Source of the DNA: Betaproteobacteria bacterium
Lineage (GTDB): Bacteria > Bdellovibrionota_B > Oligoflexia > Silvanigrellales > Silvanigrellaceae
Reading direction: 5' to 3'
Length of the DNA stretch: 64,000 bases
Assembly (NCBI GenBank): GCA_016868315.1
Contig: VGHE01000002.1
Location: 186,001 to 250,000, forward strand
In this document: one piece after another, positions 1-64,000 of the stretch
Numbering within the stretch: position 1 is the first letter of the stretch
Layout of the letters: each line of letters opens with the position of its first letter
The notes under the pieces: model-generated
What the model was told of the DNA's origin: nothing
Seen by the model: the letters and a program-made list of their open reading frames with translations, nothing else
The model's database searches: none
Made by a program: the position numbers and the translations under genes

Positions 1-579
1 GATTTCGGCGCGCAGTGATTCACTGGTGAGTGGGTCGAGGGCGCTGAAGGGTTCGTCGAGATACAAGACCATGGGTTCGCCCACCATGGCTCGCGAGAGC
101 GACACCCGCTGTTTCATTCCTCCGCTCAGTTCACGCGGAAAAACATCTTCGTAGCTGGCAAGGCCAACGAGCTCTAGAATGCTGTCGACACGGGCAGTGC
201 GCTCGTGTTTGGGAAGATGCCTCACCGCGATTTCGACATTTTCACGCACGGTCATCCATGGAAACAGCGAAAAATTCTGAAAGACAAAAGAGACCAGTGG
301 GTCTTCGGGTTTCTCGGGCTGTGCGTAAGTGACGCCGCCGCGTGTTGGTTTGAGCAAGCCGGCCATACACTTTAGCAATGTGGACTTTCCGGATCCCGAT
401 GTCCCGAGGATGGCCAAGAACTCTCCGTCGTAGACGTCGAGGTTCATACCTTCGAGAACGGTAACCACGTTGCCGTTGGGGCGGACAAAATCTTTGCACA
501 GCGAACGGACAGAGACGACAGTCTTGCGCGTCTCTTTTGCGGGTTGCACAAACTGTATGTTTTGCGCAGGTCTAATCAT
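1..579 (-). CDS. NitT/TauT-type ABC transporter ATP-binding protein (partial, 3' end cut by window edge)
   Basis: The reading frame opens at the ATG at 579 and is still open at base 1, giving 193 residues of the N-terminal part. It carries the ABC ATPase motifs in order: Walker A GTSGSGKST near residue 59, Q-loop QNFSLFP, signature LSGGMKQR, and Walker B VLYLDEP. The closest family pattern is the nitrate/sulfonate/taurine ATPase group (SsuB/TauB/NrtD-like). It lies 30 bases downstream of a double-domain permease on the same strand, so the two should form one importer acting at the inner membrane. No substrate-binding protein is in the window, so the substrate cannot be named. The C-terminal H-loop is beyond the edge. 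Confidence 0.9.
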   Translation of the reverse strand, partial: MIRPAQNIQFVQPAKETRKTVVSVRSLCKDFVRPNGNVVTVLEGMNLDVYDGEFLAILGTSGSGKSTLLKCMAGLLKPTRGGVTYAQPEKPEDPLVSFVFQNFSLFPWMTVRENVEIAVRHLPKHERTARVDSILELVGLASYEDVFPRELSGGMKQRVSLSRAMVGEPMVLYLDEPFSALDPLTSESLRAEI

Positions 580-609
580 GCGAGTTCCTGTTTTGTCTGT
601 CGCAGTTCA

Positions 610-2406
610 TCATGGTTTGAGCTCCTCAACGTATTGATGCAGAGAGCGCCAGACAGTTCTGTTCAAAATAATCAGCGCGATAGTGATAACAATGATGGCT
701 GCGACTAGGCGCTGATAATTCCCATGTGTTGTGGCCTGAGTGATTTCTGCGCCAATTCCTGTCGAGTGCAAGCGTCCATCGGGGAATTCCACGATTTCTG
801 CCACGATGCTGGCGTTCCATGCGCCTCCGGCAGCCGTAATCCAGCCTGTCAGCAGCGAAGGGAAAATCGCGGGGAAATAGAGTTTCGTGAAACGATCTTT
901 GAGCGAGAAACCATAAACTTGAGCAACAATCTGCAGGTCTTGAGGAATTCGGCTGGCTCCGGAAATGATATTGAAGAGCAGATACCATTGGTTTCCTATG
1001 GTCATCAGCAGCGTTGCTGCAAGCAAAGGATTCATGTTCGATTGAGCCATGCTCATGGCAATCAATGGAAAGAGTACGGGGGCGGGGAACGCCGCCAGAT
1101 TCTGGATCACAGGTGCGACGCGGCGGCTGATTTTTGGTGACATGCCAATCCACAACCCCGCAGGAATTGTCCAGAGCGAAGCGAGAAAGATTACCCCCAA
1201 GACCTTGAGGAAGGTCAGTGCCAGCGCATTGATGAGCTCAAGCCAGTCGGAACGTGTCACTTGTGCCATGCTCATGGCCAGATTTGGAATTGCTGGCAAA
1301 AGAAGGAACGCAACAATGCCTAACAAGAATCCAGAGAGCCATCGCGCAAGGGCGATAAACTGCGCGCGTGCCTTTGTTTCCAGAAGTTGATTTGGCTTGA
1401 CCACCTGCCGCCAGCGTCCCAGCGCTCCTGCCTTTTGTTCTGGGTTAAGCGTGGGCAGGGATTCTTTTAGTTTTTTCCGCTTACGGAATTCTCTCAGGTT
1501 GCTCATCGCTCTGCCGAGCAACTCGGAGAGATTCTGCGTTATGCGAGAACGGCGTAAAAGATCGAGAAAGACCGAGCGTGCTCCGGAAGGATCAACTTCT
1601 GAGGATTCGCGATAGCGCATACTCCAAGCTATCAGTGGGCGCCACAGCAGAAAGTCCACACCCCAGACCATGGCTATCAAACAGGCAAGTCCCGCAACGA
1701 ATGAACCATACTCTTGGTTTTCAAAGGTAACACTGAGAAAGCTACCGAGTCCGGGAAGCCGATAGCTTTTGTCGCCAAGAACGAAGCCTTCGCATAACGT
1801 GAGGAAAAACCATCCGCCGGCCATGGACATCATGCCGTTGTAAACTAATGGACCAAGCCCGCTGGGCAGATCGAGACGCGTCAGTCGTTCTAAGGGCGAG
1901 AGCCGCAACAGCTTGGCGTAGTCTTTGAGCTCAGCATTTTGCCCACGCTGACTTTCGTAGTAAGCAAAAACGAGATTCCACACCTGACCGGTGACAATCA
2001 TGAGAATGCAGGCGATCTCGAGTCCCCAACGGCTATTGGGAAATAATTGGGTGAGTGCAAGCACAAAGCCAGGAAGAAAGGTCAGAACAGGAAGGCTTTG
2101 CAGCACATCCAAAATTGGTATCATCAGACGTTCGTTGCGCTCGTTGCGAGCAGCGATTGTTCCGTATGCAATTGCAAATGAATAGCTGATGATGAGTGCG
2201 AGTAGGCTGCGGATTAGTGAAAGTCCGGCGTATTTGGGAAGTGCGCTGAGATCGGAGCTGATGACCACAGATTCTGTGTACGGAGCGCTTCCTACGGAAA
2301 TAAAGTGCCCCAGTGCGAGCCCCACAAGGATGACCACACCGAGAGTGAGCAATTCAGCAGCAAGGTATGAGCCATGTTCCACTACGGGACGTGAGGCGAT
2401 ACGCAT
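610..2406 (-). CDS. ABC transporter permease, two fused BPD_transp_1 domains (NitT/TauT family)
   Basis: This 598-residue integral membrane protein has two copies of the binding-protein-dependent permease domain, at about residues 55-270 and 380-595, joined by a charged cytoplasmic linker (about 270-350). Each half has an EAA-loop-like stretch before its last helices: residues around LSPLERLTRLDLP in the first half and FSLKDRFTKLYFP in the second. In this family the two pore halves are usually two copies of one ~260-residue subunit; here they are a single polypeptide, as in some anaerobic and delta-type bacterial importers. It pairs with the ATPase immediately downstream. The substrate is unknown because no periplasmic binding protein is visible. 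GGAG lies about 10 bases before the start. Confidence 0.88.
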   Translation of the reverse strand: MRIASRPVVEHGSYLAAELLTLGVVILVGLALGHFISVGSAPYTESVVISSDLSALPKYAGLSLIRSLLALIISYSFAIAYGTIAARNERNERLMIPILDVLQSLPVLTFLPGFVLALTQLFPNSRWGLEIACILMIVTGQVWNLVFAYYESQRGQNAELKDYAKLLRLSPLERLTRLDLPSGLGPLVYNGMMSMAGGWFFLTLCEGFVLGDKSYRLPGLGSFLSVTFENQEYGSFVAGLACLIAMVWGVDFLLWRPLIAWSMRYRESSEVDPSGARSVFLDLLRRSRITQNLSELLGRAMSNLREFRKRKKLKESLPTLNPEQKAGALGRWRQVVKPNQLLETKARAQFIALARWLSGFLLGIVAFLLLPAIPNLAMSMAQVTRSDWLELINALALTFLKVLGVIFLASLWTIPAGLWIGMSPKISRRVAPVIQNLAAFPAPVLFPLIAMSMAQSNMNPLLAATLLMTIGNQWYLLFNIISGASRIPQDLQIVAQVYGFSLKDRFTKLYFPAIFPSLLTGWITAAGGAWNASIVAEIVEFPDGRLHSTGIGAEITQATTHGNYQRLVAAIIVITIALIILNRTVWRSLHQYVEELKP

Positions 2407-2427
2407 GAGCCCTGACTCCAGTCATTT

Positions 2428-3372
2428 TCACAGCTCCGAAAGTCGCGCATGGAGTTGCGCCAACGCACAATGTGCGACAATCGAAACACTATTTGCCAGG
2501 TTCAAGCTTCTCACACCGCGGTCAAACATCGGTATCGTAACAAGATGCCCACGTTGGTTTTCTTTGCAGTCGGATAAAATATGCCGGGGAATGCCCGTGG
2601 TTTCGGCACCGAAAACAAGAAGGTCACCGGGCTCGTAGAGAAATTCAGAGGGCGAAGTTTGCCCACCCGTTTCGATCAGAACGAGGCGACGAAATGGGCG
2701 TGTGCGCAGGAACGCATCCCAAGATTCGTGCACATACAACTCAACAAATGGCCAATAATCGAGGCCGGCTCGGCGAAAGCTCTTTTCTGAGACGTCAAAG
2801 CCGAGCGGTTCGATAAGATGCAGCCGGCAGGTCATTGCAGCGCAAAGACGAGCGATCGTGCCCGTGTTGGGAGGGATCTGTGGTGAATAGAGAACAATTT
2901 CTGGATGGAAATCCCTGAGCTGGGCAACCGATGATTCCGTGAGACTGCCATCATCCTCGCGTTCGAGGCGGGGTAAAAGCTGTGTGGGGGGCTGGTTTTG
3001 AAGACGTGAGAGGGGAGTGAGCCCCTTGAAACTTGCCTCAGTTGCCGACCTGTCGAGTGGGTCTTTACGGCGCGCCCTGCGTTCGAGACGCAGGCGTGTT
3101 TCTTGCGTTTCAAGACCCAATTCGCGGCTCATCAGAGCGATGGTCTCTTCAAGAATATCGTGAACTGGATTCTCTGCACGCGGTGTGTCGTTCATGCTCT
3201 GCAGAATCTGCCCGGTCAACGTGAGAACCTGTGCGCGAATGTCATCGCGTGAAAGTTCTCGTTCGGTTGTTTCGAGTGTCCGGGCGTATGTTTTGATGGC
3301 CTGAGCGAGCCAGCCGCGCGCGGTGTTGCGACTGCGTCGCCTGAGCTTCTTGATTGTGCGGTCAGTGCTCAT
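2428..3372 (-). CDS. trmL: TrmL-like tRNA (cytidine/uridine-2'-O-)-methyltransferase with N-terminal extension
   Basis: Residues ~155-314 match the SPOUT methyltransferase TrmL, which methylates the ribose of the wobble nucleotide (position 34) of tRNA-Leu. Visible marks are the start PEIVLYSPQIPPNTGTIARL, the central LVFGAETTGIP (SAM-binding knot), and IPMFDRGVRSLNLANSVSI near the end. TrmL of E. coli is about 157 residues, so the first ~150 residues are extra: they are Arg-rich and predicted helical, with no domain I recognise, and could be an RNA-binding appendage. The start overlaps the stop of engB by ATGA, so the two are probably translationally coupled. The family call is firm; the exact tRNA target is inferred. 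Confidence 0.85.
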   Translation of the reverse strand: MSTDRTIKKLRRRSRNTARGWLAQAIKTYARTLETTERELSRDDIRAQVLTLTGQILQSMNDTPRAENPVHDILEETIALMSRELGLETQETRLRLERRARRKDPLDRSATEASFKGLTPLSRLQNQPPTQLLPRLEREDDGSLTESSVAQLRDFHPEIVLYSPQIPPNTGTIARLCAAMTCRLHLIEPLGFDVSEKSFRRAGLDYWPFVELYVHESWDAFLRTRPFRRLVLIETGGQTSPSEFLYEPGDLLVFGAETTGIPRHILSDCKENQRGHLVTIPMFDRGVRSLNLANSVSIVAHCALAQLHARLSEL

Positions 3373-4022
3373 ACGCGGCGCGGTTCATTTTGCAGAAGTC
3401 CGGCGAGGCCGCTCATGACTTCCTGCATTCCCATTTTTTGAAGAGTACTTGTTGTGACGACCATGCCGGGAGCAAGTCCCAGCTGTTTGTTGCGCTCTCG
3501 AATCACCATACCCAGTTGTGCTTTGGTAAGTTTGTCGCATTTGGTGAGCACGAGCAGCACGTTCAGGTCGTGATCAAGGAACCACTGAGCGAGGTTGATG
3601 TCTTCATCGGTGACTTCGCGCCGCACATCCATAAGGAACAGGATGCCGAGTAGCGAACTTCTTCTTTCGAAAAAAACACGCATGGCATCTGCCCAGTGCG
3701 CCTGAGTCTCACGGGGTGAGAAAGCAAAGCCATAGCCCGGGAGGTCGATGAGCCGAAAGACCCCACGTTCAGCGCTGAAAACATTCATGAGCTGCGTGCG
3801 TCCGGGTGTCGAACTGACACGAGCCAGCTGCTTTTGCCCTGCTAGAAAATTAAGCAATGAGCTCTTGCCAACGTTACTGCGTCCAACCAGCGCCACCTCA
3901 GGGAGATTGTTCTCGGGAAGTTCCTCGAGCTTGCTGGCTGAAGTCACAAACTCCATGCGCAAGGGGATTTTTCTCAGCATCAGCTGTTGGATGAAAGAGT
4001 CAGGAACGGGTGTATAGCTCAT
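3369..4022 (-). CDS. engB: ribosome biogenesis GTP-binding protein YsxC/EngB
   Basis: This 217-residue TRAFAC GTPase assists assembly of the large ribosomal subunit. The G1 loop is GRSNVGKSS, G3 is DLPGYGFA and G4 is TKCD, each as in YihA/YsxC, and the length is normal for the family. An ATG 108 bases upstream (4130) is in frame, but it would run into the divergent lpdA gene and add 36 residues unlike the family, so I chose the ATG at 4022. The stop overlaps the downstream trmL-like start. Two translation/ribosome functions are thus co-expressed, with the ABC permease possibly following in the same transcript 21 bases further on. Confidence 0.93.
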   Translation of the reverse strand: MSYTPVPDSFIQQLMLRKIPLRMEFVTSASKLEELPENNLPEVALVGRSNVGKSSLLNFLAGQKQLARVSSTPGRTQLMNVFSAERGVFRLIDLPGYGFAFSPRETQAHWADAMRVFFERRSSLLGILFLMDVRREVTDEDINLAQWFLDHDLNVLLVLTKCDKLTKAQLGMVIRERNKQLGLAPGMVVTTSTLQKMGMQEVMSGLAGLLQNEPRRV

Positions 4023-4044
4023 GGGGTGTAATCCAGCGGGTGAG

Positions 4045-4073
4045 TTGCCTTTTTGGGTCGGCGGGTCTAGATA
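4045..4073 (+). promoter_or_regulatory. candidate sigma-70 promoter for lpdA-E2
   Basis: TTGCCT at 4045-4050 and TAGATA at 4068-4073 are separated by 17 bases, about 50 bases before the lpdA start. The match is modest (4/6 and 3/6), but this is the only reasonable pair in the engB/lpdA divergent gap. Confidence 0.3.
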
Positions 4074-4122
4074 GCAAGCCCGGGCGGCATTGGCCCGCGT
4101 GTTATGACCCAGGAGAGTAAAA

Positions 4123-5538
4123 ATGTCCACATCTTATGATCTCGTGGTGATTGGTAGTGGCCCTGCTGGCTACGTTGCAGCTATTCACGGTGCCCAAAGT
4201 GGCTTGAAAACAGCGCTGATTGAAAAGAAAGACTGGCTCGGCGGAACCTGTCTGAATGTGGGCTGTATCCCGACCAAGGCGATGCTCCATTCGGCAAGCA
4301 TGTACGAAAAAGCCAGCAAGCTGGCCTCATACGGGGTCAAAATCACGGGCGCCGACAAACCCGGCGGCATCACCCTAGACTTTCCACAGGTGAACAAGCG
4401 CAAGGACGAGATCGTCAAGCACGTCAACGGCGGCGTGGCGTTCCTCATGAAGAAAAACAAGATCGACGTCATCCGTGGTATGGGTCGTCTGGCTGGTGCT
4501 GGTCAGGTTGAAGTCACCGCGGCCGACGGAAGCAAAAGCAAGCTGCAGGCGAAAAACATCATCCTTGCAACAGGCTCAAAAGTGCGTGAATTGCCGCACA
4601 TCAAGATCGACGGCAAGGATATCCTGAGCTCCGATCACATCTTGTATCTCGATAAAGTCCCTGAGAGTCTTGCTATTCTTGGTGGCGGAGTCGTTGGTTC
4701 TGAATTTGCATCTTGCTTCGGCCGTTTCGGTTCGAAGGTTGCCATCTTTGAAATGAGCGAACAGCTTGTTCCGAGCGAGGATTTCGAAACTGCGGCGGAA
4801 CTGGCGAAGGCTCTCAAGAAGCAAAATGTGGAAATCTTCACGAGCATCAAAGTGAAGAGTATCACCGCTAAGGGTGGTAAAGTTGAAGTGTTGGTTGAAG
4901 GTGAAGCGGCGCCACGTGTGTTCGAGAAAGCCCTCATCAGCGTGGGCCGCGCGCCTGTGACCGAAGACATTGGGCTTGAGACTGTTGGCATCAAGGCTGA
5001 TGCACGTGGTTTCATTCCTGTGGATTTGAAGAACTACAAAACCACTGCAGCAAACGTTTATGCGGTTGGCGACATCATCCCAACGCCTCAATTAGCTCAC
5101 ACAGCATCTGCCGAAGCTATGTTTGCGGTTGATATTATCGCCGGCAAAAAGCGCACTCCTATCAATTATCTCACCAACCCAGGTGCAATTTATACCTATC
5201 CCGAAGTCGCCAGCATCGGCTTGCGTGAACAGGATTTGAAGAAAGAGGGACGTGAGTACAGTGTTGGCAAATTCCCGTTTTCTGCGATTGCTAAGGCGCG
5301 GATCGAAGATGCCTCCGATGGTTTTGTGAAAATCCTGACCGACAAAAAATACGGCGAAATTCTGGGCGTGCATATTGTGCATGCCAAGGCAACTGAGCTC
5401 ATTGCAGAATTTAGCTTGGGCAACAATCTCGAGATGACCATCGATGAGCTGGCTCACACCATTCATCCTCATCCGACCATCTCAGAGACGGTTCTTGAAG
5501 CTGCTCATGCAGCAAAAGGACACGCGATCCATATCTGA
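4123..5538 (+). CDS. lpdA: dihydrolipoamide dehydrogenase (E3)
   Basis: This 471-residue flavoprotein reoxidises the dihydrolipoyl group of 2-oxo-acid dehydrogenase complexes (and glycine cleavage), passing electrons to NAD+. It shows the FAD fold GSGPAGYVAA near residue 11, the redox disulfide in GGTCLNVGCIP (C43, C48), a second dinucleotide-binding GGGVVGSEFA, the FAD-binding VYAVGDI and the catalytic C-terminal HPHPTISE. The length is typical. AGGAG lies just before the ATG. The E2 gene follows after 17 bases on the same strand, so E3 and E2 form an operon. The E1 genes are not in the window. Confidence 0.95.
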   Translation: MSTSYDLVVIGSGPAGYVAAIHGAQSGLKTALIEKKDWLGGTCLNVGCIPTKAMLHSASMYEKASKLASYGVKITGADKPGGITLDFPQVNKRKDEIVKHVNGGVAFLMKKNKIDVIRGMGRLAGAGQVEVTAADGSKSKLQAKNIILATGSKVRELPHIKIDGKDILSSDHILYLDKVPESLAILGGGVVGSEFASCFGRFGSKVAIFEMSEQLVPSEDFETAAELAKALKKQNVEIFTSIKVKSITAKGGKVEVLVEGEAAPRVFEKALISVGRAPVTEDIGLETVGIKADARGFIPVDLKNYKTTAANVYAVGDIIPTPQLAHTASAEAMFAVDIIAGKKRTPINYLTNPGAIYTYPEVASIGLREQDLKKEGREYSVGKFPFSAIAKARIEDASDGFVKILTDKKYGEILGVHIVHAKATELIAEFSLGNNLEMTIDELAHTIHPHPTISETVLEAAHAAKGHAIHI

Positions 5539-5555
5539 TTGGAGAACAGAGACAC

Positions 5556-6872
5556 ATGGCCACCAATGTATTGATGCCGCAGATGGGTGAATCCATCAAC
5601 GAGGGAACGCTGACCAAGTGGCACAAAAAAGTCGGTGACAAATTACAGCGCGAAGAGATTCTTTTTGAAATCTCGACCGACAAAGTCGACACCGAAATTC
5701 CGTCGCCGGTGAGCGGTGTGCTTGTTCAGATCCTAGCTAACGAAGGCACGGTTGTGGCCGTGAACTCGGTTGTGGCCATTGTCGATGAAAGCGGTGCGGG
5801 TGCATCGGCTGCAGCTCCACAAGCGAAAGTTGCACCAGCAGCCGCTGCGGCACCTGCAGCAGTCAAGCCAGCCCCTGCGGCCGCTGCTCCAGCCCCTGCA
5901 GCTGTCGCTGAGGTTGAGGACTCCAACCGCAATGTGAAGAGCAGTCCGCTTGTGCGTAAAATGGCTGCGGAACACAACATCGATCTCAGTAAAGTTGAAG
6001 GCACCGGTGAAAACGGCCGCATCAACAAACAAGATCTCGTCACATACATGGAAGCTGCAAAGAGCACCGGCAGTGGGTTGGTGGCTTCGGCTGCGCAAGC
6101 TGCATTCTCTGCGGTGAAGACAGCGTCTGCTGCGGCGGTGGATTCCACCGGAGGCCAGATCTCTGGTCTTGTAGATGGCGTTCGTGTTGAGCGCGTGCCC
6201 ATGACCCAAATGCGCAAGAAGATTGCTGAGCATATGGTCATGAGCAAACGCACCAGTCCTCATGTGACCAGCGTAATTGAAATTGATCTTCAAAAGATCG
6301 TCGACCTACGTGCAAAATTCAAAGACAAATTTGAATCACTGCACGGCTTCAAACTGAGCTTCATGCCGTTCTTTATGCACGCAGCTCTCGAGGGTATTAA
6401 AGCTGTTCCGATCGTGAACGCATCTGTCGATGGTGACACCATCGTCTACAAGAAAGACGTCAACCTCGGTATTGCCGTCGCTCTCGACTGGGGTCTGATT
6501 GTACCGGTCATCAAGAACTCCACAGAACGTAGTTTTGTGGGTCTTGCCCGTGAGCTCGAGTCGCTTGCAAACAAAGCACGCAACAAAAAGCTTGCGCCCG
6601 ACGATGTGAAGGGTGGAACTTTCTCGATTTCGAACTTCGGCGGGTTCGGCACCATCATCGGTCAGCCCATCATCAACCAGCCTCAGGTCGCGATTATGGG
6701 GATTGGTGCCATGGTCAAGAAGCCAGTGGTGGTGAATGATGCAATTGCGATTCGCACAACCTGCCACGTTGTTCTGAGTTTCGACCATCGTGTGATCGAC
6801 GGTTCCGACAGTGGCAAGTTCCTTTCTACGGTTAAGAACACCCTCGAAAATTGGTCCCTGCCGGTGGTGTGA
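5556..6872 (+). CDS. 2-oxo-acid dehydrogenase E2, dihydrolipoamide acyltransferase (2-oxoglutarate or branched-chain type)
   Basis: A 438-residue protein with the classic order: lipoyl domain (1-78, with the lipoylated Lys43 in STDKVDTE), an Ala/Pro-rich linker (~85-125), a peripheral subunit-binding domain (~130-165), a second linker, and the catalytic acyltransferase domain (~205-438) ending with the active-site pattern DHRVIDG. The start MPQMGESI together with STDKVDTE is the signature of OdhB/SucB and branched-chain E2 proteins rather than of pyruvate E2. Without the E1 gene I cannot decide between the two. It is co-transcribed with lpdA, and E2 and E3 are subunits of the same cytoplasmic complex. 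Confidence 0.92.
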   Translation: MATNVLMPQMGESINEGTLTKWHKKVGDKLQREEILFEISTDKVDTEIPSPVSGVLVQILANEGTVVAVNSVVAIVDESGAGASAAAPQAKVAPAAAAAPAAVKPAPAAAAPAPAAVAEVEDSNRNVKSSPLVRKMAAEHNIDLSKVEGTGENGRINKQDLVTYMEAAKSTGSGLVASAAQAAFSAVKTASAAAVDSTGGQISGLVDGVRVERVPMTQMRKKIAEHMVMSKRTSPHVTSVIEIDLQKIVDLRAKFKDKFESLHGFKLSFMPFFMHAALEGIKAVPIVNASVDGDTIVYKKDVNLGIAVALDWGLIVPVIKNSTERSFVGLARELESLANKARNKKLAPDDVKGGTFSISNFGGFGTIIGQPIINQPQVAIMGIGAMVKKPVVVNDAIAIRTTCHVVLSFDHRVIDGSDSGKFLSTVKNTLENWSLPVV

Positions 6873-6882
6873 GAAGGTTCGA

Positions 6883-8706
6883 GTGACCAAAGAGAACCAG
6901 TCTTCAGTGAGGTTTGTCTCCGGAGGAGCGCTTTGGTTCTCTGTGCCATTGCTGCTTTTCATCGACCAGTTCATCGTTCGTTCTTCGGGCATGAGCTGGT
7001 CTGATTTTTTGAGCTGGCGGTACTGGGCGAATCAAGTCATCTCGGCAGTTTTTCTTTCCGGTTTGATCGTTCTTCTCGGAGCCTATCTAGCCTCGCTTCG
7101 CAAGGCGGGACGCATCCGCTGGTTTTGGTTTGCATTGCTTATCAATGCAGTTGAGGTGGCAGCTCTTTACAGCCTCCAAGTGAATCATTTTTTAAGTTAT
7201 CAAAAGCCATTTAGTTCATTTGGCGTGCGCTTTGTGTTTGAAAATCCCAATCTCTTTCTTGAGCTCATGCGCGAAAACGTCGAGCTGCTGCAAACCGTGT
7301 TGCGTGTGGTTCCCTCGGTGTTAGTTTTTGCATTTGTGCTGCATGGATTTGCGCAGAGCATGCGGGTGTCTGTGGCTCACGTGAGCGCTGGTGCTGTAAG
7401 TCTTCTGGCAGCGTTGGGAGTGGCTACTTTTGCGTGGGCTTCTTCGCCAACAATGCAACATTCTCTGCTGAGCGCGAGTGCTGCATTCATGGATCTGCTG
7501 CGGATGCCGAACAATTTTTACACGACAAAGATTCCGGGCAATCGCAGTTTTAATGAACTCCAATGTCAGAAGCCTACCTCTGGAGAGACTCCTCCCTCGG
7601 TGATTTGGGTGGTGGGAGAAAGCTTGGTCGCAAAGCGCATGTCGCTCTATGGATACAGTCGACCAACAACCGATTTTCTAGTGCTGGAGTGGCAGCAGGA
7701 CAGGCTTGTGCGATTCAATAACGCAGTGAGTATTGGCACTGTGACACGCGTTTCACTTCCATATCTTTTTTTCGGCATCCAGGGGCCAGATAGCCACGGG
7801 CGTATCTATAGAACACCCTCGGTTTTCGATTTTGCGAAGGCTGCGGGATTGCACACTGCGTTCATCGGCGCTCAGGAATTACGCTGGGGCAATCAAGATA
7901 AAATTATTATCAATCAAAATGTTGATTTGTATAAATCAGGAACTGATTTCGAACGCTCTGCGGGTGTTTCCAAGGGAGCGGAGGATTTCAAGGTACTCAC
8001 AGAAGGTGCTTTGCCTTTTCTCAATTCAATCAATAAGCCCTTCTTCTTGGCACTACACATGGATGGAAGTCATTACCCCTATGCGAACCATTCGTTGCCG
8101 CGCTTCAAACGATTCCTTCCTGAATTGAGCCCGAACGACGACAATGCCTACGACAACACGGTTGTGCAACTTGATGCCTATATGCAAGAACTCATGGGTG
8201 TTGTGCGCGCGAAACATCCTCAGGCATGGGTCTTCTTTTCTTCCGATCATGGCCAAAATTTAACCAAAGAAGTTCGCTTCAACTCAGGCTATTCTGACAA
8301 TGTTATTCGCAATCCACTCTTCATCTTGCCGCCAGCCAGTCAGCTCGAAAAATTAGAGCAAAACAGCGGAGCACCTGTGTCTCAAGCTGATTTGTATGCA
8401 AGCACCTTGGCGTTGTGGGGCTGTACTTTACCTCAGCAATTGCGTCAGGATTCATTGTCTTTGTTTGATACGGTTCCTGCTGATCGCATCCGAGTTGTTT
8501 CTGGCTTGATGACATCTCACTTTGTCGACGAGACTGTCGCTGTGATTTTGCCCAATCGGCGAAAAATCGAAATAGACTATTCTAAAGGAGCGGTGACAAT
8601 GCATGACGGTCGCGTCGTTCCATTGTCGTCGTGGAACACACCTGCGCGGCGTTTTGTTGAACGCTTTGCTCAGCCTGATCTTTTGAGTCGCGAATCAATC
8701 CCATAA
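6883..8706 (+). CDS. phosphoethanolamine transferase-like membrane sulfatase-fold enzyme (EptA/CptA family)
   Basis: A GTG at 6883, preceded by GAGAAGG, avoids overlapping the E2 gene and gives 607 residues; an in-frame ATG at 6811 lies inside E2 and is rejected. Five N-terminal membrane helices (about 11-32, 52-72, 79-98, 135-155, 165-185) are followed by a periplasmic alkaline-phosphatase-fold domain. Family marks are VVGES (metal ligand E246), IGTVTRVSLP, in which T286 aligns with the nucleophile of EptA, HMDGSHYPY, and the metal site SSDHGQNL. EptA-type enzymes transfer phosphoethanolamine to lipid A or core sugars and change surface charge. The specific acceptor is not predictable. Convergent with the next gene, 2 bases apart. 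Confidence 0.8.
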   Translation: MTKENQSSVRFVSGGALWFSVPLLLFIDQFIVRSSGMSWSDFLSWRYWANQVISAVFLSGLIVLLGAYLASLRKAGRIRWFWFALLINAVEVAALYSLQVNHFLSYQKPFSSFGVRFVFENPNLFLELMRENVELLQTVLRVVPSVLVFAFVLHGFAQSMRVSVAHVSAGAVSLLAALGVATFAWASSPTMQHSLLSASAAFMDLLRMPNNFYTTKIPGNRSFNELQCQKPTSGETPPSVIWVVGESLVAKRMSLYGYSRPTTDFLVLEWQQDRLVRFNNAVSIGTVTRVSLPYLFFGIQGPDSHGRIYRTPSVFDFAKAAGLHTAFIGAQELRWGNQDKIIINQNVDLYKSGTDFERSAGVSKGAEDFKVLTEGALPFLNSINKPFFLALHMDGSHYPYANHSLPRFKRFLPELSPNDDNAYDNTVVQLDAYMQELMGVVRAKHPQAWVFFSSDHGQNLTKEVRFNSGYSDNVIRNPLFILPPASQLEKLEQNSGAPVSQADLYASTLALWGCTLPQQLRQDSLSLFDTVPADRIRVVSGLMTSHFVDETVAVILPNRRKIEIDYSKGAVTMHDGRVVPLSSWNTPARRFVERFAQPDLLSRESIP

Positions 8707-8708
8707 AT

Positions 8709-10310
8709 TCATGGAATGTGCGGAAGGTCCTGGGGATAGCCAGGGATATTCTGCAGGAAGAGCAGCATGCGCGTGCGCTGTTCATCGCTCGCCCATCCAC
8801 CGACGGGCATTGGTCTCGGATGGTTGCGATCCCGGAGACGGTTTGAAATGTTCACCGCATTGCTGCGGTAAACATCCTCGCTGAAGCCGTCGTGACAGCG
8901 TACGCACACGGCACCCGTTTCGAGCCATACAAACGGGGCAAGCGAGGTGTTTCCAACAGCTGTATGGTTGTTGCCGTCGTTGTGAAATCGCACATAAGTC
9001 GGAACAGGCTGGCTCACTTGATTGGTTTGCGATGCAACAGCATATCCCCAAACGCAGACAGTTTTGATTCCGCCCGGGCTGAAGCTGGCCTCGAGCACGG
9101 TTGAAGTCGATATGGGTGCGCTGCTGGGAGGGCGTTGTGCATCGCAATTGTCAGATCGGTCGAGAGTCACCGCTTTATAATGAGTAAGCCCTGCTCCACT
9201 GATGACGAAGCGACGCACATTATTGACTGGAATTGTCGAGGAGCCGCTGCGTGTAACAGCAATGGGTTGAATTTTCACGCTTGCCTTGAGTTTTACTTTT
9301 TGAATCACTTTTACATAGGGCGAGGCCTGTATGATTCCGGCTTCGCTGCGTGTCAAAACACAGAGCGTTTTTATGCCATCCGATTTTAACTCCACTTTAA
9401 GTGGAGTCGCTGCGGCGACGTACGCCGAATACATTGGGTTCGCACAGTCCGAAACCCCATCGAGCAACGCGTGCTTGTATTCGAAAACCTGTGCCCCCTT
9501 AATAGTGAACGTAAGCTCCTCGCTTTGAGTGACTCCACCTGGGAGAGGTAACTCATCCATCACAGGTCTAATGGTATCGCGTGTCCAGGTATGAACGTGA
9601 GGCTTCCTATTGCGGTTACCGAAGCGGTCGCGCACGTCCAGGCAGAGACTCCATACGCCATCATAGCGATAACGTGCCTCGAAAGGTGTTTCGAGACCTT
9701 GCCAAGAAAGGTTTTCGAGCGTTGAGCACGCAGTTCCATTGATAAATGCAGCACGATACTGCACAGCGTCGCCGCTGTTGACAAGAATGCGTGCCGCTGA
9801 GCCTGCGGTGAATGCTGCAGGTCGCCCCGCCAGGGTATACTCCGGGCCATCTTCAGGCGCGGCTCTTTTGCGAAATGGAACGACCACAGCATCTCGGGCG
9901 ACGTTGTTCTTATCTTTTTGCTGCAGGCAAAGTGTTTTGGGACCATCCGATCCGAGGTCGAGTTTCAGCAAATCGGAAACAGGCCGATACTCGCTCCAGT
10001 TTTCGCAGGCCGCCGCCTCTGCATGCACCAGTGCGAAGCGGTACGACACGTCGCTTGGAGCGTCTATTCCCGTTACGAATGAGCTTAGACTCGTTTCCGA
10101 TGGAGGTGGGCTAAGCAGCGATAACGCTGCGCCTCCATTTTTAACGATCGCGTCCGCTGAGGGCGCCTCACCGGAGCGCGGCGTAGTTTCGTTTTTGCTT
10201 GTCTGCGAGAAATCCTGGTCATCTGGACGACCCGAACATCCAGAAGCGGCCAGGCCGGCCGCTAAAATCAGTAAGTGACCGTAGATATGAGAATTGTTCC
10301 GTCTTCCCAT
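8709..10310 (-). CDS. lipoprotein with C-terminal cytochrome c-like CxxCH segment, function unknown
   Basis: This 533-residue product starts with a lipoprotein signal ending in LAASGC (lipidated Cys25). The middle ~400 residues look like repeated beta-sandwich-type modules: several segments end in a similar pattern of Lys-Thr-(Leu/Val)-Cys followed by a charged stretch. The last ~65 residues hold CVRCH (about residue 469), the covalent heme attachment motif, and a downstream HPRPMPVGGW whose Met could be the distal ligand, as in class I cytochromes. It resembles surface cytochrome-like proteins of predatory or delta-type bacteria, but I recognise no named family. A GCCGATAG element at 10348-10355 on this strand resembles a sigma-28 -10 box but lacks a convincing -35. 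Confidence 0.75.
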   Translation of the reverse strand: MGRRNNSHIYGHLLILAAGLAASGCSGRPDDQDFSQTSKNETTPRSGEAPSADAIVKNGGAALSLLSPPPSETSLSSFVTGIDAPSDVSYRFALVHAEAAACENWSEYRPVSDLLKLDLGSDGPKTLCLQQKDKNNVARDAVVVPFRKRAAPEDGPEYTLAGRPAAFTAGSAARILVNSGDAVQYRAAFINGTACSTLENLSWQGLETPFEARYRYDGVWSLCLDVRDRFGNRNRKPHVHTWTRDTIRPVMDELPLPGGVTQSEELTFTIKGAQVFEYKHALLDGVSDCANPMYSAYVAAATPLKVELKSDGIKTLCVLTRSEAGIIQASPYVKVIQKVKLKASVKIQPIAVTRSGSSTIPVNNVRRFVISGAGLTHYKAVTLDRSDNCDAQRPPSSAPISTSTVLEASFSPGGIKTVCVWGYAVASQTNQVSQPVPTYVRFHNDGNNHTAVGNTSLAPFVWLETGAVCVRCHDGFSEDVYRSNAVNISNRLRDRNHPRPMPVGGWASDEQRTRMLLFLQNIPGYPQDLPHIP

Positions 10311-10389
10311 GCGCTAGCCCTTAGCCTCTCCTGCGATACTTAAGACGCTATCGGCAAAACTGTTCTGTCGTGTGAATTGCGTACGTGGA

Positions 10390-10419
10390 TTGTTAAAAAA
10401 AATATTTGTGTGCGATAAA
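10390..10419 (+). promoter_or_regulatory. candidate sigma-70 promoter for small lipoprotein gene
   Basis: TTGTTA at 10390-10395 and GATAAA at 10414-10419 are 18 bases apart in a strikingly A/T-rich stretch upstream of the lipoprotein gene at 10500. Confidence 0.35.
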
Positions 10420-10499
10420 AAATATAGAACTATCGGAAGCATAGCTCAAAAGCCCGGAGCCGTTTAACGGTTTCTGAAAAACGTGGAAGGAAAGTCTGC

Positions 10500-10883
10500 A
10501 TGCGATTTCTGATTCATTGTTTGCCCCTTTTTCTGTTGACCGCAGCCTGCGTCTCGAAGCCGCTCATGGAGGAGAGTCCTGCCCCCTTCGGCAAAGATGG
10601 TTGCCTGGAGAGCCCTTTAGTTGGTTTATGGGAAGCGCAGTTTCCTGAAGGTGAGCGCATCACTTTCAACCAGGATTGCACCGCAGTTTCGGTCAAGTGT
10701 CAGAGCCGGTTTCTGTTTCCACCAAATGCGACCAAGGTGGGAATCGTGAACTTGAAGGTGCTGGAGTCTGATGGTCCCAAAGGATGCTTGAAGTCTGGAA
10801 CCTACCGCTGCTCGGTGAGCCTGATGACAAATTCGGGAACAATAAGTTGCGAGGGAACAACGCTACAAATCAAAAGGCTCTGA
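10500..10883 (+). CDS. small putative lipoprotein, function unknown
   Basis: A 127-residue protein with a short hydrophobic leader ending in LTAAC (lipobox, Cys17). The mature part contains seven further Cys residues, suggesting disulfides in a periplasmic or surface fold, and has no family I recognise. The GGAAGG ribosome site sits about 8 bases before the ATG, and an A/T-rich promoter candidate lies upstream. It is convergent with the NupC-type transporter gene (stops 6 bases apart) and seems to be a single-gene unit. Confidence 0.7.
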   Translation: MRFLIHCLPLFLLTAACVSKPLMEESPAPFGKDGCLESPLVGLWEAQFPEGERITFNQDCTAVSVKCQSRFLFPPNATKVGIVNLKVLESDGPKGCLKSGTYRCSVSLMTNSGTISCEGTTLQIKRL

Positions 10884-10889
10884 CTTAGT

Positions 10890-12158
10890 TTAGAGCAGCA
10901 ACCCCATGATGGCACCGCACATCGCTGAGGCAAACATGCCCGCAAGCATGGCCTTCACACCGAGTGCGGCGAGCTCAGATTTCTTGCTCGGCGCCATCCC
11001 ACCAATCCCTCCGATTTGAATTGCGATTGAGCCGATGTTGGCGAAGCCGCACAGGGCGTATGACATGATCAGCGCCGAGCGTTGATCGAGTGCTTGGCCG
11101 TTTTTCGCAAGGTCAAGATAGGCAACGAACTCGTTGAGGATAATTTTTTTGCCGAGAAGTTGGCCGGCAAAGTTCATGTGTTCAGAAGAAACGCCGAGCA
11201 TCCAAGCAAACGGGGCAAAGATCCAACCCAGCATCAGCTCAAGGCTGAGTTTGCTGCCCAGAAGCTGAGAGAGACCCGTGCTATCGCTGAGCCAGCCGAG
11301 TGCTCCGTTGCCCATGGCCATGAGAGCAATGAAAGCGATCAACATGCCTCCAACCGTGATTGCCAGTTGCGTACCTTCGAGCGCGCCATGTGCAGCAGCA
11401 TCAATGCCGTTGGTGTAAATAGACTTGCCCGAAAGTGAAACTCCCTGAGCGAGCTCTGGTGAGCGCGTTTCAGGAACGATGATTTTTGCGAAGACAATTG
11501 TTGCGGGTGCAGACATGACGCTCGCGGTGAGTAGATGACCCGCAATGTCTGGTAAGAGACCAACGAGCATGCCCACGTACGCAGCCAGAACTCCGCCTGC
11601 CACGTTTGCGAAGCCACCCACCATAACGCACATGATTTCACTGCGTGACATGGATTCAATGTAGGGCTTAACCAAAAGGGGTGCCTCTGTTTGCCCGAGA
11701 AAGATATTGCCCGCAGTTGAAAGTGATTCAGCACCGCTCGTTCCGAGGAAACGGCGCATCACCCAGGCAAATGCATTTACAATTTTCTGCATAACGCCGT
11801 AGTGATAGAGCACGGCCATCAGTGATGCGAAGAAAATGATTGTCGGCAAAACCTTGAAGGCAATAATAAAGTCGCCAATTTTTTCAGGCTGAGTGAGCGG
11901 TCCGAAAACAAAGCCAGAGCCTTTGTCCACGAATGCAAGACTGGCAATGATGGCATCGTTCGCTGCCGCAAAAAACGGAGTCAATGGGCCGGAGAACTGG
12001 AGCGCAGGTATTCCTGCAATAAACACACCCAAAACGAGTTGCATGAGGGAAGCATAACCGACCATTTTCCATGGAATGGCCTTGCGATTTTCACTCATCA
12101 GCCAGGCGACACCAATCATCACAGCGATGCCCACGAGTCCTGTGAATTGAGTGATCAT
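10890..12158 (-). CDS. nupC: concentrative nucleoside transporter, NupC/CNT family
   Basis: A 422-residue, highly hydrophobic protein with about 10 membrane segments. Family marks include GQTEAPLLVKPY, the SRSEIMCVMVGGFANVAG stretch and the C-terminal ALCGFANIGSIAIQIGG, all as in CNT proteins, which couple nucleoside uptake to a proton or sodium gradient. The length is typical of bacterial CNTs. Its ATG overlaps the stop of the upstream YiiX-like gene by ATGA, so both are made from one mRNA. Nucleoside uptake fits an organism that can use nucleic acids released from other cells, but that ecological reading is inference. Confidence 0.9.
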   Translation of the reverse strand: MITQFTGLVGIAVMIGVAWLMSENRKAIPWKMVGYASLMQLVLGVFIAGIPALQFSGPLTPFFAAANDAIIASLAFVDKGSGFVFGPLTQPEKIGDFIIAFKVLPTIIFFASLMAVLYHYGVMQKIVNAFAWVMRRFLGTSGAESLSTAGNIFLGQTEAPLLVKPYIESMSRSEIMCVMVGGFANVAGGVLAAYVGMLVGLLPDIAGHLLTASVMSAPATIVFAKIIVPETRSPELAQGVSLSGKSIYTNGIDAAAHGALEGTQLAITVGGMLIAFIALMAMGNGALGWLSDSTGLSQLLGSKLSLELMLGWIFAPFAWMLGVSSEHMNFAGQLLGKKIILNEFVAYLDLAKNGQALDQRSALIMSYALCGFANIGSIAIQIGGIGGMAPSKKSELAALGVKAMLAGMFASAMCGAIMGLLL

Positions 12159-12886
12159 GGAAGCTCCCGTGGTTCACTTCTGTTGGTTTCGAGGGTGCCA
12201 AGTTTGATAAGGCGTTCACTGAAATAGAGGAGAGCTGGCGATGCTCCTGGCTTGCCTTCAGGGACTTCGAGGTTGAACTGCTTGTAATACCTTTCCCAGA
12301 AATCTTTCAAACGAACGAAGCTCATGGGTTCAGGTTGCAGTGGGATGTTGAGAAATGTATTGATGAACTTCACAACAAATTCAGCGCAGTAAATTTTTTC
12401 TATTCCCTGATCGTCAACGTTGTCCCAAAGAAATTCATCATCAAACTTTGTTGGTGCAAATTGACGTTTAAAAACAGCCCTGAGATCTGATTCAGAGGGT
12501 GCGCCGCCCTCAGAAAATTCCAGCGGTCGCATGTGGAATAGCTTTTGCTTTTTCTCGGCACGCTGGATGATTTCCGAGAGGGTTGTCTTTCGGGTTGTGC
12601 CCCAGGCTTCATAAACATCGACGTCTGCAAGATTGTCTGCCGCGTTTGCAACGACAACAGAGTGGGAATAGGGAACGCCAGTTTCCTTTTCGATTGCATT
12701 GCAAACGTAACAATTTAAAGGAACGAGCAGAACGTCACCCGGTTGGAGTGGCGTGGCAGAATTTTCTGGATGTCGTTCCTGAGCAAACGAAATATTTTGA
12801 GCAGCGAAAAGAGCGAGCAGCGACGCTGCAACAACGGGAACCGATGCGGCAAGCCGAGGGAAGTTTAGGCACTTCAGATTCAACAT
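12155..12886 (-). CDS. exported YiiX/YebB-like NlpC/P60-type (permuted papain-like) cysteine hydrolase
   Basis: A 243-residue protein with a signal peptide (hydrophobic 12-33, probable cut after SFA). Its layout matches the permuted papain-like YiiX group: LQPGDVLLVPL near the mature N-terminus, a His in PYSHSVVVA that would be the catalytic base, and a C-terminal Cys in KIYCAEFVVKF that would be the nucleophile. Such enzymes are thought to cut lipid esters or peptide/amide bonds in the envelope, but few have been tested. It is translationally coupled to the NupC-type transporter downstream, an unusual pairing. AGGA precedes the start. Confidence 0.72.
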   Translation of the reverse strand: MLNLKCLNFPRLAASVPVVAASLLALFAAQNISFAQERHPENSATPLQPGDVLLVPLNCYVCNAIEKETGVPYSHSVVVANAADNLADVDVYEAWGTTRKTTLSEIIQRAEKKQKLFHMRPLEFSEGGAPSESDLRAVFKRQFAPTKFDDEFLWDNVDDQGIEKIYCAEFVVKFINTFLNIPLQPEPMSFVRLKDFWERYYKQFNLEVPEGKPGASPALLYFSERLIKLGTLETNRSEPRELP

Positions 12887-13060
12887 GGTGTGTTCCTGTT
12901 ACTAAAGAAAACCGGGCTATTGTGCTTTCTCGTTCGGGTCAAGGAATTAATTAAAGAATCTTGAGATTTCATCAAATTGTGGCCTTGAAGCAACGCTACC
13001 TTTGCCCCACATTGCCCCGAGGGTTTTCTCGCGAGCAACAAGAATTCGAAAGGAGGCGTC

Positions 13061-14035
13061 ATGAAGCTTCATCCGGGGTTGATGTCTGGTTGTGCTTTGA
13101 TTTTTGCCGTGTGTTCGGGACAAGCTGCCAATGCAGCAGAGCGTGCTGAAATAAAGGAATGTGTTCTTAAGTACGGCAAAACCGCGACCGCCGTTCCCAT
13201 GAGGGATTTTAACGACTGTCTTGCAGCCTACTCTGAGCGCAAAGCAGAGATTGAACATTTTCATTTACTGGCAACAACGCATGCGGTCGGAGCGTTGAAA
13301 AAGAACCTTGCGCTTGCAGACAGTCGCATTGCAAATTTGAAGAAACTTCTCACGGTTGATTTTCCAAATGCGCGCATCGACGCCCTCAACGCCGGTCCAA
13401 GCGCACATCTTGGCGATGCTGTTCGGATACGGGTCATGGCGGTCAAAATTGAAAAAACTGCCGCTCTTGAAGAAGGCATGACGCCTGTGGTCACCGAGGA
13501 ACGCCCGCTCCACACAACAGCAGGCGCTGGTAAAGAGTCTGGCGATGTTCAGGTTGAGCCTGCACCCGGTGAAGGGGCACTGCCTCGCGTGGCTTTGACT
13601 CCAACCGTGAAAGCAGAAGAGTCGCGTGAGAATTTTGGACGCATTGCTGCGCGCATGGGGCAAGATGCAGATCGCGACAGCGACGAGTCGTACCCTGCTA
13701 TCGGCTTTGAAGCTGCCTACGTTCGACCGAATACGGGCGCTCAGAATGTGCGCACCGAGTTGGGTGGTACTGCGGCTTCGATGTCGAAGGGAAGTGACCT
13801 CATGCGCAGAGCAAGTGCTCACGCTCTGGTGGGTGCAGGTTACAGCATCTCCGGTGTTGTTATCGGCGCGCGCCTCCTCGGCGGCGGCGTTTGGGATGAA
13901 GCAGAGAAGTGGCGCGATGATTTTGGTGGAGAAGGGCGACTTGGCTTCGAGAACGGCAACATCTCTATCTTTGCCGGCATCGGCCGCACCGACAAGACGT
14001 CACGCTTTGGCCTTGATGTAGGGCTTAGGCTCTGA
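13061..14035 (+). CDS. exported protein of unknown function, possible C-terminal outer-membrane domain
   Basis: A 324-residue protein with a signal peptide (hydrophobic 7-24, probable cut in AANAAER). Residues ~30-110 look helical and contain two Cys that may pair. A Pro/Ala/Glu-rich linker follows (~140-190), then a Gly-rich C-terminal part (~205-324) with alternating hydrophobic residues (VVIGARLLGGG, ISIFAGIGRTD, ending in GLDVGLRL), as expected for membrane beta-strands. I do not recognise the family. AAGGAGG lies 6 bases before the ATG. A strong bidirectional terminator follows, so it is probably the last or only gene of its transcript. Confidence 0.65.
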   Translation: MKLHPGLMSGCALIFAVCSGQAANAAERAEIKECVLKYGKTATAVPMRDFNDCLAAYSERKAEIEHFHLLATTHAVGALKKNLALADSRIANLKKLLTVDFPNARIDALNAGPSAHLGDAVRIRVMAVKIEKTAALEEGMTPVVTEERPLHTTAGAGKESGDVQVEPAPGEGALPRVALTPTVKAEESRENFGRIAARMGQDADRDSDESYPAIGFEAAYVRPNTGAQNVRTELGGTAASMSKGSDLMRRASAHALVGAGYSISGVVIGARLLGGGVWDEAEKWRDDFGGEGRLGFENGNISIFAGIGRTDKTSRFGLDVGLRL

Positions 14036-14061
14036 GGCGGGTGCAACGAGTCGATGAAAAA

Positions 14062-14104
14062 GAAAACGTCCGCTGATTCAGACAAAGAATCAGCGGACGT
14101 TTTC
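14062..14104. terminator. bidirectional intrinsic terminator between convergent genes
   Basis: A perfect 17-base inverted repeat (14062-14078 with 14088-14104), GC-rich in the middle and ending in AAAA/TTTT, with a 9-base loop. It serves the plus-strand gene ending at 14035 and the minus-strand gene ending at 14118. Confidence 0.85.
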
Positions 14105-14117
14105 ATGTTTGTGCCAA

Positions 14118-15293
14118 TTATTGTTCCAGACCGGATGCAACGCGCATGTTCCGCGCTGCTTGTGATGCATTCGGGCACGCAGCTCCAGGGCGCTTGCCGA
14201 GCTTGCGCAAAATGCCTTCTGGGTTCTTTTGATCTCCGACGCGCACAAGCGAGCTGAGTTCATCGGCCGTGACCACCGCTTCCTTTTCGATATCGGAAAT
14301 TGCTGCAGCAAATTCATCGAGAAATTGCTTGTCTGCTTTGAACAACGGTGGTGGCTTCTCGGTGCCTTCCGTCCACATGTTAACCGAGCCCTGGATTGCT
14401 GCTGTGAGGGTGGTGACGAGCGCCGTTACACAGGCAAGACCCATGACGCGTGCCGTTTTGGGATTGCGGAAACAGAATTCATGGGCTTTATCGAACACTG
14501 AGTAAGCCGAGTTGGCAATCAGGTTGCGCGGGCCAGCAAGTTTGGTCACCACCGCAGCGTTGCGGAATTTGGACATGGCGGAATTCTCGGCAACGCGCTG
14601 CCAAAACTGCACTGCCTTTTCCTTTCCAGCGAGCAATTGCTCGGCGCTCATGTTGCCGAGTCTGTCGTTGAGGAAGGCCTGACTCGCGATTGTGCCACCG
14701 ATAGTGGCCACATAAACCGGGTTGGACGTGAGGTTCGAGAAGTTGCGCTGGCTCGCTTCGGTGAGGCGCTGTTTGGTGTTGTCATATTGTGCGCGCATAT
14801 TCTTTAGCGATGGGTCGCGCTTCATTGCGCCAATGAGTGCAGGCGTAGGAACATAGTTCTTGGTAATTAACTCGGCTCCCTCAACAGCATCGGCTTGGTC
14901 GGCAGGGAGGCTTAGATTGATATTTGCAAGGTCGATTTTCTTTTTACGCACATCTGTAGCTCGGACGAGATACCAGCATTGCCCCATTTTTTTGAATGCA
15001 GTGGTCACCGCATCCGAGGTGTCTGCAGTGTCAGCTGAGGTATCGGAATCTGCAGACGCAGGTGAGGTCGAATCTGCCGAGGAGGTTGCGGGTGTTGGAG
15101 TTGTTGCAGGCGCAGCATCAGCAATGGTGTCGTTGTAGGGAAGCAGGAGTGCTTCGATGTTGCCGAGCTTGTCTTTTTGAACGAAGGTGTTGGTTTTGGA
15201 TTTGCTGAAAAGTTGGCACCCGCTCAAGCAGGTGCTGACAGCCACGAGCAAGGACACGGGAAGAATCCGGCAATGGGATGAATGTCGATTCAT
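14118..15293 (-). CDS. putative lipoprotein of unknown function
   Basis: A 391-residue protein with a signal sequence ending in the lipobox LSGC (Cys26). A low-complexity Ala/Thr/Ser/Asp linker covers about residues 57-90. The rest is largely helical, with one hydrophobic stretch near residue 290 (MGLACVTALVTTLTAAIQG) that could be a membrane or packing helix. No family recognised. It starts 27 bases after trpS on the same strand, preceded by GGAGCTC, so it may be co-transcribed with trpS and the small membrane protein upstream. Ends before the bidirectional terminator at 14062-14104. Confidence 0.65.
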   Translation of the reverse strand: MNRHSSHCRILPVSLLVAVSTCLSGCQLFSKSKTNTFVQKDKLGNIEALLLPYNDTIADAAPATTPTPATSSADSTSPASADSDTSADTADTSDAVTTAFKKMGQCWYLVRATDVRKKKIDLANINLSLPADQADAVEGAELITKNYVPTPALIGAMKRDPSLKNMRAQYDNTKQRLTEASQRNFSNLTSNPVYVATIGGTIASQAFLNDRLGNMSAEQLLAGKEKAVQFWQRVAENSAMSKFRNAAVVTKLAGPRNLIANSAYSVFDKAHEFCFRNPKTARVMGLACVTALVTTLTAAIQGSVNMWTEGTEKPPPLFKADKQFLDEFAAAISDIEKEAVVTADELSSLVRVGDQKNPEGILRKLGKRPGAACPNASQAARNMRVASGLEQ

Positions 15294-15320
15294 TTGAGCT
15301 CCTGCAGGCGTTGTAATTGC

Positions 15321-16346
15321 CTACAGGATACCCAAACTCAGGGCGTCGCGCACCCGTTGGCGAACTGTCGCTGCTATCGTGCGCGCCCGTTGGTGCGAGG
15401 GTGCAAGAACCTGCGCAAGTTCGCGTGGACTATTGAGGTAGTGTTCGTAAAGCTCTCGTTTTGAGCCAAAAACTCGCTCGTGTTCGTCGATGAGGTCTTT
15501 TTTGGCGTGGCCGTATCCGTATCCTGTGCCCTGACGCAATCGCTCTTCCATATATGCGATGGCCTCCTTTGAGCCAAAACTCTTCATGATTTGAAACACG
15601 GCACAGCTTTCCGGATCTTTGGGGTCGTCGAGACCTTTGGAATCTGTCTTAATTTCTTTGATTTTCTTTTCAATTTCCTTCTTGGGCGCAAAAAGCGGCA
15701 CGTGGTTGCCGTAGCTTTTGCTCATCTTGCGTTCGCCATCGATACCAATCAGGAGTGGTGTGGGTTGAATCTCTGCTTTGGGCTCAAACAAAACGGGTCT
15801 TCCGACCGCGTTGTTAAAAAGCTTGACCATGTCCGACGCATATTCAAGGTGTTGGGATTGGTCTTTGCCCACCGGAACAACCTGTGCATCGAAGGTCACG
15901 ATGTCTGAGGCCATCAGGATGGGATAGTTGAAAAGCCCAACGGTGGGCTCTTTGCCGCTCCCGAGCGCGTCTTTGTAGGCATGCGCACGTTCGAGCAGAC
16001 CCACGGCACTCACACACGAGAGATACCAAGCCATTTCTGGAATTTCTGGAATCTCACTCTGCAAAATAACCATGTTGTTTTCGAGGGAAAAGCCCATCGT
16101 TAAATAAGTTGCCAGCAGGGACGCTGAAAACTTTCCCGGCTCCAGGATTTTGGCGCGATCAGTGAGACCATGCCAGTCCACACACATCAGAATGACTTCC
16201 TTAGCGGGGTCATGTGAGGCTTCTATGGCCGGACGAATGGCGCCGAAATAGTTTCCAACGTGAAGGTCGGCCGTGGGTTTGGCACCCGTCAGGACACGCA
16301 CTCGCCCTGGTATATGAGTTGTGTGGATGGGCTGGGGTTGGGTCAT
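15321..16346 (-). CDS. trpS: tryptophanyl-tRNA synthetase
   Basis: A 341-residue class Ic aminoacyl-tRNA synthetase charging tRNA-Trp. It shows the nucleotide-binding pair of the class: TADLHVGNYFGA (the HIGH equivalent, HVGN) and KMSKSYGN (KMSKS loop). The stretch PVGKDQSQHLEYASDM between them is characteristic of TrpRS. The length is normal. The start overlaps the stop of the upstream small membrane protein by ATGA. The predicted N-terminus is about 10 residues longer than the minimal family start, but the coupling supports it. Confidence 0.95.
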   Translation of the reverse strand: MTQPQPIHTTHIPGRVRVLTGAKPTADLHVGNYFGAIRPAIEASHDPAKEVILMCVDWHGLTDRAKILEPGKFSASLLATYLTMGFSLENNMVILQSEIPEIPEMAWYLSCVSAVGLLERAHAYKDALGSGKEPTVGLFNYPILMASDIVTFDAQVVPVGKDQSQHLEYASDMVKLFNNAVGRPVLFEPKAEIQPTPLLIGIDGERKMSKSYGNHVPLFAPKKEIEKKIKEIKTDSKGLDDPKDPESCAVFQIMKSFGSKEAIAYMEERLRQGTGYGYGHAKKDLIDEHERVFGSKRELYEHYLNSPRELAQVLAPSHQRARTIAATVRQRVRDALSLGIL

Positions 16347-16738
16347 AAGCCCACTCCGCTTTGGTAGCTGAGACCCAGCAGGAACATCACAGTGACAATC
16401 GCCAGCATGACACGGGTGAGTCCCTCAGAGGGTTGACCACTGCGGCGCTCCTTGAACATTCTGATTTTCGCCACAGCCAGTAACACAACCAGGAGTCCCA
16501 TTTTGGCGTGGAAAATGTGGGGTGGATATCCTTTGGCGTAAGGCATCCATTTTACGATTCCAAGGCTGGCGACGACGACAACAGCCAACATTTGGTACAG
16601 CCCGAGCCAGCGGCGCCAGGAGGCCACCAGTGCTTCGGGCTGCAGGATTCGTGAGCTGCTCGAGCGGACAAAAAACGCGTCTGCAATAACGGCGGCGAGA
16701 AGTGTTGCGGCAAAGAAACCGTGAAGAAAAACCAACAT
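16343..16738 (-). CDS. small four-helix membrane protein (SirB2/CopD-like)
   Basis: A 131-residue protein with four predicted membrane helices (about 2-22, 42-62, 75-92, 108-126). Conserved-looking His residues at 6 and 77, as in small cytochrome b561-like or SirB2-like families, might bind heme, but that is not shown. It is upstream of and overlaps trpS by ATGA, which only indicates co-expression. AGGAG stands about 9 bases before the ATG. Confidence 0.65.
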   Translation of the reverse strand: MLVFLHGFFAATLLAAVIADAFFVRSSSSRILQPEALVASWRRWLGLYQMLAVVVVASLGIVKWMPYAKGYPPHIFHAKMGLLVVLLAVAKIRMFKERRSGQPSEGLTRVMLAIVTVMFLLGLSYQSGVGL

Positions 16739-16954
16739 GGTCGGGGTCTCCTAAAGTGTCGAACGACGACACTCGCTGTTTAACTGCAGACCGTGCGCTC
16801 GGCAAGTTTGTATCTCCCCAAAACCCGTGAAATTTCGTGAATCTCGGCAGGATTGGGAATTTTGACAGGGGAGGCGTTGTGGGGGGCGATAAGGGTATGA
16901 AATGATGAAGCCTAGTTGACCCGCTTGCTTCACGCGGAGAGAGGATAATTTGCC

Positions 16955-17296
16955 ATGACACTCACCAAAGACCGCCTTGTTGAGACCATCCGCCAAAGAA
17001 CGCAGTTTTCTTCGCAAGAGGCGAAAAAGCTCGTTGAGCTGATGCTTGAGACAATGAAAAATAAGCTAGAGCAGGGTGAGGAAGTTAAAATCTCAGGCTT
17101 TGGCAAGTGGACCGTGAAAAGTAAGCAGAGTCGCCCTGGCCGTAACCCGCATACGGGCGAACGCATTGAAATCTCGGCACGCAGGGTCGTGACGTTCCAT
17201 CCTTCCGAAAAGCTGCGCGATGCTGTGAAGAATGCCGACCTCGATGACAGCAAGCTGACCATCGTTGGTCCAGGCATGGAAGACGACGACGAATAA
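16955..17296 (+). CDS. ihfA: integration host factor alpha-like DNA-binding protein
   Basis: A 113-residue HU/IHF-family DNA-bending protein. The beta-arm region RPGRNPHTGERIEISARRVV, with the conserved RNP-type Pro that intercalates into DNA, and the start LTKDRLVETI match IHF alpha rather than HU. A short acidic tail (EDDDE) extends the usual ~99-residue length. AGAGAGG precedes the ATG. It is convergent with the tyrosine recombinase gene 41 bases away; IHF bends DNA for recombination, replication and sigma-54 promoters, though nothing here shows a direct link. Confidence 0.9.
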   Translation: MTLTKDRLVETIRQRTQFSSQEAKKLVELMLETMKNKLEQGEEVKISGFGKWTVKSKQSRPGRNPHTGERIEISARRVVTFHPSEKLRDAVKNADLDDSKLTIVGPGMEDDDE

Positions 17297-17337
17297 TTGC
17301 TCTGCTGTAGACCTAACACCTGCTTCTGCGTTGGCCT

Positions 17338-18372
17338 TCAGCGAGAATTCTGTGGGTCTGAGTGAGTCGAGCAACCCAACCAATGTTCTACAGGTGCCTT
17401 GAGCGCAGCAGATTCGCTGCGCTCATTTGCTTTTTTAACATATTTGGCAGTGGTCGTTATTTGTTTGTGGTTGAGCAACCGTTGGATGAAGCCGAGCGGC
17501 ACACCGCCCTTGTGGAGCACGGTTGCGACTGTAGCACGAGCGCTGTGTGGGCTTAGGTGCTTGTTGATGCCCGACTCACGCGCTGCGTTGACGATCATGG
17601 TATAGACTGCTGTTTGTGAGATTTTCGTGAGTCGTGTGCCCGACTGAACTCGGACAAAGACGGGCTGCTCGGGGGAAGCCCCGGTGCGCGCGATTTGAAT
17701 GTAATGGGTGAGGATTTCGGCAGCCGCGTCGGAGATGGGGGTTACGTGTTCATCGCCTCCTTTTGTGATGAAGCGAATACGTGCCGGTTTTGTGCTCAGT
17801 TCGACATCTCCAAGACGCATTTCACAAAGCTCGTCGACGCGCATGCCGACCGCAAACAAGGTGTGCAAGAGCGAAAAATTGAGCAGTGCTGACCGCTCAC
17901 GACGCAATGCATGAGTGCCTTGATGTTGTGTGTCGAATGCAAGAGTGTGCAGATGCATCATGAATTTCTCGACTTCATTGACATCGAGAGCTTGCGTGGT
18001 TCGACGCGGAACGGCCTTAGGTCGTTTTATAAATTGGCATGGATTTTCAGAAATCCACTTGCGTCTCTCGCAAAAGCTAAAAAAGGAACTCAGGCACGCC
18101 AATTTGCGCGCCCGAGTGGTGTTTTCTTTAAACTGTTCGAGCCAAAGCAAAATGTGCTTCTCGGTGGCTTGACCCAATGCGAGCTCGTGGCCGTCGAGGC
18201 GCTGAGTCCAGTGCGCAAAAAAACCACCGATGTCGTTTTTGTAGTTACGCCGCGTGTGTTCACTCTGAAACTGCAGCAGGAAGTGGTCGAGCGTATCCTC
18301 AAGAGATGCACTCTCTTTCGTCTGGAGCCAAGCGTTCAACGCCGGTGATGGCAATGTGCCTGAGGCACCCAT
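17338..18372 (-). CDS. tyrosine recombinase, XerC/XerD family
   Basis: A 344-residue site-specific recombinase with an N-terminal SAM-like core-binding domain (~20-110) and a C-terminal catalytic domain (~130-325). All catalytic residues are visible: R178 (GMRVDEL), K204 (TKGGDEH), H276 and R279 (HSAR), H302 (LNHKQ) and the Tyr nucleophile Y311 (AKYVK). An ATG 159 bases upstream (18531) would overlap the divergent rmuC gene, so I chose the ATG at 18372 with TTGGAG before it. No attachment sites, integrase-linked genes or repeats surround it, so a housekeeping chromosome-dimer resolution role is more likely than an integrase. XerC versus XerD cannot be decided. Confidence 0.85.
   Translation of the reverse strand: MGASGTLPSPALNAWLQTKESASLEDTLDHFLLQFQSEHTRRNYKNDIGGFFAHWTQRLDGHELALGQATEKHILLWLEQFKENTTRARKLACLSSFFSFCERRKWISENPCQFIKRPKAVPRRTTQALDVNEVEKFMMHLHTLAFDTQHQGTHALRRERSALLNFSLLHTLFAVGMRVDELCEMRLGDVELSTKPARIRFITKGGDEHVTPISDAAAEILTHYIQIARTGASPEQPVFVRVQSGTRLTKISQTAVYTMIVNAARESGINKHLSPHSARATVATVLHKGGVPLGFIQRLLNHKQITTTAKYVKKANERSESAALKAPVEHWLGCSTHSDPQNSR
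17401..17436 (+). terminator. intrinsic terminator for ihfA inside the 3' end of the recombinase gene
   Basis: A perfect 9-base stem (17401-17409 with 17416-17424) with a 6-base loop, followed on the plus strand by ATTTGC and a run of six T. It lies inside the convergent recombinase coding sequence. Confidence 0.5.
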
Positions 18373-18402
18373 AGAATTGCTCCAAGAGAGAAGGAGTGGG
18401 AC

Positions 18403-19434
18403 ATGAACCAGTTCGATACTAGCACAATTGTGACCGCTCTCGCATATCCGTTGAGCATTACCATTTTGGTGGGGCTCGTGTCTTTGGGGGTTATTCTGCG
18501 TGGCTGGACACGGAGTGCGCAGAAGAGCCAAGAGGCAAAGCTACACGAGCTTGCGCAGCAGCAAAGGGTGCTTGAAAATCAGATTCTAAAACAAGCTGAA
18601 TTCATGGCCGCTCGGGTCGACAATTGGAGTCGCGACGTGCACTCACAATTGGGAGGCCATGCTCAGCAGCTTAAAGTCATGAATGATGCCGTGGGGTCCC
18701 TCAAAACGGCGCTTGTTGTACCTCACCTGCGTGGCCGGATTCTCGGTGAAACGGCTTTGGAAAGACTTTTAAGTGATGTGCTCCCTCCCCATGCCTATGC
18801 CTATCAATATGACATCGGTGGAGCACGCGTGGATGCCGTGATCCGCTTCCCTCATGTGGGTCTGATTGTTCCCATAGATGCCAAATTTCATTTCGCAGGT
18901 GCGCAGGTTTTGCTCGAGGGGAGCACCGACGAGAATCTGATTAAAGAGTCACGCAAGCAGCTTGCTCAATCAATTCGTGGCAGTGCGCGTGAGATTGCCA
19001 AGAAGTATGTTCGGCCTGAACTTGGGACAACCGATTTCGCGTATCTTTTTGTCCCGTCGGAAGCCGTTTTTCAGGAGATTCTTCACGATGTGGACTTATG
19101 GCAGTCGCTGGTTGATGAGCAGGTGCTTGTGGTTTCGCCGCACACTTTGTTCGTGGCCTTGCAGCCTCTCTCACATGCTGTGCGCTACTACGAAATGTCT
19201 TTGGGCGTGAATGAGAAGATTAAATTGCTGCAGGAGTCAGGTCGTACCTTGGAAGATCTATCGGGTCAGGTCAGCGAACAGTTGACCAAAGCTATGCGCG
19301 CACTTGAGCAGTCGCAGCGTATGATAAGCTCTCTGCCGCATCTGGCTTCATCGTTAACCACGCCTGAATCCAACCCTGTCGCCCATGTGGCAGGAGATGC
19401 GGGATTCACTTCTCCGCACGCAGTTCCTCAGTGA
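18403..19434 (+). CDS. rmuC: DNA recombination protein RmuC homolog
   Basis: A 343-residue protein with an N-terminal membrane anchor (~12-32), a coiled-coil (~35-100) and the RmuC nuclease-like domain (~105-260). Family marks are LRGRILGETALERLLSDVLP, DAVIRFPHVGLIVPIDAKFH with the PIDAKF core of the PD-(D/E)XK fold, and TDFAYLFVPSEAVF. RmuC limits rearrangements at inverted repeats; the biochemical activity is unproven. GAGAAGGAGTGGG precedes the start. Divergent from the tyrosine recombinase with a 30-base gap, so the two recombination genes may share regulation. Its last 29 bases overlap the end of the convergent gene at 19406. Confidence 0.88.
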   Translation: MNQFDTSTIVTALAYPLSITILVGLVSLGVILRGWTRSAQKSQEAKLHELAQQQRVLENQILKQAEFMAARVDNWSRDVHSQLGGHAQQLKVMNDAVGSLKTALVVPHLRGRILGETALERLLSDVLPPHAYAYQYDIGGARVDAVIRFPHVGLIVPIDAKFHFAGAQVLLEGSTDENLIKESRKQLAQSIRGSAREIAKKYVRPELGTTDFAYLFVPSEAVFQEILHDVDLWQSLVDEQVLVVSPHTLFVALQPLSHAVRYYEMSLGVNEKIKLLQESGRTLEDLSGQVSEQLTKAMRALEQSQRMISSLPHLASSLTTPESNPVAHVAGDAGFTSPHAVPQ

Positions 19435-20437
19435 AGAGAAAGCGGGTCTCTCCCTGCTCCATGCAGGTAAACTCCGAACTTGGAAGCGATTTTATTTTCG
19501 TTTCAGTCCTCAAAAGTTCGCAGGGCTCATCGATGGGTTCATCGCTGAGTTGGAATGTTCCGAAATGCATCCCAACACTGGTTTTTGATTTGACATCCAA
19601 ATGAATAGCGACAGCTTCCTCCGGATTGTTGTGTTGATCCTTCATGAAATCGCGCTGTGCGTATGCTCCAATGGGAATAAATGCAAAATCGGGTGATCCA
19701 ACACGCTGTTGGATTTCCTTAAAGAGTTTTGGATGATATCCGGTGTCTCCCACGAAGTAATAGGTTTTCTCTTTGACCTTAAAGTAGTACCCACCCCAAA
19801 GCGTTGTATTCCGTGAAATCAGACTCCGCGTTGACCAATGCTGCGCTGGAACAAATGTGATTTCCACGCTGTTGTTGAAATTATGCTTTTCCCACCAATT
19901 CAGCTCAATGACATTTTTGAAGCCGGTGTCCTCTAGAAGAGGCTTGTTGCCCTTTCCTGCAACAACCACGGGATTGTCGCGTTTTGCGAAGTACTCGAGA
20001 GTGGGCAAATCCATATGGTCGAAATGATCGTGACTGAGCAAAATGAGATCAACCTTCGGCGTTTTTTCCAGGGAGACTCCGGGCTCAACCACTCGTTTAG
20101 GACCCAGGAAACCGCCAGGGAAGATTTTCTCGCTGTAAATGGGATCCATGAGAATTCTTAAATCTTCGAACTCAACGAGGAACGACGAATGTCCAATCCA
20201 GGTGATGGCTGCCTGTTGGTTCTTTAAAACCTGTCCGACGCGCGGGCTCTGCTTCAACGGGCGCGAGGTTGGCCAGACTGCTGGTGTGCGGTTCCAGCGC
20301 CAGCGCATGGCAGTCCAAAAAGACTTGGGTGGGAATGGATAGACGTTGTCGAACTGTTCCGCGGCTTGAGCTGCCGAGGTGGCGCTGATGAGTGAGGTTA
20401 AGGTCAAGACTGTAGCAAGGCGTGTCGTGGTTTTCAT
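19406..20437 (-). CDS. exported metallo-beta-lactamase-fold hydrolase (NAPE-PLD-like / UlaG-like)
   Basis: A 343-residue protein with a Sec signal peptide (1-25, cut after AQA). The MBL fold shows all metal positions: LLSHDHFDHMDLPT (HxHxDH), FVPAQHWSTRS, YYFVGDTGYH and a C-terminal GMHFGTF. The sequence TWIGHSSFLVEF is the usual first strand of the N-acyl-phosphatidylethanolamine phospholipase D-like group. In bacteria such exported members may act as phospholipases or phosphodiesterases, but the substrate is unknown. The 3' end overlaps rmuC by 29 bases in convergent orientation. The upstream esterase gene ends 31 bases before it on the same strand. Confidence 0.82.
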   Translation of the reverse strand: MKTTTRLATVLTLTSLISATSAAQAAEQFDNVYPFPPKSFWTAMRWRWNRTPAVWPTSRPLKQSPRVGQVLKNQQAAITWIGHSSFLVEFEDLRILMDPIYSEKIFPGGFLGPKRVVEPGVSLEKTPKVDLILLSHDHFDHMDLPTLEYFAKRDNPVVVAGKGNKPLLEDTGFKNVIELNWWEKHNFNNSVEITFVPAQHWSTRSLISRNTTLWGGYYFKVKEKTYYFVGDTGYHPKLFKEIQQRVGSPDFAFIPIGAYAQRDFMKDQHNNPEEAVAIHLDVKSKTSVGMHFGTFQLSDEPIDEPCELLRTETKIKSLPSSEFTCMEQGETRFLFTEELRAEK

Positions 20438-20467
20438 GAAGAATTGCTCCTCGGAGTCGAAAAAAAA

Positions 20468-22045
20468 TCAATAGGTCGATGCGCAGCCACTGGATGTGTC
20501 TTTGAGCCAATCCCCCAAAACCTCCAAGGGGAGTTTATTGTATCCGAAGTCCGATGTAGCCATAGGATTCAGCTCGAGATTTGCAAGGCGATCGGTGGTG
20601 GTGTTGAACTTGGCTTTGCTTGTAAACCAAGACAGGTCACCGTGCATGGTCTGATTGGCAACAAGTGATTTACCGCCGTTCGTTAGATATCGGGCTTCTG
20701 GTTCAAAGCCGAGCGTATTGAAGGACACACCAGGTATCGATGCATTTGCGGAGAGGCGTTGATTCACATGATTGAAAACGTATCCTCCAATCACACCTTG
20801 GGAGATGGGGATTTTTTGATCAAGGGTACCGTGCATAAATAGAACTGAGCCTTTGCCCCCGGTGCTCCAATTTCGGAGCGAAGAGAGAATCAATTGTGAA
20901 TTGAAAGTGGCATCGCGTTTTTGGATTCCGAGGGCAGTTTCCTGAGCACTGGCACCCTCACGGTAGTCTTTAAGGAAATTGTTTAATTGGGGAGCCGTGG
21001 GCAGTGTGAAGAACCCAGTGGTTTCGGCTTTGCCTCGCACAGCAGCCTCCAAATAGACCCGGAATTCTCCGAAGGTCAGCGAGTTGGGATTGATGGCTGT
21101 GGCCGCGCAGCTGAAATACTTCGCCTGTGGAAGTCCGGCACGGCGTAGGGATTCGTTCTTGGCATGCGCGATGAGAGACGCCATTCCGCCGCGAGATGTT
21201 CCAACGGTCGCTGAAACGGGTTGTCCGGCAAAAGTTCCTGTGAGGCGACGTTTGATTTTTGCCCGCACACTCAAAAGAAATGCTGGGACTTGCTGGGTAT
21301 CAATGAGGCAGTTGTGCGCAGCCAGCAGATCTTCAGCATCGGTGCTGTAGGGCTCTGAAGTACCAACGGCAGCAAAATTTTTCGATGCTGTGATGCTTTC
21401 TCCCGGAAAGGCCGGTGCAACAATAATGTAATTGAGCTGCTCGTCTCCGAAGACTCCAGCTAGTTCAAGTTGATTTAAACCTGCATCACCCGCATGAGCA
21501 TAGGCAATGATAGGATAGGTGTTGATAGCATCGGGGACAGAGACAATCGCTCCATTGACAACAGTATCAGTTTCACCGCTGGTTGTTTTGCGTTTGTAGC
21601 TCATGAGATACCACCGCACGCCAGCGAGTTCAGAAAAAAGAAACTGCGAGAAATTAAGCTTTTTTGCGCTTCCCAGATCTTCAAATCCAGTGACCTCAGC
21701 ACACTCGGTGCGCTGTGCGGTTCTCAGGTGTTCAGTGGCAAGTTCGGTGGTAAGAGCATCGTGCAGGGCATGGCTTTCAGGAATGTCTTTAAGAATCAGG
21801 CTTGGCTCGCGTAAAGATTTTTCGTTTTTAGATTCTGAAATTTTAAGCTCGCGCCGCAAAGCATCCCAACGTTCTGTTTCAGCAATGAATGCGCGATCCG
21901 CTGTAGGGTCTGGTGCCAGATCTTTAAGAGGGGTGGGCAGATTCGAGTTCCCCGGTGTCTTTCCGCATGCGACGAGCATCAGTAATGCAAGACCGGGTGT
22001 GGAAAGTCGTGCACAGCGGGGGAGCTTTGCAACTTGGTAGGTCAT
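20468..22045 (-). CDS. lipoprotein with alpha/beta-hydrolase (esterase/lipase) fold
   Basis: A 525-residue protein with a lipobox LVAC (Cys27). The mature part has an alpha/beta-hydrolase triad: nucleophile elbow GTSRGG (S283), an Asp in LFMHGTLDQKIPIS and a His near the end in TMHGDL. The stretch SVPDAINTYPIIAYAHAGDAG is like the oxyanion-hole strand of fungal-type secreted lipases and bacterial secretory lipases. It is therefore probably a surface esterase or lipase. GGAG stands 8 bases before the ATG. Same strand as the MBL-fold gene downstream. Confidence 0.78.
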   Translation of the reverse strand: MTYQVAKLPRCARLSTPGLALLMLVACGKTPGNSNLPTPLKDLAPDPTADRAFIAETERWDALRRELKISESKNEKSLREPSLILKDIPESHALHDALTTELATEHLRTAQRTECAEVTGFEDLGSAKKLNFSQFLFSELAGVRWYLMSYKRKTTSGETDTVVNGAIVSVPDAINTYPIIAYAHAGDAGLNQLELAGVFGDEQLNYIIVAPAFPGESITASKNFAAVGTSEPYSTDAEDLLAAHNCLIDTQQVPAFLLSVRAKIKRRLTGTFAGQPVSATVGTSRGGMASLIAHAKNESLRRAGLPQAKYFSCAATAINPNSLTFGEFRVYLEAAVRGKAETTGFFTLPTAPQLNNFLKDYREGASAQETALGIQKRDATFNSQLILSSLRNWSTGGKGSVLFMHGTLDQKIPISQGVIGGYVFNHVNQRLSANASIPGVSFNTLGFEPEARYLTNGGKSLVANQTMHGDLSWFTSKAKFNTTTDRLANLELNPMATSDFGYNKLPLEVLGDWLKDTSSGCASTY

Positions 22046-22223
22046 GCCGTCACTCCAGATATTCAGTTCAAAAAGAAAAAGTCACAGGGATATTAGCGTT
22101 GACCTATCTCTCCTGACAAACCGGAGGACAATTTTTCGCCCTTGTGGCTTTCTTCAGATCGTTGCATCCTTTGCTGAGAAATTTCGTTCGGCGATAACCC
22201 CACGTTCCTTTGCGGCGGATGTC

Positions 22224-23516
22224 ATGATCTTTTCTCCTTTTCGTTGGCCTCTTCATCTGCCTCTTGCGGGCGTCGGATGCCTGTTGTCGGCACTCATTTC
22301 GCAGACAGCCATTGCTCAAGACAGCGGCGCTGCTGAGGTGTCATCCACTGCATCCATCCCCGGTGAAGCTAAAACTCTTCCTCAAGGTGTCTTTCGCTTG
22401 CGCGCACTCCATACAGCAGCGCGCTCGGGTTCAGGATTCAGCGCTTCAGGTCAAGCGGAAGATGGGGGCTGGAAGGCGGCTTTGGATTTTGGTGCACTGG
22501 TTGTTGAATATGGCTTTCGCCCAGGGATATCACTTCAGTTTGTCGCTCCCGCAGTGTTCCGTGCCGAGCGATCGCTGGATGGTTTGAAGTTCAAAAGTTC
22601 CTCTTTGTATGCGCAGGTCTACGAGGAAAAACTCAAACAATTGGTTGATAAACTTGTAAGCAGCAAGCTGTGCGCCGATGTCGCTTCGTGCAGGAGTGCG
22701 ATCGCAGACAAATCAACGTCGTTTCCTTTCACCACAGTTGTGCTCGATACCGGTGAAACTCTGGAGTTGAAGACGGCAGTTCCCATAAAAAGCGTTCTTG
22801 GTGCGTTGGTTGAGAATTCTGCTGTGCCTCAATCCGGCCGGACGGGGAGAGGTGATATCGAGCTTGGAGCACTGGTTGCCATTGCAGATCCTCAGGTGGG
22901 TTTCGTGCAGCACTGGGGAGTGAACGTCTCGCTTGGTCTGGGTCTGCGCATGCCCACCGGTTTGTTCGAGGACGTTCCTGCCGCACAGCGTCCAACTGGC
23001 CGCGGCAGTTGGGATCTCGGCGTTCGTGCAAACGTCGACAAGGTCTTCTCAGAAAGTCTGGTACTCTCGTGGCAGAATCAGTCAGAGTTGACCCTGCTGG
23101 CCGGCAAAAAACGAAGAACTTCGCTCCTCGATAACACTCAACTGAATACGGCCGATCCGAACGCGGAAGGCGGCGATGGCAAATCCAATGTCGGAAGTTT
23201 CCGCCGCGATACAATGCGACAGGTTGGTTTTGTGAAGCTCGCTTTGGGGGGAGAAATGCTTCACCATGGTTTGAGCCTCTTCATTTTCAATGCTGCATTC
23301 AGGTACGATTTCGACTCTCCCGGCTCAGTGGATGGACAATCACTGGGTTCAGAAACATCACTTATGTCTGCACAGGTGGGAATCACGTTGGATGGACTAC
23401 GCAAGTCGCTTCCGTTGCAGCTCGATGTTGACTACAGCCTTCCTGTGACCGGAAAGAACATTGCTTCGGCGCCGTCTGTGCTGACCACAGCACTCAAAGT
23501 TTACTTGAAGCACTGA
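22224..23516 (+). CDS. outer-membrane-barrel-like protein (paralog of the gene at 24666-25964)
   Basis: Using the ATG at 22224, the product is 430 residues with a signal peptide ending TAIAQD. An in-frame ATG at 22044 would add 60 residues before the signal peptide and overlap the divergent gene, so I reject it. The mature part alternates hydrophobic and polar residues and ends in VLTTALKVYLKH, as membrane barrels do. Segments such as GISLQFVAPAVF, a helical insert around residues 125-165 and LGLRMPTGLFEDVP correspond in order to similar segments in the other barrel gene nearby. No function is known. It is convergent with the GTPase gene, 23 bases apart. Confidence 0.7.
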   Translation: MIFSPFRWPLHLPLAGVGCLLSALISQTAIAQDSGAAEVSSTASIPGEAKTLPQGVFRLRALHTAARSGSGFSASGQAEDGGWKAALDFGALVVEYGFRPGISLQFVAPAVFRAERSLDGLKFKSSSLYAQVYEEKLKQLVDKLVSSKLCADVASCRSAIADKSTSFPFTTVVLDTGETLELKTAVPIKSVLGALVENSAVPQSGRTGRGDIELGALVAIADPQVGFVQHWGVNVSLGLGLRMPTGLFEDVPAAQRPTGRGSWDLGVRANVDKVFSESLVLSWQNQSELTLLAGKKRRTSLLDNTQLNTADPNAEGGDGKSNVGSFRRDTMRQVGFVKLALGGEMLHHGLSLFIFNAAFRYDFDSPGSVDGQSLGSETSLMSAQVGITLDGLRKSLPLQLDVDYSLPVTGKNIASAPSVLTTALKVYLKH

Positions 23517-23539
23517 GACGAGCTCGCTCACAAGGTCGG

Positions 23540-24655
23540 TTAGAAGCTTTGATTGTGTGACTTTGAGTGCGGTGCCGCGTTCATTGTGCGTGAGGCTTTC
23601 TCGCACTGATTGATAAGATCCTGACCCATCCAGCGGGTGAGTGCAAAACCCATGCCCGCAGAGGCCATTTGACCAACCACCGGAACCCATTTTGCAATTT
23701 CTTTCCCAGTCATTCGCCCCGCCTGACGTTTGATAAGAGAAATAATGAACTCGCGTGTTCCGTATGCAATAAGCCGGTTGACGAGGGTGACCTGCGCGGA
23801 CGACAAAGGATGCCGTTTGAGTTGTTTCTTCATGTGTTCTTCATCGAGCTTGTAGCAGCGCAAAATCCACTGATTCATTTTTACAAGAATAGCGACATCG
23901 GTGACCACATCTGCGCCTGGTATCGGATTAAATCCGTTAACTGCTGCCATTCCCGAAAAGAGCAGCACGTGTCTCTCGGCAACCTCGCGCTTGCGGATGA
24001 GCTGCTCGTTTGTGTAGGCCTGCGCCGCAAAAATAAATTTGTCGCGGCGAACTTCATCGAAGTCTTCCAACAGCGAATCGCAGAAAGCGGGAAAGTCGTA
24101 TTTTTCTGGGTGCCTGTTAGAGACCATCCAGTATCCTGTGCTGACTCCAAATTTGCTCTCGAGATCCTGGCGGATGCGCGGCAATACAAGCTCAGGTGAG
24201 AGGCCGTCATGTTGGGCATTTTCGATATCTTGGTCAATCATGGTGCGCACAATATGAATGCGTTTGCCAGTGCGTCGTTTCAATTCCTCGTAGAGATCCA
24301 GGTCGCTTTCCAGAATGCGTTTTGAAACAACGAGAACGAAAGCGTCGTAGAGTGCTACTTTAACAGTGTCCAGGTATTCATCGAAGGGAAAACGGGTTGT
24401 TCCTCCGCCTGGCAGGTCAACGAAAATCAGACCATTCACGTTAAACTCTTGTGCCTTCAGAGTGGTCTCAACCACACCTGAAACGGCCACACGTTCCCCA
24501 ACGAGTGCATTGATGAGACTTGACTTTCCTGTTCCAGAGCGACCAAGCAAAGCAATGCGCACTTCAGCATTGTCGAGGTGACGCAGCTCCTCTTCAATTC
24601 GGTCTGCAGCAGTTTCTCCGGTCAGAAATTCTCGGACGAGTCTAAATACATCCAT
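23540..24655 (-). CDS. IRG/Era-like GTPase with C-terminal membrane-associated domain
   Basis: A 371-residue GTPase. G1 is LLGRSGTGKSS (K44), G3 is DLPGGGT (D80) followed by TRFPFDEYL, a pattern like interferon-inducible IRG GTPases; the expected G4 region reads TMID. Residues ~225-371 carry NPIPGADVVTDVAILVKM and two hydrophobic helices, resembling DUF697-type domains that bind membranes. Bacterial members of this dynamin/IRG group are poorly characterised. It is the last of three co-oriented genes (lipoprotein, barrel-like protein, GTPase), 10 bases after the barrel gene, with AGGA before the ATG. A role in envelope or vesicle organisation is a guess from the neighbours. Confidence 0.75.
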   Translation of the reverse strand: MDVFRLVREFLTGETAADRIEEELRHLDNAEVRIALLGRSGTGKSSLINALVGERVAVSGVVETTLKAQEFNVNGLIFVDLPGGGTTRFPFDEYLDTVKVALYDAFVLVVSKRILESDLDLYEELKRRTGKRIHIVRTMIDQDIENAQHDGLSPELVLPRIRQDLESKFGVSTGYWMVSNRHPEKYDFPAFCDSLLEDFDEVRRDKFIFAAQAYTNEQLIRKREVAERHVLLFSGMAAVNGFNPIPGADVVTDVAILVKMNQWILRCYKLDEEHMKKQLKRHPLSSAQVTLVNRLIAYGTREFIISLIKRQAGRMTGKEIAKWVPVVGQMASAGMGFALTRWMGQDLINQCEKASRTMNAAPHSKSHNQSF

Positions 24656-24665
24656 TGTTGGTTTC

Positions 24666-25964
24666 CTATTCCGGCATCCAGGGCGTGGGAAGAAAACTCA
24701 CCAATTGAACTTCGAAGTAAGTGTTTTCAAATGAATTGAATCCCTTGAAAATATTGTTGCCTGCGATTTTGAACCGCAGTGGCAATGGAAACTGCTTTTG
24801 TTTGAAAAGCTCTATGGTTGAAAAATAAAACCACAGTGCGTGCTCGAATTGCTGCTTCTCGGTGGCATCCATGAGCAGGCCATAGTTGCCCGAAAGCTTG
24901 CCTTTGATTTGGTCGCGCTCATGGCGTTTCCAAGCCAAGCGGTATTGGGGCTGAAACCAATTGAATTTTGCGTCCACAACTGCGGTCATGCCCCAGTCGA
25001 TTCCAGTTTGCACCTGAACGGTTGTGCGACGTGATGCCGGAATGATTGTTTCATCGATTTCGGGAATGCGCATTTTTTGCTGGCTAGGCAAATAGCCCAT
25101 AATGTTGCTCTCGAGACTCAAGCTCAAAGGATTCAATGTGTAGCTGGGTGTGATGCCCAGACCCAAACCCCAAGCACCTGTACCGATTCCCACATCGGCC
25201 AACACATCGGGATTATCGACGTGCCCCGTGGGTATGCTCACGAAGGTTTCACCCTGCAACGAGAAATCAACGGCCTGAGTTGGTTCTGCAGGTGGAATAA
25301 TGTCGAAGGTAACGCCAGCGATGACGTCGGCGAAGTTAAAATAGCGCCATGAATCGACGCCTGTGTACTCGGCTGCTTCGACGCTTGCCTTCACATCACG
25401 CTCGACCAACTGGGCGGCCTGTGCCAGGCCACTGCGGAGTTCCTCAAAGGCCACGTTGCCCAGCTCGTCGCGGATTGCGTTGGCATTGTTCTGTCCACTC
25501 AATTTGAAAGAGGTCTTGACGTTGATATCTACCAGAGGAGCTGCAACGAAAAAGGTGCTGCGTGCCGGTAGTCCCAATGCAAGACCAAAATAACGGATAT
25601 TAAGTTTTGCACTGCCACCCACATTCAACGTGCCCAAATCGAGGCGTTTCAGTAGGCTTGTGGGGTTGTTGGGGTTTGGGTCATAGCGTTGCAACTCTTG
25701 TGCCAACGATTGCAGCTTTGCACCACCTTCTCCGCGCAGCAGATGTTCGCCGTCGAATCGGAGTTTTGCACGCTGACTCAGTGAAACTCTGTTGCCTTTG
25801 CTGTTCCAGGTATTCAACTGATCGACATAGGAACGGTGTGCACCGACAACTGCTAGGACTCCCTCCGGCACGACACCTGCGAACTGCGCCCAAGCTGTAC
25901 CCGGCGCACTGAGGCCCAATGCAGCGCACATGCACTTTCCCATTGTGCGCAGACGCCTGCTCAT
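24666..25964 (-). CDS. outer-membrane-barrel-like protein (paralog of the gene at 22224-23516)
   Basis: A 432-residue protein with a signal peptide (cut after AWA). The mature part begins with VVPEGVLAVVGAHRSY and contains LGLPARSTFFVAAPLVDINV, a helical segment (~160-200), then ETFVSIPTGHVDNPDVLADVG-type residues, the same order as in the barrel protein encoded at 22224. The C-terminal part alternates hydrophobic residues and ends in LVSFLPTPWMPE. The start overlaps the stop of the lipoprotein gene upstream (ATGA). No family named with confidence; the annotation as a membrane barrel is inferred from signal and pattern. Confidence 0.68.
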   Translation of the reverse strand: MSRRLRTMGKCMCAALGLSAPGTAWAQFAGVVPEGVLAVVGAHRSYVDQLNTWNSKGNRVSLSQRAKLRFDGEHLLRGEGGAKLQSLAQELQRYDPNPNNPTSLLKRLDLGTLNVGGSAKLNIRYFGLALGLPARSTFFVAAPLVDINVKTSFKLSGQNNANAIRDELGNVAFEELRSGLAQAAQLVERDVKASVEAAEYTGVDSWRYFNFADVIAGVTFDIIPPAEPTQAVDFSLQGETFVSIPTGHVDNPDVLADVGIGTGAWGLGLGITPSYTLNPLSLSLESNIMGYLPSQQKMRIPEIDETIIPASRRTTVQVQTGIDWGMTAVVDAKFNWFQPQYRLAWKRHERDQIKGKLSGNYGLLMDATEKQQFEHALWFYFSTIELFKQKQFPLPLRFKIAGNNIFKGFNSFENTYFEVQLVSFLPTPWMPE

Positions 25965-27730
25965 GGAAGAGTGCTCCGCTCAAATGCATCAAGCTTCTGC
26001 TGGAGTGCTGTTTCCATTTTCTGCACGGCAGACTCTGCGGCTGTGCCAGAGAAATGTTTCAGGAAGAGGGAAGTCGCAGATTTGAGCCAGAGCGCCTCTG
26101 TGAGGGAAAACGCTGCGGTGGTTGCTGCGGCTGGCTGCTCTTGGCGCTGAGCCAGCCCGTTTGCAAGCTGCACAATGCGCCCGCGCAAATACGGACTGGG
26201 CATCACACTTCGCTCAGCAGTAATAAGCGCGGCAAGAACTTGTGCATGGTCGCGCAATGGCAATTCCTGTCCTGCCGATTCGCTCGACACCAGTGTCCAT
26301 GGTGTTGCGGGAGAATCAGCTTCTTGTGCAACGCGCGCTCGAAGATGTTCGGCAAGAAGTGTCTGGACAATGAGTTGTGCTCCCCGTTGCAAGGCTCGAG
26401 GCGCGGCTTTGAGTTGCGAAGTTGTCTCAGATGAGACTTGTAAATCATTCACGTTGCTCAGCTCCTGGCTCCACTCACTTAGCGCGAGTAACAGAGTGCT
26501 GAGCGCCTGCGGATTCGCTTTGCTACGTATAGCTTGCGACACGACACCCACCTGTGCACCGATCAGTGCCCCCTGAATCGCCCGGGTATTTTCATCGATG
26601 AATCTTCCCCCAAGTAAGGAGTCGATTCCTGGCAACACGAGGAGTGCAATTTGGTAACCTTCATCAGGAAGCAACGTTCCAGGTAGATAATATTGCGAGA
26701 AGATCCCACGATTTGCAGGTCGAAGCCGATGCAGCATGCGTGCGGCAGTCCACCATTGCAAAGCCTGCTCGACAAGTGGAACAGGGGTATTGCGCCAGCT
26801 CCACTTTTCTCCACCAAAACGTGCGAGCGAGAGCGAATTGTTGCTCGGCAGAGTCAGGTCGAGGAAGCCTGTGAGGAAGCGCACTTGATTGAACGGTTGG
26901 CGTGGGTCGAATGCTCCCGGGTTGATGATTTGGAGATCGACGGGGAGTGTGAGGCCACCCCATTGGTTTCCTTTGCCATCACCACCTAATCCAAAAAGAT
27001 ACTCGCCCTCGGCCAGAACCCGGAGCAGTTCAAGCCAAAGGTAGCCCTTGTCTGTGCTTGTATTACGCAGGTTCGACCACGGTCCACCTTGGGAAAACAC
27101 AAGAGCCCATCGGCTCCACACATCAGCCAATTGAGTCCATCGGCCGGCGTTCAATTCCTTGGTTCCGGGGAGTGGCACAAAGGCATCGAGGTGCAATCGC
27201 GGAGCTCCTGACGCAGGGCTCCAGTCTTTCTCAACCACATTGATTTTTGCCAACAATGCTTTGCTAACTTCATCGGCAACTGTCACTTCATCCGCAAAAA
27301 TTCCACCAACAATGTTGTCGATGGGGCGAGGCACGATTTCGAGGATCTTCAACTTGGGGTTACCGAGGATTTCGGTGCGAATAGCAGGAGTCAGTGCCTG
27401 TGGCAGCGCACCCCGGTTTGTGTTCAATGAAGTTGTCAGAGACGTTTGCAGAGCCGGCAAACAATCGCAAACAGCCAGTGCAAACCAAGCATCAACGAGC
27501 GATGCATCAGGAATCTTCTTGGTCAACTCGGTGCGCTCGGACAGCGGCACGTAACTACCAAGAACGAGCTGTTGTGGCAGCGCTTGAGCATCACCCGAGG
27601 GTGGCTGCGCTGGAATCTGGCTGGGCTGCTGTGGCGCGCTGGCAGGCTTTTTTACACACGCTGCGCCGAAGAGAAACATCGCAAGTGTTCCTCGCAACCA
27701 CAGCCTGTTTTTTCGCCTTGACTTGCTCAT
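25961..27730 (-). CDS. large lipoprotein of unknown function
   Basis: A 589-residue protein with a signal sequence ending in FGAAC (lipidated Cys25) and a Pro/Gln-rich linker after it. The mature part is mostly helical, with a pair of close Cys (AVCDCLP) near residue 100 and several Trp-rich segments (WSRWALVF, WSWRNTP, WWTAARML). No family recognised. It is the first of three translationally coupled genes; the second encodes a barrel-like protein and the third an IRG-like GTPase, suggesting that the lipoprotein works at the outer membrane with the barrel. A TCCGATAC element at 27782-27789 (minus) lies upstream but lacks a clear -35. Confidence 0.65.
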   Translation of the reverse strand: MSKSRRKNRLWLRGTLAMFLFGAACVKKPASAPQQPSQIPAQPPSGDAQALPQQLVLGSYVPLSERTELTKKIPDASLVDAWFALAVCDCLPALQTSLTTSLNTNRGALPQALTPAIRTEILGNPKLKILEIVPRPIDNIVGGIFADEVTVADEVSKALLAKINVVEKDWSPASGAPRLHLDAFVPLPGTKELNAGRWTQLADVWSRWALVFSQGGPWSNLRNTSTDKGYLWLELLRVLAEGEYLFGLGGDGKGNQWGGLTLPVDLQIINPGAFDPRQPFNQVRFLTGFLDLTLPSNNSLSLARFGGEKWSWRNTPVPLVEQALQWWTAARMLHRLRPANRGIFSQYYLPGTLLPDEGYQIALLVLPGIDSLLGGRFIDENTRAIQGALIGAQVGVVSQAIRSKANPQALSTLLLALSEWSQELSNVNDLQVSSETTSQLKAAPRALQRGAQLIVQTLLAEHLRARVAQEADSPATPWTLVSSESAGQELPLRDHAQVLAALITAERSVMPSPYLRGRIVQLANGLAQRQEQPAAATTAAFSLTEALWLKSATSLFLKHFSGTAAESAVQKMETALQQKLDAFERSTLP

Positions 27731-27875
27731 CCCCTGCAGGGCTCCCTCGACTTAAGCCAAAGAATTGCTCCGTCGGCGGAGGTATCGGAGTGACTGGCAT
27801 GGAACGAGATGGGCAGGATTTACCGAGCCAGCTGCTGACTGCTTGCGGATGATTAAAGCCCTGCGGTCGGCGGAT

Positions 27876-28862
27876 TCAGCCCTGCGTGCGGACGATTTCA
27901 CCGCAGATGAATGCGCCATTCACTTCTTTCATAAGTTGTGGAGCGAGTTTGGAATCGACCACAAAAACGTATCCAAGACCCATGTTCCAGACAGTGAAGG
28001 CCTCATCTTCAGCAATGTTCCCAGCCTCGGCGATATACCGAATGACTGGAGGGCAGGGGATGGCAGATTTGTCGATCCGGTAGCCGAATCCGTGCGGTAG
28101 CACTCTTTGAATGTTGCGCAGACCGCCACCAGTGATGTGTGCCATGGCTTTGATTTCCACCTTCGTGAGAAGGGACTGCACGGTGCGCGGATACAAAGCT
28201 GTGGGGTGCGTCAGTGCCTCTCCAAGAGTCTGTCCGCGCAGAAGATCAGGTCGCGCGCGGAGATCAAGGTTTTTGTCGGCAATGATTTTGCGCACCAGTG
28301 AGAAGCCATTTGCATGGAATCCTGTACTCGGTAGGCCGATGAGAACATCGCCCTCGCAAACACCATGACCATCAATGAGAGCTGCGCGGTGCACCTCGCC
28401 AACAGCAAAGCCTGCAATATCGAATTTGGGTGGCTGATAGAATCCCGGCATTTCGGCGGTTTCGCCGCCGAGTAAAACACAGCCACTCGCTCGGCATGCC
28501 TTTTGAATGCCATGAATCACGCGGTGAGCCTGTTCTACATCGAGCTTGCCGCACGCAAAATAATCGAGAAAAAACAGCGGGCGTGCACCACAAACGATGA
28601 GATCGTTGACGCTCATGGCGACAAGGTCTTGTCCGAGATCTTCGAGACGATCCATCTGCAAACTCAGTTCGATTTTCGTTCCGACACCGTCTGTGCATCC
28701 GACGAGGAAGCGTTCGTCGTCGAGAGGAAACAAACCTGCAAATCCACCAATGGTGGGATTGGTCGCACGGATCTTTTCAACCAGTTCTTCACCGGCAGCA
28801 ATGTCAACTCCGGCACGTGTGTAGGCAGGCGCAAGCGGTTGGCTGTTGGTGTGCTGTGTCAT
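27876..28862 (-). CDS. purM: phosphoribosylformylglycinamidine cyclo-ligase (AIR synthetase)
   Basis: A 328-residue enzyme that closes the imidazole ring: FGAM + ATP gives AIR. Marks of the family are YTRAGVDIAAGEELVEKI at the start, VGCTDGVGTKI, VNDLIVCGARPLFFLDY, GGETAEMPGFY and AHITGGGLRNIQRVLP. The length is slightly shorter than E. coli PurM (345). It is the last gene of the purine operon, coupled to purN by ATGA. No obvious terminator follows in the 145 bases before the next gene. Confidence 0.95.
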   Translation of the reverse strand: MTQHTNSQPLAPAYTRAGVDIAAGEELVEKIRATNPTIGGFAGLFPLDDERFLVGCTDGVGTKIELSLQMDRLEDLGQDLVAMSVNDLIVCGARPLFFLDYFACGKLDVEQAHRVIHGIQKACRASGCVLLGGETAEMPGFYQPPKFDIAGFAVGEVHRAALIDGHGVCEGDVLIGLPSTGFHANGFSLVRKIIADKNLDLRARPDLLRGQTLGEALTHPTALYPRTVQSLLTKVEIKAMAHITGGGLRNIQRVLPHGFGYRIDKSAIPCPPVIRYIAEAGNIAEDEAFTVWNMGLGYVFVVDSKLAPQLMKEVNGAFICGEIVRTQG

Positions 28863-29431
28863 TGGCGAAGTCTCCTTGAAAGTAAATCGACAGATTCAAG
28901 AACGGCAGACACTTCATGGGGGTGTGCCCGCTCGCGCAAAGTTTCGAAAGAGTCGGTCGGGTAAAGGGGAAGGGTGCGGTAGGCCAGCAATGGCCCTTCG
29001 TCGAGACGCGCTGTCACTTGATGCACACTGATACCCCAGAGAGGCGCGCGGTTGCGCAATGCATGTAGCAATCCGTGAGCACCTTTGTATTGGCTCAATG
29101 GTGCTGGGTGCAGATTTGCAATCTCTGCGCGTGGCCAAAGCGCGCGCACCTGCCTCAAAAAATCATCCGAGAGCACGCGCATGTAGCCAAGCAGCAGGAT
29201 GATTTCAAAAGGTTCACAAAGTTTGAGTTGCGCGAGCAGTGCTTGCTCGTGCGCCTGGCGCGAGGGGTAAGCTGCGTGTGGAATACAATGCTCTTTGACT
29301 CCCAGGGTTCTGGCTTTATTGCGCACGGGAGCGTTCTCAACATTGGTGATCATGTCTGTCACCAGATGCCCGAGAACTCTTGTCATGGCAGCAAAGGTTC
29401 GACCTTCACCACTGCAAAGAGAAACGATCAT
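28859..29431 (-). CDS. purN: phosphoribosylglycinamide formyltransferase (folate-dependent)
   Basis: A 190-residue GAR transformylase using 10-formyl-THF. The catalytic Asn-x-His appears in IANLHPAPLSQYKG, the Asp in TARLDEGPLLA, and the folate-site region GYMRVLSDDFL is recognisable. The N-terminus, SLCSGEGRTF, replaces the usual SGNGSN loop. It overlaps purCD and purM by ATGA on both sides. Because it needs GAR, made by the adjacent PurD half of the fusion, the gene order follows the pathway closely. Confidence 0.9.
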   Translation of the reverse strand: MIVSLCSGEGRTFAAMTRVLGHLVTDMITNVENAPVRNKARTLGVKEHCIPHAAYPSRQAHEQALLAQLKLCEPFEIILLLGYMRVLSDDFLRQVRALWPRAEIANLHPAPLSQYKGAHGLLHALRNRAPLWGISVHQVTARLDEGPLLAYRTLPLYPTDSFETLRERAHPHEVSAVLESVDLLSRRLRQ

Positions 29432-31836
29432 TGCACCGCATCCACCTCATGGAATCCCGGAAAAGAAATGTCAGTTCGATAGTGCGGATGAACCGCGTGG
29501 GCATCTTTGAAGGAAATCTGCGCGAGTGCGGCATAGGCATGCGCCACTGCGTGCTCCTCTGTGTTTGCAGCTGCTAACACTCCCGCAATTCGGCCGGCAC
29601 GCGTTGAGTTGTTGGCATCCACTCCCGAAGGAATCCACGTCGTGTTTGCAGGCCAGGCGCTCGGAAGTGCAAGCGTGCGTTGCGGAGCATAACCCTCGGG
29701 GTACTCCGGAGACGCAACAACAACGAAACAACGTTTTAATCCATCGTGCTTCAGGCGATGCGGCGCCGCAGGGTTGAGCCAGGGGTTTGCAGCCCACGGT
29801 TCATTTTTCGCAGTCAGCCACATGCCGACAATCAGGTCGCGCCCAAGGCCAGGCAAAATGACTTGTGATTCCGGATCGCCCATGCGGCAATTGTATTCCA
29901 GAACCTGAGCATTTCCCTGACCATCAAGCATCAGCCCGGCAAACAAAAAGCCACGGTAATGCGTACCGGTATTCTTCAATTCTTTCAGGGTCTGTTTGAA
30001 GATTGTGTGGACCTGCGTTTCAAGAGACTCAGGCAATGACACGGGGCACACTGCACCCATGCCTCCGGTGTTTGGTCCGGTTTGTTGGTTGTTGCGCCGC
30101 TTAAAATCCTGCGCGAAGGGCAGCAAAACGTAATCTTCACCATGGCACAAGGCGATGGCAGAGATCTCTTTGCCTGGCAGCAAGCGCTCCACCAGAAATT
30201 GAGCCTCTCCGGTTTCCCGGGTGTAGGTTCGAACAGGTAATGTTTCGAGTTCGCGCATCCAGCCTGGAAGGTTTGATTCAAAGTGCGCGACGGCTGAACG
30301 GAGATCATCCTCGTTCATCACCAAACACACGCCTTTACCCGAGGCAAGCGACTCATATTTCAAGACGTAGGGAAAGCGCTGTAGTATCTCGGCGTGCGCA
30401 TTCTTAGCAGTTGGCAAAGCCGATTTTTTGAGTTCTTCCCAGCCGATCATCCAGGCTTCAGGTGTTGGGCAATGAGCCTGGTTGAGGATTTTCTTGGTGT
30501 GAATTTTTGAAACCTCAAGCCTGACCCCCTCGAGATCGGGAGCCAAGCAATGAATTCCAGCCTCGCGCAGTTGCTCGGCAAGACCCTGGGCAATCGGCAT
30601 CTCTGGTCCAAAGACGGCCCAGCCGATGTTCTCTCGGCAGCATTTTTCAATCAGATTCTTGCTACTCAATGCGCCCAAGCTGAGTTTTTTCTCCCCGTTC
30701 CAGCTTTCGCGCCCCGGCCAGCAATACACCACATCCACTTCAGGCTGACGCTCGAGCAGTTGAGCGAGAGTGTAGTCGCGGCCACCACTGCCGACCACAA
30801 GCACCCTTGCAGGAAGCCGCTGCTGAGCTTCACTGCGGCGCATCTGACCGGGGTCAACGGGCCAGGGAATGAGGTGAGGTGCGACCAAATCCCAAGGCTT
30901 CATTTGCGGGAAGAGTCGCTCAAAAAGAAGCTGATAACGCTGCGCAGTACCTTGGGCGAGTGCGTGAGTGAAATTGCTGTCAGCCCATATCGAATTTAGG
31001 ACAAATGGGAGGTTGTTGTCCGATTGCACTGCGCTGGATGTGCGCTTTGAAAGCGCTGCTTGAACCTCCTCACGCAGCCACTCTTTCGAGTAGTGCTCGA
31101 TGCGTCCTTGCTCAAAGGCTTTCAGGTCTACGAAGCGTGATGCATCAGGGGTGTGGATTTCATCGACCAGCATGAGCTGGCCTTTTTCATCGAGCCCAAA
31201 CTCGTACTTGGTGTCCATGAGAAGTAAATTTGCTTCTGAGCACAGCTGTTGACCCCTCAGGAAGAGTTTCTGCGCCGTTGTGGCAAGACCACGTATGAGT
31301 TCCTGTGCTTGTTTCTCTGCTTCCACATGCGCACACAGATCGTTCTCGTTCAACCATTGTTGCACATGCATACAGGCTTGTGCTGGGGTGACGAGTTCAT
31401 CGTGACCATACGCGGCTTTGGTTGTGAAAGTCACCAGAGGTTCAGCGAAGCGGTGGTATTGTTGCAATCCTTCAGGAAGCTCGATACCCCACTTACTTTT
31501 GATTTCAGCAGCACCTCCTTTCTGGTAGCTGCGCCAAAGACTTCCTGCCAATACCCCGCGTGCAATCACCTCAAGCGGCAGAACGCGTCCCGATTTTACA
31601 AGCATGCTTTGTGCATCGAGACAGCCAAGAAAATGGTTGGGGATGATGTCACGTGTGTTTGCAAAGAAGAACACCGACATGGCCTGCAGAATATGGCCTT
31701 TATTTTCAATTTCCAGGGGAAGAACACTATCAAAAGCCGACACGCGGTGTGTGGAGGTCAGAATACGTTGCGTTGAATGGATTGCAGTATTGATGCGAAC
31801 TTTCCCGAATTGGACTGCAAAAAGCGACGTATTCAT
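29428..31836 (-). CDS. bifunctional PurC-PurD fusion: SAICAR synthetase / GAR synthetase
   Basis: An 802-residue fusion. Residues 1-~310 are SAICAR synthetase (PurC, step CAIR + Asp): STHRVSAFDSVLP, LEVIARGVLAGSLW, LMDTKYEFG and LVDEIHTPDASRF. Residues ~343-802 are GAR synthetase (PurD, phosphoribosylamine + glycine), an ATP-grasp enzyme: VLVVGSGGRDYTLAQ, FGPEMPIAQGLAEQL, YVLKYESLASGKGV, TGGMGAVCP and EYNCRMGDPESQVILP. PurD proteins normally read GSGGREHAL at the start; here RE-H is RD-Y. The two activities are non-consecutive steps, so channelling is not obvious. Coupled by ATGA to pyrF upstream and purN downstream. Confidence 0.9.
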   Translation of the reverse strand: MNTSLFAVQFGKVRINTAIHSTQRILTSTHRVSAFDSVLPLEIENKGHILQAMSVFFFANTRDIIPNHFLGCLDAQSMLVKSGRVLPLEVIARGVLAGSLWRSYQKGGAAEIKSKWGIELPEGLQQYHRFAEPLVTFTTKAAYGHDELVTPAQACMHVQQWLNENDLCAHVEAEKQAQELIRGLATTAQKLFLRGQQLCSEANLLLMDTKYEFGLDEKGQLMLVDEIHTPDASRFVDLKAFEQGRIEHYSKEWLREEVQAALSKRTSSAVQSDNNLPFVLNSIWADSNFTHALAQGTAQRYQLLFERLFPQMKPWDLVAPHLIPWPVDPGQMRRSEAQQRLPARVLVVGSGGRDYTLAQLLERQPEVDVVYCWPGRESWNGEKKLSLGALSSKNLIEKCCRENIGWAVFGPEMPIAQGLAEQLREAGIHCLAPDLEGVRLEVSKIHTKKILNQAHCPTPEAWMIGWEELKKSALPTAKNAHAEILQRFPYVLKYESLASGKGVCLVMNEDDLRSAVAHFESNLPGWMRELETLPVRTYTRETGEAQFLVERLLPGKEISAIALCHGEDYVLLPFAQDFKRRNNQQTGPNTGGMGAVCPVSLPESLETQVHTIFKQTLKELKNTGTHYRGFLFAGLMLDGQGNAQVLEYNCRMGDPESQVILPGLGRDLIVGMWLTAKNEPWAANPWLNPAAPHRLKHDGLKRCFVVVASPEYPEGYAPQRTLALPSAWPANTTWIPSGVDANNSTRAGRIAGVLAAANTEEHAVAHAYAALAQISFKDAHAVHPHYRTDISFPGFHEVDAVQ

Positions 31837-32669
31837 GAGGGTCTCCGAGCTTGTGAAGTCAAAGAGTCGAGTTCAGTCTGCATGGATTCGAATCGCTGCT
31901 TCATTTCCATGGGCTTGATGTTTCCGCCCTCACAAATGCTGCGGCTGACAGGAAAAATAATGTCTTGTGCCAGCTCACGGGTCAGAGCCGTTGCCTGTGC
32001 GAGTGTGACGCCCTGTGCACCGACACCCGGCATCAGCAGGGGCGAGGTGTTTTTCTTAAAAATAGGATGCGCAAGCGCATCAGCTCGATTCGCACCAACA
32101 ACAAGCCCGATGTGCGGCGCGAGGGCTCCGCTCGGGTCGAGTGCCAGATGGGTTTCGGCACAGGCCTCGGCGATCTCGGCATAACTCTGTCCGAAGGCTG
32201 AAAGTTTGTTTTGTGGATACTCACTGGTGGCGCCCAGCACGAAAACTCGTGCAGTTTCACCACGCATGCTCAGTGCCTTTTGGAGTGAGGAACCAATAAT
32301 GTGCTCTCCCATGAAGGGGTTCACAGTGATGCCATCGACGCAAAGATGGTCAAACGCAAATTCAAGATACTGGTTGAGGCTGTTGCCAATCTCGCCAAAC
32401 TTGCCATCGAGAAGAACCTTTGTGTGAGGCGACAATAGCTCGCAGGCGTGTTCGAGCTTGTCCATTCCCAGGCGCCCCCAACGAATAAAGAAGGCGAGGT
32501 TGATTTTCACCCAGTGTGGTTTGGTTTCAAGAAGATCGAAGAGCTCGACGTGGTTCTCATAGCAATCGAGCCAATCCTTTAAAAGTCCCGACTTGGGCAT
32601 CGGGTCAACGCCCAAGCACAAAATACGGTTTCGACTTTTTCCAGATACTTGAGTTGTTGGCAGATTCAT
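31833..32669 (-). CDS. pyrF: orotidine 5'-phosphate decarboxylase family protein
   Basis: A 278-residue TIM-barrel protein of the OMP decarboxylase family, type 2-like by length. It keeps LCLGVDPMP at the first strand, KINLAFFIRWG, and PLLMPGVGAQG near the phosphate-binding end. The catalytic strand reads LLDGKFGEIGNS: the canonical pattern is D-x-K-x-x-D, and the last Asp, supplied to the neighbouring subunit's active site, is Glu here. It is embedded between purK and purCD with ATGA overlaps on both sides, the only pyrimidine gene in the purine operon. Either the Glu is tolerated or the protein has changed function. Confidence 0.8.
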   Translation of the reverse strand: MNLPTTQVSGKSRNRILCLGVDPMPKSGLLKDWLDCYENHVELFDLLETKPHWVKINLAFFIRWGRLGMDKLEHACELLSPHTKVLLDGKFGEIGNSLNQYLEFAFDHLCVDGITVNPFMGEHIIGSSLQKALSMRGETARVFVLGATSEYPQNKLSAFGQSYAEIAEACAETHLALDPSGALAPHIGLVVGANRADALAHPIFKKNTSPLLMPGVGAQGVTLAQATALTRELAQDIIFPVSRSICEGGNIKPMEMKQRFESMQTELDSLTSQARRPS

Positions 32670-33892
32670 GTGGAGGAGCCTCGCGGTTCGGAAGGGAATG
32701 TGGAGCGGAGAGACGCGATGGTCTTCAGGTTTTGTTCAGCATCGTTCGCATTCAGGATGACGTGACCCATCTTTCGGCCGGCACGAGCCTCCTTCTTTCC
32801 GTAAAGGAGAGCTTCACATACGCTCCTGTGGCTCAGAAGCTGGCTCGGCCAGGAGACGGTTTTTTCAAAATCATTTGTCTGCAGCCAGAGGTTACCTAGG
32901 GTGTTCCACATTGCCCACGATCGATGGGGTTGAATGGGTTCAGTTTTGAGGGGCAAATCAAGAAGAATTTGAGCGAGGATGTCGAACTGACTGCGGGTCA
33001 TTGCACGGCGCGTCACATGTCCAGAGTTGTGAGGCCGTGGGGCAACCTCATTGACCAAGATACGCGTTTGAGAGTTTACATCAACGATAAAAAACTCAAC
33101 GCACAATAGACCACGAACGTCCCATTGTTCAGCAATGTTCAGTGCGATTTTGCGCGCTTCATTTGCCCATTCGTTTGGGACTCGCGCTGGAAAAAGAGTT
33201 GTATCGAGAATGCCTGCGTGGTGAATGTTTTCGAATGCGGGAAAAACACACGTTCCGAGCTCGGGATGGCGCCCGACAATAATGCTGATTTCCATGCGCA
33301 GGTCGCACATTTCTTCCAACACCATGGGAAAGAGAAGTTGCTTTCCTGCAAGATAATCGAGTGCTTCGATCCAGTCCTTTTCACTGGAGAGTCGCCATTG
33401 CCCTTTGCCGTCGTAACCGCCAGTAGCTGTTTTAAGAATGGTCGCTTTGCGGTTGCTCAACCAAAAATCCTTCTCACGCTCAAGGTCGGTGCACGATTGA
33501 ATTTCTCTCCACTCAGCGAGCGGAGCGCATGCGGCAGCAAGTGCCTTTTTTTCAGATATTCGGTTTTGTGCGTATTCCAGAACGCTCACTGACGGCCATA
33601 GTTTGCCTGCGTCTTCTTTGTTTTGCAGCACGGTGCGGAGAGCCGCAGTGGGGATGTGCTCGAACTCATAGGTGACACGATCGCAGCGATTGAAAAATGC
33701 GTGCAAGGCGTCCACGTCATCAAAACGTGCGCGGGTGACAAACGGAGTTTGCAAAGCAGCGGGGGCATTCTCGGTGGGTTCGAGAATAATTACATCGGCT
33801 CCAAGTGCCGTAAGAGCATGCGACAACATCAGCCCCAACTGTCCGGCGCCGAGAATTCCGATGGTTTTGGGGCGCTGTGGCAGGCCGCTCAT
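32666..33892 (-). CDS. purK: N5-carboxyaminoimidazole ribonucleotide synthetase
   Basis: A 408-residue ATP-grasp enzyme converting AIR + bicarbonate + ATP to N5-CAIR. The start TIGILGAGQLGLMLSHAL is diagnostic, as are the ATP-grasp stretch ILKTATGGYDGKGQW, CDLRMEISIIVGRH, and RGLLCVEFFIV with NEVAPRPHNSGHVT. An in-frame ATG at 34114 would add 74 unrelated residues inside purE, so the start at 33892 is used, leaving 4 bases to the end of purE. PurE and PurK act in sequence and are adjacent, as in many bacteria. Confidence 0.93.
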   Translation of the reverse strand: MSGLPQRPKTIGILGAGQLGLMLSHALTALGADVIILEPTENAPAALQTPFVTRARFDDVDALHAFFNRCDRVTYEFEHIPTAALRTVLQNKEDAGKLWPSVSVLEYAQNRISEKKALAAACAPLAEWREIQSCTDLEREKDFWLSNRKATILKTATGGYDGKGQWRLSSEKDWIEALDYLAGKQLLFPMVLEEMCDLRMEISIIVGRHPELGTCVFPAFENIHHAGILDTTLFPARVPNEWANEARKIALNIAEQWDVRGLLCVEFFIVDVNSQTRILVNEVAPRPHNSGHVTRRAMTRSQFDILAQILLDLPLKTEPIQPHRSWAMWNTLGNLWLQTNDFEKTVSWPSQLLSHRSVCEALLYGKKEARAGRKMGHVILNANDAEQNLKTIASLRSTFPSEPRGSST

Positions 33893-33896
33893 GGCT

Positions 33897-34463
33897 TCAT
33901 TTCTCCCAGCGGAGGGGATGACCGCTTTGTGCTTCCACCTGTGTTGCTTGTTCCAATGCTTCGCTCTCGATGGCTTGCTTGTGCTGTTCAATCCAGCGCG
34001 CAATGGGTTCGGATTGGAGTGCAAGAATCTGTAAAGCAAACAAACCGGCATTGCGTGCGCCAGCCGTACCAATGGCGAAGGTTGCCGTTGGAACACCGCC
34101 AGGCATTTGAACAATGGAGAGCAGGCTATCGAGTCCTTGGAGTGATTTCGATTGAACCGGCACGCCGAGAACGGGAAGCGCAGTGAGGCTTGCGATCATG
34201 CCGGGCAGGTGCGCAGCCCCTCCTGCTCCCGCAACAATAACCTTCAAACCACGAGCTGCAGCAGTGCGGGCGTATTGAAAAAGCCTCTCCGGAGTGCGGT
34301 GAGCGCTGACCACTGTGCATTCATATGGCACACCACAATCGTTGAGCACCGCCAGTGTTGCACTCATGGTTTCGTAATCAGACGCACTGCCCATGACCAC
34401 ACCCACAACGGCTGCAGAGTGGGGCGTTCCTACTGAGGTCGAGTGATTGCTTTGAGAGACCAT
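33897..34463 (-). CDS. purE: N5-CAIR mutase, class I
   Basis: A 188-residue class I PurE, which moves the carboxyl group of N5-CAIR to carbon 4 (CAIR). Family marks are [43 protein letters not shown] and [16 protein letters not shown]. The ATG at 34463 has GGGAGG in front of it; a longer in-frame start at 34664 lies in purF and is rejected. It lies 4 bases after purF and 4 bases before purK. Confidence 0.95.
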
Positions 34464-34467
34464 GCTC

Positions 34468-35922
34468 TTAACCTCCCACCAATGCATTGGGCTCTTCACG
34501 CAGACGCCGCTGTGCAAAGTTGTCGGAGTAGCAGCCGCTGAAGCATGAGTCGCACAAGCCGCTGCCTCCTTCGCTTGTCCGCTGCTTCTGCGGAGCCATC
34601 TGATGTAATGTATCGATAGATAGATATGCCAGTGAGTCGACCTGCAGTTCTTCGCGCATTTCACTCAGAGACATTTGCTGAGCAAGCAGTTCACGGCGCT
34701 TGGGAGTATCGATGCCGTAAAAACAAGGAAACTTCACGGGGGGTGAACCAATCCGCATGTGAACCTCTTTCGCACCAGCTTCACGCAGCAACTCGACAAT
34801 CCGGCGCGAAGTCGTGCCGCGCACGATACTGTCGTCCACCACAACAAGTCGTTTGCCTTCAATAACGTGACGCAGTGGGCTTAATTTGAGGCGCAGACGA
34901 AAATTGCGGATGGTTTGGGTCGGTTCAATAAAAGTGCGTCCGACATAGTGATTGCGGATGAGACCCACGGCATAAGGAAGTTTTGAGGCACGGGCGTATC
35001 CCATGGCCATGGGTACACCGGAATCGGGAATGGGGATCACCAGGTCGGCATCAACAGGTGCCTGCGCTGCGAGTTTCTCACCCAGTGTTTCACGAAACAA
35101 AAATGTCGACTGTCCCCACAAATAAGAATCTGGTCGGGCAAAGTAGATGTGCTCGAAGACGCAGCGGCGTGGCTCCGATTGTGCCAGCGAACGCACCTGC
35201 GGCAGGACGTGCGTGCTGCACTTGCCCGTAGCAAGTTCTATTTCAATCAATTCACCCGGCAGAATGTCGCGTTCGAAACGCGCATTGACCAACTCGAACG
35301 AGCAGGTTTCACTTGCCACCACCCAGCACTCGGGCGCGTCTCCGAGGAAAGATTGCGGTTCATGATTGAACTTAGCAAGAGAGAGTGGTCGGTATCCGAG
35401 AGCATCCACACAGGCATACAGGTGGGTTTGAGTCATGAGCACAAGAGTAAACGCTCCTTCGAGCAATCCACTGATGTGTTTAAGCTTGGCACCCATGTCT
35501 GCACCGGGAGCCTGAGCCAACAGATGCAGGATGATTTCAGTGTCAGCGGTGCCCTGGAAAATTGCACCCCGACGCTCCAGATCCTCGCGCAGTTCAGGCG
35601 CGTTAACCAAGTTGCCGTTGTGGGCAAGCGCAACATGCTGGCCATTGACCCGTGCTGCCAAGGGTTGAATATTTGCACGAGCGTCGCCACCCGCGGTGCT
35701 GTAGCGCACATGACCCAGTGCAGCTGTTCCGGGTAATCGCGATAGAATATCGGGGCTGAAGATATCAGCCACCAGCCCAACGTCGCGGTGAACCGTGATC
35801 TGTCCTTTGTGCAGGGTCGAGAGTCCAGCACTTTCCTGACCGCGATGTTGAAGCGCGAACAGGCCAAGAAAAGCCATGTGGGCTGCTTCTCGATGATGGG
35901 TCAGTGCAAAAATTCCACACAT
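34468..35922 (-). CDS. purF: amidophosphoribosyltransferase
   Basis: A 484-residue enzyme of the first committed purine step: PRPP + glutamine gives phosphoribosylamine. The product starts MCGIFAL, placing the nucleophile Cys at position 2 with no propeptide. The glutaminase domain contains HRGQESAGL and [10 protein letters not shown]; the PRPP loop is [15 protein letters not shown]. Cys residues in [27 protein letters not shown] and [13 protein letters not shown] match the positions of the 4Fe-4S ligands in the Bacillus-type enzyme, so this PurF may carry an iron-sulfur cluster. An ATG at 36021 would overlap purL by 92 bases and displace Cys2, so 35922 is used. Confidence 0.94.
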
Positions 35923-35929
35923 GTTCTGT

Positions 35930-38428
35930 TCACTCGAAAAAGGGTTTGAGAGAGTCGGAACAAGCGCGATGGATTTTGTCCCAAACGCCATGTTCTTCTT
36001 TTGTAAGCGCAGCGGGAGCAATCATCTTCCCGATTTCGATGGCTTCGAGATTGCTTTGTTCGACAATTGCAGCAAAGCGTGTGTCCGTTTGCGGCGATGA
36101 TTGGAGGCTCACAAGCACACCAGTCTGTCCTTCGGCGCAACACTCGTGAAGGCTCATGTTTAAAGCCTTTTCATTCCAAGCAAAGGCAAATCCGCTGCGC
36201 GCTGCGAGAGAGAGTACGGTGTTGAGGAGACCACCCACACCCACGTTGGAGCACGCTGCAAGGAGTTGAGCAGAACGCAACAGAGAGAGAGCACTCCAGA
36301 GCTTTTGCTCGTGCTCGAAATCAACCTCAGGAACTGGTCCAGCATTAAGCCTGAAGATGTTCCACGCCCACTCAGAGTATTCGAAACGCGAAAGACGCGC
36401 GATGTCTTTGTCACGTAGCCAGTAAACCCGAGCGTTGAGGGCATGGTTCTCTTCAATGAGCTCAGTTGCTCTGTCGAGAACTCCAACCATACCCACCATG
36501 GGGGTCGGTGGAATAGGGGTTTGTCCGGTCTGGTTGTTGAGACTGACGTTACCGCTCACAATGGGAATACGCATGGTTTTGGCAACCGAGTTGATCCCGT
36601 CGATCGCATCTGAGATTTGTCGCATCACTGCAGGTTGGCGAGGGCTGCCGAAGTTGAGGCAATCGGTCATGGCGAGTGGACGTCCACCACTCGCTGCAAT
36701 CCGGCGCCCGAGCTGCAGTGTGCTTTGAGCCGAGCCATTGAGAGGGTCGATTTCAATCCAGCGCTCTTGGCAGCCAGCCACAAGTGCAATGGCAGGGACT
36801 GACTCGGCACGAGGATCTTGTTTCATGTTGAGTGCACAATAGGCATCGTCGAGGCGCACGACTGCCGCAGCAGAACGGCGTGGGGTTTGACAACCTGCCA
36901 GAGTGTTGCCCTGAACCGTGGAACAGTAATGACGGGTCAATGGATCTTTTGAGACGTTTGCGGGCAATGCAAACCAGTCTGGCAGAAGTGGGAAAATTTC
37001 TTTCCAGGCTTCTGCGAGTGTGGTCTGATTTGATTCAAACAATTGCGCCAGCGTTTGTCGCGTGGGTTCGGGCAAACTGAGTTGCAGTGTTTGTTTCGCA
37101 GAGACGCCTCCTGGCGGAGTGGATGATGCACTGCACGGCTGGCTGCGGTTTTCAATCCGGGCATGATCTTTCAAATAAGCACTTCGATCTTGGAGAGGCC
37201 AAGTATATTTTGGTGCATTCTCGGTGAGGACATCGACCGGCAATGCGCATGCAACAGTATCGTTGTGGATGCAGATGAACTCACCGGTGTTGTTGACGGA
37301 ACCAATGATTGCCGCTGCAACCTGATGCTTTTTGCAGAGCTCGAGCACAGCCTGTGCTTTTTCCGGAGTCACAGCACAAAGCATCCGCTCCTGTGACTCT
37401 GAGAGAAGATATTCATATGCTTTTAAACGCGCGGTGCGGGCAGGAATTAAATTCAAGTCAAGTGCAACACCACAGCCGGAGCGTCCGGCCATTTCAACGC
37501 CGCTGGATGTGAGGCCTGCGGCTCCCATGTCCTGCAAACCGACGCAGAGTTTTTGGTCGAGTAGCTCGAGAGTCACCTCAAGCAGTTTCTTCTCGGCAAA
37601 AGGGTCGCCCACTTGCACTGTGGGTTTGAGGGTTGCGGAAGAGTCGTCAAAAGTGTCCGAGCTCATCGTTGCACCGTGTACACCGTCACGTCCTGTTGCG
37701 CTGCCGAAATAGAGAAGCAGGTTGGCGCCGTCCGGAAATAGCTCTTCACGCTTGGCGTGTGTCAGAGCAGTTCCGGGAATCAAGCCACTCGGCTTTTGGG
37801 TACCCGTCGGGGTGTTCTCGTTTTGTAGCTTGCCGCGGAAGATGCCGTCGGCTTTCACCAGTCCGGCTGTGAATGCATTAACAAGGATATTCTTGCTGTA
37901 GCCAGAATGGAATCGGGTTTGCCCACCCACAGTGGGTACGCCCACGGAGTTTCCATAATCGCCAATCCCACGCACGGTGTGTTTGAGAAGGTGAGCATTG
38001 TATTCGCCCTCGCCGTAGCGCAAGCAATTGAGATTTGCGACTGGCCTAGCACCCATGCAGAATACATCGCGCAAAATTCCGCCCACGCCTGTGGCTGCGC
38101 CTTGGTAGGGCTCTATGTAACTGGGGTGGTTGTGGCTCTCCATTTTGAAAGCAAGACCCACTCCAGGTGCGATTTCGACGATACCGGCATTTTCACCGGG
38201 TCCCTGAAGAACCCAGCTTTCCTGTGTGTGGAATCGCGCCAGGTGGACGCGTGAAGATTTGTAGGAGCAATGTTCACTCCACAGAGCACCCGCAACAGCA
38301 ATTTCTTCGAGCGAAGGGGCGCGTTTCAGGCATTCTTTGAGGCGCGCGAATTCTTCGGCCGAAAGTCCGAAGCCCTGAGCCAATTCGCGCCATTTTTTAT
38401 CATCAGCAGATTCGTGAGCGACTGTCAT
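35930..38428 (-). CDS. purL: phosphoribosylformylglycinamidine synthase, large subunit (small-type PurL)
   Basis: An 832-residue PurL that makes FGAM from FGAR, ATP and ammonia from PurQ. It is the small type (B. subtilis 742 residues) requiring separate PurQ and PurS. Marks include LWSEHCSYKSSR, MESHNHPSYIEPYQGAATGV, GVPTVGGQTRF, GLQDMGAAGLTSSGVEMA and TDCLNFGSP. About 90 extra residues sit mainly in an insert around residues 420-540. A TTG at 38458 that overlaps the purQ stop is possible, but the ATG at 38428 has GAGGA about 10 bases before it and fits the family start better. Confidence 0.94.
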   Translation of the reverse strand: MTVAHESADDKKWRELAQGFGLSAEEFARLKECLKRAPSLEEIAVAGALWSEHCSYKSSRVHLARFHTQESWVLQGPGENAGIVEIAPGVGLAFKMESHNHPSYIEPYQGAATGVGGILRDVFCMGARPVANLNCLRYGEGEYNAHLLKHTVRGIGDYGNSVGVPTVGGQTRFHSGYSKNILVNAFTAGLVKADGIFRGKLQNENTPTGTQKPSGLIPGTALTHAKREELFPDGANLLLYFGSATGRDGVHGATMSSDTFDDSSATLKPTVQVGDPFAEKKLLEVTLELLDQKLCVGLQDMGAAGLTSSGVEMAGRSGCGVALDLNLIPARTARLKAYEYLLSESQERMLCAVTPEKAQAVLELCKKHQVAAAIIGSVNNTGEFICIHNDTVACALPVDVLTENAPKYTWPLQDRSAYLKDHARIENRSQPCSASSTPPGGVSAKQTLQLSLPEPTRQTLAQLFESNQTTLAEAWKEIFPLLPDWFALPANVSKDPLTRHYCSTVQGNTLAGCQTPRRSAAAVVRLDDAYCALNMKQDPRAESVPAIALVAGCQERWIEIDPLNGSAQSTLQLGRRIAASGGRPLAMTDCLNFGSPRQPAVMRQISDAIDGINSVAKTMRIPIVSGNVSLNNQTGQTPIPPTPMVGMVGVLDRATELIEENHALNARVYWLRDKDIARLSRFEYSEWAWNIFRLNAGPVPEVDFEHEQKLWSALSLLRSAQLLAACSNVGVGGLLNTVLSLAARSGFAFAWNEKALNMSLHECCAEGQTGVLVSLQSSPQTDTRFAAIVEQSNLEAIEIGKMIAPAALTKEEHGVWDKIHRACSDSLKPFFE

Positions 38429-38454
38429 GGACGGTGGTTCCTCGGAGTCGATGT

Positions 38455-39192
38455 TCAACGGTTTTTTTCTTTGTGAGTGCTCCGCCAGATCGCCAGCGGA
38501 CTGCCGGTGCGCACAACAATTCCGAGATGCCGCGCCAGCGCATCGAGCATGTAAAGCCCATCGGTTGCTCCCAGGAGTGGATCACTCGCACGCTCGGGAT
38601 GAGGCATCATGCCGACGATGTTGCCCTCGGGATTGGTGATACCTGCGATGCTCTCAAAGCTGCCTAGCAGATTGTGCGTGTAGCGAAACAGGATGTTGTA
38701 CGCATCGTTCTTGCGGGGTGCGACGAAATTTCCCATGCCACAGGAGATGGGCAGGTTCAGGAGGCGTCCACTTTCCACGATGCTTGGGCTCCAGGGTGAG
38801 ACGACCTGGGTTTCCACGTGGACAGTGACAAACTCATGGACGTGCTGACGCACAATGTTGGGCGCTAACGCGCCAGGCAGCAATCCGGACTCACACAGGA
38901 TCTGGAAGCCATTGCAGATTCCCAGAACGGCGACGCCACGGCTCGCTTGAAGGCGCACCCAATCCATCAGAGGCGACCGTGCCGCAAGTGCGCCAGCACG
39001 GAGATAGTCACCAAATGAAAACCCCCCGGGCAACACGATCACGGAGGTGTCGCCAGGGGGGAGTCGTTCTACGTCGTCGCGCGAGCGCACAAGCTGGACG
39101 TCGAGTTCAAGGTTCCTCGACAACCATCGCACGGTGTCGTGGTCGCAGTTGGTTCCGGGAAATTGAACTATGGCAGCAGTTCTTCTGGTCAT
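38455..39192 (-). CDS. purQ: phosphoribosylformylglycinamidine synthase, glutaminase subunit
   Basis: A 245-residue class I glutamine amidotransferase feeding ammonia to PurL. The triad is visible: Cys in LGICNGFQIL, and His and Glu in GMMPHPERASD. VQFPGTNCDHDT at the start and LPGGFSFGDYLRAGA are typical of PurQ. The start overlaps the purBS stop by ATGA. Together with the PurS domain of the upstream fusion and PurL downstream, all three parts of the FGAM synthase complex are made from adjacent reading frames. Confidence 0.95.
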   Translation of the reverse strand: MTRRTAAIVQFPGTNCDHDTVRWLSRNLELDVQLVRSRDDVERLPPGDTSVIVLPGGFSFGDYLRAGALAARSPLMDWVRLQASRGVAVLGICNGFQILCESGLLPGALAPNIVRQHVHEFVTVHVETQVVSPWSPSIVESGRLLNLPISCGMGNFVAPRKNDAYNILFRYTHNLLGSFESIAGITNPEGNIVGMMPHPERASDPLLGATDGLYMLDALARHLGIVVRTGSPLAIWRSTHKEKNR

Positions 39193-40799
39193 TGAATGAC
39201 CTCCACCTCAATGGATTCCATGACCTCATTGCGGAGCACAGATGAGACATAACGTAACAGAGCGTCTTTTTCATCAGGCTGGGGCAGACTGATGGTAAAC
39301 ACTTTTGAACGCTTGAGACGTGCTTGCAGTCCCTGGTTCGCCATGTGTTCTTCGATCGTCTTGGCCTCAGTATCCAAGACATCGGTGTGAAGTGCCACGG
39401 TCACTTTGTAGGTCGTCTGGAGTGCTGGCACGGAACTGGTGCAGACCTGCCCTGAATGTATGCGAGTGACTTCTTCCGGGGTGGTTCCGAACACCTGCAG
39501 GAATCGAGCTGGCGTATGAGCCATGAAGCGGTCGAGGTTAAACAAACCTTTCAGCGTTTCGCGGCCGAGCAATTCGACCACAGCTGAGTGACCTTCGAGT
39601 GCACACAGGAAGGCATCTGCAGATTGGTTTTCCCGCGCAGCTTGAGCACTCAGAGGAAGAGCAATTCTCTGCACGAGTTCGTATGCCTCCGTGCGGTTCA
39701 TGCCTGCGTTGGTGAGTTGTGTGAGAACGCTTTGGCTCGCCCAAAGTCCGCCAAGCCGATCGAGATTGCGCTTCATGACATCCGGCTGAACGACCATCTG
39801 CTCGATCAGCTGAGCGCAGCGCGCTGTCATGAAGTCGAGTGTGACAAACAGGTCAGGCAGCGCCATGCGTTCAACGCTGCTGTGTGAAATGTCGCGCTCG
39901 TGCCAGAGGCTGGTATTCTGTGAAAGCATGTTGACGTAGCCACGCACTGCTCGTGCGAGGCCGCAGAGATTTTCAGCAAGCACAGGATTCTTCTTGTGCG
40001 GCATGGCTGAACTGCCCTTTTGCTTTGAGCCAAAAGGCTCAAGCACTTCTTGGAGCTCAGTGCGCGCCCAGTGCCGCATGTTGGTTGCAAAACGGTCGAT
40101 GGCATTGGCGAGATTTTCGCAGGCGTGCGCAGCGACAAGAATACGGTCGCGTGGAATCACCTGGGTCGCGATAGGCTCAGCGCGCAAGCCAAGTTTGCCG
40201 AGCACATGGCTCTCGTATTCAGGCGTGAGCTGTGAATACTGCCCAACAGCGCCGGAGAGTTTTCCGGTGCGGCAGATTTTTTGAGCTTCAATCAATGCGA
40301 GATGCGCGCGCTGGAATTCTTCAAAGTGTCCTGCAAGCACTTGCCCGAACGACAGTGGCTCCGCATGAATTCCGTGCGTGCGTCCCATGATGGGTGTCTG
40401 GACGTAGGCGAATGCTTTCTTCGCCAAGTCGACACGAAGCTGTCTGAGGGGGCGCGAGAGCAGCTCCAGAGACTCGCAAACGCGCAGGCTAAGTGCAGTG
40501 TCGAGCACGTCAGAGCTCGTTAGTCCTTGGTGCAGCCAGCGGCCAAAATCACCCATTGCGGCGCCCACTTCAGCAACGTAGGCAATCACATCGTGTCCAG
40601 TTTCCTGTTCGCGACGCGCGTAGTCTTCGCTTCCTGTTGTGCGGATTGCGTTGTCGAAGGCGTTCAGAACAGAGGGATTCAGGCCGCGCCTTTCGACCAG
40701 GCCTTCGAGGTGAGCTCGTTCGACACGTGACCAAGAGGCGTATTTTGCCTCCTCAGACCACAGTTGGGACATCACCGGGCGGCTGTAACGCGCAATCAT
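39189..40799 (-). CDS. PurB-PurS fusion: adenylosuccinate lyase with C-terminal FGAM synthase PurS domain
   Basis: A 536-residue fusion. Residues 1-~450 are adenylosuccinate lyase (PurB), which releases fumarate from SAICAR and from adenylosuccinate: TSSDVLDTALSLR, GRTHGIHAEPLSFGQ and the signature GSSAMPHKKNP. Residues 462-536 look like a complete PurS: TYKVTVALHTDVLDTEAKTI, a short helix, KVFTISLP and a final helix and strand with EVMESIEVEVIQ. PurS (~80 residues) normally is a free small protein that docks PurQ onto PurL. No free purS gene lies between purBS and purQ, where it would be expected. The start has GAGGTGA before the ATG. First gene of the operon. Confidence 0.88.
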   Translation of the reverse strand: MIARYSRPVMSQLWSEEAKYASWSRVERAHLEGLVERRGLNPSVLNAFDNAIRTTGSEDYARREQETGHDVIAYVAEVGAAMGDFGRWLHQGLTSSDVLDTALSLRVCESLELLSRPLRQLRVDLAKKAFAYVQTPIMGRTHGIHAEPLSFGQVLAGHFEEFQRAHLALIEAQKICRTGKLSGAVGQYSQLTPEYESHVLGKLGLRAEPIATQVIPRDRILVAAHACENLANAIDRFATNMRHWARTELQEVLEPFGSKQKGSSAMPHKKNPVLAENLCGLARAVRGYVNMLSQNTSLWHERDISHSSVERMALPDLFVTLDFMTARCAQLIEQMVVQPDVMKRNLDRLGGLWASQSVLTQLTNAGMNRTEAYELVQRIALPLSAQAARENQSADAFLCALEGHSAVVELLGRETLKGLFNLDRFMAHTPARFLQVFGTTPEEVTRIHSGQVCTSSVPALQTTYKVTVALHTDVLDTEAKTIEEHMANQGLQARLKRSKVFTISLPQPDEKDALLRYVSSVLRNEVMESIEVEVIQ

Positions 40800-40860
40800 A
40801 GGGTCACCTCACGAGTAGGGGCAATTTCGGGTGAGAGTCATACTTTTGCGAAACGCCCCT

Positions 40861-40890
40861 CTCATAGTCCGTAATCCATAAATATGACAA
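40861..40890 (-). promoter_or_regulatory. candidate sigma-70 promoter of the purine operon
   Basis: On the minus strand, TTGTCA (40890-40885) and TATGAG (40866-40861) are 18 bases apart, about 60 bases before the purBS start. The leader between them and the gene holds an inverted repeat AGGGGC/GCCCCT (40817-40822 with 40855-40860). Confidence 0.45.
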
Positions 40891-40965
40891 GCCCCTGGGA
40901 AAGCGTGGGGCGAGAATCGTGGTGGGGTGGTGTCAGCCTTTTCGACACGGCCCTGCAGACCCATC

Positions 40966-40992
40966 TAAAGTTGCCACTGCGCACTCCGATAC
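40966..40992 (+). promoter_or_regulatory. sigma-28 (FliA)-type promoter of the HD-GYP gene
   Basis: TAAAGTTG (40966-40973), exactly 11 bases, then TCCGATAC (40985-40992). The known flagellar sigma-28 consensus is TAAAGTTT-N11-GCCGATAA, so 7 of 8 and 6 of 8 positions match. It lies 74 bases before the HD-GYP ATG. Confidence 0.65.
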
Positions 40993-41066
40993 AGCTTTGA
41001 ATAGTGAAATTCCCGAAAACACTGTGTTCGGGAGCTTCCGTGAGCTTGGGAGAACAGAGGATACCG

Positions 41067-42374
41067 ATGGCTTTGAAGAAGCAAAATCCGGTAAATCAGG
41101 ATGTTGAGGATTCAATTGACTACCTCAACCTGCTGGTGACTTCTGGGCTGGCGCTGGGCGAGGTGGCCGATTCCGATGAGTTACTCAATATGATGGCCGA
41201 AACGGCCATGAACATGGGCAACTGCGAGGGCTGCACGGTCTACGAAGCAGACGAAGGGCTGCTGAGGTTCCGCCTCACCCGCAACCGGGTTTTGGAATCG
41301 CGCGGAGTTAAGGCACCTCTTAAAAACTACACAGTTCCAATTGACCTGAAAACAGCTGCAGGCTTTGTGGCGACATCCAAAAAGCCGCTCAACATTCCTG
41401 ACGTGTACAATCTGCCCCCGGAATCGCCGTTTTCCTTTAACCCATCGTTTGATGTGATGACCAACTATCGCAGTCGGTCGATGTTGGTGATTCCCATGTG
41501 TGACTCACGTGGTAATGTGCTCGGCGTGCTGCAGCTCATCAACCACTTGGTGGGTGAAAACTTCAGCGGCGATGTGACTCCATTTCCGCAGCGGGTTGAA
41601 GCTTATTTGAAGGCACTTTCGAGCCAGTGCGGCGTAGTGATGCGCAATATCCGTATGGCGGAAGAGCTGAAGAAATCGCGCATCGAGACTGTTAAAAAGT
41701 TCGTGAAGGCCTCCGAGTATCACGACACAGACACGGGCGGTCACATCGAGCGTATGAGCCGCTACAGCGTGTTGTTGTACCGTGAGTTGGGATTCGATGA
41801 CTCCTCCTGTGAGGTGATGCGACTGGCGTCGATGCTTCACGATGTTGGCAAGATCTCCACGCCTGATGCCGTTTTGAAGAAACCTGGTCGACTTACGCCC
41901 GAAGAATTTGAAATCATGAAATTGCACACGGTGAAGGGATATGAGGTGCTTAGGGGCGCGGATTCACCCTTCCTCGATATGGGCGCGACTATTGCGTACA
42001 CACACCATGAAAAGTGGGACGGCTCGGGCTATCCGCGTAAACTCAAGGGCGAAGACATTCCACCAGAGGGTCGGGTCGTGGCTCTCGCTGATGTGTTTGA
42101 TGCGCTGTGCTCGCGGCGTGTTTACAAAGAATCATGGCCCATTGATAAGGTTTTCGAAGAACTGAGAAACTGCAGTGGCAGTCATTTTGATCCGCAGATT
42201 GTTGAAATATTTTTTGATAATCTGGATGAAATACTCGAGATCAAAGCGCAGTTCCCCGCAAGTGATCCGCCTACAACCGCGGTGCCTAGCCCCGCAGCGA
42301 AAGTCGAGGCGCAAACCGAGACCACAGCAGCTCCTGCAAGCGAAGTTCAGGCCGAAATCAAGAAGGCGTCTTGA
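41067..42374 (+). CDS. GAF-domain HD-GYP phosphodiesterase (c-di-GMP degrading)
   Basis: A 435-residue cytoplasmic protein with an N-terminal GAF sensor domain (~20-190) and a C-terminal HD-GYP domain (~210-390). Catalytic marks are EYHDTDTGGHIERMS, MLHDVGKIS, HHEKWDGSGYP (the GYP motif) and LADVFDALCSRRVY. Such proteins hydrolyse c-di-GMP to GMP or pGpG. The start at 41067 has AGAGG before it; an upstream in-frame ATG at 41004 lacks one. After the HD-GYP domain there is an Ala/Pro/Thr-rich tail of about 40 residues. A sigma-28-type promoter upstream suggests co-expression with late flagellar genes. Confidence 0.9.
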   Translation: MALKKQNPVNQDVEDSIDYLNLLVTSGLALGEVADSDELLNMMAETAMNMGNCEGCTVYEADEGLLRFRLTRNRVLESRGVKAPLKNYTVPIDLKTAAGFVATSKKPLNIPDVYNLPPESPFSFNPSFDVMTNYRSRSMLVIPMCDSRGNVLGVLQLINHLVGENFSGDVTPFPQRVEAYLKALSSQCGVVMRNIRMAEELKKSRIETVKKFVKASEYHDTDTGGHIERMSRYSVLLYRELGFDDSSCEVMRLASMLHDVGKISTPDAVLKKPGRLTPEEFEIMKLHTVKGYEVLRGADSPFLDMGATIAYTHHEKWDGSGYPRKLKGEDIPPEGRVVALADVFDALCSRRVYKESWPIDKVFEELRNCSGSHFDPQIVEIFFDNLDEILEIKAQFPASDPPTTAVPSPAAKVEAQTETTAAPASEVQAEIKKAS

Positions 42375-42399
42375 CAATCGACGCGAGACCACTTACCCT
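42371..42399 (+). promoter_or_regulatory. candidate promoter of the argG-pyrDE leader
   Basis: A perfect TTGACA (42371-42376) overlapping the HD-GYP stop codon, then 17 bases, then TACCCT (42394-42399). A TATTAT at 42399-42404 overlaps it. Confidence 0.45.
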
Positions 42400-42431
42400 A
42401 TTATGAACATTTTTCATCGCGGGGTTGGCTT

Positions 42432-42518
42432 ATGTCGTTCGCTGGAAAGAGCGATCTCAGACTCGAGGCAGGAAAGACTGCCGACCTCCATGGTATATTT
42501 TTAGAAAACCCGCGTTGA
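42432..42518 (+). CDS. attenuator leader peptide (28 residues)
   Basis: ATG at 42432, with GGGG seven bases upstream; it ends at TGA 42516-42518, inside the loop of the terminator hairpin. The last codons before the stop are Asn-Pro-Arg, and they form the 5' arm of the stem. A ribosome reaching the end would therefore prevent the hairpin from forming. Translation has not been shown; the evidence is its position. Confidence 0.5.
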   Translation: MSFAGKSDLRLEAGKTADLHGIFLENPR

Positions 42519-42532
42519 GCGGGTTTTTTTTT
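42505..42532 (+). terminator. strong intrinsic terminator (attenuator) upstream of argG
   Basis: A 9-base stem AAAACCCGC/GCGGGTTTT (42505-42513 with 42519-42527), loop GTTGA, and a tail of nine T (42524-42532). Confidence 0.88.
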
Positions 42533-42569
42533 GGCCTGATTTCGTCACCGTCTGGGGAGATTGTTGCGC

Positions 42570-44231
42570 ATGAGTTCTTACATGAAAGTGTCATCGTACG
42601 AAGGTCGCAAAGGTGAGATTCGCAAAGTTGTTCTTCTCTATTCTGGCGGTCTTGACACCAGCGTCATGCTCAAATGGATTCAAGATGAATATCAGGCTGA
42701 AGTGATCGCTTTGACCATTGATATCGGTCAGCAAGCTGACAACCTCGAAGAGATCCGCCAGAAGGCACTGCGCCTGGGTGCAGTGAAGGCTGTTGTTGTT
42801 GATGCCAAGAATGAGTTTGCATACGAATACCTCGCCAAGGGCATCAAGGCGAATGCTCGCTATCAAGGTGATTACCACCTCGCCACACCACTCGGACGTC
42901 CGCTTCTGGCCAAACTTGCAGTTGATGTTGCGCGAGCCGAAGGCTGCGACTGCATTGCCCATGGTTGCACGGGTAAAGGGAACGACCAGGTGCGGCTCGA
43001 GGGCAGCATTCTCACGCTCGCACCCGAAATGAAAATCATTGCACCTGTGCGCGAATGGGGCATGGGTCGCGATGAGGAGCTCGAATACGCCCGCAAGAAC
43101 AACATCCCAGTGAAGCAAACAGTCGATTCTCCCTACAGCTACGATGACAACATGTGGGGAATCTCGGCAGAGGGCGGAGAAATCGAGAACCCTGCTCTGG
43201 TTCCCCCGCTCAAAAATATTCTCCAAATCTGTAAGCCCATCGAAGAGACACCCAATGATGCTGTGACGGTCACGTTGGGCTTCCTGAAGGGGTTGCCCGT
43301 GCAGCTCAACGGCCAGGATCTCGGTTTGGTCGCTCTTATTGCTCAACTCAACGAATTGGGTGCCTCGCATGGTGTCGGTGTGACGCATCACATTGAAGAT
43401 CGTGTTGTTGGTTTGAAAGTGCGTGGCATCTACGAGGCGCCGGCTGCAAGCGTTATTGTGCGTGCGCACGAGACTCTCGAAAAATACGTGTGCACCCGCC
43501 AGGAAAACGAATTCAAAACCATTGTTGACCAAAAGTGGGGCTATCTCTGCTACGGCGCGCAGTGGTACGAACCCCTGATGCACAACCTCAATACATACAT
43601 TGATGCTGTCAACGAGAAGGTGACTGGAACCGTAACTCTGCGTCTGTTCAAGGGACGCGCAGAGCCTGTAGCTGTGGAAACACCCAACAGTCTATTCGAC
43701 GAAAAACTTGCGACCTTCATGAAGAGTAATGCATTTAATCAGAATGCATCTGCTGCGTTCACGGAAATCTACACAATGCAAATGCGTATGGCTCGCGAGA
43801 CCGAGCGCTATGCGCTGATTTCAATTGGCAGCATGGAACAGAAGCAGCGATTCTTGCCTTTGGTTTCTAAACTTGCAGAAAGTGGTTTTGTTCTTTTCGC
43901 AACTGAAGGAACACACGCTGTGTTGCAGAAAGCAGGCGTGCCTGCTGTGTGTGTCTACAAGGTCTCTGATGCAAACAGAAAGCCCAACCTGCTCGATCTC
44001 CTGAAGCAGAACCGCTTCGACCTGATCGTTAATGTGATGAGTCCGGAAAATAATACAGTTGAAGTGCGCGATGGAACTGAAATTAGAAAGTGGAGCGTCA
44101 TCAACGGCGTTCAGCTTGTCAGCGAGTACGATGTGCTTATGAATATCTGTGAACGCTTCAAGAATCAGGTTCGTAAGCCAGCTGCAGTTCGCGGTGAGCA
44201 TCATAAGCCAGCGCTTGTGAACGGAGTTTGA
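42570..44231 (+). CDS. argG: argininosuccinate synthase fused to a C-terminal MGS-like allosteric domain
   Basis: A 553-residue protein. Residues 1-~405 are argininosuccinate synthase (citrulline + Asp + ATP): P-loop LLYSGGLDTSV, GCTGKGNDQVR, KQTVDSPYSYDDNMWGIS, and GVTHHIEDRVVGLKVR. Residues 414-530 form a complete MGS-like domain: YALISIGSMEQ, GFVLFATEGTHAVLQKAGV, LIVNVMSPENN, IRKWSVINGVQLV. This fold ends CarB, where it binds UMP, IMP and ornithine, and also occurs in PurH. ArgG normally stops at ~400-450 residues, so this is a fusion that suggests nucleotide or ornithine feedback on arginine synthesis. The ATG at 42570 has GGGGAGA nine bases upstream. First gene of an operon with pyrD and pyrE. 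Confidence 0.92.
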   Translation: MSSYMKVSSYEGRKGEIRKVVLLYSGGLDTSVMLKWIQDEYQAEVIALTIDIGQQADNLEEIRQKALRLGAVKAVVVDAKNEFAYEYLAKGIKANARYQGDYHLATPLGRPLLAKLAVDVARAEGCDCIAHGCTGKGNDQVRLEGSILTLAPEMKIIAPVREWGMGRDEELEYARKNNIPVKQTVDSPYSYDDNMWGISAEGGEIENPALVPPLKNILQICKPIEETPNDAVTVTLGFLKGLPVQLNGQDLGLVALIAQLNELGASHGVGVTHHIEDRVVGLKVRGIYEAPAASVIVRAHETLEKYVCTRQENEFKTIVDQKWGYLCYGAQWYEPLMHNLNTYIDAVNEKVTGTVTLRLFKGRAEPVAVETPNSLFDEKLATFMKSNAFNQNASAAFTEIYTMQMRMARETERYALISIGSMEQKQRFLPLVSKLAESGFVLFATEGTHAVLQKAGVPAVCVYKVSDANRKPNLLDLLKQNRFDLIVNVMSPENNTVEVRDGTEIRKWSVINGVQLVSEYDVLMNICERFKNQVRKPAAVRGEHHKPALVNGV

Positions 44232-44233
44232 AA

Positions 44234-45217
44234 ATGCAGTGGATGCCTTTGGCTGCGCTCAAGCAGAAGATTTTGGGCGCTGGCGGTTTCGTTAACGCCC
44301 ATGCGCACTTCGATCGTGCTTATTCCGTCACGCCTGCTGATCTTCCTGGTGCAAATGCAACAGTTGAACGGGCGCTGCAGGAGAAGTGGCAGTTGGTTGA
44401 TGCGTGGAAACGCTCAACCTCCGAAGACGATTACTTCTCGCACATGACCTCAGCGCTGCGTGGGCAACAAGAATTTGGTGTGCGCACCGCGCTGACTTTT
44501 GTAGACTGCGATCCGGTCGCAGGAACGCGCGCTTTGAGTGCTGCCATGCGTGCCAAGGAGTATGCTGCAACACAGCTGCAGATGAGGCTCCTCTTAGCTT
44601 GTCAGACCCTCAAGGGCGTTCTTCACCCGGAGGCGCGTCGCTATTTTGAAATGGCGCTCGAGAAGGTAGATGTGATTGGAGGTTTGCCCGGCGCAGACAA
44701 GGGGCGTGAGGAAGAGCATCTCGATGTTCTTCTCGCAGCAGCGAAATCCAGCAAAAAGCGCGTTCATGTTCACGTTGATCAAAACAACGATCCGGCCGAG
44801 CGCGAGACCGAACAGTTGGCACGCGCAGTCATACGGCATGGCCTTGAAGGCCAAGTGACTGCCGTTCATGGCATTAGCATTGCCTGTCAGACCAAGGCTT
44901 ATCGCCAAGATCTCTACAAGCTCTGTCGTGACGCCGGCTTGAGCTTTGTGGCGTGTCCCGGCGCGTGGCTCGATGCGCGCCGCAATGAAACCCTCACCCC
45001 CACGCACAATGCTGTCACTCCCATCGATGAAATGATCCCTGCGGGTTTGTGTGTGGCTCTTGGCTCGGACAACATCTCCGACATCTACAAACCGTTTGCC
45101 GACGGTGACATGATGACCGAGTTGCGCATGCTGCTTGAGTCAACCCATTTCTACGACACGCAGGAACTGGTGCGTATTGCCACCGACAATGGTCGCAGGG
45201 TGTTGGGTCTCGACTAA
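44234..45217 (+). CDS. amidohydrolase, cytosine deaminase-like
   Basis: A 327-residue metal-dependent amidohydrolase. Metal-binding motifs are NAHAHFD (H23, H25), VHVHVDQ, a His in TAVHGIS and a catalytic Asp in LGSDNISD followed by PFADGDMM, which corresponds to the cytosine deaminase stretch around its second metal-loop. The HxHxD rather than HxHxR pattern fits deaminases better than dihydroorotase. It lies between argG and pyrD, 2 and 1 bases away, so it should act in pyrimidine metabolism: cytosine deaminase is likely, a non-canonical dihydroorotase possible. GGAG lies 8 bases before the ATG. Confidence 0.75.
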   Translation: MQWMPLAALKQKILGAGGFVNAHAHFDRAYSVTPADLPGANATVERALQEKWQLVDAWKRSTSEDDYFSHMTSALRGQQEFGVRTALTFVDCDPVAGTRALSAAMRAKEYAATQLQMRLLLACQTLKGVLHPEARRYFEMALEKVDVIGGLPGADKGREEEHLDVLLAAAKSSKKRVHVHVDQNNDPAERETEQLARAVIRHGLEGQVTAVHGISIACQTKAYRQDLYKLCRDAGLSFVACPGAWLDARRNETLTPTHNAVTPIDEMIPAGLCVALGSDNISDIYKPFADGDMMTELRMLLESTHFYDTQELVRIATDNGRRVLGLD

Positions 45218-45218
45218 A

Positions 45219-46358
45219 ATGTACAACCCGCTTCTCAGTTATGAAGACAACCTGCGCCAGGGACCCTCACCGGAGTGGAATGCGGAAGGAGTTTTTCCGC
45301 GCATCCACTTCACCGACAAACCGAAGTTTTCCTGCCTTGGGATTCCACTTCATTTGCCATTGGGGATGCCTGCAGGTCCGCTTTTGTCGGCTGCTTATGT
45401 GAAGGTTGCGTTGGAGGCTGGCTTCAGTATGCCTGTGTACAAAACTGTGCGCAGTGCTGCTTGGAAGAGTCATCCCTGGCCAAATGTGTTGAGCGTTGAG
45501 AAATTATCCGACGCATCACCTCGCGTGCGTCCGCTGGCGCAGGTTATCCCGCTGTCGAAAAATGTTTTGGGCGAGCAACTAAAAAACGGACGACTCAGCA
45601 TCACCAACGCTTTTGGGGTTCCGAGTGCTGCTCCTGAACAATGGTCGAAAGACTTTTCATCGTTGCCGGACTTTGCATTTTCAGCGGGAGCTATGAGTGT
45701 TTTGAGCTTTCAGGGTTCGCGCCGGAACGGGCAGGGCTGGAAAGAGTTTCTCGATGACACAACTCTCTGTGCCCGTTTGGCCGCAGAAGCGGTTTCCGCT
45801 CGGGGTGGAAAGCTCCTCGAAATGAACGTGAGCTGTCCGAATGAATCGGGTGCTCCCATTTACACAGATCTCAAGGCTCTGACTGAAGCTCTGGATGCCG
45901 CCGCATTGGCTCTTCAGGACTTCCCTGCGTTGCGCCTGATTGTAAAGCTCGGACAGCTCGAGCCCGAGGCGGTGTTGGCAGTGGTCGAACGCGTGGCTCA
46001 GCGCGCACATGGCATATCGGCAATCAACACTCTCAGTGCAAACATTGTTGATTCAAACGGTCAGCGCGCACTCGGTTCAGGAGCAGAGCATGGTGGTATC
46101 TGTGGTGATGTCATTCGAGATGCTGCGTTAAGCTCTATGCGAAATCTGAGCAGGGCTCGCCAGGCTCTTGGTCTCGACAAAAATGAATTTGCTCTTGTTG
46201 GAGTGGGTGGTTGCTTTACTGCTTCTCATGTTTTTGATTTTCTTGAGGCGGGCGCCGACGTTGTTCACGCGGCAACCGGTGCTATGTGGAACCTCCAGTT
46301 TGCATCCGAGTGTGCGCGCAATTTTGGGGTGAGTTTTTCGGATGGGGAAAAACAATGA
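45219..46358 (+). CDS. pyrD: dihydroorotate dehydrogenase family flavoprotein
   Basis: A 379-residue FMN-binding TIM barrel that oxidises dihydroorotate to orotate. The active-site loop reads EMNVSCPNESG, with a Cys where class 1 enzymes have their base (class 2 has Ser). Other marks are MPAGPLLSAAYVKVAL, LIVKLGQLEPEAV, INTLSANIV and LVGVGGCFTASHVFDFLEAGAD at the phosphate site. A divergent loop follows MPVYKTV. It begins 1 base after the amidohydrolase stop and overlaps pyrE by ATGA. No pyrK partner is nearby. The in-frame ATG at 45135 is rejected since it lies in the previous gene. Confidence 0.85.
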   Translation: MYNPLLSYEDNLRQGPSPEWNAEGVFPRIHFTDKPKFSCLGIPLHLPLGMPAGPLLSAAYVKVALEAGFSMPVYKTVRSAAWKSHPWPNVLSVEKLSDASPRVRPLAQVIPLSKNVLGEQLKNGRLSITNAFGVPSAAPEQWSKDFSSLPDFAFSAGAMSVLSFQGSRRNGQGWKEFLDDTTLCARLAAEAVSARGGKLLEMNVSCPNESGAPIYTDLKALTEALDAAALALQDFPALRLIVKLGQLEPEAVLAVVERVAQRAHGISAINTLSANIVDSNGQRALGSGAEHGGICGDVIRDAALSSMRNLSRARQALGLDKNEFALVGVGGCFTASHVFDFLEAGADVVHAATGAMWNLQFASECARNFGVSFSDGEKQ

Positions 46359-47029
46359 TGAATACGATTCATGATGAAGCGATCCATGGGATTGTCGATC
46401 TTTTCTTTGCAGACCAAATCATCAAGGTTGATTCCTCCAGCCCTTTTCTTCTTTCAAGTGGTGCGAGAGCGCCCATTTACCTTGATCACCGCCGCGCATT
46501 TACCCGTCCCAAATTGCGCCAGCTTTTGGTCAAGACCTGGGCTGTAAAGCTGGAATCTGCCCTCAAGGAAATGAACGTGCGGCCTGCAGATGTGGTCTGT
46601 GTTGGAACCGCGACTGCGGGAATCGCGCCAGCTATGGCATTGGCCACGCATTGGAATGCTCCATTCCTTTACGTTCGGCAGAAGCCCAAAGGGCATGGTC
46701 TGCAGCAGATGGTGGAAGGGGCTTTCGATCCGGCGGCGCCGCATTTGGTTATCGATGACATGCTTACAACCGGGCAAAGTCTTTTGAAGTCTGTTGAGGT
46801 TCTGCAGCATCTCAATACCCGACTTGTCGGTGCAACGACTCTGACCTCGCATTCCCTTGTCAGTGCGCATCGAAAATTTCAGAACTTGAACCTGCCGTTC
46901 GTGAATCTCCTGACCACTTCGGATATCCTGCTCGTTGCCCAGAGTCTTGGGCTGATTTCACAGGCTGATGTCCGCACGGTCATGGCCTGGCTGGAAACGC
47001 TCAGCATGGCCAACGATTCGCTCGATTGA
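46355..47029 (+). CDS. pyrE: orotate phosphoribosyltransferase
   Basis: A 224-residue type I phosphoribosyltransferase making OMP from orotate and PRPP. The PRPP motif HLVIDDMLTTGQSL is clear, preceded by FLLSSGARAPIYLDHRRAF at the N-terminus and GTATAGIAPAMALA with FLYVRQKPKGHG, all as in PyrE. ATG at 46355 overlaps the pyrD stop; a second ATG at 46358 is equally possible. PyrE follows PyrD in the pathway, and its product would be decarboxylated by the PyrF-like protein encoded in the purine operon. Confidence 0.93.
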   Translation: MMNTIHDEAIHGIVDLFFADQIIKVDSSSPFLLSSGARAPIYLDHRRAFTRPKLRQLLVKTWAVKLESALKEMNVRPADVVCVGTATAGIAPAMALATHWNAPFLYVRQKPKGHGLQQMVEGAFDPAAPHLVIDDMLTTGQSLLKSVEVLQHLNTRLVGATTLTSHSLVSAHRKFQNLNLPFVNLLTTSDILLVAQSLGLISQADVRTVMAWLETLSMANDSLD

Positions 47030-47039
47030 GGAACCCAAT

Positions 47040-48059
47040 ATGTTTTTAATTGGATTTGATGTGGGTGGCACTAAAATTGAAGCCACCTTGTTTCGGCTCT
47101 CCGATAAGCCAAACCCGTCAGGAAAAAGTGGGACTTTTGAGTGTGCTCATCCCTCGCGCGGCGTGTTGCACGGAGAAACGCTTGCGAGGCTGCGCGAACC
47201 GACTGAGCGTCACAAAGGATACGATGCGATTGTTGAAAAAATGGCTCGCCTGATCGTGGAAACCTGCGCAAAGGCGCAGGTGCCGATGGCCGAGCTTCAT
47301 GGTGTTGGGCTGGGCTTGCCGGGCTCAATTGACCCTGTTTCGTTGAAGATGCTCAACGGAAATACCATGGTTCTGATTGGCCGCGATTTGGTGGGCGACA
47401 TTCGCAGCAAAGCGAATCTTCCGGAAAAAACACCGATGCGCGCAGAAAATGATGCCAACTGCTTTGCTCTTGCTGAGGCGCTGTGCGGTGCCGGGTTGTT
47501 GCATGCACAGAAGTCAGGAATTCCAGTGCACTCGCATGTTGCGGTGGGTGTCATTCTGGGAACCGGCTGCGGCGGCGGAATTGTTATCCAAGGCAGAACC
47601 TTGCAAGGAGCTCGCGGCGGCGGCGGCGAGCTCGGTCATACAATTCTCTACAAAGAAGGACATCAATGCTACTGCGGACAATCGGGTTGTGCAGAGCAGT
47701 ATCTCTCGGGTCCTGCACTCGAGTCACTGATGGCAACCCGCCACTACAGTCAGCTGGGTGCAGCTCCTCTCAGTGCAAAAGAAATTTTTGAAAAGGCAGA
47801 TGCGGGTGACCCGGCTGCACTGGCTGTTTTGATTAAGTACAGAAATGATTTGGGTCGTTTCCTGGGGAGCCTCACATCGATCTTCGACCCTCACTATTTT
47901 GTGTTGGGGGGAGGGTTGAGCTTGCAGCCCGCAATTTACCAGAACCTCTCTGCAACACTCGCCAACCATACGTTTTTATCCGACAGTCACATTCCCGTTT
48001 ATCAGCATCAACTGGGCGATTCTGCAGGAGGATTGGGGGCAGCCCTGTTATCCCTTTAA
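47040..48059 (+). CDS. ROK family sugar kinase (glucokinase/fructokinase-like)
   Basis: A 339-residue ROK kinase. ATP-binding GFDVGGTKIEATLF at the N-terminus, the catalytic Asp in ENDANCFALAEA, and the zinc motif in HTILYKEGHQCYCGQSGCAEQYLSG are all visible; no N-terminal helix-turn-helix, so a kinase rather than a repressor. It starts 10 bases after pyrE and is probably the last gene of the argG operon. Sugar specificity cannot be read. Its role with nucleotide synthesis is not obvious, other than supplying hexose phosphate toward PRPP (inference). Confidence 0.85.
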   Translation: MFLIGFDVGGTKIEATLFRLSDKPNPSGKSGTFECAHPSRGVLHGETLARLREPTERHKGYDAIVEKMARLIVETCAKAQVPMAELHGVGLGLPGSIDPVSLKMLNGNTMVLIGRDLVGDIRSKANLPEKTPMRAENDANCFALAEALCGAGLLHAQKSGIPVHSHVAVGVILGTGCGGGIVIQGRTLQGARGGGGELGHTILYKEGHQCYCGQSGCAEQYLSGPALESLMATRHYSQLGAAPLSAKEIFEKADAGDPAALAVLIKYRNDLGRFLGSLTSIFDPHYFVLGGGLSLQPAIYQNLSATLANHTFLSDSHIPVYQHQLGDSAGGLGAALLSL

Positions 48060-48065
48060 GAGTCC

Positions 48066-48092
48066 TCAAGTCGCTGGTTGTTTTGCCGATTC
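48066..48092 (+). promoter_or_regulatory. candidate sigma-28-type promoter of the TPR-fliD-fliS group
   Basis: TCAAGTCG (48066-48073), 11 bases, GCCGATTC (48085-48092): 5 of 8 and 6 of 8 positions of the sigma-28 consensus, with exact spacing, 35 bases before the gene start. Confidence 0.45.
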
Positions 48093-48126
48093 CCTCCCTC
48101 GGACATAACCGCACGGGAGCGTTTGC

Positions 48127-49320
48127 ATGGCCGAAAAAGGGCCGCAGAAGGAAGACGCGACGGCTGCAAAGCGCGTTCTTCTGATTAGCAAAAAGAACTC
48201 AAATGGAGCGCTGTATCGGCGTGCGTTGGAAGCGGCAGAGCTTGAGGTCGAGTGTGTTGATACGCTCGTAGACGTTGAAGAGCTTCTCGCCGAACGTCCT
48301 GCAAAGGTTCTCGTGCATGCGCTCGAGGGTTTTGAGCGGAATCAGACTACTCAGTTTCATTTTCGTTTTTGCGCGACTCCCATTGCGGCACAGATGCATC
48401 GGTTCATGATTTATCGTGGAACCAACATGCGCGCAGTGGCCTTCTCGCTCGATCTTGGAATGCAAAAGGCCATCTCGCAGGAGCGTGCGGCACACACGCT
48501 CGGTTATGCTGTTCGAATGTGTCTCGAGGCAGGTCAAAACCGCGATGCCTTGCAGGAGCAGGGCCTGGGGATTGCGACCTCTGGGCGCCGCGAGCTGACT
48601 CCAGATGAAATCAATTTGGTTGAGAAGGTTTTTCGAGCGTTTCCTAACGACCCACTCATCCGTGTCGCTCAGGCGCGCATTTTGGCAGCGCGCGGCGAGT
48701 ACTCCGTTGCGGTTGAGTTGAGTCGCCGAACTCTGCTGGCAGAACCATACAACGTCCGAGCCATGACCGTTCTTGGAGAAATCGAAGCCAAAGTCGGGCA
48801 ACTCGACCTCGCACTGAAGCTGCTCAAAAAGGCCGAAGAACTCTCGGGTGGAAATCCGGAACGTCTCGCGGCACTCGCCGATGTGTCTGTGCAGCTTGGG
48901 CTTTACAGCGATGCAAAAAATTACCTGCTCACCGGACTTCGGCTTTTTCCTGAATCCACCCCATTGCGGCGTGAAATGGTCAAGATTCCACTTGAGGCTG
49001 CGGAGTTCAAAGAGGTTCTTGAGTTAATGGTGGGTTCATTGAGTGGCGACGATTTGGCCGTGTTTGCAGGTGATGCCTCCAAGCCACTCGTGCTCATGCA
49101 GAAGTATGCTGTGCTTTTGGATTTTGTGAATGTCGGTGTTGAACTTCTTCCCGAGAAATCCCACAAATGTGCCTTCCTCCTTAAGGTGGCGCAAGAACTT
49201 AAAGACATGGGTGCGAAGACGGAAGCCGTTGCCCAGCTGCGCCGTTGTTTGACACTCGACCCCAAGTTCCCTGGCGCGGGTGACCTGCTCATTAAAATCC
49301 AGACAAATCTTGCCGCCTGA
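48127..49320 (+). CDS. TPR-repeat protein with degenerate receiver-like N-terminus
   Basis: A 397-residue cytoplasmic protein. Residues ~14-140 have the order of strands and helices of a response-regulator receiver (RVLLISKKN, VECVDTL, KVLVHALEG, THMRAVAF-like strand) but lack a clear phospho-Asp. Residues ~165-395 form TPR-like helix pairs (e.g. EYSVAVELSRRTLLAEPYN, LDLALKLLKKAEEL, TEAVAQLRRCLTLDPKF). It sits directly upstream of fliD and fliS and behind a sigma-28-like promoter, so a flagellum- or signalling-related scaffold role is suggested. No named family. Confidence 0.7.
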   Translation: MAEKGPQKEDATAAKRVLLISKKNSNGALYRRALEAAELEVECVDTLVDVEELLAERPAKVLVHALEGFERNQTTQFHFRFCATPIAAQMHRFMIYRGTNMRAVAFSLDLGMQKAISQERAAHTLGYAVRMCLEAGQNRDALQEQGLGIATSGRRELTPDEINLVEKVFRAFPNDPLIRVAQARILAARGEYSVAVELSRRTLLAEPYNVRAMTVLGEIEAKVGQLDLALKLLKKAEELSGGNPERLAALADVSVQLGLYSDAKNYLLTGLRLFPESTPLRREMVKIPLEAAEFKEVLELMVGSLSGDDLAVFAGDASKPLVLMQKYAVLLDFVNVGVELLPEKSHKCAFLLKVAQELKDMGAKTEAVAQLRRCLTLDPKFPGAGDLLIKIQTNLAA

Positions 49321-49420
49321 GAAATCTTTCCCCAACTTTTTACTCTTTTGACTGAACATGCAGTCCTTGCGCGGAAAAATTGAGCGCACCCTGTCAGAAT
49401 CAATCTGAAGAGGGGAACGC

Positions 49421-50785
49421 ATGGGAGTTCGGGTCAACACGGGGTCTGGAATCGATCCTGGCTTGGTCAATAAATTGGTCGAGCTTGAACGCCAGCCCAT
49501 TAAACAACTTGAAACACGCAAGAAGACTCTCGAAGAGGACAGAAAAGCCTTTCGAGAGTTCACTCAGCTTGTTTCAACACTCGGACAGTCGCTCAACAGT
49601 CTGCGCAATCCATCCGACTTCCGCAAACTCAAAGTTGATAGCAGCAATCCAGATATCATCGATGGCACAGTGACCAATGCGGCCATGCCCGGCAGTTACG
49701 AACTCGAAGTGCGGCATCTTGCGAAAACACAGAAGTTGTTGGCTGAAGGATTCCCTGACAAGGATTCAACCCCGGTTGGCTTCGGATACATGACCATTGA
49801 GCTCGACGATGGCACGACGTTCGACGTGGATATCGATCCTGACGCATCGACTCTTCAAGATGTTGCAAAGCAAATCAATGATGCCAATGCCGGATGTAAA
49901 GCTCTCATTCTCAATACAAAAGAGAACCTCGAAGATCCTGAAGCTGATAGTTACCGGCTGATTGTGATTTCGGAGAAATCCGGAAAAGCAGGAAAGGTCT
50001 TTATTGATCCAGATACGACTTATCTGGAGTTCAAGGAACAAATGACGGGGCGAAATCTGGAGATGCTCTTTGAAGACGTGCTTGTTTTTGATGAAGACAA
50101 CACAATCGAGGAACTTCTGCCTGGGCTTGTGATTAACGCCAAGCGCAGTGAGCCTGGAACAAAAGTGACGCTGAAAATCGATTTCGATGTGGATCAAACC
50201 TTGGAGTCGATTAACGGATTCGTTGATTCTTACAACAAGGTTTCCGAATTCATCGACAAACAATTTCAGATTGACCCGCAGACCAACAAAGCAGGAACTT
50301 TGTCAAAAGACTCAACACTGAAACAGCTGCAGCGTGGCTTGCAGTCGGCGCTTCAGTACCAAGGTAACGGCAAATATCGAAACCTGGCGCAGGTTGGGAT
50401 TACCACCGACCCAAAAACCGGGACACTGAAAATTGACGCAGCTAAAGTGAAGCAAGCGTTGTCCGAAGACTACCAAGGTGTTGCTGAGCTCTTTGTTCAA
50501 TCTGACAGGGGAGCAGGCTTTGGCACTCGAATGAGCGACACAGTCCGAAATGCTCAGAATCAGCAGTTCGGTGTGTTGGCCTCCAAGGAGCGGGAATACA
50601 AGCGCACTTTGGAATCATTCGATGACGATATCGTTCGCAAAGAGCGCGCTGCTGCGCAACGTGCAGAAGGTATCAAGCGAAAGTTTGCGGCTTTGGAAGG
50701 ATTGATAAACGGGATGAACTCACAAGGGCAGGCTTTGGCGGCTCGTCTGGGAGTTCAGTCGGGGCCGATGCCAGGGCTGAGCTGA
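49421..50785 (+). CDS. fliD: flagellar hook-associated protein 2 (filament cap)
   Basis: A 454-residue FliD, exported by the flagellar type III apparatus, where it caps the growing filament. The N-terminal part begins with VNTGSGIDPGLVNKLVELERQPI, the standard FliD_N start; the C-terminal FliD_C region has LTFKIDF-like GTKVTLKID, VDSYNKVSEFID and a coiled C-terminus with conserved ...GLINGMNSQG. The length is typical of species with a short variable middle. AGAGGGG lies 7 bases before the ATG. fliS follows after 46 bases. Confidence 0.93.
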   Translation: MGVRVNTGSGIDPGLVNKLVELERQPIKQLETRKKTLEEDRKAFREFTQLVSTLGQSLNSLRNPSDFRKLKVDSSNPDIIDGTVTNAAMPGSYELEVRHLAKTQKLLAEGFPDKDSTPVGFGYMTIELDDGTTFDVDIDPDASTLQDVAKQINDANAGCKALILNTKENLEDPEADSYRLIVISEKSGKAGKVFIDPDTTYLEFKEQMTGRNLEMLFEDVLVFDEDNTIEELLPGLVINAKRSEPGTKVTLKIDFDVDQTLESINGFVDSYNKVSEFIDKQFQIDPQTNKAGTLSKDSTLKQLQRGLQSALQYQGNGKYRNLAQVGITTDPKTGTLKIDAAKVKQALSEDYQGVAELFVQSDRGAGFGTRMSDTVRNAQNQQFGVLASKEREYKRTLESFDDDIVRKERAAAQRAEGIKRKFAALEGLINGMNSQGQALAARLGVQSGPMPGLS

Positions 50786-50831
50786 TGCACCGGAAGTAGT
50801 GGACTGGCAAGTGCAGGGAGAGTAGGCGTTT

Positions 50832-51287
50832 ATGCAGAATAACCCGTATCGAGCGTATCAGAAAACTCAGGTGACGACCGCAAAACCTGAGAAGATTTTG
50901 TTGATGCTCTACGAGGGCGCCATCAAGTTTACCAAGCTGGCGATTCTCCGTATGCGTGAGAAAAACTTGTCCGAAAAAGGCAAGTACATTAGCAAGACAC
51001 TCGCAATTGTCTCAGAGCTGATGAACACCCTCGACCACGAAAAAGGCGGGCAGATAGCTGCCGACCTCGAGAACCTCTACATGTTCATGATGGACAAACT
51101 CATTGAAGCCAACATGAACAATCGCGTTGAGGAGCTCGAAGTTGTCGAGCGTCTGCTCACGACGCTGTATACGGCTTGGCAAGATGTGGTGAACAATCCT
51201 CGCCCGGATGGCGTGCCAAGCCCAACCCTGCAGCCCGAACTGAACGCTCTGTACCAGCAGGCTCAAGCGTTGCCGAAGGCGCGCTGA
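50832..51287 (+). CDS. fliS: flagellin export chaperone FliS
   Basis: A 151-residue four-helix bundle that binds flagellin's C-terminus in the cytoplasm. The start NPYRAYQKTQVTTAKPEKIL and LMLYEGAIKF match FliS; it follows fliD as in most flagellated bacteria. A GAGCTTT/AAAGCTC inverted repeat (51290-51321) sits after the stop, but it has no T-run, so I do not call it a terminator. Confidence 0.93.
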   Translation: MQNNPYRAYQKTQVTTAKPEKILLMLYEGAIKFTKLAILRMREKNLSEKGKYISKTLAIVSELMNTLDHEKGGQIAADLENLYMFMMDKLIEANMNNRVEELEVVERLLTTLYTAWQDVVNNPRPDGVPSPTLQPELNALYQQAQALPKAR

Positions 51288-51342
51288 TAGAGCTTTTGGG
51301 ATTTCAATGTAGACAAAGCTCCCGGTATTAATCCAAAAACGC

Positions 51343-51370
51343 TCAATTTTCGCATGGTAACTGCCGATAG
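51343..51370 (+). promoter_or_regulatory. candidate sigma-28-type promoter of heme lipoprotein
   Basis: TCAATTTT (51343-51350), 12 bases, GCCGATAG (51363-51370). The -10 matches 7 of 8 positions of the sigma-28 consensus; the spacing is one base longer than usual. It lies 24 bases before the ATG. Confidence 0.42.
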
Positions 51371-51393
51371 TAATACAATGGTAGAGGGTGACT

Positions 51394-52833
51394 ATGCGAA
51401 AATTTTTGAATTTCAATCGAAATAAAAACAATTCGCGGGCTTGGACACACTTCGCAGCGGCGGTTTCTATTTTTGGTTGTGTCGCCGGCATCGGCGCTTT
51501 GCCAGCTTGTTCGAACAGTCTGAAGGTGAGCTCTCAGGCTGGTCCAACCTCGGTTGTTCCCATGGCTCCCAGTGGATCGATTGATTTCAGACCCTTAGGC
51601 CTCGAGGGAATAAGCCTCGACATTGACGTGTTGGCTCTGAGCTATACCGAGAAAAACAAAGGCTTGATTGTGTTGGGCAACAAAAGCGCGATTGGCCTCG
51701 ATTTGGATCAAGAGGCAGGAGCACCCACGATTTTTACGCCTTCACTTCAACCCGCCGACTCTGATGCAAAAGTCTACCCGTTCGGAAGAAATGATTATTG
51801 GGCTCTAACGCCCACCAAAGTTGCTCATGTGGTCGAAAAATCCGACGGAGGCGAGGTTGTCTCGCGTGCGGATGTGAATTTCGGAGGTGAGCCGCAGGTT
51901 CTGGCCGTGAGTAAGACCGTGATATTGGTTCGGGTTGGACAAGTGTATAAGGTGCTCCGAAATCAGGGAAGATTTGAGTTCATTTATGATGGCGCGCTCG
52001 ACTACAAAGGCCGCACAGCACCACTCAGCAAGGTGATTGGAGCAGGCCTCGTTGGAGAAAGCGGATTTTGGATTTCCGATGGCGAGCGGGTAGTGAGCTT
52101 CATTGTTAGGGCACCCAATCAGGCACCAGAAATTATAGCACAAAAGTTCAAAACAGCGGGGCTGGGCGATGCTTCTCTCGTGGCACTTCTCGTCGCGGAA
52201 AAAGATGGGAAACTCTTGCTCCAAGGTTCAGGTCTAGCCTACCGCGCTGCTGGAAAAGTCTTTCTGCGCACGGGTAACCTCGATGGAGCAACTGCAACCA
52301 GCGATGTTATATCCGACCCGGCTGTAGCCGATCTCATCAAGAACAATTGCGTTGGTTGCCACGGTGACAATGCAGCAAACGGATTTAAGGGTGCACTCAA
52401 GGTTTCGGCTTGGACGGCCTCTGCAAATAAAATTAAGGGATTCCTGGAGGCTAATACCATGCCCCCGGGAGGAACCGCGCTTGAGACTCGCCAGAGGCTC
52501 GCGCAATTCCTAAAGTCAGTGAGTGGTGTGGAAGCGACTATCGCGGCGCCCACTGCCGTTCCCACGACAGTGGCAACACCGGATCTGACCAAAGTGAATG
52601 AATTTAATAACACCTACAGAGCAATCATACGCACCAACTGCGTGAACTCCTGCCATGACCATGTTTTCGACGAAGCTAACGATGTGACCTTCGATGATGT
52701 GAAGCGTAATGCTGTTGGCATGAAAGGACGCCTCGACAGCACCGGCCCCAATCGAATGCCGCGGGCGCCTGTAAATATCCCAGCAGCCGTCAGAACAAAC
52801 CTTTCCAATTGGCTGGGAACTCTCAATCCCTGA
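51394..52833 (+). CDS. heme-motif lipoprotein with CxxCH and CxxxCH sites
   Basis: A 479-residue protein with a lipobox ending LPAC (Cys39). Residues ~45-300 form a beta-rich, propeller-like domain. Then a cytochrome c-type segment has CVGCH (319-323) with MPPG about 35 residues on as possible distal ligand, and a second segment has CVNSCH (416-421), a CxxxCH variant, with RMPRAP further on. The protein should be exported and may bear one or two hemes at the envelope. No named family is recognised. A GTG at 51388 is in frame, but AGAGGG precedes the ATG at 51394 well. A terminator follows. Confidence 0.78.
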   Translation: MRKFLNFNRNKNNSRAWTHFAAAVSIFGCVAGIGALPACSNSLKVSSQAGPTSVVPMAPSGSIDFRPLGLEGISLDIDVLALSYTEKNKGLIVLGNKSAIGLDLDQEAGAPTIFTPSLQPADSDAKVYPFGRNDYWALTPTKVAHVVEKSDGGEVVSRADVNFGGEPQVLAVSKTVILVRVGQVYKVLRNQGRFEFIYDGALDYKGRTAPLSKVIGAGLVGESGFWISDGERVVSFIVRAPNQAPEIIAQKFKTAGLGDASLVALLVAEKDGKLLLQGSGLAYRAAGKVFLRTGNLDGATATSDVISDPAVADLIKNNCVGCHGDNAANGFKGALKVSAWTASANKIKGFLEANTMPPGGTALETRQRLAQFLKSVSGVEATIAAPTAVPTTVATPDLTKVNEFNNTYRAIIRTNCVNSCHDHVFDEANDVTFDDVKRNAVGMKGRLDSTGPNRMPRAPVNIPAAVRTNLSNWLGTLNP

Positions 52834-52878
52834 ACCTTCTTCGGGTCGTTGTTCGAGTGTTTATTTGCAGCCTGAACG

Positions 52879-52908
52879 CCCCGTCTGGTTTTCATCGGAC
52901 GGGGTTTT
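52879..52908 (+). terminator. intrinsic terminator after the heme lipoprotein gene
   Basis: Stem CCCCGTC/GACGGGG (52879-52885 with 52898-52904), 12-base loop, then TTTT. Confidence 0.75.
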
Positions 52909-52936
52909 CGTTTGTCCTTCACAAGAAATACACAAC

Positions 52937-52968
52937 AAAAAAGAGCAGCGGCACGAATGCCGCTGCTC
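52937..52968 (-). terminator. strong intrinsic terminator of the minus-strand Tat-protein operon
   Basis: An 11-base stem GAGCAGCGGCA/TGCCGCTGCTC (52943-52953 with 52958-52968). On the minus strand the loop is TTCG, an extra-stable tetraloop, followed by six T. Confidence 0.88.
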
Positions 52969-52998
52969 CATGCGAGGTCAAAGAGATCCTGACGTTTG

Positions 52999-54516
52999 TC
53001 AGGATTTCGGGAAGACCAAGCGGTTGCGCCCTAGGTCTTCGATCACCTTGGTTTTGCCCGTGGCTTCCGCGATAATCTGGGCTACACCAATGCGCTGAAC
53101 GTCTTTGCCAACACTGCCGGCACCCACAGAGCCGCCCTGTGCGGTCAGCACTGAGCCTGCTGCGAAGGCTGCGGCCTCCGCATTTGTATCGCGCAGGCTG
53201 GTGGGAGCCAAGAAACTACTTCTGTAGCGGCTGAACTTGGGGCCGCCCACGAAGGTCACTGTGCTGAGAACACCACTGTCACCCATTCCTAAGCTGCGCG
53301 AGAGCTCTGACTCTACCTGAATCACATAGCTCTTCTGGGCTCGCTTTAGCGCCTTGATGAGCATGTGCAGACCAATGGCGGTTTGCTGGATGGCGTCCAC
53401 GGCGTTGAGCGTCGAGTCGTTACCGATATCCATGTTGTTGCCATTGAGGTCGATGGTGTTCACGCCGATGGCGAAGTTATTGAACAGACCCGTCGCAGCA
53501 GCACGACCCGCAAGCCTGAAGTACGCAATAGTTCCAGCCGTGCGTCCGTTGGCTGTGGAGTTGGTGGAGGTCCAAGCCTGGCTCTCCATGGGTTCCACCT
53601 CCCTGAAGGACGCAACCCGTGTGCGCAAGTCGATGATGCTTGCGCGCACTCGCTCACGAATTTGCGCTGCCTCGCGTGCGCGTGGGCCTGCCAGACTATC
53701 AAATGTTGCAGCGAGGTTGGCTGTTTCGCTTTTCTTCACATAGGCATCTGCGGTGAGCGAAGAAATCCCTTGATTAAATGAAGCTGCAGTAACACCTATT
53801 GCCGCGTTACCCGCTACGCTCGAGATGATTCTGTTTCGCGCTCCGAGAGCAACAACACCCATGGGGCTCGTGAGAATTCCCTGATTCTCAAGAAGGTAGT
53901 TGATGCACCCTAAGCCCATGGCACCTGGGTTATTGTCGAAGTTGATGTTGAAGGTCTGTTGGTTGTGCTGGGTGATTCCTCCGAGACCCGTGCTACCAAA
54001 GACATGATAGTCGGCAAGCATTTCATTGCGCTCTGCTTCGGTCGCAAGTTCAGCCGCAGTGCCTGCAATCACGTTCATTGCACCAGGGGCGAGGCCGTCC
54101 ATGGTGCCGAAGTGAATCATGTTTGATACATATTCATTAAGCGATGCTTCCATATGCTTTTGGCGTGTTGCTCGACGATCAAAGCCAGCTCCTTGGAGGA
54201 AATTTCCTGCTGCAGGAACTTTGTTCATGATTGAGTTGTTGCCAATCTTCATGAAGTAGTTACCATTCATGCCCATGTAAAACTTCACGTTCACGAACAC
54301 GACATCGTTGCTTGTGGTTTGGGCAAGTGCCGCGAACACCCGATCACTTTCAGGGCCACCCTGCAAAGCGCGCAACATATTCTGAACAGCATCTATGCTG
54401 CGGTAGTGCTTCGGATTCAAAATCTCACTTGGATCGAATTTGAGGAGTGTGGCACCCACACCTCCCATCATCATCAACCGCATCGCGTCTCGTCTGTTCA
54501 ACTTATTCATTTTCAT
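52999..54516 (-). CDS. Tat-exported protein of unknown function
   Basis: A 505-residue protein whose N-terminus has the twin-arginine motif NRRDAMRLMMMGGVGATLL, so it is exported folded, probably with a bound cofactor. The rest is rich in Gly, Asn and Ala with no motif I recognise; it resembles, only in context, the DUF1501-type proteins that accompany exported cytochrome-like proteins. Two upstream ATGs at 54537 and 54531 are in frame; I chose 54516, which has GAGGT eight bases before it and puts the RR pair near the end. Last of a three-gene operon; gap of 46 bases to the lipoprotein gene upstream. An 8-base hairpin (52986-53005) overlaps the stop codon. Confidence 0.72.
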   Translation of the reverse strand: MKMNKLNRRDAMRLMMMGGVGATLLKFDPSEILNPKHYRSIDAVQNMLRALQGGPESDRVFAALAQTTSNDVVFVNVKFYMGMNGNYFMKIGNNSIMNKVPAAGNFLQGAGFDRRATRQKHMEASLNEYVSNMIHFGTMDGLAPGAMNVIAGTAAELATEAERNEMLADYHVFGSTGLGGITQHNQQTFNINFDNNPGAMGLGCINYLLENQGILTSPMGVVALGARNRIISSVAGNAAIGVTAASFNQGISSLTADAYVKKSETANLAATFDSLAGPRAREAAQIRERVRASIIDLRTRVASFREVEPMESQAWTSTNSTANGRTAGTIAYFRLAGRAAATGLFNNFAIGVNTIDLNGNNMDIGNDSTLNAVDAIQQTAIGLHMLIKALKRAQKSYVIQVESELSRSLGMGDSGVLSTVTFVGGPKFSRYRSSFLAPTSLRDTNAEAAAFAAGSVLTAQGGSVGAGSVGKDVQRIGVAQIIAEATGKTKVIEDLGRNRLVFPKS

Positions 54517-54562
54517 ATCGTCTGACCTCATGCTCATTCACGTTTGGTTAATCTGTTTTTTA

Positions 54563-55378
54563 TTAACGCTCAGATTTCAGGAACAGCCACGAGCCAAGGA
54601 AACTCGCGAGAGCAACACGACTGTTCAGGTTTTTTTCGTCTGCAGTCGCACCTTTGTCGCACTCGGCAGCCATTCTTTCAGGAATCGTTTTGCCGTCGAC
54701 CACGATGCTCAGTTGCGCTTGGCCCATAGCTGGAACACAGCGCATCATTAAAGCGCGTGCTGCCTCAGGAGTGCGGCAATAAGCTTTCGATGTGGCAGCG
54801 CTCACGTCTGAGTTGTGCGCAACGATTTCGGCAACGAGTGTCGCCGCATTGAGGTATGTCGCTGTTGCTTCAGGCGATGCAGCTGACTCACGCCCTTCGG
54901 CAGAAGGGTCGAAAAGATCACCTTTCTTCGCATCAATAATATTTGCACCAACGGCAACTGAGTTGAACGGGAGGACGCGGGCTTTGCCGGGTGAAGGCGC
55001 AGCTTGCGCACCTTGCGGGTTAGACCTGATGGCATCAGCAGGAACGGTCAAGAGGGCAGCCACATTGTCACCCACACAGCTCAACGTACCGCGCAAGAGC
55101 TCAGAGTCTTTCACACGAAATTTTTCGCCTACAAGGCTACGCGTATCGACTCGTGTTTGATCAGAGATGGTGGATTTGCCCATAGAAGCAACTGCATCTG
55201 AGCTTGCACCTGGTTTGCCCCCTACCGCGGTCGTCGCTTTGTTATGCGCAGCAGCCGCACTGCTGCTCGCTGGAGAGGCTACCCCGGATTCGATAAACAT
55301 TCTCTCACCGGTACAGCCAACTGCGCCAAAGATTGCCGCAGTTCCCGCTGCAATGACCAAATTCACTCTGCGCTTCAT
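54563..55378 (-). CDS. putative lipoprotein of unknown function (middle gene of heme/Tat operon)
   Basis: A 271-residue protein with signal ending AVGC (Cys22) and a Ser/Ala-rich linker. The mature portion holds four Cys, one in the mature N-terminal half in GTLSCVGDN and others in the C-terminal half (AYCRTPEAA, MRCVPAM, AAECDKG). No family recognised. It starts 1 base after the stop of the heme lipoprotein gene, so the two are co-translated. An ATG at 55426 in frame lies inside the upstream gene and is rejected. Confidence 0.7.
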   Translation of the reverse strand: MKRRVNLVIAAGTAAIFGAVGCTGERMFIESGVASPASSSAAAAHNKATTAVGGKPGASSDAVASMGKSTISDQTRVDTRSLVGEKFRVKDSELLRGTLSCVGDNVAALLTVPADAIRSNPQGAQAAPSPGKARVLPFNSVAVGANIIDAKKGDLFDPSAEGRESAASPEATATYLNAATLVAEIVAHNSDVSAATSKAYCRTPEAARALMMRCVPAMGQAQLSIVVDGKTIPERMAAECDKGATADEKNLNSRVALASFLGSWLFLKSER

Positions 55379-55379
55379 T

Positions 55380-57332
55380 TCACTCCTCCTGACAAGCAAA
55401 TGTTTCAGTTGATAAATAAGCTGCAATCATGTCACCGAGCATGCCTTTTGAAGGCATACCTTCGCTGGAAGCCTTGTTGACTTCCATGACAACTTCTTGG
55501 TTGGTGAGCTGTGTTCCAGCAATAGCCTTCGGAATAAGGCGCGCAAGTCCGCGGGCAACGTTGCCCTCTGTTCCCACGACGAATTCGGCCATTTCCTTAA
55601 TTGAAGCAACATTCTTCACGGTCTTAGCATCCACGGGTATGCACGAACCCTTGCCGTCGGTGGTTTCTGCAAGAAGTTGTTTTAGAAAATCAACTGTAAC
55701 AGGAATTGTTCTATCGAGTTCGGCACCGCGTGATTTCTGCGCAGGTGCAGGAGCGTTAAAGCGCTTCTGCGCAGCCTCATAACTCCGCTTATCTTCAGCG
55801 ATCGCCATGCGCAGATCACCGCTGTAGGGATTTGCTGCCGGGAATTGGCAGACTCCGTTTGTTATCGTGCCACATGCAGCATCGAGCGTGGCTGCTGTAA
55901 TTTTTTCACCAAACTTACCAAACGAGCGGTACACTTTTGAACCCGCGGCTAGACCACGACGCACATGACAACCTTGGCAAACGTTGCCGAAACCAGGAAT
56001 CGTGAGCGAGCCATAGGGACCCGTGAGAGGTTCATCACCTGCTTGAGCCGTTGTGTTGACGCGGCCACGTGCGTCTTTGGTTGAGTTGGTTAAGCACTCG
56101 GGAAGACCAGCAACTTCAACGCCCACTGGTCCATTTGTTTGTGGTAGAAGCGCTTCACCTGAAGAAACGACAAACATCGCACCTGCGCGGCCGTAGTTGT
56201 TGCTGTTCTCAAGGAAGGACTGTGGCTTGGCGCGCATGTAACTCACTGTTCCAAAATAGTTCGCGCGGTCAGCCGGAAGAGTGCATTCACTAAAGGTATC
56301 GGGCGTAGCGCCGCTGTGTGTACATCCTTGGTACAGAGGGGCGGTACGAGCCGTTACCATGACCTTGTCGAGCAACAAGATCTCTCGGTACGATTTCGCT
56401 TTGTAGTACTTTTTTAAAAGCTCATAAAATTCATTTTTCAGGTCGCCCTTAATTTGACTCCGGGTTGCAGCAGGGTCAATATCTGCATCGTTGATGTGTG
56501 TTGAGTCGGCGATTTTCAAAGCGAATTTTTTGAGTCCCTGCCGCTCAAACTCCTCAATCCACGGGTCAACTGGATCCGTAGAGGGTGGCACTTTAGGGAG
56601 AATCTTACGTGCAAGCTGCTGACGTTTTTCTCTGGAGACTGGTTTGTCGGCTTCGTCGCCAAGCAAAGCAAATTCCGCATCTGTTGGGTTACGGTTGAAC
56701 AGGCTGGAGGTCAGCTTGGTTAAATAAGAACGTCCGGTTCGCACTTGTTTACACTTGTAGTTGAAAGAAATCCTTACGTCGGATGTCGTCACAAGCGATG
56801 CGCCAGAGCTGTCGCGAGGATAAAGCGATGCAGCATCTTGAACAACGCTCGGAAGTTTGTCGGCGAACCATTTGAGCGCGCGCGCTGCATCCTGCTTCGC
56901 AGTGGGGTTCGCAGCAAAATCGACATTGAGGGGCATTGCAGAAGGCGAAGCGCCTTCATTGCCGTCGTACTTGTTGGCAATCGCCTGGAAAGCGCGTGTG
57001 ATTCCAGCGACACCTTCGAGGGTGCTTGCCGAAAGTTTGTCTCTCGCAGGTAGGTCCCAGTTAGAGCGGTATGCTCCCTCAGGGCCATGGCAACCGCCGC
57101 ACGCGCGCGTCAGGTAGTCGAACATTTCCTTGTCGGCAAACGCAACCACGCCACCTTTGGGTGGCTCTCCTGGCTTGGGTCGCCCGTCCCGCGAAAACTG
57201 GGTACTCTTTATGATCTCGTCGGAACGTTCGACCTTGGTGCTGCAGCCCCAGGCCAACAAGACCAGCGTGAGAACGGAGGCGGATGACAGTGCAAAGATG
57301 TTTTTTGCAGCGTTCTTTCCGTTGTTTTTCAT
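55380..57332 (-). CDS. heme-motif lipoprotein, first gene of the heme/Tat operon
   Basis: A 650-residue lipoprotein (lipobox AWGC, Cys30) with two CxxCH motifs: CGGCH (78-82) with SAMPLNVDF further on as possible heme ligand, and CQGCH (452-456). A segment SLFNRNPTDAEFALLGD resembles the helical pattern seen in DUF1588/DUF1592-type exported proteins of planctomycetes and myxobacteria, which usually pair with Tat-exported DUF1501 proteins, as here. GGGGGAA precedes the ATG at 57332. A sigma-28-type promoter with exact spacing lies 31-57 bases upstream. Likely an envelope redox or carbohydrate-related protein; function unknown. Confidence 0.78.
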   Translation of the reverse strand: MKNNGKNAAKNIFALSSASVLTLVLLAWGCSTKVERSDEIIKSTQFSRDGRPKPGEPPKGGVVAFADKEMFDYLTRACGGCHGPEGAYRSNWDLPARDKLSASTLEGVAGITRAFQAIANKYDGNEGASPSAMPLNVDFAANPTAKQDAARALKWFADKLPSVVQDAASLYPRDSSGASLVTTSDVRISFNYKCKQVRTGRSYLTKLTSSLFNRNPTDAEFALLGDEADKPVSREKRQQLARKILPKVPPSTDPVDPWIEEFERQGLKKFALKIADSTHINDADIDPAATRSQIKGDLKNEFYELLKKYYKAKSYREILLLDKVMVTARTAPLYQGCTHSGATPDTFSECTLPADRANYFGTVSYMRAKPQSFLENSNNYGRAGAMFVVSSGEALLPQTNGPVGVEVAGLPECLTNSTKDARGRVNTTAQAGDEPLTGPYGSLTIPGFGNVCQGCHVRRGLAAGSKVYRSFGKFGEKITAATLDAACGTITNGVCQFPAANPYSGDLRMAIAEDKRSYEAAQKRFNAPAPAQKSRGAELDRTIPVTVDFLKQLLAETTDGKGSCIPVDAKTVKNVASIKEMAEFVVGTEGNVARGLARLIPKAIAGTQLTNQEVVMEVNKASSEGMPSKGMLGDMIAAYLSTETFACQEE

Positions 57333-57362
57333 TGTTCCCCCGCACAAAACGCACACTTCGCT

Positions 57363-57389
57363 GTATCGGAAGAGATTGTGAAAAATTTA
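57363..57389 (-). promoter_or_regulatory. sigma-28 (FliA)-type promoter of the heme/Tat operon
   Basis: On the minus strand: TAAATTTT (57389-57382), 11 bases, TCCGATAC (57370-57363). This is 7 of 8 and 6 of 8 of the consensus, with the same -10 octamer as the HD-GYP promoter. Confidence 0.65.
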
Positions 57390-57462
57390 GCAAACACAAA
57401 TGGATTCAAGAAATTCTTCATAATTCTGATAATTTAAATCATAGACTGGAGTGCCTAGATTC

Positions 57463-57852
57463 TTACCCGTTGGGGCTCTGAGCCGCAACACTTTCGGTTG
57501 TTTGAGGCTTCGCAGGAGTGGGTGCGGGCTCTTTACGATTCTTCTTGGTTTCGAAGCGGTAAATGTACTCGCCTGGCTGAACGTATCCAAACTCTTCTTT
57601 TAAGTAGCGCAATTGTTCCGAGGAACTGGTTTTGAGGAGTTTGATTTTCTCTTCCAGGAGCTGGTTTTCGATTTTCAGGCGCATGTTGACGTCAACAAGA
57701 ACGTTGCGCTTGTTGACCAGCTCAACATAGTTCGCAATGCCCGATTGCCCTGAGGCCATTGACATGAGCAACGCCCAGAGTGCAACCACCAGCGTCCACC
57801 GTACGGTAGATTGGAAGCGACGCGAGGTGAGTTGTCCGTCGAGCACTGGCAT
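57463..57852 (-). CDS. FtsB/DivIC-like septum formation initiator protein
   Basis: A 129-residue bitopic protein: a short cytoplasmic N-terminus, one membrane helix (~16-38), a coiled-coil (~45-85, VNKRNVLVDVNMRLKIENQL) and the family-typical EEFGYVQPGEYIYRF, followed by a Pro/Ala-rich tail. In FtsB/DivIC this form links the cell division proteins FtsL and FtsQ at the septum. ATG at 57852 gives a plausible length; the in-frame ATG at 57924 would add a Cys-rich 24 residues. 93 bases downstream of mnmG on the same strand. Confidence 0.78.
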   Translation of the reverse strand: MPVLDGQLTSRRFQSTVRWTLVVALWALLMSMASGQSGIANYVELVNKRNVLVDVNMRLKIENQLLEEKIKLLKTSSSEQLRYLKEEFGYVQPGEYIYRFETKKNRKEPAPTPAKPQTTESVAAQSPNG

Positions 57853-57944
57853 GATGAAAAATCCGCAACAAAAAAGTTCGCAGCAGAGGCAGAGGAAGCT
57901 CTGTCTCTTTGGAAATGGTAGCATGTGATTTCATGAAGCTTGTG

Positions 57945-59843
57945 TCAGGGGCTCGGCAGAGATTTGCCGACAATCGACTGACGCTGTCGCTCGATGACGG
58001 CAAGAAGGAGCGTCACTGCAGCTGGAGTTACACCGCTGATGCGTGAAGCCTGACCGAGTGTACTTGGCGCGTGTTTGCGCAGTTTTTCGACCACTTCTCG
58101 TGAGAGTCCTGAAATACCGGTATAGTCCAATTCACGTGGAATCCAAACCGCGTCGAGTTTCTGAAGTTTGTCTGCCAGGCTCTCTTCGCGGCGAATGTAG
58201 CCATCATATTTGGTTTCAATTTCAACTGAACGCAGAACGCGATGACCCAGTGCAATGTCCACAAGACCTGCAGCACACATCCTCAAGACGTCGACTTCAG
58301 GTCGTTTCAGGTAAGCATCCAAACTAGATGCCGTGGTATTGAGTTCGGGCAGCTGTGCCTCTGCAAGTCGAGCATTTGTTTCGGGCGTGGGATTCAGCCA
58401 GGTGTTTTTCAAACGCGCGCGCTCTTGTGTGATTTTCTCTTGCCGCTCTTTAAATTCTTGATGCTCTGCATCACTCACGAGGCCAAGTTTCCAGGCGTAA
58501 CTGCGCAAGCGTGCATCCGCGTTGTCCTCGCGCAGCTTGAGGCGATTCTCCGCGCGGCTTGTGAACATACGGTAGGGCTCTTGGGTTCCCAAAGTTGTGA
58601 GGTCATCGATCATCACACCAATGTAGCTTTCCTGCCGGCTCGGCACGAAAGGCTCTTTGTTTTGAGCGCGGAGTGCTGCATTGATTCCCGCAATGAGCCC
58701 TTGTGCGGCCGCCTCTTCATAGCCTGTGGTGCCGTTGATTTGACCCGCGAAATAAAGATTCCGGAGAGCCTTTGCTTCGAGTGTCGGATGCAGCTCTGTG
58801 GGTTGAATGTAATCGTACTCAATTGCGTAGCCCGGTTTCATGATGACGGCTTTCTCAAAACCAGGAATGGTGCGTAGGAATTTTTCTTGCACGTCTACCG
58901 GGAGGCTCGTTGAGATACCATTGGGGTAAATTTCATGGGTATCGTAGCCTTCAGGCTCAATGAAAATCTGATGCGAAAGTTTGTCGGGGAACTTAACGAC
59001 TTTGTCTTCAATGCTCGGACAGTAACGAGGCCCAATGCCTGTAATAATGCCACTGTAAAGTGGTGATAAATGCATGTGGTCGCGGATCACCTGATGAGTT
59101 TCTGCGGTCGTGTAGGTGATGTAACACGGAAGTAGCTTCTGCGTTATGGCCTCTGTGCGCAGACTAAAAGGCACAAAGTCGGGATCGGAATCCTGGCGCT
59201 CGAGTTTCGAAAAATCGATGCTGCGCGCGTCCAAGCGGGGAGTGGTTCCGGTTTTCATGCGTCCCATTTTGAAGCCGTACGTTTTGAGAGCCTCAGCAAG
59301 TTCGATACTCGCTGGTTCTCCTACGCGTCCGGCAGTGATGCGCCTGTCGCCGATGTGAATGAGGCCGTTGAGGAACGTACCTGTGGTGATAACCACACAG
59401 CGGCTCATCAGACGCTGATCAAGATTGGTCTTCACACCAACGACCGTGTCATTTTCAATCAACAGACTTGCGACTGTGTCCTGATGTAAATCCAGGTTCT
59501 GCGTGTTCTCACAGACTTTGCGCATGTAGCTGCGGTAAAGTTCCATGTCTGCTTGCGCACGCGAACTCCAAATCGCAGGCCCCTTAGAACGGTTCAAAAT
59601 GCGGAATTGAATACCCGCGGAATCGATTGCGGCGCCCATCTCTCCGCCGAGCGCGTCGATTTCTTTCACGAGATGCCCTTTGGCCGTGCCTCCGATGGCA
59701 GGGTTACATGACATTTGACCAATGCGATCGATGCTGATGGTCAGCAAACAGGTGCGCAATCCCATGCGGGCGCTTGCGAGGGCTGCTTCGATTCCGGCGT
59801 GTCCGCCACCGACAACCACCACATCGTATTCAAGAGAACGCAT
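57945..59843 (-). CDS. mnmG: tRNA uridine-5-carboxymethylaminomethyl modification enzyme MnmG (GidA)
   Basis: A 632-residue FAD enzyme that, with MnmE, modifies the wobble uridine of several tRNAs. The FAD motif [14 protein letters not shown], the two signatures [16 protein letters not shown] and [18 protein letters not shown], and [15 protein letters not shown] are diagnostic. The ATG at 59843 has GGGGAG upstream and is the usual family start; an ATG 18 bases upstream is a weaker choice. mnmG often lies near the origin in other bacteria; no parAB, rsmG or mnmE is next to it here. Confidence 0.96.
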
Positions 59844-59948
59844 GAAAGACTCCCCGGGCAAAGGCAGACCGCGGGTTGAAGCGAAGCCTCAGCCGCGGTG
59901 CCGTATGGGGAGGATTTAGCCACTCAAAGAGCTTTGTTCAAGGCTTTT

Positions 59949-61823
59949 CTAGCGTCCTTCGGGGGTTCTAAGTCGCTGGGAAAGCTGGAGGAAAAAAGCA
60001 TGCGACCACGCCAGCGGGACAACCCAGCTCGGGACACTCGACTGTGGGTCAACCTGCTCGGGCAGGTAGCCTAGGGGCGTGGAGGCCGCGGCCGCTTGGC
60101 GGAGCCCCATTTTCATTTCCTCGCGCGCCTCACTTTCCGGCAGAATTTCGCGCGCTCCCAGCGCGAACCAAAGCCCCACAAGAGGCCAGCAGCCTCCGCC
60201 GCGGTAGTTATCGTCGGCGTAGCGGCGGAATCCAACACCATGTTTCAAAACCGACTTGAGCTCATTGAAAAGCTGGGTTCGTTGCGTGTTGCTCAGCGGA
60301 AATTCCGGAACCGGCATAAGGCATGAAAGCAGGCTGGCATCCGGAGTGAAGTCGAGCTGACCCTGCAGATTTCGGGTGCGAGCCGGCCAGGCATGTAGAG
60401 GGCTGAAGTGGCCTTGCGCAAGGCGTGCAGACTCGTTGGCAGCCGCTTGATAGCGTTGCGCAGCAGCATCGGTCAGTGCGTGTTCCACTCCCCGCTGCAG
60501 AGCACCGAACGCAACCACAAATGCAAAGAAATGCTGACCCTCACGCTCTTCCCAGAGATCGAAACCTGAAAGTGCGGTCGTGGGTGAGGTCAGCAGCTCG
60601 TCGGCCATCGCTCCGAGGCAGGTGTTTAATTTCACGCGCAGCTCGAGCCGGAGCGCATCGCGCAGCTGGCCTGAATTTAGAAGTGCAATCCAAAGTAAAC
60701 AAACGAGTGGACGCTGATCGGGTTGTCGATAGCACCAGCTCGGAGCAGGCTGCGCTGCATCGGTGTAGCGCTGTTCAAAGTCGTTTGCGTCACCCAAGGC
60801 TTGTGCCAGAAAACCTGCGAGGCGCGCGGCACGCTCTGTCTGACCACATTCGAGCAGAGCCAATCCGGTAAAGGCTGCATCACGCGGCCAAACAAAGCCA
60901 TATCCACCGCTGTAGCGCATATCCCAGTCACACTCGGCCGAAGCCAACAGTGCGCCATTGGGCGAACTTAGCGCGTCGAGCACACGCAGAGAAAGCGACG
61001 ATTGCAGGGGAGCGCTCTCCGGTGTGTAGGGCAGACCCGAGACCCAGCTGAATGACTTTGAGAGGTCTTGGCTGAAAGATGCGAGTTCCAGAGCTTCAGG
61101 TGGTGCTGAGTTATGATGAGGGCTCGGTGGTGAAAGCTGAACTGCAGCGGCAAGATTCAGCCGGATGCTGAACGGGTGTCCCCATCTCAGGACAGGCGAG
61201 AGCGCAAGAGCTGCGCAGCGTCCCATTTCGATTTTCCGAAATGCTCCCGGGTGATTCACGAACGACTGCACCAAATGCCCCAAGGAGTGTTGTGAGTCGA
61301 TTTGAACCGCTGCGGTTTGTTTGAACTCACTGCCCTTCACACCCTGAAGAGTGAGAGTGAACGGGTCAGAATCACATCGAATGATTTGCGCGTGGTCAGT
61401 GGCACGAACGCATTGGAATTGACTTCGGCGGCCAGCAACTTCCGGAGCCATCAGTAGCCACAGGCGTGTGCTGCGCAGTGTGCTGTGTTCATGCGCATCA
61501 ATGATGTACGTGTGTTCCAAGGTTCTTTCGTCGATGAGTTTTGCTTCGAGCCTGACACGCAAGCCCCGTGCCTCGGGGTGATGCACGTGCCACTGGATTT
61601 GCAGATGCTCGAGCGGCGAAAGCCAGCTAAATGAGATTTGATCTCTCTCTGGGTCGAGCCAAATGGCCTGTTCGCCCTGCACGAGGCCAACAATAAAGTA
61701 CCGCAGCTGATTGTGAAAGGCGTCTTTGCGCGGCCAGCACCAGGATTTGAGCTGCCCGTCACTTTCATATGCGGCCAGGGATGTCTGCGATGCAAGTAAT
61801 GCGCTATACAAGGTCAGACTCAT
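59949..61823 (-). CDS. glycoside hydrolase family 15 (glucoamylase-like)
   Basis: A 624-residue protein: beta-rich N-terminal domain (~1-265) and a GH15 (alpha/alpha)6-barrel (~275-620). GYGFVWPRDAAFTGLALLE is the substrate-binding signature, GFDLWEE carries the general acid Glu, and GYLPEQVD the general base Glu. It removes glucose from non-reducing ends of alpha-glucans. No signal peptide, so it is probably cytoplasmic and acts on internal glycogen. It is translationally coupled (ATGA) to the glycosyltransferase upstream, itself behind an alpha-glucan phosphorylase. 105 bases before mnmG with no clear terminator. Confidence 0.88.
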   Translation of the reverse strand: MSLTLYSALLASQTSLAAYESDGQLKSWCWPRKDAFHNQLRYFIVGLVQGEQAIWLDPERDQISFSWLSPLEHLQIQWHVHHPEARGLRVRLEAKLIDERTLEHTYIIDAHEHSTLRSTRLWLLMAPEVAGRRSQFQCVRATDHAQIIRCDSDPFTLTLQGVKGSEFKQTAAVQIDSQHSLGHLVQSFVNHPGAFRKIEMGRCAALALSPVLRWGHPFSIRLNLAAAVQLSPPSPHHNSAPPEALELASFSQDLSKSFSWVSGLPYTPESAPLQSSLSLRVLDALSSPNGALLASAECDWDMRYSGGYGFVWPRDAAFTGLALLECGQTERAARLAGFLAQALGDANDFEQRYTDAAQPAPSWCYRQPDQRPLVCLLWIALLNSGQLRDALRLELRVKLNTCLGAMADELLTSPTTALSGFDLWEEREGQHFFAFVVAFGALQRGVEHALTDAAAQRYQAAANESARLAQGHFSPLHAWPARTRNLQGQLDFTPDASLLSCLMPVPEFPLSNTQRTQLFNELKSVLKHGVGFRRYADDNYRGGGCWPLVGLWFALGAREILPESEAREEMKMGLRQAAAASTPLGYLPEQVDPQSSVPSWVVPLAWSHAFFLQLSQRLRTPEGR

Positions 61824-63286
61824 GAACGATGACGGCGGTGCGAAGATTTCTTATAGACATCAACACAGCGGCGCGCCGACAGTTCCCAATTGAAGCGATC
61901 AATTTCTCGAGCGCCGTTGCGTTGAAGCTCGTTGCAGAGAGTTGGGCGGCGCACCAAACTCACAATCCGGTCGGCCATCAAATCAGTATCCCAGAAGTCC
62001 ACTTTGAGCGCGTGCATCAAACACTCCGCCACTCCGGATTGTTTTGAGATGATGATAGGAATGCGCTGCGCCATGGCCTCCAATGCAACAATTCCGAAAG
62101 GCTCCGAGACGCTCGGCATCACAAAAACGTTGGATTGCGAAAGAAGAGTTTCAACCTTCTTGGCCGACTGAAAGCCGTGGAAGGTGAACTTGTCGAGCAC
62201 ACCGAGCTCCCAAGCCAATTGCCGCATAGAGGGCAGGAGATCGCCAGTGCCAATGACCTGAAACCGTAAATCAGACTGAAGCTGCAGCGCTCTGTGAGCA
62301 GCCTGCACGAAATACGCTGGACCTTTCTGGTAGGTCACCCGCCCAACGAAGGAAATAATAGGTGAGGTTGCTGTTTCGGGTTTTTGCTCGGATTCTGCAC
62401 TTATCTGTGGTTCAGTGCCACTGCGTGCATGAGCAAGATTTGAAGCGTTGTAAACGACATCGATTTTTTCACCGGGGACACCATAATTATCCATCAGGAT
62501 TCTGCGTGTTAGATTAGACACTGCAACAATTCTGTCAGCCAAATGAAATCCCATCCGTTCGAGGGATTGGATCTTCTGGTTGCCGTGTTGACCAGCGCGG
62601 TCGAACTCGGTTGAGTGGACATGCAGAACAACAGGGAGTGTGGTTGTTTTCTTCAGCTGTGCAAGCGCTTTCAAACTCATCCAATCATGAGCATGAACAA
62701 CGTCGAACAATGCACCGTGTGTGCCGCGCATTATATCGACGGCCAAGAGCGCGAGAATTTCGGTTTGTTCGGAGACTTCGCTGCGCTGGGGAGTCCAGGT
62801 GTTCTCCTGGATTTCAGCTTGGAGGACGCTCGAGCGATTGAGCACGAGCTTCTGATAGGCAACAAGGCGCGAGCGCAGAATTTTCTTCTCTTCGGGAGAG
62901 AGTGAGAGAGATTCAATATTGGCAGTATCGTAGTGGCTCAGAAGTTGTGACACGGTTTTGGGGTCATTGAGGTTGAGGCCGGTGTCAGTTCGGCTGGAAG
63001 CCAACCACTCAGAGAGTTGTGTTGATGTGGTTATGCTTTCCATTTGCATGGCCGAATCAACCGGATGCATTAAGCGTTCAGGTTGAAAAGGATGTTCGGG
63101 GCTGATGATGGTCAGGAGCGGATTGAGCTCCTGAATTCTCTCTGCCGTCTCGTAGGGGAAATGCGGCAGAACCAGCGCAACCTGGTGGCCGATTTTGGTT
63201 AAACCAGAAACGAGCCCTTCGGTGGCTGTAGCCAGACCACCGGAGACAAGGGGAGGAAATTCCCATCCGAGCATCAAGATTTTCAT
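61820..63286 (-). CDS. glycosyltransferase, GT4/GT5-like (glycogen-synthase-type)
   Basis: A 488-residue GT-B enzyme. The N-terminus MLGWEFPPLVSGGLATATEGL is the acceptor/donor-loop pattern of GT5 and related GT4 enzymes; the C-terminal Rossmann domain has ISFVGRVTYQKGP and SVSEPFGIVALEAMAQ (E-x7-E), typical of retaining GT4. About 60 residues between the domains (110-170) are charged and unusual. In operon with a phosphorylase (stop 72 bases upstream) and a GH15, so it likely builds the alpha-glucan the others break down. GGTGGTAAG precedes the ATG at 63286. Confidence 0.85.
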   Translation of the reverse strand: MKILMLGWEFPPLVSGGLATATEGLVSGLTKIGHQVALVLPHFPYETAERIQELNPLLTIISPEHPFQPERLMHPVDSAMQMESITTSTQLSEWLASSRTDTGLNLNDPKTVSQLLSHYDTANIESLSLSPEEKKILRSRLVAYQKLVLNRSSVLQAEIQENTWTPQRSEVSEQTEILALLAVDIMRGTHGALFDVVHAHDWMSLKALAQLKKTTTLPVVLHVHSTEFDRAGQHGNQKIQSLERMGFHLADRIVAVSNLTRRILMDNYGVPGEKIDVVYNASNLAHARSGTEPQISAESEQKPETATSPIISFVGRVTYQKGPAYFVQAAHRALQLQSDLRFQVIGTGDLLPSMRQLAWELGVLDKFTFHGFQSAKKVETLLSQSNVFVMPSVSEPFGIVALEAMAQRIPIIISKQSGVAECLMHALKVDFWDTDLMADRIVSLVRRPTLCNELQRNGAREIDRFNWELSARRCVDVYKKSSHRRHRS

Positions 63287-63358
63287 CTTACCACCACGAG
63301 CAGTTGGAAGCACTGTGACACAATATTCAGTTAACGGCGCTGGTTTTACCGAATAGGC

Positions 63359-64000
63359 CTATCGTGCGACAAGTTGCAGATCAAGAGCTTCCGGAAAAAT
63401 CCGAGTCGAAGGAGTGACACGCAATCCGAGCGACAGCATGCACGGCTTGTGCGGAGTGAAAATACATTCATAAAGATAAGTGTTTTCGCTGTTGCCGCCG
63501 CGGAATTGAAGTGTCAGGGTTTCGCCTTTTCCTTGTGCAGGAATCAGTTGAACGTCGAGCCACTCTTGTGGTAATGACGTTCGGATTGTTGCACGGACAG
63601 CTATGGTTTCGCCTACAAGAGCCGAGCCTCGAGGCGACATCTCGACCGACCTGATTTCCAGTTTGCTCCAGTGAGCGCGCAACTCGGCGAGATTTTTTTC
63701 GTGTGTATCAAGATTCTTCTTGGCATCCCGTGCATTCAGTCCAACAGTTGTCGCGTTAGTTACTGCGGGTGCATAGGCAGTGTTGAAGTAATCGAGAACC
63801 ATGCGTTGAGCGCTGAAGCCGGGTGCATAACGTACAACTGAGCTCTTCATTTTCTTGATCCACTCACTTGGCACAGGTGCGCTGTAATAAAGTGGAACCA
63901 TTTCGTGCTCGAGCATGTCGTAGAGCATTTCGCTTTCGCGTTCATCGCGGCTGTCATCGCTGGCATGTGAGTCGCGGTTTCCAATCGCATATCCCGCATC
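63359..64000 (-). CDS. alpha-glucan phosphorylase (partial, 5' end cut by window edge)
   Basis: 213 C-terminal residues of a GT35-type phosphorylase, which releases glucose 1-phosphate from glycogen or maltodextrin. The frame is open at the right edge, reading DAGYAIGNRDSH, then LYDMLEHEMVPLYY and YAPGFSAQRMVLDYFNTAYAPA, which match the C-terminal end of the short (DUF3417-associated) phosphorylases. A further ~90 residues after that form a beta-sandwich-like tail, as in that subfamily. The catalytic pyridoxal-Lys is outside the window. First visible gene of the alpha-glucan cluster. Confidence 0.85.
   Translation of the reverse strand, partial: DAGYAIGNRDSHASDDSRDERESEMLYDMLEHEMVPLYYSAPVPSEWIKKMKSSVVRYAPGFSAQRMVLDYFNTAYAPAVTNATTVGLNARDAKKNLDTHEKNLAELRAHWSKLEIRSVEMSPRGSALVGETIAVRATIRTSLPQEWLDVQLIPAQGKGETLTLQFRGGNSENTYLYECIFTPHKPCMLSLGLRVTPSTRIFPEALDLQLVAR

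Follow-up and report, generated by a model that had tools for sequence, protein, structure and literature searches.

Introduction

Small PurL, one of the two types of this FGAM synthase subunit, needs PurS, as stated in passages of two papers (PMC3815217, PMC3261824). Long PurL, for example the Salmonella enzyme (1t3t), carries PurS function on its own chain, and a passage in one of these papers matches its N-terminal domain to a PurS dimer (PMC3815217). Structures of free PurS include B. subtilis 1t4a/1twj and T. maritima 3d54, the latter a PurLQS complex with six PurS, three PurL, and three PurQ chains, a ratio of 2:1:1. PurB, the adenylosuccinate lyase, is a homotetramer.

Purine-enzyme fusions as such are well known and include eukaryotic GART and PAICS. 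Archaeal PurN-PurH1 is a further case, given in a passage of PMC3261824. The new part here is PurB-PurS, for which no prior report was found in the literature searched, most subscription papers and the domain-architecture databases lying outside that search; passages of PMC3261824, PMC10927867, and PMC3815217 describe no such fusion.

PurBS is encoded in a window of 64,000 nucleotides from a member of the Silvanigrellaceae (Oligoflexia), a family of aquatic bacteria. It is most probably one polypeptide with two jobs, serving both as the lyase and as the PurS subunit for small PurL and PurQ, and would have arisen by loss of a stop codon (probability roughly 0.9). Like the fusions named above, it places purine-pathway enzymes in one chain; it alone among them attaches a subunit without catalytic function to an enzyme that acts at a different step. 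Like long PurL, PurBS provides PurS function in cis by fusion; whereas long PurL carries PurS on its own enzyme, PurBS carries it on the enzyme of another step. It is thus a family-wide fusion, and the steps of the core pathway that it bridges are not consecutive.

The purBS gene and its PurB part

The purBS open reading frame at 39189-40799 lies on the minus strand and runs unbroken for 536 residues from an ATG start to a TGA stop, while the plus strand of the same interval meets stop codons when read. An earlier note on this DNA had proposed a PurB-PurS fusion at this position with no strand stated, and the continuous frame bears it out. The parts of the gene are as follows.

39486..40799, minus strand: PurB (adenylosuccinate lyase) part, residues 1-438; above the TIGR00928 cut-off; closest solved structure T. 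maritima PurB, E 1e-96
39417..39485, minus strand: linker, residues 439-461; matches the likely former purB-purS junction
39189..39416, minus strand: PurS domain, residues 462-536, plus stop codon; identified by Pfam PF02700, reciprocal profile matches to free PurS, and fold

PurBS passes the NCBIfam purB equivalog test (TIGR00928) with 374.7 bits against a cut-off of 326.2, and Pfam places Lyase_1 at residues 69-287 (E 4.9e-44) and ADSL_C at 351-433 (E 7.3e-11). It shares the lyase domain and the active-site loop with PurB of the B. subtilis/T. maritima type and is 37-41% identical to the T. maritima enzyme, but it has about 98 more residues at the C-terminal end. Residues H69, H90, H142, S263, S264, K269, and N271, which we take to be the catalytic residues of PurB, are invariant in 12 aligned rows. 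Mean pairwise identity across the fused rows is 68% in PurB, 56% in PurS, and 50% in the linker (here residues 434-461), the least conserved part. A promoter scan upstream of purBS yields two weak sites, and Rfam at gathering scores has no match in 27000-42000.

The operon and the purine pathway

On the minus strand, the operon reads purBS-purQ-purL-purF-purE-purK-pyrF-purCD-purN-purM. The TGA stop of purBS overlaps the purQ start by 4 bases, and 4-base overlaps recur between purQ and purL and at all joints from purK onward. The genes downstream of purBS are listed below; the names purF, purE, and purK rest on recognition and on homology to the relatives' operons and not on a profile scan.

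38455..39192, minus strand: purQ, 245 aa; NCBIfam PRK03619 222.2 bits, cut-off 212; best PDB match 3d54_D
35930..38458, minus strand: purL, small type, 842 aa; PRK01213 and TIGR01736 above cut-off
34468..36021, minus strand: purF, longest ORF, true start probably further in
33897..34664, minus strand: purE, longest ORF, domain in the final two thirds
32666..34114, minus strand: purK, longest ORF
31833..32669, minus strand: pyrF, orotidine-5'-phosphate decarboxylase; TIGR02127 122.7 bits, cut-off 110.6
29428..31836, minus strand: purC-purD fusion, 802 aa (PurC about 3-269, PurD 344-792); strong E-values, below curated cut-offs
28859..29431, minus strand: purN; TIGR00639 E 9.7e-30, below the curated cut-off
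27876..28862, minus strand: purM; TIGR00878 332.7 bits, cut-off 236.35

The linker domain of PurL spans residues 27-67, and a Pfam scan finds no PurS-like part N-terminal to it; at 842 aa, the protein is of the small type, as the earlier reading had it. When the window genome, 94.8% complete with 3.24 Mb in 27 contigs, is searched with PF02700 at E <= 10, no second PurS turns up. The check for another purS that had been proposed thus leaves purBS as the only one found in this 94.8% complete genome and speaks against a separate copy. With purH on another contig and purA on a third, the pathway looks complete, and de novo purine synthesis seems within the reach of this genome.

The operon contains a second purine fusion, PurC-PurD, which joins steps 7 and 2. 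In each of the 12 PurBS-bearing family genomes, the frame that holds PurC is 778-1001 residues long, and the PurD part is confirmed in five relatives. The pyrimidine synthesis gene pyrF lies inside this purine operon, between purK and purCD.

The PurS domain

PF02700 matches PurBS at residues 464-534 over profile positions 2-77 of 77, with E 3.1e-07 and 30.9 bits against a cut-off of 22.2. A profile built from fused PurS only matches free PurS of other bacteria with E down to 3.6e-12. All its rows at E <1 sit at the PurS of a locus except L065, a 91-residue ORF near a PurB. The fused PurS rows on their own also match solved PurS structures (best E 2.7e-5).

A model of the PurS domain, made from an alignment of 11 fused and 34 free PurS rows, has a pLDDT of 91. 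Its ten best PDB matches in Foldseek are all PurS, and it superposes on T. maritima PurLQS chain 3d54_B with a TM of 0.80 and an rmsd of 1.9. In the full-length PurBS model, the PurS blocks have a pLDDT of 60-75 and the domain arrangement carries no confidence; the Foldseek and VIA lists for this model are full of lyases, and the PurS part is thus outside their reach. Profile, reciprocal profile, and fold agree with the previous description of a complete PurS-like domain at the end of PurB.

Fused PurS resembles free PurS (1t4a/1twj, 3d54) in fold and motifs, including the N-x-V-x-E and D-V-L-D motifs; both are encoded directly upstream of purQ-purL, and both are paired with small PurL. Unlike free PurS, it is covalently attached to PurB and scores weakly: its Pfam score is 30.9 bits, whereas most free PurS among the matches listed reach 50-120. 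Where most free PurS have the motif LDP, 11/11 fused rows have LDT, which also occurs in a few free PurS. The weak scores and this replacement suggest that the PurS interface may have changed. The tail also misses the cut-off of the NCBIfam PurS equivalog PRK05974, with 18.9 bits against 75. We therefore call it a PurS domain that probably works like PurS and not a PRK05974 equivalog of free PurS. Naming by that model would miss PurS, and the fusion explains why annotation with the curated PurS model would report PurS missing in Silvanigrellaceae. In six computable pairs, some with near-saturated dS, the PurS part has a dN/dS of 0.04-0.18, which indicates purifying selection on this domain.

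Conservation in Silvanigrellaceae

Among the 14 family genomes, 12 have a PurS match above the cut-off, in each case in a frame of 512-574 aa that also holds PurB. Two of the 12 copies are near copies of each other (G009 and G010), and the copy in G005 has lost its start at a contig end. Identity to the whole window PurBS ranges from 85% down to 56% across the relatives, and purQ and purL come after purBS in 12/12 (11 relatives and the window). PurB-PurS is thus a real, conserved gene fusion. Its recurrence in 12/14 genomes means that it is not a chance event, and an assembly error is ruled out by the 12 genomes, which include the named isolate Fluviispira multicolorata.

The two family members without a PurS match serve as natural controls. 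G004 also has no PurB of the PurBS type, and its PurL lies in a 1090-residue frame. Near that frame is a PurC-PurE fusion (L080:991-2781, minus strand), another case of purine enzymes in one chain. Its order, SAICAR synthetase and then AIR carboxylase, is that of animal PAICS.

G013 is a reduced genome of 1.5 Mb (72% complete) that belongs to the same GTDB genus as G006-G012. Its PurB, of the PurBS type, ends 461 residues past the homologous start, at a point that aligns to PurBS residue 447-452, and contains only lyase domains by Pfam. The ORF overlaps by 4 bases the start of pyrF, named by likeness (L070), so that PurS, purQ, purL, purF, purE, and purK, which intervene in the relatives, are gone from between purB and pyrF. 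Profile searches of this 72% complete genome find no PurC, PurL linker, PurL, or PurM, while PurA is present; the joined contig is direct evidence for the deleted stretch only, and genes elsewhere may sit in the missing 28%. In the PurB tree, G013 falls among the family members and inside the fused G005 row (SH-aLRT 90), which indicates loss of the tail and not ancestral absence. Most simply read, the lineage abandoned making purines de novo, retained PurB to form AMP, and lost PurS together with the enzyme that PurS serves. Loss of PurS along with Q, L, F, E, and K while PurB stays ties the tail to FGAM synthase and not to the lyase.

Pairing of PurS with PurL across the class

The pairing of PurS and PurL was tallied in 58 genomes of the class, and the PurL linker was found in 47. 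Thirty-seven PurL frames have at most 883 residues and no PurS domain of their own; a separate PurS accompanies 37/37 of them, free in 25 and on PurB in 12. Nine frames have at least 1031 residues, with a separate PurS in 0/9. Fisher's test gives p 9e-10 for 37/0 against 0/9, uncorrected for kinship. Several small frames end at contig ends (e.g., G003, G005). Among the nine long-PurL genomes, G022 has a PurS match inside its PurL frame and G036 has a linker match below the Pfam cut-off. G055 has a 606-residue PurL frame with a weak PurS match inside. The 11 genomes lacking a linker match include two with PurS (G028, partial, and G056) and nine with none.

Origin of the fusion

In outgroup loci picked for apparent adjacency, purB and purS are separate neighbours in 13/13. 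Among the relatives of G326, the PurBS profile aligns over its full length in 9/146 genomes, with internal stop codons. In eight of these nine loci, a stop divides purB from purS, which form two ORFs that share a frame; in the ninth, the profile used did not find PurS. The separate PurBs of these relatives end at residues aligned to PurBS 437-438, and the PurBS linker would therefore correspond to the old purB-purS junction. Since purB and purS are neighbours in outgroups, often in frame with a stop between them, the loss of one stop codon is the likely origin of the fusion. The order purB-purC-purS is also common, and purC lies between purB and purS in all four such loci examined. Deletion of purC was considered as the origin, and the direct, often in-frame purB-purS neighbours make stop loss the simpler course.

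Among the matches listed, the fusion was not found outside the family. Among the best 150 of 240 matches in 383 genomes, 13 rows belong to the family (including G013, which lacks PurS), and 0/137 of the other rows enter PurS without a stop. A second survey of 146 genomes, about 100 of them common to the 383-genome set and 107 of them matched, contains none, and the best 5 of 311 records from a plasmid collection hold PurB only.

The PurL of the family groups with PurL of its class (SH-aLRT 100), so at least PurL looks native, which argues against the operon as a whole having come from outside the class. The PurB of class relatives is distant from PurBS, with 22-33% identity in partial matches; because the PurB type is unlike theirs, PurB may have been acquired later. 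The tree of PurS is too short to place its origin.

Function of the fused protein

Residues 1-438 of PurBS would act as adenylosuccinate lyase at step 8 (SAICAR to AICAR) and in the conversion of adenylosuccinate to AMP. Residues 462-536 would serve as the PurS subunit of FGAM synthase at step 4, together with the PurL and PurQ encoded directly downstream. The earlier note had held that PurBS supplies the missing FGAM-synthase subunit. This claim is supported by the sole PurS of the genome, the small PurL, and the strict pairing across the class, with further support from the PurS fold, the signs of purifying selection, and the loss of the tail with purQLFEK in G013, which keeps PurB.

By analogy with T. 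maritima PurLQS, the PurS domains of PurBS would dimerise and bind PurL and PurQ at two PurS to one PurL and one PurQ. The four PurS copies of a PurBS tetramer would then form two dimers and could hold two PurL-PurQ pairs, and a PurBS4-PurL2-PurQ2 assembly would measure about 0.47 MDa, as estimated from lengths. The lyase might plausibly be tethered to PurL-PurQ in this way with functional benefit, and a stable assembly of this kind might couple steps 4 and 8, by channelling or cross-regulation. On a cautious reading, PurBS provides the PurS function, and the coupling is only a possibility. A stronger proposal makes PurBS the core of an obligate purine metabolon, in which the tetramer presents two PurS dimers, each docking one PurL-PurQ, in one particle of about 0.47 MDa, and the AMP branch (PurB also makes AMP) could feed back on ammonia transfer in FGAM synthase; we regard it as doubtful.

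The fusion may instead be functionally neutral. Stop loss would have joined two neighbours, and PurS would serve PurL-PurQ via a flexible linker with no gain beyond equal expression. This reading is compatible with the two jobs of PurBS and denies only the coupling, and we lean slightly toward it. It draws on the adjacency of purB and purS in the 13 outgroup loci, which were chosen for adjacency, on the in-frame arrangement with a stop in 8/9 others, and on the linker being the least conserved part of the protein. In addition, purine steps 4 and 8 have no common intermediate. However, the fusion has been kept in 12/14 family genomes at identities down to 56%, and the operon contains a second purine fusion, PurC-PurD, a hint that joined enzymes are favoured here.

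Two further readings question the PurS role of the intact chain and are far less probable. Release of PurS as a free subunit, by proteolysis of the linker or from an internal start codon, would fit the small, free PurS of most bacteria and the variability of the linker. Yet no start codon occurs at a conserved linker position in 12 aligned genes, which rejects an internal start of that kind, and neither an obvious Shine-Dalgarno sequence (by eye) nor a conserved cleavage motif was noticed in the linker; release is very unlikely. The least probable reading of all is that the tail is a relic, or an oligomerisation or regulatory domain specific to PurB, with PurL working without PurS. The weak profile scores and the changed LDP motif could be taken this way, but the low dN/dS, the kept N-x-V-x-E and D-V-L-D motifs, and the strict pairing with small PurL oppose it, as does G013, where PurB has outlived the loss of precisely this tail and of purQLFEK.

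PurBS offers a handle on the old question of whether the purine enzymes of bacteria function together in an assembly. Its tether is built in and can be cut, and one reduced relative, G013, has already cut it.

Additional observations

Two pairs of family loci (L038/L041 and L037/L042) have strikingly few synonymous changes in the last 70 purBS codons, and L038/L041 also in the first 60 and last 30 purQ codons. One example is 2/50 codons against about a third elsewhere, and the window pair has no such dearth. Gene conversion or an RNA constraint at the overlaps is the question that this pattern raises.

PurB lies at the end of open frames of 885 and 748 residues at L110:4847-7501 (minus strand) and L111:2-2245 (plus strand). 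Pfam has no match in residues 1-450 of the L110 frame, a stretch that is possibly a mere open frame upstream of PurB. Among the best ~150 matches in 383 genomes, strong PurS matches lie in frames of 318 and 337 residues (G103:C19:54453-54674 and G379:C75:8863-9084, respectively), and these frames are perhaps fusions of PurS to another enzyme.

Follow-up and report, generated by a model that had tools for sequence, protein, structure and literature searches.

Genes and Features of the argG Locus

The window (the whole stretch of 64,000 nucleotides that was analysed) belongs to a genome of 3.24 Mb, G000. Of the organisms with names, Silvanigrella, Fluviispira, Spirobacillus cienkowskii and other Silvanigrellales are closest to it. 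The window carries argG, an amidohydrolase gene, pyrD and pyrE in one operon, preceded by a leader with a promoter, a short open reading frame (ORF) and a predicted terminator (Table 1). The ArgG protein scored 496 bits with the argininosuccinate synthase model NCBIfam NF001770 (cut-off 334) and retains the fold and the motifs of this enzyme. The MGS domain of Escherichia coli CarB binds UMP. In the MGS of ArgG, five of the six E. coli CarB residues which we take to form the phosphate-contacting nucleotide site are kept (K954, T974, T977, K993 and N1015), and the sixth is changed. The domain has been lost again in the ArgG of Spirobacillus (L012, L013). The CarB proteins of six Silvanigrellales genomes (L166-L171) have a degenerate C-terminus with no recognisable MGS.

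The amidohydrolase matches cytosine deaminase and N-isopropylammelide isopropylaminohydrolase. Its metal ligands and second-sphere histidine (HxH, H, D: H25, H27, H182, H214 and D281) do not vary among 27 operon proteins. The catalytic glutamate of cytosine deaminase is aligned with glutamine, which means that the two mechanisms cannot agree in every detail. Residues F91, H180 and R300 are also conserved in the 27 operon proteins but not in four homologues whose genomes encode the transcarbamylase and have no argG adjacent to the amidohydrolase gene. The PyrD and PyrE scores fall below the family cut-offs. PyrF, which completes UMP synthesis, is encoded outside the operon, and its score is above the cut-off. 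The ROK-family kinase gene had been counted as an operon member in a preliminary description of this DNA. It does not belong to the conserved unit: in another genus the gene lies 2-3 kb (about 2.3 kb) from the operon, and it is not adjacent to the operons of Patescibacteria.

Table 1. Positions of the leader elements and genes within the window.
Feature	Position	Strand	Remarks
Promoter	42371..42399	+	-35 TTGACA 42371-42376, 17-nt spacer, -10 TACCCT 42394-42399; read from sequence
T5 run TTTTT	42410..42414	+	about +5 to +9 of the predicted transcript
Shine-Dalgarno motif of the leader ORF, GGGG	42421..42424	+	G-rich motif, same place in all relatives
Leader ORF, MSFAGKSDLRLEAGKTADLHGIFLENPR	42432..42518	+	ATG at 42432, 28 codons; equivalents in 11 leaders
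U-rich tract, TATATTTTT	42494..42502	+	presumed UTP-sensitive pause; directly 5' of the hairpin; T-rich in all relatives
Intrinsic terminator (predicted)	42505..42532	+	folding, covariation, relatives
argG fused to MGS domain (UMP-binding type)	42570..44231	+	MGS in the C-terminal part
Amidohydrolase, NCBIfam PRK06886, cytosine deaminase/AtzC relative	44228..45217	+	profile and alignment
pyrD, divergent dihydroorotate dehydrogenase	45207..46358	+	profile search
pyrE, divergent orotate phosphoribosyltransferase	46355..47029	+	profile search
ROK-family sugar kinase	46968-48059		operon end in this genus
pyrF, OMP decarboxylase, outside the operon	31833..32669	-	TIGR02127, 122.7 bits

All of the leader elements named in the preliminary description were found in place on direct reading of the sequence. 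The promoter overlaps the stop codon (42374) of an upstream HD-GYP gene on the same strand; its -10 hexamer is weak, with 3/6 consensus matches, and transcription is predicted to start at A42406. The terminator stem is formed by AAAACCCGC and GCGGGTTTT (42505-42513/42519-42527), and the loop GTTGA (42514-42518) contains the leader stop codon TGA. Nine T (42524-42532) close the terminator, which is separated from the argG ATG by 37 nt including the Shine-Dalgarno motif GGGGAGA (42554-42560). On folding of the leader, the stem belongs to the minimum free energy structure, and in isolation it has an energy of -13.4 kcal/mol. Across the 64-kb window, no other terminator-like hairpin precedes a gene on its own strand by 100 nt or less. 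A generic promoter and terminator scan of the window picked up neither the leader promoter nor the hairpin, the latter probably because the scan prolongs the stem with bases of the T run. No curated Rfam covariance model (T-box, PyrR site and others) matched the window at gathering thresholds. The whole leader does not fold more stably than its shuffles (z -1.24), and thus no large structured riboswitch is suggested.

Conservation of the Leader in Silvanigrellales

Homologous leaders were collected through ArgG matches, and the upstream regions were aligned and tabulated. Complete leaders were obtained from 11 relatives, and all share one layout; they represent at least three genera and both GC-rich and AT-rich genomes. 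The promoter has the form TTGACx-17-TAnnnn wherever both boxes were located (the -35 box is unassigned in L005 and L006) and is followed by a 5' UTR of 24-41 nt. The leader ORFs have 21-29 codons, start with ATG or GTG and are preceded in all relatives by a Shine-Dalgarno variant (GGGG, AGGG, GAGG, AAGG or AGG). The hairpins, each with a T tract, have energies from -13 to -18 kcal/mol and lie 37-88 nt before the ATG of argG. The leader stop codon is located between 12 nt within the hairpin and 9 nt upstream of it. Reading 12 nt into the stem distinguishes the window ORF from its relatives; in the same frame, the close relative L010 has its stop right at the stem. For L011, whose contig ends here, the hairpin and the U tract are the visible part, and in one Silvanigrellales genome (G004, L015) the leader was not seen.

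The preliminary description had regarded loss of the leader start in relatives as speaking against an attenuator; the start is kept in the 11 leaders. It had also let GCGGGGTT (42419-42426) pair with the stem arm as an alternative structure. For this pairing no matching complement was found in the other genera, and GCGGGGTT was rejected as an anti-terminator: the GGGG that it contains (42421-42424) is the leader Shine-Dalgarno motif, matched in every relative.

When dinucleotides were shuffled, 0.6-9% of cases per lineage gave an ORF that has a Shine-Dalgarno motif and ends no more than 15 nt from the hairpin. The product over seven lineages is about 1e-12, or 5e-6 if the Shine-Dalgarno motif is dropped, for a pattern picked after inspection and lineages that are not fully independent. 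In the aligned stems, 97.5% of the cells are paired, both sides have changed in five of the eight pairs, and the covariation score exceeds those of all 500 shuffles. Furthermore, the leader ORFs of two close pairs of genomes have no indel, and their changes are mostly non-synonymous, while in each pair both other frames are broken by stops in one member or more. Judged from these pairs, the leader frame is kept and the peptide is not; nor is the peptide conserved across the 11 leaders. This would be the requirement of a leader in which only the moving ribosome matters.

The U-rich tract comprises 9-15 T in the final 20 nt 5' of the hairpin in all relatives. It is conserved as composition and not as codons, which fits a UTP-dependent pause. 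A run of 4-7 T near +5 is present in seven of the eight lineages; in the AT-rich ones it is weak when compared with shuffles. Among the carA leaders of six sampled relatives, five were read by eye, and no similar attenuator was seen there.

Proposed Mode of Action of the Leader

Coupling of leader translation to transcription up to a terminator is known from the rph-pyrE and pyrBI operons of E. coli, and pyrBI/pyrE logic is familiar from enteric bacteria. The Silvanigrellales leader resembles them in that leader ORF translation, as predicted here, reaches an intrinsic terminator preceded by a U-rich tract and located a few tens of nucleotides before a pyrimidine gene, so that the hairpin would be masked by a ribosome close to the leader stop. 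It differs in having its own leader peptide of 21-29 codons, instead of rph or the 44-codon pyrL, in preceding argG and not pyrB or pyrE, and in its hosts, Bdellovibrionota and Patescibacteria.

The polymerase would initiate near 42406, and the leader ORF of the nascent RNA would be translated at once. When UTP is scarce, the polymerase would slow in the U-rich tract, allowing the ribosome to catch up. Once at the leader stop, which lies inside the hairpin or immediately 5' of it, the ribosome would block the terminator, and argG, the amidohydrolase gene, pyrD and pyrE would be transcribed. With plentiful UTP, the polymerase would outrun the ribosome, and transcription would end at the T run. 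As the stop codons lie at the foot of the stem, a ribosome close behind the polymerase would cover the 5' arm. Translating ribosomes in E. coli repress an intrinsic terminator almost completely when it follows a stop codon by a few base pairs (PMC4824070). The prediction of a translation-coupled attenuator of the pyrBI/pyrE type, put forward in the preliminary description, is well supported by comparison, namely by the 11 leaders, the shuffles and the stem covariation. That UTP is the effector we infer from the genes of the operon and from the conservation of the U-rich tract.

One alternative differs in the effector: a translation-coupled attenuator that senses general translation or another signal, such as the rate of leader initiation. 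Coupling geometry is indeed the sole strictly conserved feature, and U-richness upstream of the hairpins is moderate, the genomes of genus g5 being AT-rich. However, the U tract is enriched over the rest of the leader even in the GC-rich genus, and the genes served are pyrimidine genes. We consider a signal other than UTP unlikely.

Amino-acid attenuation, in which a ribosome stalled on a scarce charged tRNA (Arg, or the Phe and Ile of U-rich codons) prevents termination, is very improbable. In the window, the leader ORF has CGT (Arg) before its stop, from which sensing of Arg-tRNA had been proposed in the preliminary description, and Phe or Ile codons end many leaders. No control codon is conserved, however: Arg is private to this species, and the other ten leaders end in Phe, Ile, Leu or Ser. 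A conserved alternative pairing of the trp or his leader type was not found either, and a ribosome held up before the stop codon would leave the hairpin uncovered, because the two adjoin. There is hardly any room for an ordinary terminator of the HD-GYP gene combined with a chance ORF and an unseen downstream argG promoter: the HD-GYP stop codon does lie on the same strand about 130 nt before the hairpin, but promoter, ORF, U tract and hairpin persist among genera whose upstream sequence varies, the ORF and stem are conserved above chance, and the 37 nt between the T run and argG already accommodate a Shine-Dalgarno motif.

A second UTP-sensitive element may be considered beside the predicted attenuator. 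The codBA and upp promoters of E. coli are UTP-sensitive slippage promoters. Most Silvanigrellales leaders share with them a T run soon after the transcription start; the run begins at about +5 and not at +2 or +3. Its action through slippage is speculative.

Pyrimidine and Arginine Enzymes in Silvanigrellales

In profile searches, aspartate transcarbamylase was not found over the cut-off in any of 14 Silvanigrellales, whereas 20 of 30 class and order relatives outside the family have it at 180 bits or more (p 3e-5). With the exception of YgeW in one genome, each weak transcarbamylase match that was typed proved to be an ornithine carbamoyltransferase. The match next to carB in this genome is an ornithine carbamoyltransferase (398 bits) and forms a carA-carB-argF cluster, by which carbamoyl phosphate seems to be committed to citrulline. 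Dihydroorotase was not found over the cut-off in any of 33 genomes with either model, while the control models were positive. The absence of pyrB and pyrC is a statement at profile cut-offs and in incomplete genomes. A strong sub-threshold match of the dihydroorotase model in G004 is a hydantoinase. The congener G002 (L154) has a sub-threshold match of this model at 141 bits.

The argH gene was not found over the cut-off in this genome, two congeners, G004, both Spirobacillus genomes and the partial genome G013. It is present in about half of the Silvanigrellales. In G007 and G012, which have argH, ArgG-MGS is the only ArgG found and may consequently also serve arginine synthesis. An arginine deiminase relative occurs in all Silvanigrellales except G004 and the partial G013, and pyrF was found in all of them. 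On the closed chromosome of Spirobacillus G010, transcarbamylase, dihydroorotase and argH were not found over the cut-off, nor was a full-length CarB; the argG-amidohydrolase-pyrD-pyrE operon and pyrF are retained.

Proposed Route from Citrulline to Pyrimidines

On the best reading of these gene sets, citrulline and aspartate would be converted via argininosuccinate into dihydroorotate and ornithine, bypassing PyrB and PyrC. ArgG would couple citrulline with aspartate to argininosuccinate. Argininosuccinate cyclises readily. The six-membered product would correspond to dihydroorotate in which the ornithine nitrogen replaces the C2 oxygen, and hydrolysis at C2 would yield dihydroorotate and ornithine. 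The amidohydrolase would act on the cyclised argininosuccinate, or would itself cyclise and then hydrolyse it; in an alternative order, hydrolysis to carbamoylaspartate would come first. PyrD, PyrE and PyrF would finish UMP. Citrulline could be supplied by carAB-argF or arginine deiminase, and the MGS on ArgG would add feedback by UMP. The two enzymatic steps and this feedback are what we infer from sequence comparison. With AtzC (N-isopropylammelide isopropylaminohydrolase, PDB 2qt3), the operon amidohydrolase shares a superfamily branch. AtzC strips an alkylamine from a pyrimidine-like ring, a reaction of the type proposed here; its substrate is a triazine, and its identity to the amidohydrolase of the window is low.

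Compared with the canonical pathway (CarAB, PyrB-PyrF), homologues of PyrD, PyrE and PyrF are shared, as is a predicted MGS-type UMP feedback like that of CarB. PyrB and PyrC were not found, ArgG and the amidohydrolase stand in their place, and the MGS is on ArgG. Judged from the sequences, control of the pathway appears to have moved to ArgG at both levels, transcription through the attenuator and allostery through the MGS. The committed step controlled by UTP and UMP would then, on the best reading, be that of argG. The preliminary description spoke of an arginine/pyrimidine operon; the operon is borne out, while the label understates the case, since argG is probably a pyrimidine gene here.

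The alternative is that argG is an ordinary arginine gene sharing an operon with pyr genes, and that pyrB and pyrC are present and too divergent for detection. The synthase fold and motifs kept by ArgG agree with such a role, as does the argH of several relatives. On the other side, neither this genus nor Spirobacillus has an argH over the cut-off, and the same holds for most Patescibacteria searched; the linkage of ArgG to the amidohydrolase and pyrD/pyrE holds across phyla; and ArgG bears an MGS of the UMP type. Divergence of pyrB and pyrC is countered by the profile searches, which recover pyrF in nearly all genomes searched and pyrB in the class relatives. This combination appears improbable.

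The citrulline route is more fully stated as follows. In Silvanigrellales and a large group of Patescibacteria, ArgG-MGS and the amidohydrolase would replace the transcarbamylase and the dihydroorotase, ornithine would serve as a catalytic carbamoyl carrier, arginine could be the sole source of carbamoyl, and UTP attenuation together with UMP binding would control ArgG. We hold this to be moderately probable. As an explanation of the locus as a whole, the attenuator combined with a citrulline-to-pyrimidine operon is the best available and, in our judgement, reasonably probable.

To our knowledge, de novo pyrimidine synthesis is held to use aspartate transcarbamylase and dihydroorotase everywhere, and we know of no earlier description of pyrBI/pyrE-type control in Bdellovibrionota or Patescibacteria. 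Neither the proposed route nor attenuation in Silvanigrellales was found reported in the open-access literature, subscription journals and preprints being mostly outside its coverage. Confirmation would make the route a new one. Closest to it in print is the arginine-fed carbamoyl phosphate of Thermococcus kodakarensis, in which arginine and citrulline feed pyrimidine synthesis without CPSase via carbamoyl phosphate and carbamoyl-aspartate (PMC13260591). Arginine and citrulline would be the feed in both cases; in Thermococcus citrulline is cleaved to carbamoyl phosphate, whereas here citrulline itself would be the donor. If true, the route explains how UMP can be made in Patescibacteria and in parasites like S. 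cienkowskii, which apparently have neither enzyme; the arginine used may come from their hosts. The predicted attenuator provides independent evidence that selection regulates argG as a pyrimidine gene, and it extends pyrBI/pyrE-type control to further phyla with a self-contained leader peptide.

Occurrence in Patescibacteria and Origin of the Operon

Wherever the flanking sequence of a Silvanigrellales genome is long enough, its gene order is argG-amidohydrolase-pyrD-pyrE, and many Patescibacteria have this order too. Aspartate transcarbamylase was over the cut-off in none of 23 Patescibacteria with ArgG-MGS versus 16 of 45 others (p 6e-4), in a comparison of related genomes of unknown completeness and with a sub-threshold match in G131 outside the typed set. 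No argH was found over the cut-off in most of the Patescibacteria searched. PRK06886 alone was ruled out as a marker of transcarbamylase absence: among 12 Patescibacteria with this protein, four also have a true transcarbamylase, and in those four no argG is adjacent.

In the ML tree, ArgG of Silvanigrellales falls within the Patescibacterial ArgG-MGS clade (100/99 for the group of 22), which indicates lateral transfer, most simply from Patescibacteria. A 3.7-kb contig of a Bacteriovorax MAG (L082, G068), whose bin may be contaminated, also carries an argG-MGS of the Patescibacterial type.

The leader design (a TTGAC promoter and a short ORF stopping at a hairpin) precedes the ArgG-MGS gene of six Patescibacteria. 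It was found for 6 of 42 ArgG-MGS genes against 4 of 563 control ORFs, and an upstream terminator for 19 of 42 against 36 of 563, the contrast being inflated by operon-internal genes among the controls. Among the Patescibacterial argG genes without MGS, 12 of 27 have an upstream terminator and none has a leader ORF by the same test, so that a terminator alone is not diagnostic.

Other elements were observed upstream of Patescibacterial argG genes. Four leaders, L052 (about 5841-5885), L053, L056 and L058, have a short hairpin CTAGTG-CACTAG and, after it, a run of 8-9 T; this hairpin seems to lie close to the transcript's 5' end. A second terminator follows about 100 nt further on, so that the two form putative tandem attenuators. 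In three further Patescibacteria (L057, L061 and L070), a common motif GACGCC-(loop)-GGCGTTTTTCTATGGTC lies between the argG promoter and the terminator.
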